A DNA stretch of 64,000 bases, taken from the NCBI GenBank assembly GCA_963678705.1, contig OY783217.1, forward strand, positions 1,116,001-1,180,000, given 5' to 3'. Shown piece after piece: positions 1 through 64,000 of the stretch. How positions within the stretch are numbered: position 1 is the stretch's first letter; each line of letters begins with the position of its first letter. The translations under genes were made by a program, and so were the position numbers. A model generated the notes under the pieces. That model saw nothing but the letters and a program-made list of their open reading frames with translations, was not told the DNA's origin and searched no databases. The DNA is from Panorpa germanica (taxonomy: Eukaryota > Arthropoda > Insecta > Mecoptera > Panorpidae).

Positions 1-348
1 ATAAAACTTTCTCAGCTTCCTGCTGTACCACGACAGTGACTGTACTTGTACAATAATTGCACACTATTTGGTATGTTTCTCTACACATCATTTTAATACC
101 CGATTCTAACAAGCAGGAGCCCCTCACCCTTATCCCCTGGCCCCCTAGAGGGTAACTCCGTTACACTGTAACTAATGAGTCGATTATTCGCACATTAGTT
201 GCATCCACATTCATTTAAAGCCTTCAGCAGATTAGGGGAGCGTTTCTTTATTTGATTACAATACAATAAATACTGCACACATAAATACTGCAAATACAGT
301 TCACTGGTTCATAATACTTGATTTTATAACTATTGTCGTAATGGAATT

Positions 349-376
349 GTCGTTGCGTCGTTGCGTCGTTGTGTCG
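349..376. repeat. 8-bp microsatellite (GTCGTTGC)n
   Basis: Three and a half consecutive units of GTCGTTGC, the third with a C-to-T change at its last base. It has no coding context. Confidence 0.85.
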
Positions 377-1479
377 TGAATGTTAAAATGTTCATGAATT
401 AAGTCATACATACATTTTTTAAATAGAACTTTTGAAATAAGTACTCGAGATATACAATGTCGTATTTTTGTTTTCGTGTTACTTTTGTATACAAAATATT
501 GACAATTGCAAAATATTTCTTAAGATGGTGTTGTTGCTTTGTAAGGATACTTAAACAAATTAAAAATGCGATAGTATAGTTTTTCATAGTGTGGTAGATA
601 TATATACATATAGATGGCTCCACTATTAACAAATCCATGTGATTTTTAAATAATACTAATTTTCTAATGATGGTTAAAATTTTATGACGTACCGATTGTT
701 ATTGTAATAGTTACAGTGGTTTTATTGACGCTATGTTTGTCATTTTTAAAGCAATGACAAAAAGTAAAATTTAAATCTAAAGCACATCACAATTTTCTAT
801 GAGACTACACTAATAGCTCATCCTTTCTAGGTTCCAGCTGATAACGATCAAGATATGACATAGGTGTTTACAGACTTTCTGAACAATGAAAACTATAAGG
901 CCAATATTTGTAATATGAAATATTTTGTTCACTAAACAAACCATGAATTTCCTGTTTTGCTCAACGAGGTGTCAAATAAAAAAAAATAAATCCATGAGAA
1001 AAAATTGTTACATTATTGTTTGCAAAATTTGTTATGTTTATCATTACAATCTTCCAATATATTTATGCTAAATAAATATGGCTTAAATAATTGTAACACT
1101 TTTTTCTTAGAATTGTTGTTTTGTGTTCAAAGTATGCAACTTGATTCCTCAAACTACCACAACGATTTATGAAGGTTTATGTCATTGGGTAAAATTATGT
1201 TTTTGACAATTTTGTGATTACTATCTATATATATTTTAGTTAAGGTATTATTAGCCTAGGCGCACACTGCAGACAAATCGTAAAATGATTAAAAACACTC
1301 AGGTAATCGCGTTGAAAGTGTTGTCGGCTTTATATGGGTGCTGGGTATTAGTTGAAATATATTTTTATGTGAATAATAATAAAAAAAATATCATTTGAAA
1401 TGTGTCTTTATTGTAATAGAACTATATAGTCAGTATACCCAGGATTGATCCAATCGACATACTAGAGATGCATTCGTAT

Positions 1480-1600
1480 CGGACGCCAAATTATAAAAAG
1501 GGGCGTATACTGTAATTTTATTCCACAGCAGATTGTTCTAAGGTAGAAGGGCTCTAAAAATGCCAAACTTTAAGGCCCGATACATATATATAGCCCATGA
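1480..1600 (+). repeat. dispersed repeat, copy 1
   Basis: The segment containing ACTGTAATTTT, TTCTAAGGTAGAAGGG and CTCTAAAAAT resembles 56205-56300, which has ACTGTAACTTT, TTCTAAGTTAGAAGGG and CCATAACAT in the same order and spacing. The two look like old copies of one interspersed element. No ends could be defined. Confidence 0.4.
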
Positions 1601-2535
1601 TATTTAGGGTGGTCCTAGCTAGTAAATAACCCTATTTCAGCTAGCTTCAATTGTGCGCCTAGTCTTACGTTAGCATACAAAGAAACTCCTAATCTAAATC
1701 AAGATTACAGTTTCTTGGCTTACCCAGCTTTGTTTATGTATTTGAAAATATTTTTCTGGTTATTAAATATATTTATAACCTGTGAAAACCTAATGATGTG
1801 AAATAATCTTATTTTAAGTGATTATGCTATTATTCTATTTAAGTAGGAGTTAAGCATGAATGGAGCATGATAACAATGTTTTGCTATTTTAAAAGATTAA
1901 CTCAGCATGGGCTCCGAAATGACAGTACTGAGAAAGTGGTGGCGTTTAAATATTTAAAGGTACAATTGGAAATTTAAACTGTCTGTGTTAAATATTTAAA
2001 CAAAAATATTAATAGTGAATAAAATTAGTTTTGTATGCTACTTACAAACATGTTTTGCAAGTGTCAGAGAGATCTATAAAAAATTGTTCTTGTTAGAAAT
2101 ACATTTGGGCTTGAATGGTAATAATTATAACTTGAAATAATTTTTAATGGTTCTAATGTATGAATTAAAATTTCTTAAAGAAATAACATACTATCCTTAT
2201 ATAATACTATCTCTACTGAACTACCTGAAGATAGACTTTTCACAAGCGGGCGCGTCGTCGTGTGTTACCCTTACTCAGAGCCGGATTAAACATGTCGGGG
2301 CCTTAGGCAATGTACGTCTGAGGGCACTTATACCGTATTAAAATATTTTTTTTCTACCACAACGCAATTTTATTTATAATTATGCCGTTTTTGTGTACGT
2401 ATTCCTATTTAGATAGAAAATCGTAAACGGCCATTTAAAGCCTGAGACATTGATGAACGACATTCTGAGACATTGATGAACGAAGACAGTTTTTGATCAG
2501 GTTTAATTTCGATAAGTTACATTCACCCGTGGCGT

Positions 2536-2691
2536 TAGGCACGGATTTGAGGGAGGGCAGGCGGAGCTACTGCCCCGGGGACTCCACAATAAAGATCAAA
2601 GCACTAAATTTTTGAAAGAATTGACTGTAAAAAATTATTTCTTTTATTCGGAAAATAATAAGAGGCCTCCATACCTCTAAATCTGACCCTG
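2536..2691 (+). mobile_element. hAT-type MITE, copy 1
   Basis: A 156-bp element without coding capacity. Its right end reads ATCTGACCCTG and its left end TAGGCACGGATTTGAGGG, which form imperfect terminal inverted repeats (consensus start CAGGGTCGGATTT). It is flanked on both sides by the same 8 bp, CGTGGCGT (2528-2535 and 2692-2699). An 8-bp duplication and a CAGGG-type terminus are characteristic of the hAT superfamily. A second copy lies inverted at 5985-6164. Confidence 0.85.
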
Positions 2692-2699
2692 CGTGGCGT

Positions 2700-5600
2700 T
2701 TGTAATCATCAGGCTTCTATATTTTTGCAAAGCTACCAAATAGATATTACCAAAAAATAATTTCTACGATTCGTCGGCAGATATTTTTTCTCGGAGCGTA
2801 GTTGCCTACACTGCGTAATGGATAATACGTCTCTGCCCTCACCTAAACCAACTCTCCAGACAACCCTAAGACAGTCATGGCTCCATTGCGGTACCAACCT
2901 AAACTCTCCAATAAAATCAATTATTTTATTGGCATATTGTGTATCCGGTGAAGGTGCCATACCATTTATACTTAACAATGGGTAAACCGGAAAACAAACA
3001 ACAATTATCGTTAGCAATGGTTTAAAAATAAACAAATTTCAAATTAAAATTCTTCATCCCTGCTGGGAGGGATGAGCCGAAAACATTTAAGCAACAAACT
3101 ATTAGGCTCAAGTTGTACTTGCCTATAAACACCATACACAGGTATTGAGAAGCTTAGAATACCTGACATGAGTAAACAATGCGAGACAATGTGGTCATTG
3201 TAACCCTTCTTGTGTTCAGTTTTGTTGATGTGCAAAGTTTGGGTGCGATAGTGGCGCTAATGAGACTTAAATACTTCCTAAATGGGGGATTTAAATATAA
3301 TTTGTTTTATGTATTGAATAGTTTCTTCAGTTCATTCTAAGAATAAGTGAAATACAGAAGACTTATTCTTTTCTGAGCTGAAAACGGTATTTGTTGTGAG
3401 CCATTCATTGAAAACACTGAATTTTAGAACTTCATTCATAAGTAAGCTATAGAGTATTAAAAAAGTACAGTTACACACTGTGGCACCTCTGCTTTAAGAC
3501 AGTCTGGCTGCTTGATACGGGATATCTCTATTATCTATTTTTTTTAAATATTTATTTTGGATTTAGCTTCTTTAATCTTCTTGCCAAATATTTCGATTAC
3601 AATTACAAAATAGTACGTTTATTATTTGATATATTCACTTTGAGATCATTTTATATATTATTTTGTTTACACCAATATTCAATAACTATTAATATTGAAC
3701 AACATAGTAATAAAACAGGGTGCTACTTTTATTTACGATGTTTATCGAGTCTGACAATGTTTGCCGCTATATAATTCCTGGCTCCAGCTCCAGAGATTAT
3801 TTTACTACTTCCGGTTTTCCAGAGAGTATACAAGCTATAATGGAACTATATACTCATAAAATATTTTTAACAACTTTTTGTTTATCACGTGGAAATCAAT
3901 AACAGTTTAGTTTAGTTAAAACATCATTTTCGAAATACTTGCTGCAGAAGAGTTTAATTGAATTATCACTGTGATTCAAGCTAAGAAATAGTTGAGTCGT
4001 TTAAATCAGCTACGAATGTTACTTAAGAATTAAATAATCTTAGGTTATGTTTCATAACACGAGGAAGCGCCATTTGTCGACGAATTCAAATGGGTCGCAT
4101 CGCTTTTTTAACACTGAAGTGTTTACTTTAATATCATCGTTATATTCAATTAATATCATCGATTTTCTATTATTTTATAACGGTTTATATAAAGGGAAGA
4201 AATTTCTCACGTTTTTTTTGTATGCCCACTTTCGAGAGAACAAACGCGAGAACATGTTTAAGGCTGGGAGCACACTAGAAACTGTCTGTATCGGTAATTG
4301 AAACAACTCTGTTTGAAAAGACTGAACAAACGTGGACGGCGCTAACAATTAGTCTATCTAACATAATAACATGCTAAATCAAAAGCTAAATAATGGGGCC
4401 GCATTTTTAAATTTGATTGAAACCCTTAAAAAAACTTCATAACGTTTTGGAAGTACGTTTTATAACCACTGTATTGAAAAAGAATTCAGATCCCGTATAT
4501 TAGACATTTGTCTATTAAATTTAAGAACATTTTTAATAGTGTAGTAAAATTTGACGGAGATATATGTAGCTAATATTTAAAATTTGAAATTCTATTTCGC
4601 CTCTTGTAATAGAAAAAGTAAGTTAATCCTAAGTTTGTTCACAATAAACTTAATATAAAATTTCACGTATCACGTAAGAAATTTTAGATCACGTCGACCT
4701 AGAATACATAATTTGGGTATGAGGAAAATATTTAATAGGGGAGCCTAGAAACGAAATTGCGCCTACGGCCTTTTAAGTGTTAAATGCGGTACTGATTATT
4801 TGGGTATATTAGGCTCGTCTAAGTTGTTTCTAACTTGAGTTGGTCTTTTAATACTAAACAAACGCTAATAAGAGCAGTTCGACGTGAATGTAATCAGTGT
4901 GTATATTTGTAATCCAGCATTCGTCTAAAAATCAACAACTACACAGACTCTGGTTGTTGAACGTTCAACAAAGACTGCTTCTACCCCTCAGCCCCATCAC
5001 CCGTCATCTTCTGCAATTTGCAATTCGTTTCGTTTGCTCATTAGCATGCTAGTGACTGCCGCAACGGGCTCGGGCAATTTACTACTGTACTCAGTGATTC
5101 AATATTTATCTAATTATTAATTTTTGTTTATTATTTTATTTTTTCAGTACGCCAACATTTAAATAGCAAACCAGCTTCTGTATTAAGTAAATCAACCATC
5201 GGAGAGTAGACTCACTTGACAATGTTAACTGCATGTAAGTGTATGAATATATTGTTTGCTCGTTGCAGTGCGCTGCTAATGGTACAAGTAATTCATGTTG
5301 GAACATGTAAAGACCAGTTGTAAAGAATTGTGGCTATTGATGAAATTGGCAAAGACTCGACAATTGTTTTTTTTAATAAATTGCAATGCGTAATAGGAGT
5401 TATTCTTATTTGTTTATAATAGCGTATTTGTTGGAAGATACCCTGAAAATATCACTCATATTAGATCCTTTCAGACCCTTCTCTGCTCATCTCCGCGGCC
5501 CTAAACAATACTTCGCTTGCCCCAACGGCTGAGAAAGGGCATAACACTTCTGCAGCACCATTTTCAGGGTTGTTTCTAGTCGTATGTCAATCACTTTGTG

Positions 5601-5976
5601 ACTTGTATGGCAAATTAGGTACAAAGCATATTTTTATCAAAATTTATGCCATTCAAAACGACTAAGCCGGAACAAATAAAATTAGGCAAAATGTTAATAT
5701 GATAATAAAAATTAAAATGTGTTATTTTAGTCCTGTAATTAACTTAAAAGCTTTTTAATTATAACATGTGCATTTCGAGCAGTTATTTGCAATTTCCAAA
5801 AATATATTTATGAACTTATAAACTGCATTTGCCATCTGTTTCTTTTACCAAATGATTTAATTCAAATTTAAATTTTTAATGCACTGGAATATGAACCAAA
5901 TGTTGGCATGCCAACATGAATTCGGAGTCCACCGGGAATATTCGAGCTTACTCCTCATCAGACATTAAACATAAAC
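2700..5976. other. gene-free stretch between two hAT MITE copies
   Basis: Only short, unconvincing open frames are present. No splice-bounded exon, RNA gene or recognisable transposon end was found. It is bounded by inverted copies of the same hAT MITE. Confidence 0.55.
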
Positions 5977-5984
5977 AATAAAAG

Positions 5985-6164
5985 CAGGACCCAATTTAGA
6001 GGTGTGGAGGCCCTGGGACAACGAAGAAGCGGGAGCCCCTAGTTATTTTTCGAATAAAAGGATCAATTTTTTTACGTCAAGTCTTTTCCCTTCTCCCAAG
6101 AACCTTTTTCTTGTGGAGGCCCCTAGGCAGCAGCTCCGCCTGCTCTCCCTCAAATCCGACCCTG
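5985..6164 (-). mobile_element. hAT-type MITE, copy 2 (inverted)
   Basis: A 180-bp element whose ends are CAGGACCCAATTTAGAGG and CAAATCCGACCCTG. Read on the minus strand it matches 2536-2691, sharing GATTTGAGGGAG, GCAGGCGGAGCT, GGCCTCCACA, CTTTTATTCG and CCTCTAAAT in order. The flanks AATAAAAG (5977-5984) and TATAAAAG (6165-6172) agree at 7 of 8 positions, a slightly decayed hAT target duplication. Confidence 0.85.
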
Positions 6165-6172
6165 TATAAAAG

Positions 6173-7199
6173 CGCTCGTAACCAGAAGTAGTTTCTAGTG
6201 ATGACATATTTTTTCATGATGTGTTATACAGTAAAAGAATAATTGCGATTTGCAGTAGTATTTCACGCATGCTGGGTTCTTTAAGTGCACATGCACTCAC
6301 ATCTTGTACGTATCGGTTATGTGTCAACATGGCGGCCGTTGTCCAGTGACCACGATCTCTGCAATGCGGCCGGTGCGGCGTAAACAGCGATGGCCCGACC
6401 GAACGTTGCAACGGTTGAGAGCCACTCTTGTTTACAATACATTTGTACATTTATTTGATGATACATTTGCAATTATGTTTCTATTTAATTAATTAAGATA
6501 ATTATAGAAGTATTTTAATTACCATTATGTTATTTCCACCATTTGTATATTATTATTAATAATTGTTGAGGGCCCGTGATGTTTGAATAATTAGTGAAGT
6601 ATCTCTTCTGCTAATTGATCATTAAAAATTATTACGGGGTTTTTAGAAAACGTTATTTATTGTTTTTGCCTGAATGAACAATATTTTTAATTATATTCAT
6701 AGTTTTTGTTTTAAATTTCTAGTAACTTACAAATCGATCGAAATTTTGACGTATTCCCATCCTGACAGTGATCTACATTTTGCTTTGAAGTCGTACTATG
6801 AAGTATTATATTTATTTACCTTATAACACATAATTTAACACTTTATGTTTTTCTATAAACCTAATCTTTTCTAACTCTTTTCTTTTCTAAGTTCATGTGT
6901 TTCTGGTTTCCTAAATTCATGATTATTTTGTGAAAAATACATTTTTAATCGCCTTATCGTTGTATCTTCAATATTTATGAATAATAGGTAATAACTATGA
7001 ATATTTTCACAAACTATGGAATGAAAGAAACCTGTTTTATCTGAAATACAGTTTGTTCAGGGTTTGTTTACAATTCATAGATTCAGACTTGATCTTAGAT
7101 TTATATGACGGAGTAATAAAACTTGAAAATCTCTTTTTAATAATTATCAGCAATAATTTAATACTTACTAGTAAAGCAGCGTGACTTAGACGGCAATGT
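6173..7199. other. gene-free stretch with a short GC-rich patch
   Basis: A GC-rich patch at about 6300-6425 contains open frames on both strands, but none has splice signals or a recognisable protein motif. The rest is AT-rich unique DNA. Confidence 0.45.
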
Positions 7200-7450
7200 A
7201 TCAAAATTTGTCAAGGGGCCCTAATGATGAATAATTTTCACAAAAGGAACAAAGACGCTCGCATTGAATTAAAATAATTATATATTGATTATACGTTATT
7301 ACTTGCAATTAATACTCCTAAGAACTAAGCAAAGTACGGCCTAAGAGTTTAAGTGAGATTGTGAATAACATTTTTCGAATTTTTCCTGACACACGCTTGA
7401 GCCCTTGTAGCCCAGGGGCCCCGGCAGATACGGCGATAGCTACGCCACTG
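7200..7450 (-). mobile_element. hAT-like element end (fragment)
   Basis: The segment ends in GCTACGCCACTG. On the other strand this is CAGTGGCGTAGC, a terminus typical of many hAT MITEs, followed by a GGGGCCCCTGGG patch. A matching GGGGCCC patch lies near 7214. The opposite terminus is unclear: a CAG at 7148 is preceded by ATAATTAT, which nearly matches ATAATTAC just after 7450, but the sequence inside it does not pair. The boundaries are therefore tentative. Confidence 0.45.
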
Positions 7451-7457
7451 ATAATTA

Positions 7458-7699
7458 CCCAGTAAACATTTTGAAGGCACTTTGCCATCACATTGAAGAT
7501 GCGTATGATTTTTTTGTCATGAATGAGTTCAGTTTCTCATTGTCGTACTTATGAAATGTCTATTTTATCAGCAACAAATGGCGAAACCACTCCACCTGTC
7601 GGAATACAAATGCAGTTGATTTGAACTACGAGTATAATTGAAGTGCAAGAATAATAGGAACGTCACAAAACAGGACACTGCATCAAATTGTTTACTGGG
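7458..7699 (+). mobile_element. MITE family A, copy 1
   Basis: A 242-bp non-coding element with terminal inverted repeats CCCAGTAAACATTTT and AAATTGTTTACTGGG, flanked by TA on both sides (7456-7457 and 7700-7701). Internal landmarks shared by all copies: GATGCGTATGATTTTTTTGT, CGGAATACAAATG and AACGTCACAAAACAGGACAC. Related copies lie at 18341-18583, 28576-28828 (inverted) and 41461-41714. The superfamily is not assigned. Confidence 0.85.
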
Positions 7700-10430
7700 T
7701 AGTATAAAATGTGATTCAATCAAGAAATTATTTCAAATACGAAATGGACAAATTTCAATTGATGCTTGCTCATTTATAAATATTCTCTTCTCACAATGTG
7801 TGTAAAAATCCTAGTAATAATTTGTGGTTTCACTTTTTGAAATCGTTGAAATTTCATTTAAAGTAGGTGCCCCTTTTATATAAGCGGCTGCAGTTTTCGC
7901 ATGACTCTGGCGTCGGCACTGAATTAACGAATTCTCACATTTTGGTCATTGGTCATTTTGGTCAACTTTACGGACGTGTTCCAACACCTCTATGAGTATC
8001 TCGGTGATAAATTCGTGACCCATTACACTCTAATAGCTTCTCCACGTCGAACCTGGTGTTACTGAAGAAGCTGATACATCTTCACGCTCTATTAGTTCCT
8101 ACATTCTAAACTAAATGAAAGATATTCACACTCTACAAAATCCAATGATCTGATTGAGTTTCACTAAACGCGGTCCCTGGTCTGCGAATGACTAAACACA
8201 AACACACACACTAATTCGATGATTGCCGCTAAGGTACAATCATTACGCATTGATTTCTATTATCAATAATTACAATCATTAACATTGTTTTTCTAAATTT
8301 AGTTTTGATTATTTCACTTATTAAATGAACACACTATAATTATGGCCCAGCTCGTACAAACAGTTTTTTGAATTTTTTGGTAATGGTCACCGTTCGGGCA
8401 ACATGTAAAGGTGATTATGCAATTAATGAACAGGAATTTGTAATTCATATTAATTGAATAATTTTATGTGACTAATTAGAAGAAATATTTTACGATTATT
8501 AATTTAAAACGCTTTAAATTTGGTATTAATTTAATTTTAAATCGATTCCTTATGTTCTTGAAGATTACGATAGATATCTAATCTGTTTTGATAGGTGCTT
8601 TGTCATTTAGAGTTTTGTCCAGGAAATAAAAGTTGTGTTTTGTTTAGTCCCCTTCTCTTTCTTTTGTTTCTAATCATATAATCAAGTAAATCTAAGAATG
8701 CAGGTGTTTAAGAAAGCGGTAGCCAAAAATATCATTTCTAATGTCTCCAAATGATAATTCGCATTTTTATGAAAAGAAAAAAGCAATTTGCAGTTTCTAA
8801 ATAGTTAATCTTGGGAAAACCTGAAAGTCTGTTTTAATCAGTAATATAAATGAGTGTTTTTGTGGTCGGCAAAGCCACAAAGAGCCACACTACCTAACGT
8901 CCAAAATTTCCTATCGCGCCCTGCTGTTTTACAAATATGGAATTACAAAATTTTGCAAATTATGAGACTATTAGAATGTAGTTTTCATAAATACCAGAAC
9001 CGTTGTACGTTTAAAATTAGATTTTCCTGTTTTAATTATGGTTTTAAAATATTTGCTTTGTTTTCTAAAATTTATATTTAGAAGAAGTGATAATAATACA
9101 AAGCCATTAGATCCCTTTTCTCATTTTATGTTCAATTAATAATAAAAAGTAATTAAGATTTTTACGCTTCATATATTGACTTTTTCGACATATCTCATTT
9201 GAATACAATTTTTAAAATTTGCTTTCACCGACGATTTTTAAAACTATTTATTTTTTAAGAGACAGTACTATTTTACAAAATGTCAATATTATATAACATT
9301 GTTTACGTAATCAAGGTAATTTATGTGATAATAGATAAGTTTTAAAAACTCGAACTGAAATAAATATAGTGAATCAAATTTATCTTTGACGGTCTCACAC
9401 TATCCGACGCTGATTTTGAATAGGGTTTATCGGATTGTTTCGCATTAGTACACATCATCATGAGATGTACCTTCTACATTAATATTTAGTAATACAGCAT
9501 TGTACATCTGGATCAATACTGTCTGCAACGCCAAGTAGATCTTAGTGAAGAAAATAGATATTTCCTCTCATGAATAAGTGTGAACCCTTAGATTGTGTTT
9601 AGCAGGTAAAACTATAAATGTCTTTAGATATTTTATTCAAAAATGTTTAATATTCTCTATCCTCAACTCCTTCTTAACCATAAACAAATTTCGAAGCAAC
9701 TCAGCAATACAACTTATTCTGTAATACTTTTAAAACAACACAGAAATAAAAATGCAAACAATTAATATTAATATTATCTTGTATATATATTTTCTGATAT
9801 ATAATTTATATTTATTCTACGATAGTTTTACATTAATATTTACACATATGATTATTTTGAAAAAACTTGAGATCAATAATTTGAAATCAGTTTAATTAAT
9901 TGCAGCTTAATTATTATTTAATAAGTAATTATTTCACTGAAGAAAACAATTGCTCTAAATAAAATTTATTTAATTAAACAGAATATAATACTGCAATCGG
10001 TTAGTCTTTTAAATAAATTATTTAATTAAAATTGTTTTAAAAATGAACTAATTAATTAATATAATTGGTAATAATACTATTCATTGATAAATTAATATTA
10101 TTTACAAACAGTCTATAATATAGAATCACAATAATGATAACAATAGATTTAGTACGGTCACAACCAGTGTGACTTGAACATGCTCTATTTCAAAATATTT
10201 GCGTTATATTCTTCAAAATATTATTTGCGTTGGAAAAAATTAAATAAATAAATAAAGTATAATTTGTGTCTTTTGTGTTGCATTAGTTTTTCTACGACAA
10301 AAATAGCGATGTGTTACGATACATGTTATTTCCGTTTGGACGTGTTTTACAACTTGTAGTTGCAGAAATGTTGGTTGTCGCATGTTGAAGTCACATTTTT
10401 GACGCCGTGTGAAGATGCCCGCATTTTCAG
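7700..10430. other. gene-free AT-rich stretch 3' of the forkhead gene
   Basis: No convincing coding exon was seen. It becomes very AT-rich between about 9760 and 10260. It lies downstream of the minus-strand forkhead gene and could hold part of its 3' UTR or enhancers, but nothing in the sequence shows this directly. Confidence 0.5.
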
Positions 10431-10431
10431 G

Positions 10432-10437
10432 TTTATT
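10432..10437 (-). terminator. candidate polyadenylation signal of the forkhead gene
   Basis: TTTATT on the plus strand is AATAAA on the minus strand, about 100 bp after the forkhead stop codon. Other AATAAA-like strings lie further on in this AT-rich DNA, so the actual site is uncertain. Confidence 0.4.
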
Positions 10438-10537
10438 GTTAAATAGTTCAAGAGTTTGTAATAAATATTATCCAATTTATTTAGCTATGTACATATATAT
10501 ATTATATTTACTATTTACACTCACTCACTCACGATAT

Positions 10538-11659
10538 TTACGAGTCTACCATTGGTTGTAAATGCGCCTCCTGCTCCGGACTGGAAGACACTCTCCTTGC
10601 TTGGGCTGCTAGGTGACCATAGTATCTTCCAAGGAGTCTGGGGTCCATCCCCATGCCTATGCCAAGTGCTGGAAACGTTGGCGACCACTGATTTAATCCT
10701 TGCCACTGTTCAGGCTTCATTGGAGGAGTACTCTCCCGTTCCGAAGCTTCCGCTAGAGACGTATCTTTTTCCTCTTGATCGCTGGTGACGACGTCGATGT
10801 CCTGCTCGGGGTTGTCTTCCTCTCCGCTACTGACATACTGCCCTGGATGTCGCGAATCCTTTGTTTGCTTGGTAGAGTCTTCATCTGGTGCTAACAATGA
10901 CGCTACGTCGAATGTTCTCTTCCTAGTGATTGTAGACATTGGTGTGTTCGACCAGCTGGGGTTCTGCCAACTGTGCAATCCGGGAACAGGAACCACTGGA
11001 GGGGTTGGTGATACTGGGGGAGGACTAGGACTGTCGTTACCTTCTTCATCGACGGCTAATCCCATATGTTTTCTCACCTTCCGTTGAGCTTTTCTTCTCC
11101 TGAAGTCACCTTTTTGGAAATCATCTACATTCGCTGGGTGGATCGCCCAGTAATGACCCTTGCCATTCGCGCTGCGGCCCGCCTTGATGAAGCAATCGTT
11201 TAACGACAAGTTATGACGAATTGAGTTTCTCCAGCCTGGACCACGGGATCGGAAATAGGGATAGTTGTCCAGGATATATTGATAGATGTCCGATAGCACT
11301 AGCTTGTGATCTGGGTGGCTCAGGATGGCCATTGCTATTAACCCGATGTAGCTGTGTTGGGGCTTTGGTTCTTCGGGTTGCAACATTCGCTGGTGGAACA
11401 GTGACATTGAAAGCGCTAGACGGGGCCCGTACGGAGCCGGATACAGCGGCAACGGAGCCGGATATTGAGCAAACCTAAGTCTTTCTGCGATAGCATAGTT
11501 ATATAACTGCAGCTGACGATAATGATCTATCGGCAGCAAGTTCTGCGGCGCCATCGACACATTAGGTTGTTGATTTCCATCATGCATTTTCCCCAGGGCC
11601 GCCAAAGGGTAAGATAACCCGCCTTGTGGGGCAGGAACAGAATTTTCGTTGCTACACAT
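10538..11659 (-). CDS. FoxQ2: forkhead transcription factor, FoxQ2 type
   Basis: Single-exon gene for a 373-residue nuclear transcription factor. The forkhead winged-helix domain spans about residues 98-192: it opens with PKPQHSYIGLIAMAIL, has the recognition helix WRNSIRHNLSLNDCFIKA and the wing motif GKGHYWAIHP, and ends in a basic run (FRRRKAQRKVRKH). PQHSYIGLIAMAIL and the downstream FRRRKAQRK are, to my knowledge, typical of FoxQ2 (Drosophila fd102C). Residues 250-258, FDVASLLAP, resemble the EH1 motif that recruits Groucho, so a repressor role is inferred. The C-terminal region is rich in Pro, Ser and acidic residues. The start is the ATG at 11659; the open frame runs two codons further upstream to a TTG with no better start. 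FoxQ2 acts in anterior head and brain patterning in beetles. The family call is strong; orthology within FoxQ2 is likely but not tested. Confidence 0.92.
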   Translation of the reverse strand: MCSNENSVPAPQGGLSYPLAALGKMHDGNQQPNVSMAPQNLLPIDHYRQLQLYNYAIAERLRFAQYPAPLPLYPAPYGPRLALSMSLFHQRMLQPEEPKPQHSYIGLIAMAILSHPDHKLVLSDIYQYILDNYPYFRSRGPGWRNSIRHNLSLNDCFIKAGRSANGKGHYWAIHPANVDDFQKGDFRRRKAQRKVRKHMGLAVDEEGNDSPSPPPVSPTPPVVPVPGLHSWQNPSWSNTPMSTITRKRTFDVASLLAPDEDSTKQTKDSRHPGQYVSSGEEDNPEQDIDVVTSDQEEKDTSLAEASERESTPPMKPEQWQGLNQWSPTFPALGIGMGMDPRLLGRYYGHLAAQARRVSSSPEQEAHLQPMVDS

Positions 11660-11939
11660 TTTCAAATTTTTTTAAAAACACAACACAACTTTATAAACAG
11701 AATTTAATCTATTGTTTTTACACTTAGCACATATTTTCACAATAATTTAGCACGGATGCGAATTACGTACTATTGTTCTTCTTCTTGCTCAGAGCTTAAT
11801 TTACATGCGTCCTACTGAATGTAGTACGATGAACTGTCCTCTATACCTCTCAAAAGCTAACGTGTTTCTCAAAATACCCCCACCCCTGAAAATCTCTCAA
11901 CACAAGAAGTAAACCACCCCTCTATTTGTATATCACAAC

Positions 11940-11965
11940 TCGTATATATAATATTGGCTGCATTC
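11940..11965 (-). promoter_or_regulatory. possible core promoter of the forkhead gene
   Basis: Read on the minus strand this carries CAGCCAAT followed by ATTATATATACG, a CCAAT-like box next to a TATA-like run, about 290 bp upstream of the forkhead ATG. In such AT-rich DNA a TATA-like string alone is weak evidence. Confidence 0.3.
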
Positions 11966-12700
11966 TTGGAGTATTTGTAGGACAATATTTATATATTATA
12001 TACAAGCAAAAGTGGGACGTACCATAGAACATTTCCACCAATCACACCGCAGCTTGTGTTAGTTCTCTGTTTATCTAATCTCTTTGTAGAGCCGCCCCTC
12101 TGACTAGATGTAAATAAAAATATTTCTCTTTTGTAGCCACCCATTATTTGCTGCTGAATTAAATGTATTTCTTTTTATTGTGGTTTTTAAAATTAAATTT
12201 TCTTATTTGTTTTGTAGTTTGTGAATTAAATAATACAATACATCCCTTAGAAACGTGGAGAAATATGACTAGTAAGAAAACTACCCCTTCTCCTATGTAT
12301 GGCACAATGGAACAGCCTGCTTTAGTTGAAATTTCACTACAATTTAAATAAATTAAATTAAAAAGTAAATAATAATACATGAAATGTATTTATATAATTG
12401 ATGTATTATTTATAAAATTTGTACAACATTACATTGCATACTATCAGCAAATTAATTTGTACAGCTCATTTGTTAACGACCATATTTAACCCGACTTAAA
12501 TTTTATTTAAAGTTATAGGTATATATTTTCTCTTTGAATTTATTGAAATAGTAAAATTCAATAACAAATAATTAATAAACACAAATGTGTACACATTTTA
12601 AATTAAGAAGCAGAATTAGATGTCAAAAATAAACTAGCACCATAACTTGATATATATTTTTATTTGGTAAAGATATTGTTTCAAAAAAATTATTTTATTA
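11966..12700. other. gene-free stretch upstream of the forkhead gene
   Basis: No coding exon was recognised. Overlapping short frames on both strands near 12160-12380 are typical of random AT-rich DNA. Cis-regulatory elements of the forkhead gene may lie here, but none was identified. Confidence 0.5.
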
Positions 12701-12704
12701 CAGG

Positions 12705-13003
12705 ATTAGCAGGGTTAAATAAAATAAAAACTTATTATTCTTTGACTTCACTTGATTATTTCGACTACCAACAGCTACAGAACATTACCACAGCACTGAC
12801 CTACTCAACAAATAACTGACGTTAAAATGCATTTCACGTCATAAAAATATGGCCAACCATTTCTAGCGCTAAAACTACAATTCAAACTTTTAATTGCTAT
12901 ATCTCCGTCAATATTTAGCTATTTAATAAAATAGACACGCCAATACACATTTATTAACATCAATTTCAATCAACAATTGAAAAATCGACCACTAAAAAAT
13001 GAG
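12705..13003 (+). repeat. interspersed repeat C, forward copy
   Basis: About 300 bp running from TTAGCAGGGTTAAATAAAAT to CCACTAAAAAATGAGGA. The reverse complement recurs at 26478-26699 with high identity, apart from a block of about 75 bp present only here (about 12820-12895). Shorter decayed relatives appear near 41720-41830 and 42060-42140, where the ACGCCAATA and TTTAATAAAATA motifs recur. Confidence 0.7.
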
Positions 13004-13017
13004 GAGCTGATGAGAAG

Positions 13018-13062
13018 CTAGCAAGTGCGAAACTGCATTCCAAGACAATTTTCTACCTGGGA
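13018..13062 (+). repeat. short dispersed repeat, also at 60352-60397
   Basis: GCTAGCAAGTGCGAAACTGC with AAGACAATTTTCTAC here corresponds to GCTAGCAAGTGCGATACGGC with AAGACAATTTTCCAC near 60352. It is a fragment of an unidentified interspersed element. Confidence 0.5.
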
Positions 13063-13519
13063 AGCGATATATACTTTTGTTACTTAGCTTGGTTACATTT
13101 TTCTTAAGTTAACTATATAATTGGTCTTTGGCAAATAACAATTTAAAACCACATTTTTTATATTAAACTTTGGTTGTGTCATAACTGGAGTTTAACAGAG
13201 AATTGAAAAAACATGACTTACTTATTTTTCATTTCGTTTTACAGCTTATTAATTTTGTAACAAAGTCTGTTGAATATAAAAAGTAATATATTTTATGTGT
13301 CGTTTAATTCTGCATCTCTTTTGCACTAATGTTATTTAACAGAGATAGCAATAGTAGTGGGGAAAAGGGTAAGGAAGGTTTACCCCTAAATGGCTATTTC
13401 AATATAATATTGGGAATTGAATAAAAATAACTGAATATTTGAGGTTCTGATGGCAAACTTTTTATATAAATTCAATTGTGGTTTTACAACTAAATTCTAA
13501 TCTGATTTATAATTTGCAG

Positions 13520-13576
13520 ATGTTGGAGCTAATATCCTGGCACATTGATCGATGGAGATCCACACCGTCGGCGGCG
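13520..13576 (+). CDS. orphan exon-like segment, 19 codons
   Basis: A 57-bp segment preceded by TTTATAATTTGCAG and followed by GTAAGT, both strong splice consensus matches. It starts exactly at an ATG and stays open only in that frame, giving MLELISWHIDRWRSTPSAA; the other two frames contain stops. It is far richer in GC than the flanking DNA. If real, it is the first coding exon of a plus-strand gene whose 5' UTR exon lies upstream and whose remaining exons lie downstream. I do not recognise the peptide and found no partner exon, so no product is proposed. Confidence 0.4.
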
Positions 13577-14496
13577 GTAAGTAATTCAATAATCTTCTAA
13601 TAAAATATATAACTAATTAATCTTTTGATACATAATAAGTAAAAATATGTCTGCTTCTGTAGATTCGGCCTGTAGCGAGATAAAATGATCACAGTATATT
13701 TTCTAGATATCCTAAACACGCCCACACAATCGCCATCTTTCTTTATTCTTATACCTATCTCTTTCCTATTCATACTTGATATATGAAATAGCATTATATC
13801 AATAAAGTAAAATATATAAATTCATCTCACTCTTTCACATTAGAAAGTTCTATATTTATCTCATTTATCAATGTTATATATTCCACTGTTTTAGTAAATA
13901 AGTAACATGTAATATATTTGCATATATTTACATACAATTTTGTTTGTGTGTTTAAGTTAAATAAGTACTTTAGAACTTTGTAATTAAAGGGAATTAAAGC
14001 AAGAATAAAAATAAGTGATTTTATTATAATGGGGTACATGCCGGGGGCTTTATTGGGGGTGGTAAATAACTCATGGGGCACGTATGGAGTTTGATATTTC
14101 AACAATGCGTTTGATTAACATTCAGGTAGAGTAGTGCAGCATCCTGACCAACTCAGCTCATCTCTCTACAGAGTACAGGATTCACTGACGCGAATAGAAT
14201 GCCCCGAATGTTTATTGTGTTCTACGAATTTTAATTCAATTTATTCGGTATACTGTTCACACCATAGAAACACACATGCGCTGTCTATTGTATGGTATTC
14301 TAACACTTGCAGAATATTGCATTTATACCCTCATGTTTGGAAATGCATTCTTGTTTGATGCACAAATCATAAAACTGAGAACTGACAAATCATAAAGGTT
14401 GAATTATATTTCCCAAATAATTCTAATATTTTTAGGTCTTTTTCTTCTTATTTTTTTTATTAGAATATTAAAAGAAGTAATAAGTTCCAAAATAGG
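13577..14496. other. gene-free stretch
   Basis: AT-rich DNA with only chance-like open frames. A CT-rich run at about 14150-14173 ends in CTACAG and could serve as a splice acceptor, but the following sequence has no supporting donor or recognisable peptide. Confidence 0.45.
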
Positions 14497-14500
14497 GGCC

Positions 14501-15194
14501 TAAGGGGGTATGTCAAATCCATACAAAATAAGCATATTTTTGATAATGTTTTTGTACGCCACAGATAACATATAATTATGTCTCTAATTACTACGTGATA
14601 AAATAAGATTGAAAGAATACTTTCTGAAATTTTTATAAATAAATATCAAGAAATGACGCATTGACAAAGAATCTCCGCAGACGTCACAAAAGAAAAGTCT
14701 CATTGCGGTGCCACTCATAACTCATCACTAGATTATTTGAAATCGAAAAACTAAAATGATTTCATTAGTTAATAAGTTTCTGCAGGTAAAGCTGTCGAGT
14801 TGTTTTTTTTTTATTGATTTTTCAATTTTTTAACAGCACTTAGAAGTCAAAATATCGATTTTTCATGAAAAAAATCAGAAACTTTGTTATTTTAAAATAC
14901 CTCAAAATTAAAAAAAAAAAAACTCGACAGCTTTAGCTCGGCATTTATGTAAAGAAAGAGTATACAAAATTTTAATAGGATCGGTGCTGTAGATTTTGAG
15001 CTAGAGGGGATACCGACTCTGAAAAAGCTTAAAAGTTTCAAAGAAAGACGAAATCTGAAGACTTAAAATTCTATATTTCCAACAGTTTTACTCCAATCGA
15101 TTTCAAATTTTCACACGATAAACTTAATATGTTCTACATTAATAAATTGAAAAAAAAAATGAAAAAAATTGAAACCTGATATGTTCAGTGCTAA
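14501..15194 (+). mobile_element. MITE family B, decayed copy with internal hairpin
   Basis: This aligns by order of landmarks with the well-preserved element at 60525-61251: a left end TAAGGGGGTATG, then TTTCTGAAATTTT, GACGTCA, CATAACTC, GATTAT, AGGTAA, an internal inverted repeat, a GATCGGT motif and a right end near GAAACCTGATATG. The internal arms are AAAGCTGTCGAGTT (14788-14801) and AACTCGACAGCTTT (14921-14934), perfectly complementary around a spacer of 119 bp. The outer inverted repeat has decayed. It has no coding capacity. Confidence 0.6.
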
Positions 15195-15571
15195 TTATAA
15201 TCTAAGTCATTAACTTAGTGAAAATTGAAGGTAAAGAAGTTATGTTTAAGCTTTGTAACAAGCTTTGTCAGTTAGTTATTTGACGAAAACTAAACAAGAT
15301 GTTTAGTTCAACTCCAGGAGTCTTCGATAGTTCCATTACAAGTTTCCGAACAACGTGAAGAAGCTTTAGAAAAGCCTCCTTATTAAACAAAGTAAAATGC
15401 ATGGAGAATATAGAACGTGGTATATTGTAAATTTGTTCACCTTCTCGTAAATTTATAAATTTTATAAATTGGTTAAAGGCATAGGTCACAAAATAATAAT
15501 TTGGAAGTAATCTTCACATAATTTCAAAACTGTGTCGTTTAAAACATCAAAATAAAAAAACACATATTTTA

Positions 15572-15761
15572 TTGAGTGTTATAATAGTAGTATCCGATAT
15601 CATGAAGGCGCTGAGCACTATCTCAATCGAATTACAGAATCAAACGGTTCGGTTCATGTGCTCGTTATCTGACGTTGCCTACTTCTGCCAGTATTCGTGC
15701 AGGGAGCTGGTTGTCTCCTCACCTCCTTACGCTCTTCTCCACGTAGCACCAAGAGATGAGG
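15572..15761 (+). CDS. orphan exon-like open segment
   Basis: An open frame in unusually GC-rich sequence ends at GATGAG followed by GGTAAGAG, a fair splice donor at 15762. Translation includes MKALSTISIELQNQTVRFMC and later CQYSCRELVVSS. No clear acceptor was placed at its 5' side; TTATAATAG just before it is possible. No family is recognised. It could be a coding exon, a non-coding RNA exon or a transposon remnant. Confidence 0.2.
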
Positions 15762-15784
15762 GTAAGAGCAGGGTTTTAATATAG

Positions 15785-18340
15785 ACTTTAATATATGCAA
15801 ATGTTATAAAATGGAGCTTGTATTTTATGCAAAGTTTTGTTTAAACGTTGAACGGAATATATAATGATTAAATCTAATTATTGCTAAGTAAACATGAAAA
15901 CATTTATAAAAATAAGAATTTTATTTTCGTTTAAGAAAGAAATTTAGAAAGCTTTGAGATGTTTGCACACAATTATTTTAAAATTGACTTAAAAATGTTT
16001 GCTTGAAAATACTCGTTGAGTCAAATGAGTTTGTTTATTAGATTGTCGTCTGTAAGTAGTAGTAAACTAGCATCAGGGTGAAATGAAACTAGTAAATTGA
16101 AAGTATGAAATTATTTACAACAGTACTTAATTGTAATTTGTGCTTTTTTCTATGATTTGCTGCTCTGATAAAAGTGACTCCTCATGCATTTGTATTAGCC
16201 ACCAGATTATTACAGAAAAATAAACCAAAATGGATTAGAAAATGTTACCTGTAGTTCAAATTACGAGAGTTCGGCGGCGACTCATACTGAAAACAAGTTG
16301 TGGGGTATAAACTGCCGATATAACTAAGAAGCACTGGCTCAATTATTTTTCTATAATGTAAATAGAAACGATTAACATAAAATTATCGTATTATAGATTT
16401 ATACCGCTCTTATAACCTCTTTTAAGTATAAGTCGGCGCCGAACTGTCGTGATTTGGACTATATATAACAAGTCACATTCTATTGCTATTACAATAATAA
16501 AATGACCTTTTCTGAATTAACAAAATCGTAAAACTTTCAATTTTAAATTTCTAAAATTTTAAGTATAGACTGAAGTTTGAAGACGTATTATAAATTATAT
16601 TTAGGATAGTATTATAAAATGATTTTAGTCAAAATTTAGACAGTGTTTAGATTGATTATTACAAAGATTCGTATAAATAAAATGTTACATATATTTAAAG
16701 TAATATTAACGGGTTCTAATACTGAAAAAGGGTCTAAATTTTGAATAATATTCATTACCTTCTTCAATAACATTCGTCTTTATTCGTTATTATTGGCCGC
16801 TTTCGCCTTTTGGCCCGTTTCAATATAGGTCGGTGTAGGGTTCGTATGTTAAAATAGTGAAAAGTGAAAATTATAGCAATCAAAATTTAAAAATTTTGCA
16901 AATAATGCAACTTTTTTTAAAGTATAAAGGACATTAATAAATATATGTATTTAAATTTCCATGATCATAAAAAAGTGATTTTCTATGGATCGACTTAAAT
17001 ACTTCTAATGAAACCTTTGACAATTGGGCACAGTTCTTTCGCCCGCATGTTCATCCGACACTGGTTTAAACCCTGCCTAACTTACTAATGTCACTCTATT
17101 AAATAAATCTTTTGTTGCTACTTCAACATTAATCGTTGTATATTTTGGTATTCACTAATATTTATAGGGTGTGTTAAATATTTAGCAAACGCTAAAAAAC
17201 TCGATGGGAGAATTGAAACTAGAGCAGCGTTATAGCCTTACAGCGCCGCCATATTATAAAATAATTTTATTTATTTGCAATACAAAAGATAAACTTAATC
17301 GTTGCCACACCTTTCCTGCAGTGTTAGGGTATGTGTGAGGCATATATACACGTACGCACACATATGCATTTACCATGTACAGTTGTACGTTACCCTGCAT
17401 TTATGATAGCGGTTTATTTTATTCTTCATACCATATTTTATTTGTGTTTTGTTATATTTTTCTCACCATTCAAAATGTGTTTTGTTACACAATGAAATCG
17501 TTTATCAACTGTATAATTATTTTGAATTAATTTATAGCCCCACTCCTAGCTGTATTATTGCCAGTGCTGATTTTTGATTAAGGCCAAAATTAGGGTCTGA
17601 TTTTCATTTGCAACTTCTAGTTCTCTTATCTGGGCCCGTATTCCTGAGTCTTGCGAACAGATCTGATTTACATGAGTGAATCGAATCATTTTACGAATCA
17701 CTTTTAAAAGAGTATTCCTGAATTTTATTATTAGTTATTATTATAGTTTAGAAATACTCAGGAAATCAGTTTAGAATACTCAGAAATAGACTCAGGAATT
17801 TTGTTGAAAATGTCACAGACTGTATTGAGACTGATTTGAGTCTGATTATTAAATACCACCCAGCCCGAAAAATATTTAAATACAATTTTTTTAGGTCAAG
17901 GTCAAAGCAATAGCTTTTCAGTCTACCTGAAATTACCTTTTCTTTTAACTCGCACAGGAAATCAATTGTAGCTAGTCATAATGACACTTTTAAATTCCAG
18001 GTCCTCCATATTAAGATCCCCATACATTCAGGGCTTTAGGGCCAGCCATAAGACATAAAAGGAGGACGCGCCCACTTGCGATAAGTCTGTCATAAGATAT
18101 AAAACTTAGGGCAATTGAATTGTAGACAAATTTAATAAGACCTGAATCTTTTCATGGATATATGATTTATTTTGTAGTATTCGTTTCACCCCACATAAAA
18201 GTGCTAGAAATTGTACATACATTACAAAATCTATAATCTGTCACAAAATAATAGTAAAGCATTATTTGAAATGCTATAACGTATTTTACGTATTAGTTAT
18301 GTAACAGTTTTAGAAAGAGTTTACATAAAAAAGAAAACAT
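15785..18340. other. gene-free stretch with repeat traces
   Basis: No coding exon is supported. The segment at about 17630-17875 starts GGGCCCGTATTCCTGAGTCT and ends GAGTCTGATTATTAAATACC, which pair weakly as inverted repeats and suggest an old MITE. A GC-rich spot with CAGCGCCGCCATATT at about 17239 is unexplained. Confidence 0.4.
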
Positions 18341-18583
18341 CACAGTAAACATTTTGGAATCACTTCGCCATCATATTGAAGATGCGTATGATTTTTTTGT
18401 CATGAAAGAAATCATTTACAGTTCAGTTTCTCACAATTGTTTGTATGAAATGTCTGTTTTATCGGCTAAGAATGGCGAATCCACTCCACCTGTCGGAATA
18501 CAAATGAAGATAAAGTTGTGCGAACTATAACTGAAGTGCAATAGTGATAGAAACGTCACAAAACAGGACACGTCCCAAATCTG
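18341..18583 (+). mobile_element. MITE family A, copy 2 (3' end decayed)
   Basis: It begins CACAGTAAACATTTTGG and carries the family landmarks GATGCGTATGATTTTTTTGT, CCACTCCACCTGTCGGAATA and AACGTCACAAAACAGGACAC. The right terminal repeat (TTTACTGGG in copies 1 and 3) is replaced by CCCAAATCTGTAAT, so the 3' end is lost or mutated. Confidence 0.8.
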
Positions 18584-20090
18584 TAATATTTTTTAGCTTG
18601 CTTATATCGACAATTTAACATTCTTTCCAAATTTCTATCGAAATTAACATAGTCACATTTTATCGATTGAATTATCTTTTGAAACCATCTTATAGATAAA
18701 ATTAAAGTAAGCAACGAAATTAATTATCAATATAAAACATCATGGTTTTTAATTAAGTCACAGTGCTCTTTTAAAACTTCAGTCCGCTTACAAATATTTT
18801 TATAATATTTCAATACAAAAAGAGGATTAAGTTGGGAAAGTGGTGTTTTTCTTAGTATATTGCAACTGTTTTGAAAGCATCATACTCTGCAGTACGTTCA
18901 CCAGAAGGAACCTTATTTAACACAGAAGTGTATTATGCTCTGCTGGGTATAATAGATGCTGGTGGAATGAACGAGCTGGAAATATGAATCAAGTTGGGAA
19001 GGAGGCGATGGAAGCTATAAGTTTAATTACAGAGGAGGCGACTCCCTCGGGAGCATGTACCAGGCTTCTATAGGAATATTAATATTCTGTATTATATTGT
19101 GTATAGTATAGTCATTGCAAAAAGTTCAATTATAAGAATATTTAGCTACTTGTTTTCTTTAACAAAATTATTATTATATTCTAAAGAATCTTTTTAATTT
19201 CACGCGATGGAGAAGTTAATTAAATTTTTGTGACGTAATTTATGAATTCAGTTTTAGGTTGACTAACAGAAGTTTATAATAAACATGCTATGTCTCTAGT
19301 CTGCGCCTAGCTTTAACCAAACCAAGATGGTTTCATTTATTGACGTAACAGTAATATTTTCTACTCAATTTTGAATATTATCTTTCAATATCTTCAATTC
19401 TTTATTAAATACAACAATTGGGTTATTACGTATTCGTAACAAAACGCCAGGCAATAAAAACATCTTCAGATCTGTCAAACCAACAAAATGGAAGTGCCAA
19501 TTTAAGTTAAAATCCACTTAAATACTCAAATTGCAAATTTATCTGTTTCATTCTTTGTGTTGGCAATCCAAAACCATTCCAACACAAAGAACAATCTTTA
19601 ACGTGCCCACCCAAATCATGTTTCATGTTATTTTAAAGAAATTTTTATTTTGTTTGACAATTTTGAATTTGTTTTGACAACATTTTCCTAATAATTACCA
19701 GTTATTTAGACACCTTTTTTGACCATTGTTAACAAAATATTTTATTTCATTTGTAAATGCGATTAGCAGGAGTATTTTTTGTGCCAAATTGAATATAATA
19801 ATTACATTTTAATTTGCTTGTATTTATGGTTTATCTAACATAACAAATATTACCTGTTATGTAAACGGTTTTAACTAATCTACAACATTTCATGACCTAT
19901 TTCACTGCTTTTTGATGAATAAATCTACCCTTTTGAGCATTAGCGCACTGATACAACTTCTAATTCGATTATGTCCTATCCTCTTCCAATCTATGAATTG
20001 CCATCTCTTTTATAAAATAAAGTGTAAACATGAATAATTCATTACTAATTAAAATCGAAATTATTGCAATTATTTGTCTATATATTTTTT
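18584..20090. other. gene-free stretch
   Basis: AT-rich unique sequence; no exon, RNA gene or transposon end was identified. Confidence 0.5.
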
Positions 20091-20098
20091 GATCGCAA

Positions 20099-20700
20099 TG
20101 TTTCATTCTAAAGAAAAATTATTTTAATGTGTTAGAGCAGTGCATTGTTTTGATTAAGATTTTTATATGTGAAAGAAAGAGACAGCAACATTTATCTTTA
20201 AATATTTTGACCGTGCAACATTGTCAATTTATTTAAACATAACTTTAATTTTATTTACGTAACCATGGCAACAATACATTGGTATTTTGTTTATGTTAAG
20301 CCACCTGCACCGATACCAATGAGCGATAACTCATCACAATTCTAATATTTATTTTGCAAAGTTTCATTTAAGAGAAAAATTATTTTAATGTGTTAGAGCA
20401 GTGCATTGTTTTGATTAAGATTTTTATATGTGAAAGAAAGAGACAGCAACATTTATATTTAAATATTTCGATCGTACAATATTGTAAATTTATTTAAACA
20501 ATACTTTAATTTTTTACGTAACTATGGCAACAACACATTGGAATGTTGTTTATGTTAAGCCACCTGCACCGAGATCAATGACTGATAACTCATCACAATT
20601 CTAATATTTATTTTGCAAAGTTTCTTTTTAGAGAAAAATTATTTTAATGTGTTAGAGCAGTGCATTGTTTTATTTAAGATTTTTGTATGTAAAAAAAAAC
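20099..20700 (+). repeat. tandem repeat, unit about 260 bp, 2.3 copies
   Basis: The landmark GAAAAATTATTTTAATGTGT occurs at 20113, 20374 and 20633, giving periods of 261 and 259 bp. Units 1 and 2 are complete and also share AGAAAGAGACAGCAACATTT, GGCAACAA and GTTAAGCCACCTGCACCGA. Unit 3 breaks off near AAAACAGCAATATTA. The small differences between units suggest a fairly recent duplication. There is no coding potential. Confidence 0.88.
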
Positions 20701-23700
20701 AGCAATATTATTATGAAAATATTTATAAAGTAAATGATTGAATTTTGAGTTAAGGTTATGTCGGTGGATGTGTTACAGATAAAGACGAGCTTGAGACATT
20801 CTGTTCCACCACCGATTGGCTGTTGAAGAAAAGAGATGAATATAGTTTTAGAACAATTTAACAAAATAATTAGCTATTATACTACATATTTATTTTAATT
20901 TAAAAAATATTTGATTGGTTTGCAAGTTGAAACTTGAACGTCAAAGGTTTGGTGGAATTAGCTAGTTGTATAGGTGGAGATGTTATGTGTAATGGGCATG
21001 AAAGACAAATACAGTTTCGTTATTTTAAAGTTATAAGGCGCCAAATTCAAAATCAATTGAATTTTAAATTTATGTATGATGTTAACACAAGTGTCTTTAA
21101 TGTAATTACATAATTGTACTTTGTGAAACGAGATATTAATAAGTTTTATCAATGCTTACATTTGTGAAGAATGAATTAATAACATTTAGACGAACAACAA
21201 TTTTAAAGCCATCGTTTTCTGAATAATCTATTTAGTCTTGTATAAAGCTTCTATACCAATAGAATGGAATTTAAATAGTTGCATTGCAATTGCATTTGCA
21301 GCGGGCGGTCGCACTTCACTTCCGTAATTCAGAGTTTAAAAATGATCATAAAGGAACTGCTTTCATGGTTCAATACAATGAAGCTGAGGTTACGGTTACA
21401 ATAGGTTGGTTCACGCATTGAAGTACCTTAGAATAATATTATTAAAGCAATAAGAATAGATTATAGTGTAAAGCATTCCGCATCTCTATATGGTCCATTA
21501 CTAAGTACCCCAAATATTACATATTTATGGGTCAATGATTATTTGTATGATGTGCACCACAGGCTCTGAAACTGTATTAATATTTTCGAAAATTTATTTT
21601 AACTACTTAATAATAAAATTGAGCTTAAAATTGAAATATTTTAAAATTTGCATTGAAGTGCCCTACTTTGAAGTGACGTAGCTCCGTCCCTGTAAGACAC
21701 ACAAAAAAATATTGTGTACAAAAGTTGTAGGGAATTGAGTCCTCTATAAGTTTGATAATAACTATTTTTGTCATAGGACGCACTAGTAACGAGATATTGC
21801 CAATAAACTGTTTTTGGCTGTCATTTTTTCAAAGATGGCGCGAGTGCAGACGTCACCCGTGTTGGATAACTTGGAGTTTTTATTAACAGCCCTAACTTTA
21901 AAACATAACCAAAAATTAGAACTACCTTTACTACTTTTTTTTCTCTGGGAACTAGGCTATTAAGTAAATCACACAACAAAGAATATCGCTTAGTATAAAG
22001 AACATATTATGTAACTTCTCTCTCTCTTTCTCACATATCTACACCTTAAAATATAATATACACAGTTTTAGCATCTCTGGTCACAATATTGGATGTCGGC
22101 CACACTTTGATATTGGTTTTTAAAATAACTATTCAGGCGATATTTCTATTAGCAGTTATTTAAACTTAAAGAACTTATTATAATCATTTTATGAAATGAT
22201 AAGTATTTTGACAAGACGAGCGCATTGTATTGAAGGAATAATGTTTATACTAGAAAGCAGCATCGAGTTCAATAGAAGAAGAATATTTCAGGAAATGAAA
22301 ACATGCACTATTTAAATTCATGCCGATATAAAAAATGGTGAGATTTATAACGCGTATATCTCAAAAACTATAAATAATAAACTAACCGCATTGGCACACC
22401 AACATGAGACCAAACTTATACTTTTATGTAATTAGATTGAGTAGCAGGTTTGAAATAAACCTATACAGCCGCACGGCTTCGTCGTAGTCAGTGTGAGAGC
22501 GCTGATTATATTTACAAGGTTGGCAAAGGTTGTATATAGTGGCGCAAATCGCGCAAGCAAAAATAGCACATAGATAACGCGCGACAGAAAATATTTCAAA
22601 TAGTAAAATATAAAACAGTTGTGTAAGGTTTAAAATTGTCATCAAATTTCACGCAACATTTGTGCGTCATCTGTTACATTATAAGGATACAGCTCACACT
22701 ATTTTATTTTACATGAAATTTTATATTCAATTGACTACAGATAAGCTGTTAATATGAAAATACCCAATCGTTTAGTGCCAGCTCATATTACCCTTTCATA
22801 TAAAAACTATAAACCACAAGAGATTCTCGATTGTCATTTATTTTCCATTACTTTAGAAAATGTCACTTAGTTTATGATTATATATTATTAGGGGCTACCA
22901 TGTTTACACTTATTCGTTGTACAGTCGCGTGGTTACAATTAATTTGAATGATAAACGCCTTTGAGAATTTATTATGCAACACTTATTACTTAAGTCAAGA
23001 GATCTTCCTAAGTTTTCAGAACGTGCGCTTCACTGGAGGTACCACTGAAAAATATGAAACGCATATACTTGAATGCAGGTATAAAAATATTAGCAAAAAA
23101 TAGAAATTTGATTTTCTGCACGCTATATGTTTCTAAATAATTGATATACTAATTAATGATCTATGTATAAACAAAGCTTGAACATTAATCTGACTCCTAA
23201 AGTTTATATGGTTTAAATAGCTCGTCGTGTGCAAAGTTATTAACGTTTTTATATTTGAAAACATGGAGTGAAAATGGAGTAAATCCATTGTCATTTTAGT
23301 ACACTGTCGCCATTTATATTTAACTATATAACCATGAAGTAATGTTTCACGTTAATGAAATGCTCATTTTTCTAGCTGTATTTACAAGAAAAGGTTGGTC
23401 GGAACAAGAACAATATAGCGTAAAAGAATAAAACTAGTTATTTACATAAATGGTACTATGTTACTCGCATGAGCGATTTTTGTGTATAAATATTTGATAG
23501 TAAATCAGACGCAAGAAGTTGCATTTTCTAACATATTTGTATCTGACCATAACATATGGTTACATAAATTAATATTTTTAATATTTCTATCAGTGATTGT
23601 ACAAAGAATATGTGACAACATAACATACCATACCGTTCAACCCTTCCCATACGCCAACTTATAACCACAGCAATAAGGGTTGTTCTGCCAAACCGTGCAT

Positions 23701-26477
23701 GCTGGATGGTGGATGGTTCATATACTTTGTTATAAACCGATCCAAGTTGTGTCGTGCTTTATCATAAAGGGATAAATATTTAACAATACAGATAATGTGT
23801 TTTGTATTGTTGTCAAAGGCTTCAGATTATTGTAAATGTACATGTAGTCACAACCCTTATGTTACTTTCCGATCCTGCGCCTCTTTGCTAATGCTACCGG
23901 GGATAATTAAATGTTGTAGGCATGATCCATACACTATACCATGTTCGTAAACAGCCCTTATCGTGGAAGGATATCTCCTGTCAATATTTATATTTATATT
24001 GATCAAAAATTAATGATAGACAAGTATTATCACCACAAACTCTTCATTAAACACAAAATATTAAATACCTAAAAACACGTTGGATCTGGATAATCCGAAC
24101 ATTCGATAATCTTATACCTCTGATACATTTAAAAACCTCCTTTTGTAAAAAATTACGAAATAGCAGTTTGCCTCACAATAAGACGTGCCTATGATCCTAA
24201 AACCGGCACTGGGCCCCACATACATATAGGGAAAGTAGGGAGAGGGCGCATGCAGCCATCTACCATTGCAGTAGATTCGTACCTGGCGCTGGTTGTGCCT
24301 TCTATCTCGCTTCCACGTTTTATTCTATAAAGACAATGCGCTTTACCAAAGACAACGGCCTATAGTATAATGTATAGTATAGTGATTAAATATATCATAC
24401 TTCATTTTAAAAAGTGTTTGGTAATAAAATGCATCCTTAAATTTAAGAAATGAATAATACATCTATTAACAATTGAACACCTGCTACTACAATGCAATAA
24501 ATTTCACCAGATAAGACAAAATTTGCAACTAGACGACAACATTACTGATATACTTCATTGCAATGAGATTATTATCAACAAACTACTACAATTTTTACGA
24601 GACACAAAATTAATAAATGAAATATAAATATAATACATAGAATAAATGATCTATGCATTTAAAATATGCTTAAACTAAATTAAAAATAAAGCCTCATTCC
24701 CCCACTCACTGTTTTGATATTAAATTTACTGTTTTTATCTAATATTTTAATCTAGATTTCAGGTTTTCAGAATATTCCTTGTCACATTCGTGTTTTAATT
24801 TGAGTTTAGTTAATTTAGTTGGTGCGCATGCGTCGTTAGTATTATAAATTTTGACAGTTGGACAAAATTGAAGGTGAAATAATTGAAATTGCTGTTTTTA
24901 ATAACAATTGGTAATAGAAATTGTTTTGTATAAATTCTACAGCAGTTTGACAGATTGTCACATTTTGCAGGTCATAATATAATTTAGTTTTTCTTAACTT
25001 AATGTTTTAATTTAAAACATTGGACCTTGTAAGGTTCTAAGAAAACTCAAAAAATAAATTAAATTAAAAACGCGTATTGCCATATGCTGAACAATTTAAA
25101 TTAAATATAAAATTAAATTGAAGCAGAGAGTGGGAATGATACTTAACACTAGATGTGAAAATTATGTTTTTATATAAAGACACCATTATGCCATGCCACT
25201 GATAGATAGAAGAATTCCTGAGTAAACCAAATCCGCTATTAAATAATGTTTTTTTCTTTTAATTGATTAAATAATAATAAACGCAAACACTTATTTTTCT
25301 AAATTACATTTTATAATTCATAACCGTTTTATAATAAGTCTAATTAGTGAAGTACAAAGACAAATAAAACAAAGTAAACATAGGTATACTTGTCGGCGAA
25401 TCTTCGTTGCATTTGAAACACAATGATCTTCAAGAATTCGTTGATTCATTTTCAAATTTGACGCATCTCAACAAAAGCACCAACAAACTAACCTCTTGAT
25501 TTAACACTCAAGTAGGTTTAACAACGTGTCTTTTTATTTTAAGATTGGGGCGGACATGTTGGATGGCCCTTGAAAAGATTTCGAAAGCCGATCTGGCCCT
25601 TAGAAGTTACCGACATTGTACACAGTGCAAAAATGAATTGTTACAATTATATTTTATATAAATAATTGTAAAAGACCTTTAGCTAAAATCTTTTCAAATT
25701 TTTATACATTTATTATTTATAGAATTGAAAAAAGGGGTTGCACGCGTTTTGCCCTGATATTTTTAAGAAATAAAAAGACTATCAAGTATCAGAGTGACCC
25801 GTGGTCAGTAAATTTTGAAAATAATCTAAGATCCAAATCAAAAATGATGTATTAAGTTACAAGAGAATATTTATAGAAATATTTTTTCGTTTTGTATATT
25901 AAACACAATATGTCCCTTTCTTTTATCACATTGTTACTTCAGATTGCCCAGATGCTGTTTGTTGGATTACGAGAGGCATTCACCCGACACGTGAACATTT
26001 TTATAATTACACAAACTCTTTCACGATATATTCTTTTAACTGCCACCCAATTAATAATCAAATTTTCCCTTCCATTCTAGCTATTCCAATTAATTTTGTG
26101 AAAGAGAAGACAAAATTTTGCCGAAGTTGGATGAAATTTGAGAGCTTAATAAGTAATCTATTTTATTTACGTTGTTTTCCACTTTCATAATATCAAAACA
26201 TTAGGTGTTATTCGTGACAGCTGTAAATAATAGTTGACATATTCATAATATACATAAGCATGTCATCTCTTTTGCACTCTGTTGTACAACTGAGATAGCA
26301 ATTGATTAGAACAGTAGAGAAAGGTAGTTTATAAACTTTAACCCTTTATTAATTAAAGAGAAAAAGTGACTATTTTAATTATTAATTATATTCTATAATG
26401 TGATGAGTTACTTGTGCAAGGAACAGAAGTCATGAAACGAATCTTTTTTTTAGCTACCACGCGAAATGGGCTTGGGT
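20701..26477. other. long gene-free stretch
   Basis: Nearly 6 kb in which I can support no gene. The open frames are under 75 codons and lack motifs. The segment at about 21660-21880 (with GACGTAGCTCCGTCCCTG and GATGGCGCGAGTGCAGACGT) has a composition unlike its surroundings and may be an old transposon. A possible micro-exon at 25943-25990 was considered and not accepted. Confidence 0.5.
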
Positions 26478-26699
26478 CCTCATTTTTTAGTGGTCGATTT
26501 TTCAATTGTTGATTGAAATTGATATTAATAAATGTGTATTGGCGTGTCTATTTTATTAAATATCTAAATGTTGACGGAGATATAGTCAGTTATTTGTTGA
26601 GTAGGTCAGTGCTGTGGTAATGTTTTCTAGCAGTTGGTAGTCGAAATAATCAAGTCAAGTCAAAGAATAATAAGTTTTTATTTTATTTAACCCTGCTAA
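26478..26699 (-). repeat. interspersed repeat C, inverted copy
   Basis: Reverse complement of 12705-13003, with near-identical blocks such as ATAATAAGTTTTTATTTTAT, AGGTCAGTGCTGTGGTAATG and TGGTCGATTTTTCAATTGTT. It lacks the block of about 75 bp seen only in the forward copy. The pair lies about 13.5 kb apart in opposite orientation. Confidence 0.7.
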
Positions 26700-28575
26700 G
26701 GCAGACATAATATTGAAATTTTATTGTTCCTTGAAATAGCTGTAAATAATATTTGATATTTTGATATATAAATACATATAGCAGAGATTTATCAGCTGTA
26801 AGGTTGGCAACGTTGTCACATGCATTTGGAATGTGTACAACGTTGAATCCCTTTAATAATTTAAGAGACAAAATGAATTTTTTAATTGTTAATATCTCTT
26901 TACATTTATTAAAAAATAACTGAACATTTGAGGTTCTAGTAACCCACATTATCAATATATAGTACACTTTTATAGAAATTAAGACATAGGACACAATCCG
27001 ATTAATGATTTTTTTTATAAAAAGAATATTGGCAAGCTAACTCTGCTATTATAATCTAATTATGGTTAAGACTGTTCAAATAAAAATATGTAAAAACGTA
27101 ACGGGAATTTTGCATATATTCTAGTCATAATTACTTAACGTATTTTACACTGACAGTACATTTGAATAAATTAATCATCGACATACGACCCTTTTGATGT
27201 TATTTACAAAGCTTATGTATATATTTTGAATACACTGCTAAAACTCTGCAAACCATAATCACCAAGTAAGTGTTGAATTATTTACAATGTACACATTTAT
27301 CCTAAAAAATATCATTTACTATAGGTACATTACATTATGTTTTATACACATGTATATGTCACTGCTTTTAACTAAAAGCCACTAATTAGTGCGGCTAAGC
27401 ATTTATACACAGTACAGGCTGAAATAAAAACAATGTTTAGGAGTACTGTAGTATGTGGTAGGAGTTTACATTGTACCAGCACAGAGGATTGTCTAGTATT
27501 TAATTATTCATTAGATTTGTACAGTGTATTTGTAGTTGTAGTTGCCTACAGTTATTTTGTCAGGGGCCGGCCGAATACAACACGAAATAAAATAGTGTGA
27601 AGTAATAAATTATTATATTATGATTTATAGTTTAGATATAACTTAATCAACGCTGATTTGTTCAATTTCGAGCTGGTTAATACACGTGACGTATACAAGT
27701 TAAGATGCAAGAGGACATCAGTTATTTTCAGTAGAGTGTATTAGCATTAGTACACTTTATATTGAGAGCAAGTTGCTATTTTAGTGTCTCAGTACATCCG
27801 CATTTATAATATGGTTTATACGTAGGTATAAAAGTGCCGCTCTACGTTTTACTCGCAGTCGCATACTTCCGGACTATGCTGGGATATATAGGGGAGATAA
27901 TAAGTTCTTTTATTATCCTGAGCACAGTGGTGTATTGATAAACATAAAACGTAAAGCCTCAGCAAATAATATAGCTTGCCGTGTAAGACGTGCCACATGC
28001 GGCGTGCCGTACCAGTGGGCGATGGCTGTAACATATTCTACGCGGTGGCGCTGCTGTTATAATCATCACGCGTCAGTCGTCCGGTCCGGTCTGGTCGTCC
28101 CTTTGCAGTCCACTCTTCTCCGCTGCAGGCAATTTGCAAACAAACTCAATAAAATAATTGCATGCGTTTAAATTAAGCCAATTACATGACTCGGTTTATG
28201 TACTCGCAGTTTTGTAACATTACACTGTTAATAGAGAAATTTGAAACTTGTTATAAATTATATTAGGTTCGCAACAGTTGTGACAAATTCAATACCATTT
28301 GTTCAATTGCATAAAGCGACATTTAGTCGAATAATAAATAAGCGGTCCTTTACAGTGATATGGGGCTCTCAAAGCTTTGAATTAAAAAGAGTTTACCATT
28401 CGGTAGTGTAAAGATATTTTATAAACTTAATAAATTTGAAATAACCCTAACTCTTGTGGAATTATGTAGAATACAGTCAGGTGAAGAAATGACACCTCTT
28501 GTGAAACCAAGTTTGTTTCAGAATAGCACAGCTTAGCGACATTATTCTGTTGCAAATAAATACTTAAACAAACCA
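26700..28575. other. gene-free stretch with one GC-rich patch
   Basis: Mostly AT-rich. The patch at about 27985-28130 is GC-rich (GTCCGGTCCGGTCTGGTCGT) with open frames on both strands; it could be a promoter or 5' UTR exon, but there is no direct support. Confidence 0.4.
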
Positions 28576-28828
28576 CCCAGTAAACATTTGGTGAAGTGTC
28601 CTTTTTGTGACGTTTCTATCACTATTTCACTTCAATTATAGTTCGCATCAACTTTATTTTCATTTGTATTCTGACAAGTGGAGTGGTTCCGTCATCTGTA
28701 GCCGATAAAACAGACATTTCATATGAACGATTGTAAGAAACTGAACTATAAATGAACTTTTTCATGACAAAAAAATCATAAGCATCTCCAATATGGTGTC
28801 TCTAAAATGCTTCAAAATGTTTACTGGG
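28576..28828 (-). mobile_element. MITE family A, copy 3 (inverted)
   Basis: A 253-bp element bounded by CCCAGTAAACATTTGG and CAAAATGTTTACTGGG, the clearest terminal inverted repeats of the family. Internally it is the reverse complement of copies 1, 2 and 4. The flanking bases do not show the TA duplication seen at copy 1. It lies 85 bp beyond the stop codon of the long coiled-coil gene and may provide part of its 3' UTR. Confidence 0.88.
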
Positions 28829-28912
28829 TTCACACAATTAAGTAAATTAAGAATAACTGTTGTAATATAAAATGTATTCATATATTGGTTTATGTAAATT
28901 CAGCAAATAGCA

Positions 28913-31900
28913 TCAACAGTGAACAGTCTTTAACTTACTACTATAGAATTGATTCGCTACCTTGGAATTCATTTTATTCGAATCCTTTATATAATCCAAG
29001 AAACACTTCTTCGGAACTTTTATTTTGGGTTTCTTTTTTTTGCACGTTCTTAAGTCCACATATTTGAGGCATTCTGCACGATAATTACAATTTTCCTTAC
29101 ATCTCGGCATACGTACAATGTTACAGCAAGGAGAGCATTCAAATGATAGTTCACAACAACTAACGCAATTCTGTCCACTGCAACAGTTGCACTGACAACA
29201 GTTCATGCACTTACAACAGCAGCATTTCGGTCGAGTTGTTAAGAGTGTTGGGGGACACCAGGAGTAATTGTCCTTGTTTCTCTTGGCGCATTCTCTCAAA
29301 CGCAACAATGGATTACATTTTAAAGAGTCAGTAAAAGATGGAGATAAACTGAAGTTTTTTCTCTTTAGTGAAATTGGCTTATACGAGATGGCTGAAATGG
29401 TATTATGTGTACCCTTTTTCTTCTTCTTTTTTAATTTTGCACATTTCTTGAGTATAACTTTTTTAATTTCTCTATTAATATCCATATCTTTTTGCTTTAA
29501 TTTTTTAATTCTCTTTAAACCTTCTTCAATTTTTAATTCTTTGTATTTTAGTTGGTCCAACTGTTCTAAACCTTTTTCAATCTCCTTTTCCTTTTCATTG
29601 AGCTGATCCAGTTTTTTTAAATTTTCTTCAATCTTTATTTCTTTATATTTCAAATTGTGCAATTTCCGTAACCCTTCATCAATCTGTAACTGTTTGGAAT
29701 TAAGAAGTTCCAGCTGCTTTAAATTTTCGTTAACTTTAAATTCTTTTTTCTTAAGTAGCTCTAGCTGTTTTAAATTTTGTTCAATTTTTTGTTTTTTTTT
29801 CATTTTAAGTAGTTCAAGCTGTTTTAAATTTTCATCAATTTTACTTTCTTTATCCTTGAGTACTTCTAGCTTCTTTAAATTTTCTTTAATATTAGTTTCT
29901 TTTTTCTTAAGTATTTCTAGCTTCTTTAAATTTTCGTTAATATTACTTTCTTTATCCTGGAGGAGTTTCAATTGCTTTAAACTATTGTCCATTTTAGATT
30001 CTTTATCCTTGAGGAGTTTGAGCTGCTTTAAGGTTTCGTCAATTTTAGTTTCTTTTTCCTTAAGTATTTCTAGATTCTTCAAATTTTCGTCAACTTTAGT
30101 TTCTCTCTGCTTGAGTAACTCGAGCTGTTTTAAATTTTCTTTAATTTTAGTTTCTTTTTTCTTCTTAAGTTGTTCCAGCTCCTTTAAGCTGTTGTCTATT
30201 TTAGTTTCTAAGTTGTTGATATAAACTTCTTTATTCTTGAATTGATCCACTTGCTCTAAACTTTCATCCGTTTTACATTCTTCATTCGCGAGTAATTTTG
30301 GTTGCTTCATATTATCGCTGATTTTTGTTTTTCCATTCTTGATTATTTCGTTTTGTACTGTTTTGATCTGTTTTATATTTCCATCTGCATTTACTTCTTT
30401 TTTGTTAAGTAGTTCAAGTTTTTCACCAATCTGTTTCAATATTAAATTTGTCTTTTGCGTGTCTTTGAAATCGTTCAGGTTTGGGGAGGAAGTATTGACA
30501 AATTGCTGATTTGGCTTCTTTTGTGCCTTTGCGTGTTGTTCTGTCATCTTTTGTGAAATTATCTGTTTGTTAAGCTGTGTCCTCATTCTGAGAAGTTCCT
30601 GAAACTTTTTGATAGATTCTTGTTCATTCGTTTTACTTTCTTCGAGAGACTTTGTGGGAGGACCATAACTATTATTCTCTTTATTTTTTAATTCATCTAA
30701 TTTTTCTAAGACTCGTCGAGAAATATGTGAATCAGTTTCTTTTTCTTCAGTACTTGGCTTTAATCCGAAAGACGGTACAGTATGCATAACAATTTTTTTT
30801 TTATTTTCCGTTTCTTTAGGCTTTTTTGGCGTTTGCTCAGTTTTATCCTCAATCCTGTTTTCAGCAGAATTATTTATTTTGTTTCTGATGGCTTTTAGAT
30901 CTATATTTCGCTGTCGCAACTGATGCTGGAGAACTGAATTTACATTACAAGTATTGTTTAATGTATTATTTTGGTCCTTTGCATTGGAGTGTTGGTTAAT
31001 ATCAATACTGCAGTCTTTCTTTGCCATGACTTCATCCGTCATTGTCTCATTTGAATTACTGTCAAAATTATTAGCTTTTGGCTGATAATAACATCGTTTA
31101 GTCTTTATCGTACGAACGGTTGCCGGTTGTAAATAAAAATGGCGAACCTTTTTATTTACTGCTCCAAAGTTGTTAGTTACCTTTTGAGCTATGGACATCC
31201 CTGCATTGGTTTTCAACAATGATCTTTTATTTGGTGTGGTGCATATACCGCAGTGATTCTTATTGTTTCTGTGAATTTGTTGAGCTGATGTGAACCTATC
31301 AACGGGATAATTACTACTATCAATTTGCTTGTTACTCTTTTCACATAAGTTGTGATCTGCCTGTAATATTTCTTCTCCCTGATTCTTGCCATTTTTTGCA
31401 AGTTTTGATAATTGAGCTGTATCGCATGGGATTTGTTGAGGTACCTTATGCTCTCTTTCTTCTTTCTGCCTCACATTACTAGACTTCCTGTTAGGCATGG
31501 ACTGTTTCGGTTTGGTATCTTCTGTACACTTTTGTAGATAATTACTACCATCATCATTATTCTTTGACACTTTATTTTGACCTTTACCTATGGGTAGTGG
31601 AGGTGAATTAAGTTGAAGTTTCTTCTTGTCTAAATCTCCCAATATCCGTTTAGCCCATTGAACATTTATCTTCATATTTTTACCATCATTGTGTATCTTT
31701 TCTCCTAATTGTTTTTTTAAAAGATTGTCAATTTCGTTATTTATGGAATCTCCAACTTTATCTACAATTTGTATTGCTGAATTCATACCAGGCTCATTTT
31801 TGACGATGGATCCTAGTTTATAACTCTTTTTTAATAATGTATTCTGGTTTTGTATATTGAAGTGGTTCAATAAATTACTACAGCCATTATTTATTGAATC

Positions 31901-33369
31901 TCCAATTTGATCTCTAATTGGTAGACGAAGATTTATTCCAGTTACCTTTTTTGCCACGTATCCTACTTTGTGATTGTCCTTTCCCAATACGTTCTGACCT
32001 TGATGAATGAACTGTTCCAACAGATTGCTACTATTCTCTTTATTTTTTGAGTCTTTACATTTATTAGTTATTTGATCATCTAAATTAATCCCAATTTCTT
32101 TCTTCGATTTTAGTTTTTGTTCAATCCATTGCATATTACTATTTTCTTTATTCTTGTTCTCACAGATTTTCTGATTTTCCGGAATAAGCTGTTTAAGTAG
32201 ATTGATTTCGTTGTTTCTACTGTTAGACAATTTTACTTTATCTGCGATCTGTTGAGTCGAATTAAACTCAGTTTCTTTTTTTCTAACTGATCCCAGATTC
32301 GGATGTTCCCATTCCACAACTGCATTGTTGTTTGCACTGGATTTCACTAAGTCCAGGTTCTTTGTTATTGGTTGTTTCAGAAAGGTGTCTGTTGTTTCCT
32401 TTTTTATAGTTTCATCAGCTTGCTTACTCTGCTGCGTAGTACATGTATTGCTTTCGGATTGTTTTCCAGTTACAGGTCTTTCTTTCTTTTCTTTGTTCTT
32501 TTTGTTCATGAACACTTTCTGATCTTCTTGATCGATCTGTTGCTTCAAACTATTCGAACTGGTTTTTTTATTCTTGGATTCACCGAATTTTTCGATGATT
32601 TGTTTAGGTTGACGAAACTCAGTTTCTTTTTTCCGAACAGTTCCCAGATTCGGCAGAGCCTGTTGCAAACCTTCATGCTCATTAGTTTCACTATTTGATG
32701 CAGCGAATATGGTGTTTGAATGTGTACAAAATGCTTCATTTTTTTCGCTATTGTTTCTATTTTGCTTCTGTAATTCGAATTTTTCTTTGAGTTTTCTAAA
32801 AACACTACTTTCAGATATATTTTTCTTTACGAAATTTTGACTGTTTTTAACTTTTTTTGAGCATTCCAATTTCGTTGCTATTTGTTGCTTAATAGAGTTT
32901 TGCAGTCTCTTAGTTTTTCGATTTTCTAAATTCGATGCAGTCTGTTTCTCAAACGGACTCAGCACTATGAGATCTTTTGAAGACGATCTTATGAACGATT
33001 GCTTGGCTTGCGAAATAATTCTAAATACTTTGAAATTATGTTCAATAAAGTTTGAAATCTGAAATACGAAATAGTTTTGTTATTTCTAATTAGGTTTTAT
33101 GATTAATATTGAAATAATGCATTCGGGATATTTCAGGTAATACAACTCGAATACACTCTACTCCAAAAGTCGTCATCACAAGGAGTAGAATGAAGTGTGA
33201 AACAGACCTTAAGCACTTGCTTTATAAATTGCAATGCCTGAAGTCTTTCAGGGGATATTTAGCAGAATAAAGTCAAATTGTCTACACAGATGTATGCTAT
33301 TACATATTATGGGCTAACCTGTATTTTTCCCAATACTTCACTGAAAAATTTGGTTGTGTTCCTAAACAT
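28913..33369 (-). CDS. giant coiled-coil member of the cysteine-rich cluster (about 1398 aa)
   Basis: Two exons: 33369-33319 (17 codons, MFRNTTKFFSEVLGKIQ, donor GTTAGC) and 33058-28913 (1381 codons), joined by a 260-bp phase-0 intron ending TTTCAG. Exon 2 opens ISNFIEHNFKVFRIIS, which aligns with the same place in the plus-strand paralogs, so the gene is a family member although most of it looks unrelated. From about residue 155 there are some six loose repeats of 50-60 residues marked by LGxVxKKExxxN. Residues about 965-1216 hold about fifteen 17-residue units of the type KETKIDENLKQLELLKD, strongly helical and probably coiled-coil. From residue 1292 a cluster of Cys pairs is followed by VRMPRC and C-x3-C, a degenerate remnant of the family core; the PRPSFxEC half is missing. 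The protein is very rich in Lys, Asn and Gln. The function is unknown; a structural role is inferred. Confidence 0.8.
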
Positions 33370-33881
33370 TTAATTAATTTGGGTTTTTTACTTTTTTTAC
33401 GACGTGTTTTATGTAATATTTTTGATTGTCTTGTGGCAGATCGGCTACTTGATATTGTTTTTGACAGGTTTTGATTTTCTAATTATTAAAATGTTCGGTT
33501 TTAAAATACCGGATACAATCGGAAGTTCTCATCTTCATGGCTATGTCAAGAATAATTTCTAACCGTTGTAGTTCCAAGAAGTAATACAGAAGGAGGACTA
33601 TCTTTAAGTTGTGATATTGAATCTGCACCACCTGAACCAACTTGCAGCTGACGCGATGCGCTTAAGCACTCGTCATTGCACAAGCACTCGGCTTATTCAA
33701 TTTTAAGTAATGAGCAAATATTAAATATAATTAATGGCAGTGATTCTAAATATATTTGACTTTTGTTTTAAAAAATAAAAGCAAAATCTAGAAATCCGAA
33801 ATGCTTTAAAAAAAAATTAACTGTGTTTTTAAATATAAATAATAAAATTGATAAAAAAAATATTAAAAATACAAGTAATAA
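33370..33881. promoter_or_regulatory. divergent intergenic region between two cluster genes
   Basis: 512 bp separate the start codons of the minus-strand giant gene and the first plus-strand paralog, which point away from each other, so both promoters must lie here unless further 5' exons exist. No TATA box with convincing spacing stands out in the AT-rich sequence; a GC-richer stretch lies at about 33590-33690. Confidence 0.5.
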
Positions 33882-35634
33882 ATGATAATTGGCACAAGTA
33901 AAATCTTAAGTCAACTTTTATGTAAACCTGTGATAAATAACAAGGCAAGAAAATTTTACATTTAGTAGCATAACCATAACCAGATACTTACTTGAAGGCT
34001 AAATATCCGTGATTAATTGTAGTAGAGACCAAACTGCGGAAATTATTTGCTTGAGGTACCCTTTGCCCTCCTTTATCCATGAAGCTGTCCATGATTGGTC
34101 GGTTCTTTAATCTACTCTGGTGATGGGATAATGGCTTTCACTTTTTTAAAGTGTTACAAGAACTCTAGATTTAAACGCATACAATCAGTTCCGGAATAAG
34201 ATCCTTTTACTGTTCATTTTTTAGCTTCAGACATTGTGTTAGCTCAAAGACAAATGGTGTTAATTTATATAGTCCTATCTACTACAAATTCCACGATTTT
34301 AAAGTTTTGGTAAAAAAAATTATTTACAAGGAATATTTAAACTAAGCTGTAGCTTATCTAGTAAGTTATATAAAAAGTTAAACAGTTTTACTCATTTCTA
34401 GTTACAAAATAAACGATTTTGAAGTGGTGCTCGTTTTGCAGAATATCGCATTCCATTCCATTCCATTCAGTGTAAAATTGTTATTGTAAATTTTCTTTCT
34501 CCAAAGTTCTGCTGTCGAAAATGTTGATTGATTATAACGAACCGAATTCGTTGATAAATATCCAAGCAAGCATGCGGGGGCATCAAGCTTGATGTACTTT
34601 TATAAAAACAGGTTAAAATAGATTTTTTTATTTAATAGGTAGCTACTGGCTTATTCCAGGAAAGTTTTAATCGTTACGACACAACTTCAAATTTTAGAAA
34701 AAAATTGTCATCATTAGTGTCACAGAGCCCAGGATTCTTAAAGTGTTCTGAAAATGGAAGTTCCTTATTACCCAATAGTGAACGTAAATTGTCCAGTTGT
34801 AAAAAGACATCTCATCGTGGAAACACTAGACCAATCAATGCAGTGCAGAGCAGTGCAGAGGTCCTAAAGTGTTCTGGAAATGGAAGTTGTTTATTACGTA
34901 ACAAACAAAGAATGGTAAACGTAACACAAGAAAGATCTGATAATGGTGCATTGACTGATTATAATAAAACACCGCTTCGTGAAAGTATAAGGCCAAAAAA
35001 TGATACAGCTCAAACAAATGCAGGATACTTGAAGTATCCTGCACATAAGAGCTCCTTATTAAATAACAGTCAAACAAGGCCACGTATAGCAAGTGATACG
35101 AACGAAGGTTTGTCATCTCGTTTGAATAGTAGGCCTCTCCTTGGGAACAACTATCTAAGCAACATAGTGCAGAAACGATTTTATGCACGCAGTTGCAACG
35201 ATAATGAAACTGCAGCTCAAGAAGGTTTTGGCCGTTTGCACGACTTCTTTGAGAAACGTAACAAGGCAAATGGCATGCCAAATTGTAAAGATCTGACTCT
35301 TCGAAGAAAACCAGGTAGTTGCTGTAGAGTTTGTATGCCAGGATGTAAACCAAGTTGTAAAGATCATAGACGGCAGTGTTACCATCAAGAACGTAACTTC
35401 ATCCATTGCAGAGTAAGGGCGCCAAGACCTTCGTTTAACGAATGCATAAATAAACCTAACATCTGTTTTGACAAACCGGGGGAATGTCATTGCATGGAAA
35501 AGAAGAGTCCTTGTGTCGAGGATATGAGGAAATCTTGCCGTCCTTGTAAAACAAAGACCTGCTGCGATTCATGTTGTTCATGTTGTTCATGTTGTTCTTG
35601 TTGCTGTTGTTCTAATTGCAGATATCCTTGTTAG
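33882..35634 (+). CDS. cysteine-rich cluster protein 1 (352 aa)
   Basis: Exon 1 is 33882-33944 (21 codons, MIIGTSKILSQLLCKPVINN then K). Exon 2 is 34639-35634 after TTTAATAG. Exon 1 aligns codon for codon with paralog 3, and at the aligned donor this gene has AAG followed by GCAAGA, so it appears to use a GC-AG intron. After the joint, GLFQESFNRY matches SIFQNNLKEF of paralog 3. Next come three diverged repeats of about 50 residues (GFLKCSENGSS, EVLKCSGNGSC, GYLKYPAHKSS), then QKRFYARS at about residue 199, then the core: CCRVCMPGC, C-x3-C-x6-C, PRPSFNEC and ECHCMEKKSPC. The tail is almost pure Cys/Ser (CCSCCSCCSCCCCSNC), encoded by repeated TGTTGTTCA. I think the core belongs to DUF1431. Biochemical function unknown. 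Confidence 0.8.
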
Positions 35635-35653
35635 TTATTGTGGATGCGTTTTT

Positions 35654-35659
35654 AATAAA
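35654..35659 (+). terminator. polyadenylation signal, cluster gene 1
   Basis: AATAAA 20 bp after the stop codon, within AATAAATAAATG. It implies a very short 3' UTR. Confidence 0.6.
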
Positions 35660-36367
35660 TAAATGATTTACTTTGGTTGAAAAATTATGAAGCTTCTTCA
35701 GAACAGAACTAACTATTTCAAACAATCTAATAAACTAAAGTGAAATGGCGCTTGCACAGCGCCTCCTCCCTCCTTAACCCTACATACTGCGAATTTTTCG
35801 GAATTTTTTTTAAAACTTGAAAGAAAAAAAGAAAAAATTAAATAATTTTTTATTTCAAAAATATTCGTAAAACCTCTATAAACAAAACTTCTGTAATTTC
35901 TTCAAGAGCTTAAAAGATATAAATCTGTGATACGATGCTTATATCTTATTCGTTCCTATATACATTATACAACAATTAGTAATACATTGCTTTTTCGTTG
36001 TATCGGCACTGGTGAACTCTCGTAATTTGAACTATAACAATTTTCTTTTGTGGCGCTGGGTAAAATTTAAAAATATGTATTTAACAAAAATAATTTTTAA
36101 TTAAATACCGGCCATTTGATGTGGTTGTATATTAGTGGTAATCATGTTAAATATCGTGCTGTCATCTCAGCTCCCCAAGACTGTAAACAGTAAAGTACCA
36201 CGACTGAGCTGTCTTAATGCCGGGTGAATGCCATGACAGCATGACAGTAGATTCATGATATATTTAAAACAAAATATAAGTTGCAGCAGGCTATAAGTCT
36301 ACAAAATAAAAATAAATAAATAGTTGTTAGTGCCAATTACAGATTGATTAATTATATAATAAATTCA
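35660..36367. other. intergenic spacer, cluster genes 1-2
   Basis: About 0.7 kb without coding potential. It must contain the promoter of cluster gene 2, but no conserved core element could be assigned by eye. Confidence 0.5.
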
Positions 36368-37365
36368 ATGTTAAGAAACTCAAACAATGTCTTCTGTCGG
36401 CTTTTAAATCAATCTGCCATTGAGGTGAGCAAGTTCTATTCATTAAGTTTTGTAAAGAGAGTCCCGTTGAAAAACAGAGAGACAATAATACACCGCACCC
36501 GCACATAAACACACACATGTTCAATCATGGGCCATCATGATTCAATCCATTACTTTCCACATTCCGAGGCTACTTGGGCCCAGGATAAACCATTCCATCC
36601 TCCTAATAATATGAGGCATGTATTGGTTGGACGTCGGACCCAGTTCCTTAGCTAGTTTTTTTGTAATTATTTTGAAATAACGATATTCTTAAATATATTA
36701 ATTTTCAGTATTCACCGTTCGTTAACATCTTTAAGCAAAATTTCAAAGAATTTGATAAATTATTGCATCTGGGAAATAATTTCTTGTCGCAAAAGTTAGA
36801 ATACGAGAATACAGCAAAGGATACTACAGGAAACACAACATTATCATCTTGTAATAAATACCAACTAGAGCCTGCTCGGAAAAAAACATCTGGTTCATTT
36901 TTAGTATTTGATAGCAGGAATCATCAGTCCAGCGCCACAGTTTGGTCCAATGCTATCCAGAAACGTTTTTATTCCAGGAGGAAGGATCCTTGCAAAGACG
37001 CATACTTGCATAATGACGATTCAGATTATATTCCAAACCGACCAGAGTGTTGTCCTCCCCCTCCCAAGAAACCTATTAAATGCCCCCCCATTATACGTTC
37101 AGAAGGGAGTTGTTGTCGAGTAAGAATGCCAGGGTGTGCAAAAAGTTGTAGATATCACAGAAAATTTTGTTGTGAGCCGCATGCCCGAAAATGTACACGC
37201 AGAATAAGAACACCAAGACCTTCGTTTTCAGAATGTGACAGAGATCCTATTTGTCTCCATCTAGTTCCGGAATGTGTTTGCATGGAGAAGACTAGCCCTT
37301 GCTTACATGATGTAAGACCGTGCAAACGTCCCCGTAAGACTCGGACATGCGCATCGTGCCCTTAG
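36368..37365 (+). CDS. cysteine-rich cluster protein 2 (237 aa)
   Basis: Exon 1 is 36368-36424 (MLRNSNNVFCRLLNQSAIE, donor GTGAGC). Exon 2 is 36709-37365 after ATTTTCAG, giving a 284-bp phase-0 intron. Exon 2 opens YSPFVNIFKQNFKEF, which aligns with paralog 3 and the giant gene. QKRFYSRR lies at about residues 103-110. The core is the least altered of the family: CCRVRMPGC, C-x3-C-x6-CC, RTPRPSFSEC, ECVCMEKTSPC and DVRPC. A proline-rich stretch (CCPPPPKKPIKCPP) precedes it. The short basic, hydroxylated N-terminus resembles a mitochondrial presequence, although R-x-Y-S at residue 105 is far from the N-terminus for a usual processing site. I think it is DUF1431-like; the cysteines could bind metal or form disulfides. 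Confidence 0.82.
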
Positions 37366-37500
37366 CTGTTAGCTTTGTTTGTGTTTTCACAATATGTAAT
37401 TCAGGTACATCAATGTATTGTCTATTTAAAAATGTTACTAGTACAAACAGTAAAACAAACTAGTTAAGACACAAATCAATTTTTATATTAGATGATTGCT

Positions 37501-37506
37501 AATAAA
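37501..37506 (+). terminator. polyadenylation signal, cluster gene 2
   Basis: AATAAA 136 bp after the stop codon, in GCTAATAAAAGTGC. Confidence 0.5.
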
Positions 37507-38184
37507 AGTGCACTAACAACAGAAATTTCTTCTTATTGAAATTTCGTTTTATATGGTGTCGATGTACCGTCTGTGAACCACATTAAGGTGTTGAAAGTAT
37601 TACGTGGGCTGAAATTAAATTCTATGAATGATTTACGGCCCAGAGAAAATAGTCAGTGCAATCCAGTATGAGATTTCAAATAAAAAAAATTGTTCCCAAA
37701 TTTTGTTGTCGAAATCTTTTTGTAGATACGAGGCCAGACAGTGGAAATAATGTTTATTTTATTTATAGAAATTTCATTCATGTATATTATTTTAAATAAA
37801 TCATTATTTGAATAAAATATTTTTATAGATATATAGGTAAAAGATGTATTTAGACGCCGGATTATTTTATTCAATATATGCAAAGTATGTATTTAAATAA
37901 TACAATAAAGAAAAGCGATTTTCTAACAAATAAAATATAATACTAAGTTCACAAATAACAATTTAAATGTGACAAATACGAATTCTCCATTCTATTTCTT
38001 AGTAAGAAGGTAAATATAAATACAAATAGTACTGAATAATAGTCTTAGACATAGTGAATGACGGAATCTTAATTTGTGTTTCCCTAAAAAATAGTAATCT
38101 AGTAATGTTGAAATTTAAAATTAAAAAAAAATATGATCAGTAAATAATTAATATTAGAAAAAAAATTAAAAAACTATTAAATAA
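37507..38184. other. intergenic spacer, cluster genes 2-3
   Basis: AT-rich, non-coding. The 40 bp before the next ATG are almost pure A/T, like those before cluster gene 1, and both genes start in a TAAATG context. Confidence 0.5.
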
Positions 38185-39613
38185 ATGTTAGGAGGCGTAA
38201 GCAAAATCTTCAGTCAGTTGTCATCTAAGCCTGTGTTTAATAATTTCGTAAGAATACACATATTACTATAATAAAACTAGTTTACGAGTATTGTGATAGC
38301 TCACTGTATTATAGTAAAGAATCCAGCTTGAAAATATATTAAAAATCAATAGAAAGTCATTATATTGAACAAGAGTTACGTTTATGTAAATAATATATAA
38401 TTATTATAATGTTTTTAGGCGCATTACTTATTTTACAGTCTATTGTTTATTTGTTTCTTTTGTTTTATTCTTTTTTTTAATGTTTTCAATGAAGTCCTAG
38501 GTCCCCAGACCTTGTTACGCTATATATAGACCACTAGTGCGTGACATGCCTCACATAAATGGCACTATTTCTTTTTTGGCATTTTCCAGTCCCCCAATAA
38601 ATAGTTTGGGGATTAAAGCCGGTCTTAACGAGAATTGGCCTGTATCTTTACCATATCAGCCACACCAAGAATTGCTTTAATCTTCAAAGATATTTTGATT
38701 TATAGATTCACAAAAATCTTCGTAAAATTAAGTCGATAATAGAAGCAAATCTTTATAAAGCAAAGATTTAAAGTGAAAGATTTAGCAAAGATGTAAAATT
38801 AAATTTATTTAACGTTATTTAAATATTATTTAACATTGGAAGAAGATCTAGGTCACCGCTGCACCATGACAATGGTTCTAATAACAACTAAACATTTTTC
38901 AGTTTCCTTCCATCTTCCAGAATAATTTAAAAGAATTTGGAGGTATTTTGCCTCACATTACACAAGAACGAAAATCTGAACTAACGTCAGAAAATGGAAA
39001 TTCAGCAAATTTTTTTAATCGGAATCGTTTTCAAAGAGCTACTCATGGAGGAACGATAACCAGTCTTAATTCTGTATTAGGAAATCGTTGTATGAACAAC
39101 TTGAACCTAGGTGGCAGTGTCATGTCTATGAACTTAAAAAGATATTTCTCTTCATCATGCGATGATTACGATGAAGACAATGAAGAAGCTGAGGAAGATG
39201 ACGAGGTTTCAAATGATTCGGAGGACAATGATTGTCCTTCGAAATGTTTTGTAAGACCTAAATGTTGTCCATCACTCCCGCAGAAACGCAGGGTATGTCC
39301 TCCCATCATAAAATCCGAAGGACGCTGCCAGAGAGTTTGTATGCCAGGGTGCGACAGGAGCTGTAGGTATCATAGAAAATGGTGTTGTCAAAAGGAAAGG
39401 AAATTGATGAACTGCAGACGTAGAACCCCAACACCTTCTTTTGCTGAATGTGACAAAATGCCGTACCTTTTTCATAGTGTCTATGAATGTCATTGCTGGG
39501 ACAAAACATCACCCTGTGTCCACGATATCAGACCGTGTTATGTTCGCCCAAAAACTGATAGTTGTTGTAGTAGGCAATGTCCCAATGTATGCAATGACTG
39601 TGACTGTGACTAA
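38185..39613 (+). CDS. cysteine-rich cluster protein 3 (257 aa)
   Basis: Exon 1 is 38185-38247 (21 codons, MLGGVSKIFSQLSSKPVFNN then F, donor GTAAGA). Exon 2 is 38903-39613 after CATTTTTCAG; the intron is 655 bp, phase 0. A second AG at 38919-38920 is also in frame, but using it would drop FPSIFQ, which the paralogs retain. LKRYFSSS lies at about residue 100 and is followed by a strongly acidic stretch (DDYDEDNEEAEEDDE), not found in the other members. The core has CQRVCMPGC (one Cys of the usual pair replaced by Gln), C-x3-C-x6-CC, PTPSFAEC, ECHCWDKTSPC and DIRPC, with a CCSRQC tail. The N-terminal exon is clearly closest to that of gene 1. Same family call as its neighbours; function unknown. 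Confidence 0.82.
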
Positions 39614-39664
39614 GTCGGCTTTGTTGCCATTGAAGTTTGTTTGGTATTGCCCGATCTAAAACAA

Positions 39665-39670
39665 AATAAA
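39665..39670 (+). terminator. polyadenylation signal, cluster gene 3
   Basis: AATAAA 52 bp after the stop codon, in ACAAAATAAAAG. Confidence 0.55.
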
Positions 39671-40414
39671 AGATTTATTTTGTGAGAAAAAAATAGTAAA
39701 CCAAATATATTAAAAAAATTAGTAACACAGTTTAGTAACATTCTTTAATAAAAAACATTTAAAGTTGAAAACTTTTCATTTTGTTTTTATCAAACTAAAA
39801 ATGAATGGGTACCACGCTACCATAAGCCAAGCTTGTGAAGCGAGAGGCAGCCCTGAGTACATAGGGTCATCAAAATATACAAAAGTTGACCGAAATATGG
39901 CTAGTTAAATCAGTTTTGTCGCTGAGGTTAGCTCAGCGTGTGACGTCACAAAAGTTATAAATATTCGAGATTATTATTCTTTTTTCATAGCAATCATAAT
40001 ATAAAACTTGATGAAATGTACAAATCAGTGACGTATCACACGCAAACCTAATGTTATATCACTTTGCATCATTTTCACGATTAAAATGACTGTTTCAATT
40101 TTTAATATCTGTTATAAGATTACGACTTAGTACCAAGCATATCAATATGTAGTTCAGTTTTATAGAAATTAAAACGTAGTTTACAACCCCATTACTCGAT
40201 CAGTAAGTTAGTGAAGCACCCTTTAAGAAACTAGTATTTTCAAAGTGCATACAGTTGAAAATTCAAGGCTAGCTGCAAGTCCTACTATCAAATTACGTCC
40301 AAAAACAAAACGATATCAACAAAATTCAAATGAAACAGTAAAAAAAATTAAAAGTACCTTACAAAAAAAAAAATTATATAGAAAATTATATATAAAAAAT
40401 TGTATATATAGAAA
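39671..40414. other. intergenic spacer, cluster genes 3-4
   Basis: Non-coding; includes a short open frame upstream of exon 1 of gene 4 that shows no family similarity. GTGTGACGTCACAAAAG at about 39938 is a palindromic CRE-like site (TGACGTCA), which could matter for the gene 4 promoter. Confidence 0.4.
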
Positions 40415-41218
40415 ATGGGTGGAAAATTATCAAGTCCATTTTGCCGAAAATTTCTACAGAGCTCAGAACTGAGGGTAAGCATTAATATAAGTGTTGTATT
40501 GATATCCTTTATTTCGATCTATACTGTTAACACTTTACATGTTTATAAATATCCTGAAAGTATTTTTGTGTAAGAAAAACTATAGTAGCAGTGAAATATT
40601 GTTCTTTCATTTCAGCATACTGTGTTTCAAACAGATAAAAATAACACAGATATCTGTTGTCAATTCAGACAAAGTTCGAATAAATTAGGGCATCGAAGTG
40701 TAATTAAAAAAAACACATTTACTTCAATAAGGAAAGATAATTCGCGGAGCAAATGTAATTCCACGATGTTATTATATTCAGCTCTATTGTCACATTTACC
40801 AATGGCACTTGGTCAGGAGATACAAAGACGAAACTATAGCTTAACCCATGAAGAAACTGAAAAGGCTACTAAAGCAAAAAAGAAACGAAGATTACCTAAG
40901 TGTGTTGAAAAACAAATAAGAGTAATACCGCCAAAACCACCATGTCCTGTATTGACCGACGAAGGTAAATGCTGCAGAGTGAAAATGCCTGGTTGCAGAG
41001 CAAGCTGCAAATTGCATCGAAAAGTTTGTTGTTTGCCTATTAGAAAATATAAAAGTTGCCGTTTGAGGACACCTAGACCATCGTTTTCTGAATGTAACAA
41101 TCCTCCCTTTGAACTTCACCGTTCCATAGAGTGCTTCTGCTGGGCAATCAGCCCTTGTGTAGAAGACCAACGAGTTCGTTCAATCCCGCGTAGAACCCTT
41201 ACCTGTCGTGACCGTTAG
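40415..41218 (+). CDS. cysteine-rich cluster protein 4 (220 aa)
   Basis: Exon 1 is 40415-40474 (MGGKLSSPFCRKFLQSSELR, donor GTAAGC). Exon 2 is 40616-41218 after TCATTTCAG; the intron is only 141 bp, phase 0, at the same relative place as in the other members. QRRNYSLT lies at about residues 91-98, in the place of the RFYS-type motif of the others. The core has CCRVKMPGC, C-x3-C-x6-CC, RTPRPSFSEC, and a shortened ECFCWAISPC where the others keep MEKTSPC or WDKTSPC. It ends soon afterwards without a Cys-rich tail. It is the smallest and probably the most diverged of the compact paralogs at both termini. Same tentative DUF1431 assignment; no biochemical function can be stated. Confidence 0.8.
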
Positions 41219-41319
41219 TGTCAAGAAAGTATAAATATGTCAGGTTATGTCAGTCAAAATCTTGTTCAGTAAGGAAAATGTTCGCTTGGGATGTATCTAA
41301 CGAGGCAATCAACGTTCCT

Positions 41320-41325
41320 AATAAA
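41320..41325 (+). terminator. polyadenylation signal, cluster gene 4
   Basis: AATAAA 102 bp after the stop codon, in CCTAATAAACAA. Confidence 0.5.
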
Positions 41326-41460
41326 CAATTTATTAAGGAAAATATAAACAAAGTACATTCCAGTGCTATGCAAATGTTCTTGATATAAACCTAATAAATA
41401 ATTAAAAACGTTTCTAATAAACAGTTTCACGAAAACGTTTGTTAAATTATTTTTAGCACG

Positions 41461-41714
41461 CAGTATGTGGAGCATTTTGGAGTCACTTTGACATCATATT
41501 GGAGATGCGTATGATTTTTTTGTCATGAAAGAGTTCATTTATAGTTCAGTTTCTCACAATCGTTCATAAGAAATGTCTGTTTTATCGGCTACAGATGACG
41601 GATCCACTACACTCGTCGGAATACAAATGAAGATAAAGTTGATGCGAACTATAATTGAAGTGAAATAGTGATAGAAACGTCACAAAAAGGGACACTTCAC
41701 CAAATGTTTACTGG
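41461..41714 (+). mobile_element. MITE family A, copy 4
   Basis: It carries all internal landmarks (GATGCGTATGATTTTTTTGT, CGGAATACAAATGAAGATAA, AACGTCACAAAAAGGGACAC) and the right terminus CAAATGTTTACTGG. The left terminus is altered (CAGTATGTGGAGCATTTTGG). Orientation is opposite to copy 3, so the cysteine-rich gene cluster lies between inverted copies of the element. Confidence 0.82.
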
Positions 41715-44700
41715 AACGTCAACCCGAGTCGTTTTTTTAAATTTTCGATTGAAATAAATTTTAATATATGTATATTGGCGTTTTTACTTTGTTAAATATC
41801 CAAAAGTTGATATACATACGTCACATAGATATACATAATACGTCACAGAATAAATAAGTAATTAAGATTATTTTTCCTTTTTCAAAACCTTCGTAATATA
41901 ATATTTCATGGAGTACACAACCAGCTGTTAGTAGTAAATGACGTATCACACACACACACTGTTGAATATAAAAGATAGCAAATCGTCGCATGAGACGTAC
42001 CATGGAATTTTCTATAACCTTTAACAATGAGAAACAAAATGCCTTTTTTAATTGTTAAGCAGTAAAACGAAATTTAAACTTTAAATAAATATATATCTTC
42101 GTCCAATTTTTCGGTATTTAATAAAATAAAAACGCCAATATTCAATAAACGTAATATTTGTGTTGAACCTTTTTAATCCTTTGCTAATTACATTTATTTA
42201 ACTTAACCGTGGGCCAATACTACAAATATATGTGTTATTTAATTTTTTAAATGATCGAAGGTGGCGCCCCTGATATTTCCCATAAATCATTTCGGCAGTA
42301 GTCGAGTCGGGAATTGAAGTGTCAAAATCGTGAAAGGATTGCTCTAATTAAAATAAGTAATTTTAAAAGAATAAATCATCTATAAAACAATAGAAGTGAA
42401 TGTGATTGTACATAAGTATTTAAAGTTTCGTTAAAGCTATTTGGTTTATTCCTAAACATTCTTTTATTAAATATATATGTGTTTTAAAAATTTGACATAT
42501 AACCTTACAAGATGGAGATGCTTGGCTTAAAAATGTAAATTACTATAAAGTAACTGTAGTGCAAAATAAAAAATTAAACTGTCTAATTATAAATATCGAT
42601 TGATTTAAAATAATTAGTTTTTTAATTTAATTATTAATTAAAAGTGTTGTTTATGTTTTGAAGTATGCAACTAGTGTGCTAACAGTTGAAGATTAGAAAA
42701 ACAGATGGCGCTGCTAATACAATCTGGTAAGACAGTGTTTATATTTCTTGACAAACGTCAAACTATATGTCTGTTCAGTAAAATGAATAAAGTATTTATT
42801 GTGTTGATGTTATTTAATATCTTTGTAACAACATCTAATATTAATAATATTGGAGTAAATGTCTTTACGCTGTACTTTGCTTGATTACTTTTTACTTATT
42901 TTAAATATTATTATACACCAGCTAAGACAACAACAGGTGAGCCTAAATAACTTGATATCTGACGTTTGAGAATTGCTTATTGCTGTTATAATTATTTGTC
43001 ATATTTATATTATAAAGAATACATAACAATGATGTAACATGTAAGGATACGTATAATGTTATGTTAAAGCTACATAACCTTGGATATATTTCAATATAAA
43101 TATCAACTTTTAATAAAATTTCCTGCTTGATCAAGCTATGATTAAAGTAAATACATATAATCTTTTTCTATTACACTATAGTAAGAATAATATGATTACA
43201 TATTTAACTGCACCCTTCTGGAGCATTTAAGACAAATTCCCCTCTATGGTCTCTATTCCCTTAGCCCAAACTAAATATAACCTAGAGGTCTTAATTAAAT
43301 GAACGTTTTGCACAATTTTGCTGCTACATCTGTTATGTTATGTGGCATGACATCCTCGGGCAGTTTGGTAGGGGTGAGCGTGATGGTGATGATGATGATC
43401 ATCCCCCATGAATTTCGTATAGTGGGGGTGGTATTCAATATTCTAGTACTAGTTTCTAGTGACTGTAATCTTGACTGCGGAGTGTTAATAACATACTACT
43501 TTTAGGCTAAAATAATCATATTATTTGTTTTAGAATTATGTAAGGCTGGCTGGCATATTAGAAACTTATCTTAGTATGGAGTATAGGGAGTTATTTCATA
43601 TTAGGCATTTTATCATGATAGCTGCTACTTGTACTACAGAGGATCGCATATGTTTTGTACGATGTCATTTATATCTAGCTAGTATCCCACCGATTTGACT
43701 AAGAAATTTAAACCAATACATTTTTCTTAATTTAATTACAATATTCTCATACTTCTTACTCGATTAATAAAAATAACTTAGAAAGATTAAATAGATATTT
43801 ATGTATATATTTCTGCGCTCGAATACCATATATGCTTAGCAAATATAAGTGAGTCTGCATTACAACTTCAACATGATAATCCCCTCGTATGAGGATCACG
43901 AGGTGGGTTGTTGCATGGACCAAACTAACAGTCTTACAAAAGGGGATTAATCTCTCGAGACCAATCATCAGATTATCATATATTTGCAACCGGATCTTTA
44001 CCAATTTCATGACCAAATTTGATTCCCTAACTATTACGTTATACATATACACACTCTCGTATTTTGTTCATATAATATTCCGAATTTTTTCAAACTCAAT
44101 GCACGTTAGCTACACTTCCGGTACACGATAGATTCTGATTTGATAATACCGGATACTATCGAATCCATTATGTTTGATATATTTAAATTCTCCATCCGTG
44201 GGAGCATCGGGTATTAAAATAATGGTCCATTGCTGGATGATATGGCTCATCATTGACTGACGGCCGTGCATGCGGTAGAACCTGAATCATTTGTAGTTAG
44301 TAGCTACTCGAACAAATGCTGATTGTACGAAACACGTACGTGGCAGGACACGTGGACGTGAATGGTTTTATTATTAAGTATTGAAAAATATTCATAGTTT
44401 AAATGAATGTAATATTAAATATTTAAAATAAAATTCATGTTGTCACGATGTTCAATAATTCTTGTTCTATGCGAACTAATAGAGATTATTCGTCGATTGC
44501 CGAGTTATCAATTTCAAAAAAAGTAATGCATGCCATAGGCTTGTGAAGCATGTCTTAAATTCTATAAAATTGTACGTACCACTTATTAGTAAGTTGGCTT
44601 TCAGAACCTAAAAAGTCTAATTAGTTTTTAATAAGTCGCAATATTATAGAAGACATTAACAATTAAAATATTTGTTTTTATCTCTAAATATTAAAGGGAT

Positions 44701-47700
44701 CAAAAGCTATAAAAATCAGTAACCTCTCGACGTCATTCCTGATTCCTACTATCTTCCCCTCTAAGATTTGCTGTTTCTTATAGAACAGAGTCAATTAGTT
44801 AGCAGTCATCGCAGAATTTATTAGGGTAATTATAGAAGAGACGTGAAAGGGGGGGGGGGGTCGTGATGGCTCGTATCATAAGCCTTGGATTTAACATACG
44901 AATCGAGGTACACTTGCGACCCTGACTTTTTCAATAGGATCTGTTTAGCGTTACTACACTTTATCATGAGATGAAGCTTCTAGTTTCACTTGTTTTCCAC
45001 GTTTCATTTATAAATCCAATGCGTTAACTGGTTAAGTATATCTTAACACTTAGCACGGAAAGCAGACTACGTATTCTTTATAATGCATGATACGTGGGAG
45101 AGGAGGATAGCGGAGGGAAAGTCTGCCACTCACTAGCCGCGTTCGTGTGTGAGTTGGTTCAACAAGCAACCGGTGTGGTGATGTTGACGTTACTTTACCA
45201 TATATTAAATTGATTTTAGAAAATGAGTCCACAAGGCAATGAATCGGACGCACAAATCGAATTTCATTATCTCAAATTGTACTAATTGGTTCAAAAAAGT
45301 ATTTCAAGTCCTTTATCTAAGTTCCTTATAGCCATTTTTATTAATATATAGTACATTTTAAGGCTTATTCAGAATATTTCTGTATACTCAAAGCAGCCAT
45401 CAACAATTATTTTACAAACAAAAACGATTCAGTTCTAAGGTCCAAATAAAATGTCTTGTAAATTAATTATTCATTTTATATAAATTTTAATTAAGAATGC
45501 TAAAATGTTAAAAATTAGTCAGCCGCGTTTATCTGAAGGCGCGTGTAGGCCAGACAACTTCCCTTCTCTCCCCAACACCTACTTCCGGTTGCCAAGTTGT
45601 CGAGTAAAGGAGAGGGGAGGCAACAACCCTATAACCATGGCTTTCTGTTCAATGTCTGTGTATTATTGTTAGCATGTAACTTTGCACAAATGTTTAATTC
45701 TGCTTTTGGATTCGTCGTACAATAAGAACAAACCAAGCAATGTTGATTTAATTGTTTCCGTGCTGTTTCCGGTTCGTCTGTACTAGCATAAGGACACAGC
45801 GGTACCACTCTAATTACTATAAACTTCATGTTTTTAAGTCTATAGGATTTATAAGTTTATTTTATCATTTTCTAAATGTTTAATTTTACTATTTAATAAT
45901 TTAGTCACGTGTCATTCGTTTATTGAATCATCTGTATTTTCTATGTTAGGGAAATATTTGTTCATACCTGTTGTAAAACTCAGAAGTAATTTTTAAGAGC
46001 GATTTTACTATAAGATTTTACGCTAAGGTTATTTATATACTGCCGTCGTTGCATGTCCATATGTTTTCCTAGTATTGTACAGCAGTATTCTTTTACTGGC
46101 TCTATGATATTTGCGTTGCTTCTACATGCGGTATTCAGTGCCCGATGTCTAACACCCTCACCCTCAGTTTCACCCAGTACCTCCTCCCTCCCTCCAAACC
46201 CTTGCTCATCTTCCTTGACAATTTCCTCCCATCCGCGCCCGCAGTATGGCTGACTAAAGTGTTTTGATGATAGCAAAGAGAACTCCACTTCTATTGTCCT
46301 TTAGAAGCACCAGAATTGTCAACTTGTATACATCTAGTATATTATATACAGTAGATGGTACCTTTATATACTGACTGCGTAGAGTAGTGAAGGGGGAGAG
46401 AGGAAAGAAGAAAAGAAGGAGAGGGATATCTGATACAGCAAGCTATACAGAATGTCAACATGCTAGCTAAATGTCATTTTATGTAGCTACTTCCGCTTGT
46501 TGAACATTTTCTAAGAATTACGAATATTGTCAATAATTAGAAATTAATAATTTTAAAGTTCTAGTGTGGCCGAAATAGTTAGATCGTGTAGTAGAAAACT
46601 AGCCATGTCAATCTTCCAATATTTAATTCACACGTTGGACGCAAGCATTTGAATCAAACATTCATCGTATCGTTTGGTACTGGCTCTCGATACTCGGGAA
46701 ACGGAATAAAATTTATTAACTCACTAATTAACAAATAAATAATTATTAATGTCCGATATATAATCTAAGTAAAAGAAATCGATATAATATGATAAAGAAT
46801 ATTTAAAAAAATTAATGTTTTAATTGGTTGGAAAATTTGAAATATTTGATTAATCTTTAATGTTGTCTCTCGATTAAATATGAATGAAATAATACATAAT
46901 ATGTAAGGCATTTAAATATTAATTGCTTATTAATTACCTGATAATGATCTCATACATTATGTACTAAGTATTCAATATTAAAAGAGAAATTAATAGTCGA
47001 GTCACCTATATGTCTATTTACATAAAACAAAGCGTGGTCCAAGTTCGTAGCCGTCAGCGATATATAGTAGTTAGGTATTAATAAATAATGGAGTATAACT
47101 AAGTAATGGGCCAACACGTAGAATAGTTCTAGTTGGAGGAATAGTAATTTTAATAAGGCAATCCAGGAGCAAAAAAGTAGAAAGCAACATCTAATATAAA
47201 ATAATGTTCCAGGTGTATCTGACTTGTTTATGTATGGTGGCTCGAAAACGGGTACGTCAATGTTTCTGAAAATTTCCTATTTCGTAGAGAAACAAATTCT
47301 AAGACTTTTGACATCCCCGGATTTTCCCTTGAAATTCCTGGAAACCCGTAATTTTGGAAAAATAGGAAAAGAAATAATTACTTTTTCCTATATTACTTTT
47401 AATTCGTAAAAGATAGAAAGTTGAAATTTGCATGTGTATTAAGGTATTCAAAAATTAGAAATTGAAAAAGTAGGGGCTGAAAAAATTCGGGAGCCGGGTA
47501 GTTAACTTTGGAGAAAGTTCATATAATAGATTGTAGAATATTTAAGTATATTATTAATAAAAGAAAATTCAAAATTTCAAAATTTTATTTGGGGGCACGG
47601 AGGCCGTTTTTGCCGAGAGCAAAAATTGTGCTAGAAAGTTGAAATTTTGTATGTGTTTTGTATGTAAAAGAAGTTGGCCAAATAACGCATAAATTGAAAT

Positions 47701-49465
47701 ATTTTTTATTTTAATAAAATAATATATTTTTTTAGGATAAAAACTATAGAATTTGTGCAACGTAATTTATGGATAACCCATAAGTTTGAAGTGCCCTATA
47801 AAATACCTATTTCTCCGTGATTTTGTAACCTCAGTTCGGCACTGTTGCAAGTTCATTTAGACAGTTACCATATGTGGGGTTCTCTGTGTCTCCATCTCTT
47901 GTTGCTCTAACGCAATCAATTTGTATGCATGTTTCAACCTGTCCGTCCGCTTCAACAATAATGTTACAGAATAATATTTAAATATATTTATATTAATTAC
48001 AATTTGTAAAGTAAAAATAACACATTAAATTATAATACAATGATGTTGATTTATTTTAGTGGCCCCCTCAAGGCAAAACACTCTTTCACTTACTAATAAC
48101 AAAGTGTCTGTGTTCATATTGTCTGCCTGGTTAAGGCATGGGCGGCACGGCGCGGTTTGTTGTGAATTACACCGTCTTGGGTTGTGCGAAACCTAAAATG
48201 GAATACAATGAAGATGGCCAATAAATTTCTGTTGAACAGATTCGTTTTACGAAATAGTAATATGTGTTCAATAAAACCAAAGACTTCCATGCTGATGCGT
48301 TTTCATATTTCATAAACATTCACATTATTGCAATGGATGTAACTAAAGAATAAAATATATTATAAAGAAATGTTGTATCAGTGGGGACGATCCATAAGTT
48401 TATGCAAAATATGTTAATAAATGCATGTGAATGATATAAATATATTATTGTAAATGTAAGTTCTGATAATCTATGAGAAAATCTTGTAGTAGATAGAACA
48501 ATGTCGGTCGTACCACAAAACGTGGTCCAGTATCAGCATCAGCAACAGCGCGCGCTAGAGAACTATACTAGGCTGACATAATCGATTACGAAACGTTTAA
48601 ATTACAATAGCAAATTATTCATTATCAAAAATTGAATCTAGTAATTTCCGACGATCTTGTGGGATATTATTTTACTTTTAAATCCACCGCCAAGCCAACC
48701 CTTTGAAGTTGATAAATGACAGACGCGGATAATGCACGCAAAATATAATAATAATTGATTTTATCATAGATTGATTATTATTTCGTTTCACATTCATACG
48801 AGACGGGCAATGACTTTTACAATTAGCCTGTGTCAATCATTTTTTTTTTTTTGATAGATTATTTTTAAAGTTATCAACTATTATTAGGTTCTACATAGTT
48901 TTTTTTCAGGGCGGGCCGATAGGTAGTGACTAGTTTTGAAAGGTTGCTGTTGAACCATTAATTGATATATAGTCAGAGACGTATCTGGGGGCTCAGGGTG
49001 TTACATATAAAATGGGCTTCTTCAATGACTAATTTGTTTTTAATATCAAAGCAAATTCAGTCGATACGTAAAAGGGTGTTAAGTATGGACAGGTGAAAAG
49101 GGATAAAATAAGAATCGAAGCAGGAAGGAGGACAAATAGATTCGAGGAGAAATGCTGAAGGCAGGATCCTAAGGAAAATAAGGGGGCAGAGTATAAAGGA
49201 GGAACGAAAACAGAAAAAACAGCACTTTAAAACGAACGAAATGGTGACAACGAGGTACAAGTGTGAAAGAGGAGCTAAGGAGTAGAGGCAGATTGATACA
49301 GCAGCAGGAAAGAATGGGAAAAATTGATAACAACAAATATAATGTAAGATACAAGAGGATTTGGGAGAGAGAGATACTGGAATACATATGAGAAAGAGCC
49401 ATTGTAGAGTTTTGTAGAAAATAAGAGTTCATTGAGCTTTTCTTTGTTCTTATTGAAAGTTATAA
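41715..49465. other. long gene-free stretch
   Basis: About 7.7 kb without a supportable gene. It holds decayed relatives of repeat C (41720-41830 and 42060-42140), a G homopolymer at about 44849-44860, a pyrimidine-rich segment at about 46140-46240, and a segment at about 47400-47830 in which AAAGTTGAAATTT-type strings recur, probably an old transposon. Open frames are all under 105 codons and lack motifs. Confidence 0.5.
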
Positions 49466-49862
49466 GGCCGTCTGCACACGGGTCGACTTTTTGCAAACTA
49501 GTCGCGCAAGTTTCCAACGAAAACGAAAAACGAGCCATGTCGAGCCATGCTTCGTGACTCTATATAGAATTTTTAACAATAGCATAATAGGGGATTTATT
49601 GGGTCGTATTATGAGCATTTAAATAGTTTTGAATAGTATTTGTGCACATCTCTGCTCATGATGTCACCATCAAAAGCATGCAACGTAATTGCCCTGCAAC
49701 CAAGAAACATAGTCGCTCAAAACCAATATCAAATCAGTTTAGTTTCATTCGTGCTGTGTGTTCCCTCAGTCGTATACACGTGTGTTCTCTCACTAACAAC
49801 ACAATTGCATTCTCATTCGGTTCGGGCAGATTCGCAATCAGTTGACCCATGTACGGACGGCC
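49466..49862 (+). mobile_element. PIF/Harbinger-type MITE, copy A
   Basis: A 397-bp element with ends GGCCGTCTGCACACGGGTCG and, on the other strand, GGCCGTCCGTACATGGGTCA. It is flanked by TAA on both sides (49463-49465 and 49863-49865). A 3-bp TWA duplication with a GGCC start fits PIF/Harbinger (Tourist-like) elements. The right half (from about 49655) matches the reverse complement of copy B at 58102-58384; the left interior differs. Confidence 0.8.
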
Positions 49863-49865
49863 TAA

Positions 49866-52800
49866 GAACCACGAAAAACTTGTAAGATCCTTTTTATAGA
49901 TAATAACATAATCTGCTTTTATTCGATGTAAAGTAAAATCAACACTTCCACAAACTCTTAGATAATTTCCTAATTAAAGTTACATTAATTTGTTATATCA
50001 TATGATTTTAATATTTTAAAGCAATAAACACATTTGACATTTGAACATTTGAGCCTTCTGCAGTCTGCAGATCACTATAGAGTGTGGACGGCCCAGGCCT
50101 GCAGCTGGTTGATCGCCTGCAGCTAAACATCACATATCACACGCTGAGACGATTGTTGAATGTACCACACACTTGCAGACTTGCGGACTGCCCAGGTAAA
50201 GGCAAAGGCCCAGGCTCAGACCCGCGGTCTCACGAGGCCAACGTTCTTTTAAATTAGATCATCGAAGGTGTGGCGGATGTAAGAGAAAATAAATACTTTT
50301 TCTCCAAATTAAAAATAATAAAAACTCTCACAACTAAATCAGAGTATATTATAAATTTAGGTAATTTTAAACTTGTTCGTTACGACTTCGGTCCAATAAT
50401 TTGGAAACACTTGTCATTTTATGATATCTTTAGTAGATTTATTTCCAAGGAAGTCATAAATTGGTACCGATTTATTTAAAATATTATCCAATGTTAATCT
50501 AATGAACGACTTTTAACCTTTTCAATCATTATGCTAATTAATAAACTATTAATTTGATGATAATTAATTTAAATTATGATTTTATGTAATTCTTACGTGC
50601 TCTATATACTAAACGCGCGGCGTATCTTTGAAGAGAGGAGAAAATCAACTACGTGCTATGATATATCATTGACTTTTTTATTGAATGTAGATTTCAGTGG
50701 TGTAATAAATTCTAAAAATATTTAAATTACGTTTAACGGAATATTTATTCGAATCATTTTATCGCCTTTTTAATTCAGATTCAGACAGTGGCGAATTTAA
50801 CAGTTGTGCGCGCTTGTGACTTCGAAAAATCAACTGTGACATAATTATTTAAGCCTTAGACATAAGCCGCTGTAATTTTTTTAAGGGGCTAAAATCTATT
50901 CTGCGCTTGGAACCTACACTTCTGAATCCGTCATTGATATTACGGAGACGGAGTTCTGCTCTGATAGAATAGGCCGATCGCTCACCGTCAGTTCTCTTGA
51001 ATGCCTACCTCAGTGTACACTTATAGCTGTCAACCTAGGCTAATGTAGTCTTGATTTTTGTATGTATAATGCGCTGTACATTTAATGTGAATCAAAAGTA
51101 CATTTCGAAATCGAATCAGATCGTCTATAATCGAATCTGATTCAAAATCTGATCGATAACAGTCAGTACGTAGACTTATGACTCACGTATTTCATTGAAA
51201 GGGCACGCAATTTGCTCGGTGGGTCAAAATCAAGTGCGCAAGTGTTTAGTATAAATAACTCTGCCCGACTATCGCGAGCGGTTGTTACAGCGTCACGCGA
51301 AATTAAATTTACGTGAACTTTACATAATCATAATTATGACAAGTGTATAAATTGGAACACGTACACATAGATGGACTACATGTAAACACATAATAATTAT
51401 AAATTCAGTTTTTATGGTCCTTACTTTCGATTTTTAAATCATAAAAATAAACATTCATTACCTCACGTATAAATTTGTAATTTATTACGGAAAAATATTG
51501 GGCGTATTTCTCATACCTCGTCTGATGGAATTTTACGGTTGAAATTAAGAACAAACTAATTATTTAATGATAAATAAATTGTTGGTATAAAATAACTGAC
51601 AATGGCGCAAATGTTTGCTATAAATTTTACTTCTTATTTAAATTGCTTTTTTTAAAAAGAATTACAAGTAAAATGTTGTGTTTTGTTCCAATAAACTTAT
51701 TTTTATTTAATCGTACTATTTCTTTTATATTTAAAGTTTTCACTTCCATTTTACAAGTGCGTTGAATGTTTTGTGCTATAGATGTAGCTGTAATGATTTG
51801 GTCACGAGACCACGAGCTCCATAACAAATAAAACCTTATCCTAAACAAATAAATCTAATCGTTATTCAACATACCTTCTATTTAAATCTAAAAGTCGATT
51901 CATTCTCATGTAGGGTGCCGCGATATAGCAGGCTGTCTAAAAGAAAGTTACGATATAACAATAGTTCAAAAAAACTTTATTGAATTTGAAATATTTTTAA
52001 AATCTGCTCATAAAAACCAATTCAAATATTATAAAATTTCCAAATGCTTTATAAATACAAACTATATATTATGAATATAAATTTTAACAAGGTAATAGTT
52101 CAAATATTGCATAACACTCCATCTAACTAAAATTATTTCAGTTTTTGCGTGGCATGTGTACAAACAAGTACGATGTCATTCTTGCTTACAGGCAATCATT
52201 AACTTCTTTGGAGAAAGGTTTATATCACGAAGAACTCTAAAAAGCCCAACAGTCAACAGTCCGACGTATATGTGGCCAGGGCAAGCCGCATGCGCAGCAA
52301 ATTAAAAGAATTGAGGCGTGTAATAATTAATTGTATGAATCGATTGTCTTCCCAGATTACGTTCGGTAATCTAGTTCCGAACGGCTCTCGGCTAATACTC
52401 CGCTCCTTGGAGCTGTTCAATCTTGACTTGAGGCAACTGATTGTTGAATAAGACTCAATAAGTAACGACTAGTACTGTTAGCAATGGTTGTTGTAAACAC
52501 CAAATGTCTCAAGTATTATCACGCATCTGTTCTTTCCAAGATGATATTATAGTATGTGGAATAATATTGAAATGATGTTAATGTATAACTGAAACTGAAT
52601 TTTGTCACTCTATTTTATGCATATTTCTGTGTTTCATGGTTTGATTCTGTGATCAAGAGATTTATTTCCCTAATAAAATTATACATTTATAATATTATGC
52701 GATATTTTGTATATATATATGAACCTTCGACACCATAAAACTCAAGTTAAGTACGCAATTGTCCGTGTTATAACCTCTATCAGAAATAGAATTCAATTTT

Positions 52801-54350
52801 AAATAACTTAAAAGCATAGACCTTTACAGAACAGCTGATTAATATTGAAATAAATATAATTAGCCTATCTAACATGCACGCTCCGGTTTACCTTACAGAT
52901 AATTTGCTGAGGTAAACCTGTCAGTTAAACCGTTACGTATATTGGCTGCATAGTGTCTTATCTGTTTGCAGCAAACACATAGAACATTGATTACAAAATT
53001 GATAATGTCACTGGGTGTTTTCTGTGTGAACCACCCACATCTAAAGACATCTATGAATGTGTAATATTTATCAATAAGTAAATCAGCTGTCGATACAAAT
53101 ATATCAAACTAGGGCAACGTTAATTATAACAGTCAGTACTCCAAAACGCTGAGTCATATTAAAGATTGTTACATAAATCATCAATTTATTTATATCTAGT
53201 CATAAATTCTACCACAAAGTGAGTTTTCTAGTCTGCCAAACGGGCCTTTTGCACGATCAGATCAGATTTTCAATTTGTTTCGGATTCAGACGAATCGTTG
53301 TCGTATCTTAATCGTAATTGTTCAGACAATTCTAGTGACAGGCGCTGCGCATTAACCTGAAATACTTTACAAAAAACCTTCAGGGCAAATTGATTCTGCA
53401 ATGTTACAAATTACATACAAAGTACCTTACATAAAATTCCCACAAATTATAACCTACTGATAGTTTATTAAATAGATTTTATAAAGTACTTTTACTGGTT
53501 CTAAGAAAATAATGACACAATGTTTGAGTAATCTGGTCCATTAATAATGCATCATGTTCAGTCCACACAGAGCACCAGGGCCACCTTAGAACCTGTGCAG
53601 ATTCATGACTATCAATGACGCTTGCCTTCCTTTACACGTTCGATAATATATTTTCAGTATATTTAACTACAATAATTTGTGTTTCTTTTAACATAATACA
53701 AGCACCGTAAAAATTAAGGAGGAAGCAGTGAAGGTTTTTAACCTACAAGGGGCTCCACCTCGGAATACAATTATGACTAGATTAAGAGATGATCTTAAAA
53801 TTTCTTTTGTGCCTTGAGTCTCCATCCACTTAAATCCCATCACTGCCCGAGTCGAAATTTGGGCCCTTTTGTCGACCTAAAAGAACCCGTTTTTGGTTTC
53901 ATGCAGGTCTAAAAGAGGATCTTTTACATAGGATTTTTGCTCCTCCTTTGGGCCTACAATTATCAGACAAATTACGATGTTTAGGCTCAAATGAGAATTA
54001 TATTCATAACTGTAAAATCATGAGTGTATATGTGTAGTAAATTCTCTTTGTACTATACAAGATAAAGGTTGTTATACACTGTCTATAACTTTAACTCTCA
54101 CTATCTGATAGTGAAATAAATATAGTAATTATCTATAAATGATATATCAAACTAGATAAAAAAATAAATAATGAAAATAGTAGTTGAAATAGAAACCTTT
54201 ATGATCTATCTGTTAGCGATGCCAACTTAAAAGTGAGTGTCATATCAAAAATGCGATATCGTTACTTCCATTAGGTCCATTCAGATTAGGTATCATTCGT
54301 GAATGTGTTTTTTCCGTGGGACACCTATCATAGATGGAGTAGGGAAAAAA
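49866..54350. other. gene-free stretch upstream of the first cuticle gene
   Basis: No coding exon was supported. At about 50045-50230 a GC-rich segment starting CCTTCTGCAGTCTGCAGATC and ending CTTGCAGACTTGCGGACTGC has weakly paired ends and may be another MITE. A short stem (GGTTTACCT at 52883, AGGTAAACC at 52911) is too small to call an RNA gene. Confidence 0.45.
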
Positions 54351-54356
54351 TTCGGG

Positions 54357-54397
54357 TATATAATGTTAACCAGTGTTGTGGCAAAGTACGATTTGGT
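54357..54397 (+). promoter_or_regulatory. core promoter, cuticle gene 1
   Basis: TATATAA at 54357-54363 and, 28 bp from its first base, AGTACGATTTGGT (54385-54397). The second cuticle gene has the same two elements at the same distance, so the second string is a likely conserved initiator or start of the 5' UTR. The ATG is 39 bp further on. Confidence 0.75.
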
Positions 54398-54435
54398 GAA
54401 TAGCTTTAGAGAAGCACGCTCAAGTAAACGTAGAC

Positions 54436-55764
54436 ATGGCATTCAAGGTATCTAATAATTTCATTAATAATTACGCAATTTAGTTTTATCAATTAAATTA
54501 CAGTATGGAATTTAAATTTCAGTTCTTAGTGTTCGCCGCTGTTGTAGCTGCAGCTCATGCAGGAGCTATAGGAGCACCTTATACAGCTACCCCAGTTGCT
54601 CATTATGCACCTGAATCACCATATGCAAAAGCTCCAGTTGGTTATGCTTCTGCACCTGGATATTCCAAGATCGTCGCTCCAGTAGGTCATTACGCAGCTG
54701 CTGCAGTACAACATATTTCCGCAGCTCCAGTTCAACATTATGCAGGTGCTCAAGTGCAACATATTCCTGCAGGTCCAGTCCAACATTACGCAGCTGCCCC
54801 AGTACAACAATTGGCTGCAGCTCCCGTACATTACGCAGCTGCTCCAGTACAACACATTTCCGCAGCTCCAGTTCAACATTACGCAGGTGCTCAAGTACAA
54901 CATATTTCTGCAGCTCCAGTTCAACATTACGCAGCTGCTCCAGTACAACATACTTCTGCTGCTCCAGTCCAACACTATGCAGGTGCTCAAGTACAACATA
55001 TTTCAGCAGCTCCGGTCCAACATTACGCAGCTGCTCCAGTACAACACTATGCCGCAGCTCCAGTCCAACATTATGCCGCAGCTCCTGTTCAACAATACGC
55101 AACTGCTCCAGTACAACACTATGCCGCAGCTCCTGTTCAACAATACGCAGCTGCTCCAGCATACGCTAAGGTCATTCAACCTGAAGCACCTGCCCAATAC
55201 ACTTACGCATACTCAGTCCAGGACGATTTGACCGGAGACTCAAAGAGTCAGCATGAATCCCGTAATGGCGATCGCGTTGAAGGATCTTACTCCGTCGTCG
55301 ATTCTGATGGACACAAACGCACTGTCGATTACACAGCTGATGACGTGCATGGATTCAACGCAGTCGTTCACCGCGAACCAGTTGCTGTCAAAACTCCAGT
55401 TTACGCTAAAGCTGTAGCACCTGTCGCCTATGCAGCTGCTCCAGCTTATGCCCCTGCTCAAGTCTATGCTAAGTCAGTTGCACCTGTAGTGCAGTATGCC
55501 GCTGCTGCTCCTGCCCACTATGCTTCCGGTCCAGTAGCTCACTACGCTGCTGCGCCTGCTTATGCTAAAGTAGCTGCTCCAGTTGTTCAAGCCGTTGCTC
55601 CAGCTGTACATTATGCTGCAGCTCCAGTAGCTCACTACGCTGCTGCTCCAGCTTATGCTAAAGTAGCTGCTCCAGTTTCATACGCTGCTGCTCCCGTTGG
55701 TCACTATGCAGCTGCTCCTCTAGCTCACGTGTCTCCAGCACCACTGCAACACTACCATCACTAA
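54436..55764 (+). CDS. RR-2 cuticular protein 1 (417 aa)
   Basis: Structural chitin-binding protein of the exoskeleton. Exon 1 is 54436-54447 (MAFK); a 75-bp phase-0 intron (GTATCT...TTTCAG) leads to exon 2 at 54523-55764. An earlier AG at 54502-54503 would give a stop four codons on. The signal peptide is about 17-18 residues ([18 protein letters not shown]). Residues about 225-290 form the extended Rebers-Riddiford domain of RR-2 type: [53 protein letters not shown]. On its N-terminal side lie many units of the type [13 protein letters not shown]; on its C-terminal side AAPA(Y/H) repeats end in HYHH. RR-2 proteins are typical of hard cuticle. Codons favour A/T endings, unlike its paralog at 59.2 kb. 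Neighbours are unrelated apart from that paralog 3.5 kb downstream. Confidence 0.93.
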
Positions 55765-55816
55765 ATCGTGAATTATTTCATTTATAGGTTATCTTCTTAT
55801 GTAAATAGTACTCTTT

Positions 55817-55822
55817 AATAAA
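55817..55822 (+). terminator. polyadenylation signal, cuticle gene 1
   Basis: AATAAA 52 bp after the stop codon, in CTTTAATAAATAT. Confidence 0.65.
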
Positions 55823-58098
55823 TATATTAATATAAATAAAATTATGTATTTACCATTTTATTAATTTAATTATACTTACGATATTACTATATTTAGTTAG
55901 TAATTTTAAGGTGAATGCAAAACGTATATTTTGCTTAAAGAAATCTAGTAATATTTTCGTACTTATTTATAAAGAGTAGGTAAAATATTTAATATTAAAC
56001 TTTTAAATACCTCGAAAGTTTTATAATAAAATATTTTGCTTTCAACTACAGTAGAACCTCTCTTATCACACTTTCTTTATTCGCATCCTTCCATACCCTG
56101 GATAGATGTCAGAAGATACCACCATGATAATGAAGAATTTTTTTACAAGTGAATATGTCTAATGTTGAGATATTTCACCCGGGCCATAATGCGGTCACAT
56201 CGTGCGCCAAGATAAAGTGGGCGCTAAACTGAAAAAATGGGGATGCCTACTGTAACTTTTAGAGAAGACTATTCTAAGTTAGAAGGGGGCCATAACATCA
56301 TCTTGAATATTCTATATATTTCTCCCGAATTGGCGCTGTATTTTACTATAATTTCGTTTTATTTTTTATTTACTTTTACTGTTTTTGCCATTGGTCACTA
56401 CATTCTTCTGCTTAAACTCATGAAATTATATATCATTGTGCTTAATTTATATTTGATTATTATTATATCTAAACATTCTCACTCCTTCTAAAAGAAAATA
56501 AAGGAAAATTAAAAACAAAACTGCTACTGCATATCCTTTACTCTCTATTTGCCTAGTATCTGTTTCTTTTCTCCTCGTTTCCCAATCTAAATCTGGTAAT
56601 CCTTCTCCTGTTTTTCCTGTGTCTTTTTCTCTTAAGTATTCTGGTATCTCTCTCTCCCAAATCCTTTTATATCTTTTGTTATAATTGCTCTTCTCAATTC
56701 GCTTTATTTGATTTTTAATAAATATGAAATAATAACAATTTACAATATGGTTTTATCTCTGGGTATCAATTATCCTGGATATGGATGGTCCTTATGTATT
56801 GTTTCCTTTTAGAAAACATCAAATTGAAGTTAATATTTTTTCCTCGACTGTCGCTGGAAAGTCTAACCTCCGTTGTAGCAGTTTTGACATTCCAAACATT
56901 AAAAACTATCGTATAAATCGCAACGAGCCAAGGATCCGGATTTAGTTATTAGATTTGTTAGAAATGTTTTTTTTTTGTCCATAACTATTGTACTTTTTAT
57001 TACAATTTAAATTTGTGTTAAATTTTTTTTAAACCGTTCAATCAAATTACAATTGAATGATTAGACATTAATTTAATATTCCACGTTTTTATGTTTCCAA
57101 TTATCTTGCTCGCAGGCACATATGATTTCAATTTGGGTCAGTTGAATAAACACAAATTGGAGTTATTATTTAACTTAAATAGAATCCGGAATGGCGAATA
57201 GTCAGCCTATATCTATCTCGTGGCGTGGCCGTCGTCACCGTTAGCACACATTTCATTTTCATTATGGGTTGACCTTACTTTCAACTTGGAAACGAAGAAA
57301 TAGAAATAGAATCTCTATTCGAGGAGGCCGGTGATCATTGGCCAGTGGTCGGTCATTGGCTGCCAAGGTCTTACATGATTACTATAATTATTAAGTATTG
57401 TCTCCACGAAAGCAACATCTTACATTAATTAATTGGTTTGCAGCATAGAAAACGTTTAAAAATTCAACAAGACTAATTATGATCCAACATCATCTTGTTG
57501 TACTATGTTGCTTCAGTAACATATAGCTTTATATATTTTTACAATCTTTTTTACAAGCAGACCCGAGCCAAACCACTTCATTTCTATCGGCATTCAGTTC
57601 TCTTAATATTTAAATGTTATGCAATTAGCAATATTAATTGAGCTTGTCATAATAATTAAGTTGTGAACATAACGCGGTAATTTCAAGCGTGACGGAACCA
57701 ATTTGTTTATCTTAACATTTGCATGTTGCCCAGTTAATTAATTGTTGAAAGCCAACAAACGAAAATTAGAGAAACAAAGGTCATGGTCTTGTTTTATTTT
57801 ATAATTATTTGTGTCCAATAGGATTTCATTAAAAATAAATGTTATTTTTGTTGTTTCTTCAATAACTTCACTATTTATCTTCCAATATCCTTTTCCTTGT
57901 ATCTAATGGATCATGATATACATATTTTATCTAAAATTCAACTTCCAAAAAAGGACCCAAAAAAGTTCATTCATTAAGTGTGACAAGAAGAATAAATGGA
58001 GAGAGGTAGAGGATTAAAAACTATGAAATTTGTGTGACGATATTTATAGATGACCCCTGAGATAATCAACACGAACGCGATCTGACTACCACTGCTAA
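55823..58098. other. spacer between the cuticle genes, first part
   Basis: No gene was seen. At 56047 the string TACAGTAGAACCTCTCTTATC resembles a pogo/Tigger transposon terminus (known type CAGTCGAACCTCGATTATC); no partner end was found. The segment 56205-56300 resembles 1480-1600. The rest is AT-rich unique DNA. Confidence 0.45.
56205..56300 (+). repeat. dispersed repeat, copy 2
   Basis: Counterpart of 1480-1600, sharing ACTGTAA-TTTT and TTCTAAG-TAGAAGGG in order and spacing. An ORF crossing this copy is therefore unlikely to be a real gene. Confidence 0.4.
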
Positions 58099-58101
58099 TA
58101 A

Positions 58102-58384
58102 GGCCGTCCGCACATGGGTCGACTGATTGCAAACCTTAGCCCCGAACCTGCCAGAACCGATTAAGAATGCAACTGTGTTGTTAGTAAGAGAACGCACGTG
58201 TATAATAGTGAAATAACACACACGGCACGAACAAAACTAAACTGATTTCAAATTGGTTTTGACCACGTTTTGAGCGACTATGTTTCTTGGTCGCAGGGCA
58301 ATTACGTTGCATGCTTTTAATGGTGACAATGGAAACTTCGTTGCTCGGAAAGTTTACAATCAGTGGATTCGTGTGCAGACGGCC
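58102..58384 (-). mobile_element. PIF/Harbinger-type MITE, copy B
   Basis: A 283-bp element with ends GGCCGTCCGCACATGGGTCG and, on the other strand, GGCCGTCTGCACACGAATCC, flanked by TAA on both sides (58099-58101 and 58385-58387). On the minus strand it contains AAAAGCATGCAACGTAATTG, ACCAAGAAACATAGTCGCTC and ACTAACAACACA, all present in copy A. It lies between the two cuticle genes. Confidence 0.85.
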
Positions 58385-58387
58385 TAA

Positions 58388-59177
58388 CTCAACATTTTTA
58401 TTGAATAAATCTGTGAGACTCACTTTTATAAATTTGTTATTTAATTTTTATCTAATATTATAAATGATATATACACCTACACCCACTTGCAGTTGTATAT
58501 GCATAATCCAAAAACCGTGTGGCTATTGAAATTAAAAATCTTGATAAATAATGAAAAGAAGTTCATCCACCCACTATAGATTATTTCTTAATAAATCACT
58601 TAAAAAGAAGTTAAATATAATATAGAAATTCTGGATTCAAAAAACAGTTACCTGGATTAAGAAATTATGTTGACCAAACAAGTATCACAAAAGCCAACAT
58701 TAATGGAATTATAATTGAGTGAAATCGAAACAATATTAATTTCAAAAATGTAAAATATTAAGAGCATTTATTTGCGACTTGAACAGCTTTGGTCTGGGCA
58801 CTCTAAAGTAATTTATTTAACAAATTTAATAACAATGAAAAGTATACGATATATTAATTATGTCTGGCCATTAAAAACAAATAAACTATGCAAACCTGCA
58901 AAAGGTTACGTATGAACAAAAGAAAACTTATCCACCTATGTGAGCAAACAGTATGACAATGTGGTGACGTCACTGGCTGGCTGGCTGCGATAATTCATTT
59001 ATGATTGTGCGAAGAAATGGGGCATGTATTCAGTATTTCTTAATGTTGTGTAACGCAGCCTCAGGTGTTCGATAGATGACGAATATATCTCGTTGCGCGG
59101 TTTCTTGTCGCATAAACAAAATCAGATTACATGTGAAATGGAAGTGGAACATTTCTAGATCAGAGCAGGGATTTTAG
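58388..59177. other. upstream region of cuticle gene 2
   Basis: Non-coding. GGCTGGCTGGCTGC, preceded by GTGACGTCA, lies at about 58961-58987, some 200 bp upstream of the TATA box, and could be a regulatory site; this is inference. Confidence 0.4.
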
Positions 59178-59218
59178 TATATAAAGGGAAACTTCGATCT
59201 GTAAAAGTACGATTTGGT
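59178..59218 (+). promoter_or_regulatory. core promoter, cuticle gene 2
   Basis: TATATAAA at 59178-59185 and AGTACGATTTGGT at 59206-59218, again 28 bp from the first base of the TATA box, as in cuticle gene 1. The ATG is 31 bp further on. Confidence 0.75.
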
Positions 59219-59248
59219 TTACACCTTCCGTGATATACACAAGCAACA

Positions 59249-60224
59249 ATGGCATTCAAGGTTTGTTCAACTGTTAAACAGTTTGTGGAAGGATTGTATT
59301 TTATTTCATTTCAAATTATTATTATTTGTATTATTTTAGATTTTCGTTTTCGCCGCTGTGGTAGCACTAGCTCGTGCTGGGGAATTGGCTTTGGGAAGTC
59401 ATACCCTAGCTTATCCAGCAGCTGCTCATTACGCAGCTCCAGCAGCACACTACGCAGCTGCTCCCGTCTACGCTAAAGCCGTAGCTCCAGTTGCCTACGC
59501 TGCTGCCCCAGCTTACGCTAAAGTTGCCGCCCCAGTCCACTACGCCGCACCTGCACAGTACGCCGCACCTGCTCACTACGCCGCACCTGCTCACTACGCC
59601 GCACCTGCTCATTACGCCGCACCTGCTCACTACGCTGCCCCTGCTCACTACGCAGCTGCCCCAGTCTACGCCAAGGCCGTAGCTCCAGTAGCTTATGCCG
59701 CTGCCCCAGTCTATGCCAAGGCCGTAGCTCCAGTTTACGCTAAGGTTGCAGAGCCCGAGGCACCAGCTCACTACAGCTACGAATACTCCGTTCAGGATGA
59801 CCACACCGGAGACTCCAAGAGCCAACACGAAACCCGTGAAGGAGACCGTGTCGAAGGATCTTACTCCTTGATCGATTCCGATGGACACAAACGTACCGTT
59901 GAATACACCGCTGATGATGTACATGGATTCAATGCCGTTGTCCACCGTGAACCCATTGCAGTCAAGACCCCAGTCTACGCTAAGGCCGTAGCCCCCGTTG
60001 CCTACGCCGCTGCTCCAGCTCACTACGCAGCTGCCCCAGTCTATGCCAAAGCCGTAGCTCCAGTTGCCTACGCCGCTGCTCCAGCTTACGCTAAAGTAGC
60101 CGCTCCAGTCCACTACGCTGCCCCTGCTCACTACGCCGCTCCTGCTCATTACGCAGCTGCCCCAGTCGCACACTACTCTGCCGCCCCAGTTGCTCATGCC
60201 GCCCCTGCTTACTACCACCACTAA
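59249..60224 (+). CDS. RR-2 cuticular protein 2 (298 aa)
   Basis: Structural chitin-binding cuticle protein. Exon 1 is 59249-59260 (MAFK), followed by a 79-bp phase-0 intron (GTTTGT...TTTTAG), and exon 2 is 59340-60224. The signal peptide is [18 protein letters not shown]. Residues about 145-209 form the RR-2 chitin-binding domain: [53 protein letters not shown]. Flanking regions are built of [13 protein letters not shown] and [15 protein letters not shown] repeats, and the protein ends in YYHH. The domain is very close to that of cuticle protein 1, and intron position and promoter are shared, so the two are a duplicated pair. Third codon positions are notably richer in C/G than in cuticle gene 1. 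The Ala/Pro/Tyr repeats suit a sclerotised matrix; this is inference. Confidence 0.94.
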
Positions 60225-60275
60225 TTTCTGTTACTTTGTAATTTTAAAGTTTAAGAAATTGTGTCACTATTTATA

Positions 60276-60281
60276 AATAAA
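60276..60281 (+). terminator. polyadenylation signal, cuticle gene 2
   Basis: AATAAA 51 bp after the stop codon, in TTATAAATAAATAT. Confidence 0.65.
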
Positions 60282-60351
60282 TATATTATAGTAATTAAAT
60301 ATTATATATTTTATTTTATTTACACAGTCCTCGTAAGTAAGCTTGTAGTAA

Positions 60352-60397
60352 GCTAGCAAGTGCGATACGGCAATGTAAGACAATTTTCCACATTCGT
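60352..60397 (+). repeat. short dispersed repeat, also at 13018-13062
   Basis: GCTAGCAAGTGCGATACGGC with AAGACAATTTTCCAC matches the segment near 13018. Confidence 0.5.
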
Positions 60398-60524
60398 GTA
60401 AACACTTCCATATGATTTAAATTTATATAATTTCAGAAGGTTCAAATGCAGTTTACCGTTCCTAAACATTGCTAAACTAAGTATCCAACGTGCTATTGCA
60501 AATGATATGTGACTTATCACTTAA

Positions 60525-61251
60525 GGGGTTACATGGGTTTCGTCGGGTAAAAAAAGGCCTATTTTCAATATTTTTTTTTCTATGTAAAAAATTAATTATT
60601 TAATTCAAACTTTTTTCTGTCTTATAGATACATATTTAAAGAATAATTTCTGAAATTTTCAAAAAAAAAAAATTAAAACTCTTCTATTGTGACGTCATTT
60701 CCGGTGACGCCTCGAAAAAAAGGTGCGTCCGCGTTGTCAGCATAACTCGTGACAGGATTATCTAAAATGAAAAAACAAAAATAAGTGTTTTAGGTAAGAC
60801 CATAAACTCGTGCTTGACGGAAGGAAAAAAAAAAAAAAAAAAAATTGGAATTTTGGCAGACATTTTTACAAAAAAATGAAAATTTAGGTAAATTTGCTTG
60901 ACATTTTGTTTTTTTTTAAATAGTTGCAATTGAAAAAAAAAAAAATCCTTCCGTCAAGCACGAGTAAATTGTATCTCAAACACCTGTGTAAAATTTCATC
61001 AAGATCGGTTGAGTAGTTTTCGAGAAAATTTGACAACCGACTTTGAAAACACGGTTCCCAGAAAAACGCGTTTAAACTTTTGAGTAACAATGAAACTGAC
61101 TTGGAGCGCACACCTTCCAAAGGCTGTATCTCCGAAACTATTATTCGGATCGACTTGAAAATTTAGTATAATATTCTTGAGATGTTGTAGAAATTAATAA
61201 GCCAAAAAAAAAAAAAAAAAAAATTTTAACACACGAAACCCATGTAACCCC
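60525..61251 (+). mobile_element. MITE family B, intact copy with TTAA flanks and internal hairpin
   Basis: A 727-bp element without coding capacity. Its ends are perfect inverted repeats starting GGGGTTACATGGGTTTCGT, flanked by TTAA at 60521-60524 and 61252-61255; the base outside each TTAA also continues the palindrome. TTAA duplications are known for piggyBac and Sola3. A second inverted repeat lies inside: ACTCGTGCTTGACGGAAGGA (60806-60825) and its exact complement (60946-60965), spacer 120 bp. A decayed relative lies at 14501-15194. Confidence 0.88.
60806..60965. repeat. internal inverted repeat of MITE B
   Basis: Two 20-bp arms (60806-60825 and 60946-60965) are perfectly complementary around a 120-bp spacer bordered by A-runs. 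This could fold as a hairpin in single-stranded DNA or RNA. Confidence 0.85.
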
Positions 61252-61255
61252 TTAA

Positions 61256-63619
61256 GGCATCAACAATTTGTATTGATACACCACAGACCGTTTGTCCGTT
61301 AGTCCCCCCTCCTCTCCTCCGGCGCACATCTCATACGGATCCATGCCCACTAATCATGTGAACAATACAATAATTTGTTTAATTCACAGTCTGCACACGC
61401 AGAGAATATACCGTAAATATGAATTTTACACTGTCAAGTTATAATAAGGTTCTATTTATGAAATAAATTCTATTTGTTTATTTCAGAGCACATGGGCTTG
61501 ACATTTCTATATAATTAATAAACTATACTTATTTTTACATTTACAAAATACGTGATTGTAAATGTAAGTTAATATTGTTTTTGTTTCACTTACTCCTAAT
61601 AGATTGTGGTCGTTATCGAGAGAGACAAACATACTCAGCCCGGATTACTATTTATCATTGTTCATATTCTTATTTACCTATGATCAAATAAATACTTAAA
61701 GTAATTGAATTCAATTCGGAACTCCAAGTATAATTAATAAATCCTAAGGATTACCGTGAAGTGTGGGGGGAGGGGGTTTAAGAACGGGTAAGCTAGTCCC
61801 GTGAGGTCATTTTTTGATTACTATAATCGAAGAGATTTAATCCTTTGTGGAAAGCCATATTAATACCCCCAAAAACATATTGAATAAGGTTTTTCCTGAT
61901 ATATATAAAAATAACCCTAAACTTTTGCAGACTATGTCTCTGGGTGAGAGGTGGAGATGTTGACTGTGCTCCAAAAGGTAAGGAGTGAGGGAGATGGTGG
62001 AGGAGCACACGTCGTAGCGTTAAGGGGGGAGTCAGGGGCCGCAGAACGCGCAAGGGATGAATTTCCAATGATTAATTTGTGCTCGTAAGCGGATTTGTGG
62101 CTTGGTTGTCGAGATATTATATACCAAATAGTTACCGTTTGTATTGGAATACAAACATAGCGGCAATATCATGATTAACGGCTTGAAATGAGTAAACATA
62201 TAAACTCTGATCAGCTGGTTAATTATCGTACTTAATGTGACTATCTTTGCGGGTGCATATTTCAGCTTAAATACAGAGCCAAATTTACACTTAAATTTAT
62301 AGGGCATTTTGAATTTTTCAGTAATTTGAATAAATACAATTAAGTTTTAATTTTAATTATTTTACAACAAAAATATATACAATCAGATTTTACTGTATTG
62401 TATTGTATTTAATTATTATTTAAGTCGTTCCGGTTTACAATATCCTTACAAGTTCATTTAATTTAAATTTGCTCCTTTTACTATTTCATTTCAGTCTAAT
62501 TACATTTTAACATTTTGATCCTCTTTAGAGCTAATTAAAATTCTCTTTTATACGTATCTTCTGTACTGTACCTTCACCTCTTTTCTTCTCTGTTTGCTCT
62601 CTTGAGTCGGCCATTCTTGTCACTTCTCACGGCCAAATTTTGAATTAACTGTGGTTTCTTATAAACCGTGGTTAATACCTTTGTTTCTCAGCTCTGATTT
62701 AGGTTTGAGGCGATCTTGCTTCACAGTTTTGGTTAGTTCATTCTGTATAAAATTAGAATTTAAAAAGCCATTTTTTAGGTTAATGGGTAAACTGGCTATT
62801 AAACAATCGGTTCTCAATCAGCCATTAAATATAACACTTGTATTTGTGGTTTTGAAAAAAATATCCAACCCTAATTTACCGAATCGAAAATAAAAATGTT
62901 TCACATGACAAATATTTATTTTCTTGTGATATTACATGCTTATAAAATATTGATTTAATTTTTCAGCTGTATTCAAGTTGTGAATAACATCGGTACTGGC
63001 AAAATTGATATGATTCCACACAAAGCCGCTAGAGGGGGAGGTGGATTTATGGTTTATGCCCGCAGATTTGTGCCTGTGCCAGGCAACATAATAACATAAC
63101 GATAACATAGATGACAGAACTCCAGACTGTGTGCGGAATGGGGTAGAGAGGGGTAGGAGTGATAACGACAAGATTTGACAGGTATATTAGCACATATACA
63201 TTAAATAACTTTGAAACTGGTATAGAAATTGTTAAGTAAATATATATTATATAAATATATAAAATAAGTAGACGAATCAAGAAATACGCAGTCGTCTGCA
63301 GTTATTTTACCAGGCTTTGTTTGAGAGTTTTTAGAGATATAAAATCGGAGAGATGGAGAAAGGAGATGACTGTATTCATGAGAGAACAGCTTATATCCGT
63401 AATGAACATCGTTTACATCAGTACTAGACGTTTACAAGCTACATTTCTTTAACAAGATATAACACTAACTTGCAAAATAGATGAGAACTCTAGGTAGAAA
63501 CAGAACTACACAATATTATGTTTGCCCCATTCCTATCCAAGTTATATATTTGCATCTATGTTATCACATAGGCATAAAGGCATTTCAGTGGTGACCGGAA
63601 CACCTTGCTTATCAACAGC
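61256..63619. other. gene-free stretch
   Basis: No coding exon was supported. A GC-richer stretch at about 61930-62060 has frames on the minus strand only, without motifs. The rest is AT-rich. Confidence 0.5.
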
Positions 63620-63622
63620 TAA

Positions 63623-64000
63623 TGCCGGATTCACACCAGAGAGACAAAACAACAAAACACGAACAAAAACGCCAATGTTTACACCAAAGAGACAGTTCTT
63701 AAAACATTTTTGTCTTTTAAAACTGTTTTAGTAAACAAAACACATTCCCATCTGGAGTCAGTAAGATCAAAGGAAAACACTTTTGTTGTTGATTTTCAGT
63801 CTGCTTAGTTTGAACACGCAGTTTGTTGTTTATTTGGCTAGCTACTAGTTCCAAGAGCAGTTATAAATAAGTGCAGAATGCAGTGGACAAATGATAAGAC
63901 CAGTAATTTAATAGAAATGTATTGCCAACAGAATAATTTGTGGGATACTAAATTTTTATGGGACACACAGAAAACACTAAAAACAAAACCAGTATGTTCA
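63623..64000 (+). mobile_element. probable PIF/Harbinger element, left part (cut by window end)
   Basis: After TAA (63620-63622) the sequence starts TGCCGGATTCACACCAGAGA, similar in layout to the GGCCGTCTGCACACGG ends of the two Harbinger-type MITEs in this window. Two related subterminal blocks follow (CACACCAGAGAGACAAAACA and ACACCAAAGAGACAG). The element then encodes a MADF-like protein, a usual partner gene in PIF/Harbinger elements. The right end is outside the window. Confidence 0.45.
63878..64000 (+). CDS. MADF (Myb/SANT-like) domain protein, 5' part
   Basis: An open frame from the ATG at 63878 runs to the window end (41 codons). It reads MQWTNDKTSNLIEMYCQQNN followed by LWDTKFLWDTQKT. 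The pattern W-x-x-[DE]-x(5)-LIEhh-x(5)-LWD is the start of the MADF/Myb-SANT-like DNA-binding domain found in insect regulators and in the accessory protein of PIF/Harbinger transposons. Given a transposon-like end about 255 bp upstream, a transposon origin is favoured over a host gene. Nothing can be said about the rest of the protein. Confidence 0.5.
   Translation, partial: MQWTNDKTSNLIEMYCQQNNLWDTKFLWDTQKTLKTKPVCS

Follow-up and report, generated by a model that had tools for sequence, protein, structure and literature searches.

A giant repeat protein with a predicted helical rod in a DUF1431-related gene cluster of Panorpa germanica

A stretch of 64,000 nucleotides from Panorpa germanica (the window) contains a two-exon gene whose spliced product is exactly 1398 residues, which agrees with the length and the single spliced gene proposed in an initial annotation. 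The best reading of this giant protein is a structural rod that carries a Cys tail able to form cross-links. In it, a small Cys-rich gene of an uncharacterised family became a giant repeat protein with both ends kept. We regard as evenly balanced the fuller proposal that the giant is a member of the DUF1431 cluster in which the linker has grown by two repeat expansions into an overwound coiled-coil rod, with the Cys tail serving as its anchor.

The features of the gene and of its neighbours are listed in Table 1. At the minus-strand stop frequency of the window (0.0666 per codon), the chance of 1381 stop-free codons is ~10^-41. One of the longer repeats described below (A repeats) starts upstream of M201, the first Met of exon 2. 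Together with the purifying selection on the repeats, this argues for translation of exon 2 from exon 1. The initial annotation placed the gene at 29460..33369; the gene itself was borne out, and the left end has to be moved, as 29460 lies ~30 nt beyond the end of the 17-residue array and leaves out the Cys tail (29317-28916). AATAAA was absent between the stop codon of the giant gene and a repeat element that begins ~94 nt downstream. Carriage of the gene cluster by flanking inverted copies was considered and rejected, since four copies of that element occur in the window.

Table 1. Positions of the giant gene, its protein features and the neighbouring family genes in the window.
Feature	Position	Strand	Description or basis
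Giant gene exon 1	33319..33369	-	17 codons from the initiator ATG at 33369; the encoded N-terminus resembles those of four family members
Giant gene intron	33059..33318	-	260 nt, phase 0, donor CAG|GTTAGC, acceptor TATTTCAG
Giant gene exon 2	28913..33058	-	1381 codons and TGA stop at 28915-28913
Six A repeats of 50-65 residues	31517..32668	-	aa 148-531; leave-one-out profile test
Marginal seventh A-like unit	31115..31240	-	aa 624-665; 5/500 shuffles as good
Marginal eighth A-like unit	30635..30784	-	aa 776-825; 6/500 shuffles as good
Four decayed 17-residue units	30233..30451	-	aa 887, 904, 926, 943; spaced 17, 22, 17
Predicted single continuous helix	29441..30259	-	aa 951-1223; AlphaFold2
Array of 14 clear 17-residue units	29492..30211	-	aa 967-1206; repeat scoring
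KRKNFS, degenerate counterpart of family KRFYS/KRYFS/RRNYS/KRFYA site	29348..29365	-	Alignment with neighbours
Cys-rich tail, degenerate DUF1431-like core	28916..29317	-	aa 1265-1398
V.MP.C...C motif	29087..29116	-	Common to giant and all four neighbours
M1 exon 1	33882..33944	+	GC donor, as modelled
M1 exon 2	34660..35634	+	345 aa protein; own threefold repeat
M2 exon 1	36368..36424	+	As modelled
M2 exon 2	36709..37365	+	237 aa protein
M3 exon 1	38185..38247	+	As modelled
M3 exon 2	38903..39613	+	257 aa protein
M4 exon 1	40415..40474	+	As modelled
M4 exon 2	40616..41218	+	220 aa protein, best DUF1431 match

Against Pfam DUF1431 (PF07248), a family of unknown function, M4 scored 35.3 bits, above the curated cut-off of 22 bits, and M3 (21.9 bits) and M2 (19.8 bits) fell just below it. 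M1, the head-to-head neighbour of the giant gene, gave no Pfam match and still aligns with M2-M4. The giant also had no Pfam match and did not reach the DUF1431 cut-off, and its tail alone gave none at E<=10. As modelled, all five genes carry a phase-0 intron, which follows 19-21 codons in M1-M4 and in M1 holds only with the GC donor. The short first exon, the phase-0 intron and the similar N-terminus are features of the four neighbours and not a Pfam criterion. In the literature library searched, no paper on DUF1431 or PF07248 was found, and when viral contigs were scanned with the alignment of the family, none of 10 pattern matches was confirmed as a relative. The PDB search returned no relative of M1 at E<=1, and a match of the four-gene profile to a peptidylprolyl isomerase and WD-repeat protein (E 0.096) was disregarded.

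The N-terminus, the intron phase and the V.MP.C...C motif are common to the giant and the DUF1431 members of the window. These neighbours have 220-345 aa; the giant has 1398 aa and carries a repeat rod, and its degenerate core goes unrecognised by Pfam. The summed local score of its first 50 residues to the four family N-termini was reached by 2/2000 shuffles and the best single score by 15/2000; among the window's 118 other frames that start with ATG, one equalled both, and the match to M4 alone was weak. Retention of the family first exon, intron phase and exon 2 opening, as first proposed, thus finds support in the N-terminal scores and the phase shared by 5/5 genes. A degenerate family core at the C-terminus had also been proposed. 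The tail block score was reached by 2/2000 Cys-fixed shuffles and the V.MP.C...C motif, present in the giant and 4/4 neighbours, by 4/20000, with block and motif both chosen after the alignment had been seen. By profile the tail was weak (3.9 bits, equalled by 1/1000 shuffles and 6/1000 Cys-fixed shuffles), and scoring of the complete ORF did not list the core at E<=10, so that this proposal holds by block and motif and only weakly by profile. The C-terminal half of the family core (ECxC...SPC) was not seen in the alignment of the giant with its neighbours. A K/R-R-[F/Y/N]-[Y/F]-[S/A] site, which we take to be a putative processing motif, lies 51-66 residues before the core motif in all four neighbours; the KRKNFS of the giant is altered from it and lies 83 residues before. 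Collectively, the N-terminus, intron phase and tail support the view that the giant is probably a diverged relative of the family.

Between these ends lie two classes of repeat. In a leave-one-out profile test with unit boundaries drawn by eye beforehand, each of six A units (aa 148-531) outscored all 500 shuffles, in keeping with the six or so loose repeats of 50-60 residues noticed at the outset. The first (148-212) is separated from the second (265-324) by a gap of 52 residues. An A-like unit at aa 872 was unsupported, with 86/500 shuffles as good. Synonymous divergence (pS) among the A repeats was 0.65 and non-synonymous divergence (pN) 0.41. A relationship of the A repeats to the 17-residue (B) units was rejected: of seven A-like units tested out of nine, six gave nothing significant (87-944/1000 shuffles as good); the remaining one (aa 872-915) matched B (0/1000) and lies partly over a decayed B unit. 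The threefold repeat of M1 was unrelated to aa 60-950 of the giant (108-213/300 shuffles as good), so the smaller linker repetition in M1 seems to be an independent expansion. Against aa 148-531 the M2 linker reached a score of 48, higher than any of 300 shuffles, and it was unremarkable against a single A unit (89/1000 as good). The linkers of M3 and M4 gave nothing against the repeats of the giant.

The B class forms an array of 14 strong units that step by 17 residues except for two steps of 18; with a weaker unit at aa 943, this matches the initial count of about fifteen. The decayed units at aa 887, 904, 926 and 943 are in register and are the four best-scoring positions of aa 850-966, and only the last singly exceeds the 95% level of shuffled maxima. 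Positions 5, 9, 12 and 15 are hydrophobic in every one of the 14 units. Five different codons encode the invariant Leu15, and six are in use at position 12 (13 Leu, 1 Ile). All 14 units have N, G, S or T at position 8, which a plain rod leaves unexplained. Changes from the consensus were synonymous in 54.8 cases compared to 34.9 +/- 4.2 in random placements, of which 0/500 reached the observed value and 0/500 were free of stops. Since synonymous divergence (pS 0.63) exceeds non-synonymous divergence (pN 0.28) over all 91 unit pairs, the array was selected as protein.

AlphaFold2 was run on monomers only, with one or four sequences. It predicted one unbroken helix of 273 residues, with ten-residue pLDDT block means of 71-91 over the array that were highest mid-array, and a four-unit model with internal homologues (non-overlapping slices of the array) was also an unbroken helix (mean pLDDT 95.9). 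Runs of this kind are prone to yield long helices where a sequence is rich in K, E and L. The Cys tail received no confident fold (block means 31-61). The long rod suggested earlier between the N-terminus and the Cys tail is supported as a predicted helix.

The initial annotation had further argued that a 17-residue period would force a supercoil to drift or break. This did not hold up. As 7+7+3, 17 residues make five turns of 3.40 residues, read in layers as 4-3-3-4-3, and this need not cause drift or breakage because it lies within the accessible range of continuous coiled coils, estimated at ~3.33-3.9 residues per turn by Hartmann et al. 2016 (PMC4786415); the predicted helix is likewise unbroken. 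The hydrophobic seam on this helix is regular and within the same range, with a whole-array peak at 3.43 and a median of 3.39 in 34-residue windows (quartiles 3.35, 3.46). Whole-array power was 19.0 at 3.43, 17.2 at 2.86, 3.7 at exactly 3.40 and only 0.7 at the heptad value of 3.5. A strict period of 17 was rejected as the whole story, since the two 18-residue steps spoil it. The original unease was not baseless, because a coiled-coil dimer survey reports no period above 15 with adjacent stammers or stutters (PMC9369452), as 4-3-3-4-3 would have. On the modelled helix, a regularly overwound rod fits better than drift or breakage, although such a rod would be unusual. The array resembles stammer-containing coiled coils, in which three residues inserted into heptads bring the period to less than 3.5, so that the coil is overwound; stammers are local in examples from these papers (PMC4786415, PMC9369452), whereas the giant would have a stammer in every one of its 14 tandem units.

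Alternatively, the array could be a lone, highly charged helix of the single alpha-helix type, or a disordered spacer, that does not oligomerise. K and E account for 39% of the residues in aa 900-1225, and i+4 pairs run favourably from acid to base (E/D-to-K/R 22 versus 13.6 in shuffles; K/R-to-E/D 4 versus 13.4). The K/E-rich extension of Knon, introduced below, is also mostly predicted to be unstructured (PMC5364652). We nevertheless consider this reading unlikely, as a soluble single helix has no need of four hydrophobic positions kept in 14/14 units as a coherent seam.

Rather doubtful is an arrangement of the units as separate short helices folded back into an alpha-solenoid or toroid, with position 8 at or near the turn. 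The capping-type residue there in all 14 units would suit such a fold, and the best PDB match of the array is the designed toroid dTor_6x35L (E 1.5e-5), a likeness somewhat above composition and periodicity alone (5/300 column-permuted arrays match equally). The 35-residue repeat of dTor_6x35L (PDB 4yxx) holds two helices. Glycines lie between them and are absent at the corresponding places in the giant array, where Pro+Gly amount to only 1.8% (aa 900-1225), and the AlphaFold2 helix stayed unbroken in both runs, including that with internal homologues. The whole giant had five PDB matches at E<=1, namely dTor_6x35L (2.6e-4), two Zuotin entries (0.0015 and 0.0051), a designed TIM barrel (0.2) and ribosomal L36 (0.25); all were judged compositional, with a permutation test for dTor only.

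In another reading, exon 2 would be an untranslated or decaying remnant, or exon 1 and the Cys tail would come from other transcripts. This would agree with the degenerate tail, the altered processing-like site and the lack of AATAAA close behind the stop, and is very improbable given the long open frame, a pN lower than pS in A and B repeats alike, splice sites and an intron phase that match those of the neighbours, and an A repeat ahead of the first Met of exon 2.

Under the preferred reading of a rod with a Cys tail, the stretch that links the N-terminal segment to the Cys core would have lengthened from ~90-190 to ~1250 residues as internal repeats expanded on two separate occasions. The second expansion would have given a rod with at least 14 of the 17-residue units. 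This rod would be a continuous helix with a hydrophobic seam that repeats every 17 residues in five turns (~3.4 residues per turn). Because of this repeat, a left-handed coiled coil of two or more chains would form, wound more tightly than the heptad one, with a pitch estimated at ~80-93 Å compared to 147 Å. The Cys tail would cross-link or bind metal and so anchor the rod in a fibrous assembly. We infer that the giant may oligomerise and be cross-linked, and that it may be located in sperm or mitochondria. A cleavable mitochondrial presequence would combine a basic amphipathic helix at the N-terminus with a processing site; the first 30 residues of the giant hold 5 K/R and 2 D/E, and its processing-like site is altered. 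More tentatively, it may be a natural overwound coiled coil with a stammer in each of at least 14 successive units, held at ~3.4 residues per turn near the 3.33 limit in a rod of 36-41 nm (1.5 Å per residue), which evolved by unequal crossing-over inside a Cys-rich sperm mitochondrial protein. If truly overwound, the array would offer a naturally occurring case in which to gauge how low, relative to 3.5 residues per turn, a long coil can be kept.

A possible precedent for a giant K/E-rich extension on a sperm mitochondrial protein is Knon (Knotted onions), a Drosophila testis paralogue of ATP synthase subunit d with 532 extra residues, 28% of them E or K (PMC5364652). Like the giant, it owes its size to a long K/E-rich stretch that has no known relatives (PMC5364652). 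Unlike the giant, Knon has an unrelated domain and a C-terminal extension that its published description does not call repetitive, and its testis expression is known (PMC5364652). A 2024 review calls the organisation and stability of the structural material of insect sperm mitochondria elusive (PMC11012351), and the giant may be a candidate for such material. A tandem 17-residue repeat unit also occurs in Plasmodium falciparum LSA-1 (PMC7563759, PMC2364656); only the unit length is shared and no relation is claimed.

The giant, a two-exon gene on the minus strand, encodes the 1398 residues claimed in the initial annotation when its exons are spliced. The end proposed there for the interval, 29460, lies within the gene but falls short of the Cys tail. 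At the local stop frequency, the chance of the giant's open frame is ~10^-41. The next Met past the initiator is residue 201 and the first of its A repeats starts at residue 148, suggesting that translation should begin further upstream; exon 1 supplies such a start.

Positions of the giant, its neighbours and other features of the window
Feature	Position	Strand	Detail
Giant exon 1	ATG at 33369	minus	17 codons
Giant intron	between exon 1 and exon 2	minus	260 nt, GT-AG
Giant exon 2	TGA stop at 28915-28913	minus	1381 codons
B array of giant	29492-30211	minus	17-residue units
M1	exon 34660-35634	plus	345 aa
M1 first-intron donor	33942-33950	plus	apparent GC donor, AAG|GCAAGA
M2		plus	237 aa
M3		plus	257 aa
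M4		plus	220 aa
Forkhead-domain open frame	10541-11671	minus	377 codons; Pfam Forkhead 2.1e-33
Repeat-rich cuticle-type gene	54484-55761		AAPV-type repeats as in 59340-60221; called from repeats alone
Repeat-rich cuticle-type gene	59340-60221		Pfam Chitin_bind_4
Interspersed element (~240 bp)	28577-28819, 41473-41714, 18343-18580, 7457-7703		four copies

In the models of the four consecutive neighbours, M1-M4 (the family), exon 1 comprises 19-21 codons and is followed by a phase-0 intron; M1 lies head to head with the giant, 512 nt separating the two start codons. Pfam DUF1431 (PF07248) matched M4 (1.7e-8), M3 (0.00023) and M2 (0.00098), the last two slightly below the curated cut-off, and had no match in M1 or the giant. 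The M1 core is alignable with M2-M4 along its length; the M1 C-terminus carries a run of CC pairs. A core profile of M1-M4 revealed no additional members in the window at E <0.6 among all frames of at least 25 codons, and the whole giant ORF was not among the family-profile matches at E<=10.

The family N-terminus attributed to the giant held up: its first 50 residues align with those of the family (e.g. MFRN versus MLRN in M2), with a summed score equalled by only 2/2000 shuffles and 1/118 other ATG-started frames. The degenerate core fared less evenly. The tail scored a weak 3.9 bits against the family profile (as good in 1/1000 shuffles and in 6/1000 shuffles with cysteines fixed), and the second half of the core was not found in it. 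With cysteines fixed, the score of a 60-residue tail block was matched by 2/2000 shuffles and the motif V.MP.C...C, present in 4/4 neighbours, arose in 4/20000, both having been picked post hoc from an alignment already inspected. We take the giant, from these similarities, to be a strongly diverged family member, though it lacks the Pfam match.

The linker before the conserved KR-type site measures 90 residues in M4, 99 in M3, 103 in M2, 192 in M1 and 1248 in the giant. M1 carries in the corresponding linker a threefold repeat of its own (42-55 residues; pairs equalled by 0, 0 and 5 of 1000 shuffles) unrelated to those of the giant, suggesting that the linker is where the family expands. The roughly six loose 50-60-residue repeats first described correspond to six solid A units (50-65 aa) at aa 148-531, with two further marginal ones; autocorrelation over aa 510-940 as a whole was not above shuffles. 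Of about fifteen 17-residue B units claimed, 14 are strong (aa 967-1206). The four best positions within aa 850-966 (943, 926, 904 and 887) are in register with the array, only 943 topping the 95% level of shuffled maxima, and no significant further units lie C-terminal of the array. Homogeneity peaks inside the array, with six base differences between units 1053 and 1070, and falls toward the ends, a gradient that unequal crossing-over would produce. Non-synonymous divergence was below synonymous in both B (0.28 versus 0.63) and A units (0.41 versus 0.65), the unit pairs being mutually dependent.

The B array is probably a coiled-coil rod. Positions 5, 9, 12 and 15 are hydrophobic in 14/14 units, and position 2 of the following unit is E in 12/14. 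We read this pattern as core steps of 4-3-3-4-3, counting that position 2 as a polar layer; five layers would then span 17 residues, equivalent to two heptads and one stammer. Position 8 is N/G/S/T in all 14 units, which a plain rod leaves unexplained. Hydrophobic periodicity has a local period of 3.39 and a whole-array peak of 3.43, the latter as would follow from the 18-residue steps (120 residues over 35 turns). The calculated pitch at 3.40-3.43 is 80-93 A versus 147 A for heptads (straight helix, 3.63 residues per turn). Excerpts of Hartmann et al. 2016 place the lower limit for continuous coiled coils at 3.33 residues per turn and state that the non-heptad coils known so far lie overwhelmingly above 3.5. 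A literature search on recurrent or overwinding stammers listed that paper and one on LINE-1. According to the portion of a dimer survey available (PMC9369452), periods >15 with adjacent stammers or stutters were not found, and proteins under tension often have left-handed coils. In AlphaFold2 monomer runs, aa 951-1223 were predicted as one helix (block means 71-91 across the array), as were four units aligned with internal homologues (mean pLDDT 95.9); block means for the Cys tail were 31-61.

DUF1431 genes in Drosophila are generally described as testis genes, and we take CG12861 to be one of them. The conserved KR-type island of M1-M4 (KRFYS, KRFYA, KRYFS, RRNYS), which precedes the core motif by 51-66 residues, presumably resembles a mitochondrial processing site. 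Its counterpart in the giant is KRKNFS; if the Arg matters, rod and Cys tail would remain one piece after import. CG12861 is reported in testis germ-cell states (PMC9998446, in part). In the accessible text of PMC5364652, Knon provides a precedent for a long K/E-rich addition to a sperm mitochondrial protein, and that of PMC11012351 describes the mammalian sperm mitochondrial sheath as disulfide-stabilised. We therefore favour a reading in which the giant would be a structural, cross-linked rod of the sperm mitochondrial derivative; that location is a tentative possibility.

Elsewhere in the window, a Pfam match to Chitin_bind_4 (insect cuticle-protein), which points to an insect source, adjoins a forkhead gene. 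The other copies of the interspersed element are 77-93% identical to the first listed. Two inverted copies flank the five-gene cluster, by chance position, and the element's ends are, by eye, mutual inverted repeats of AGTAAACATTT-type.
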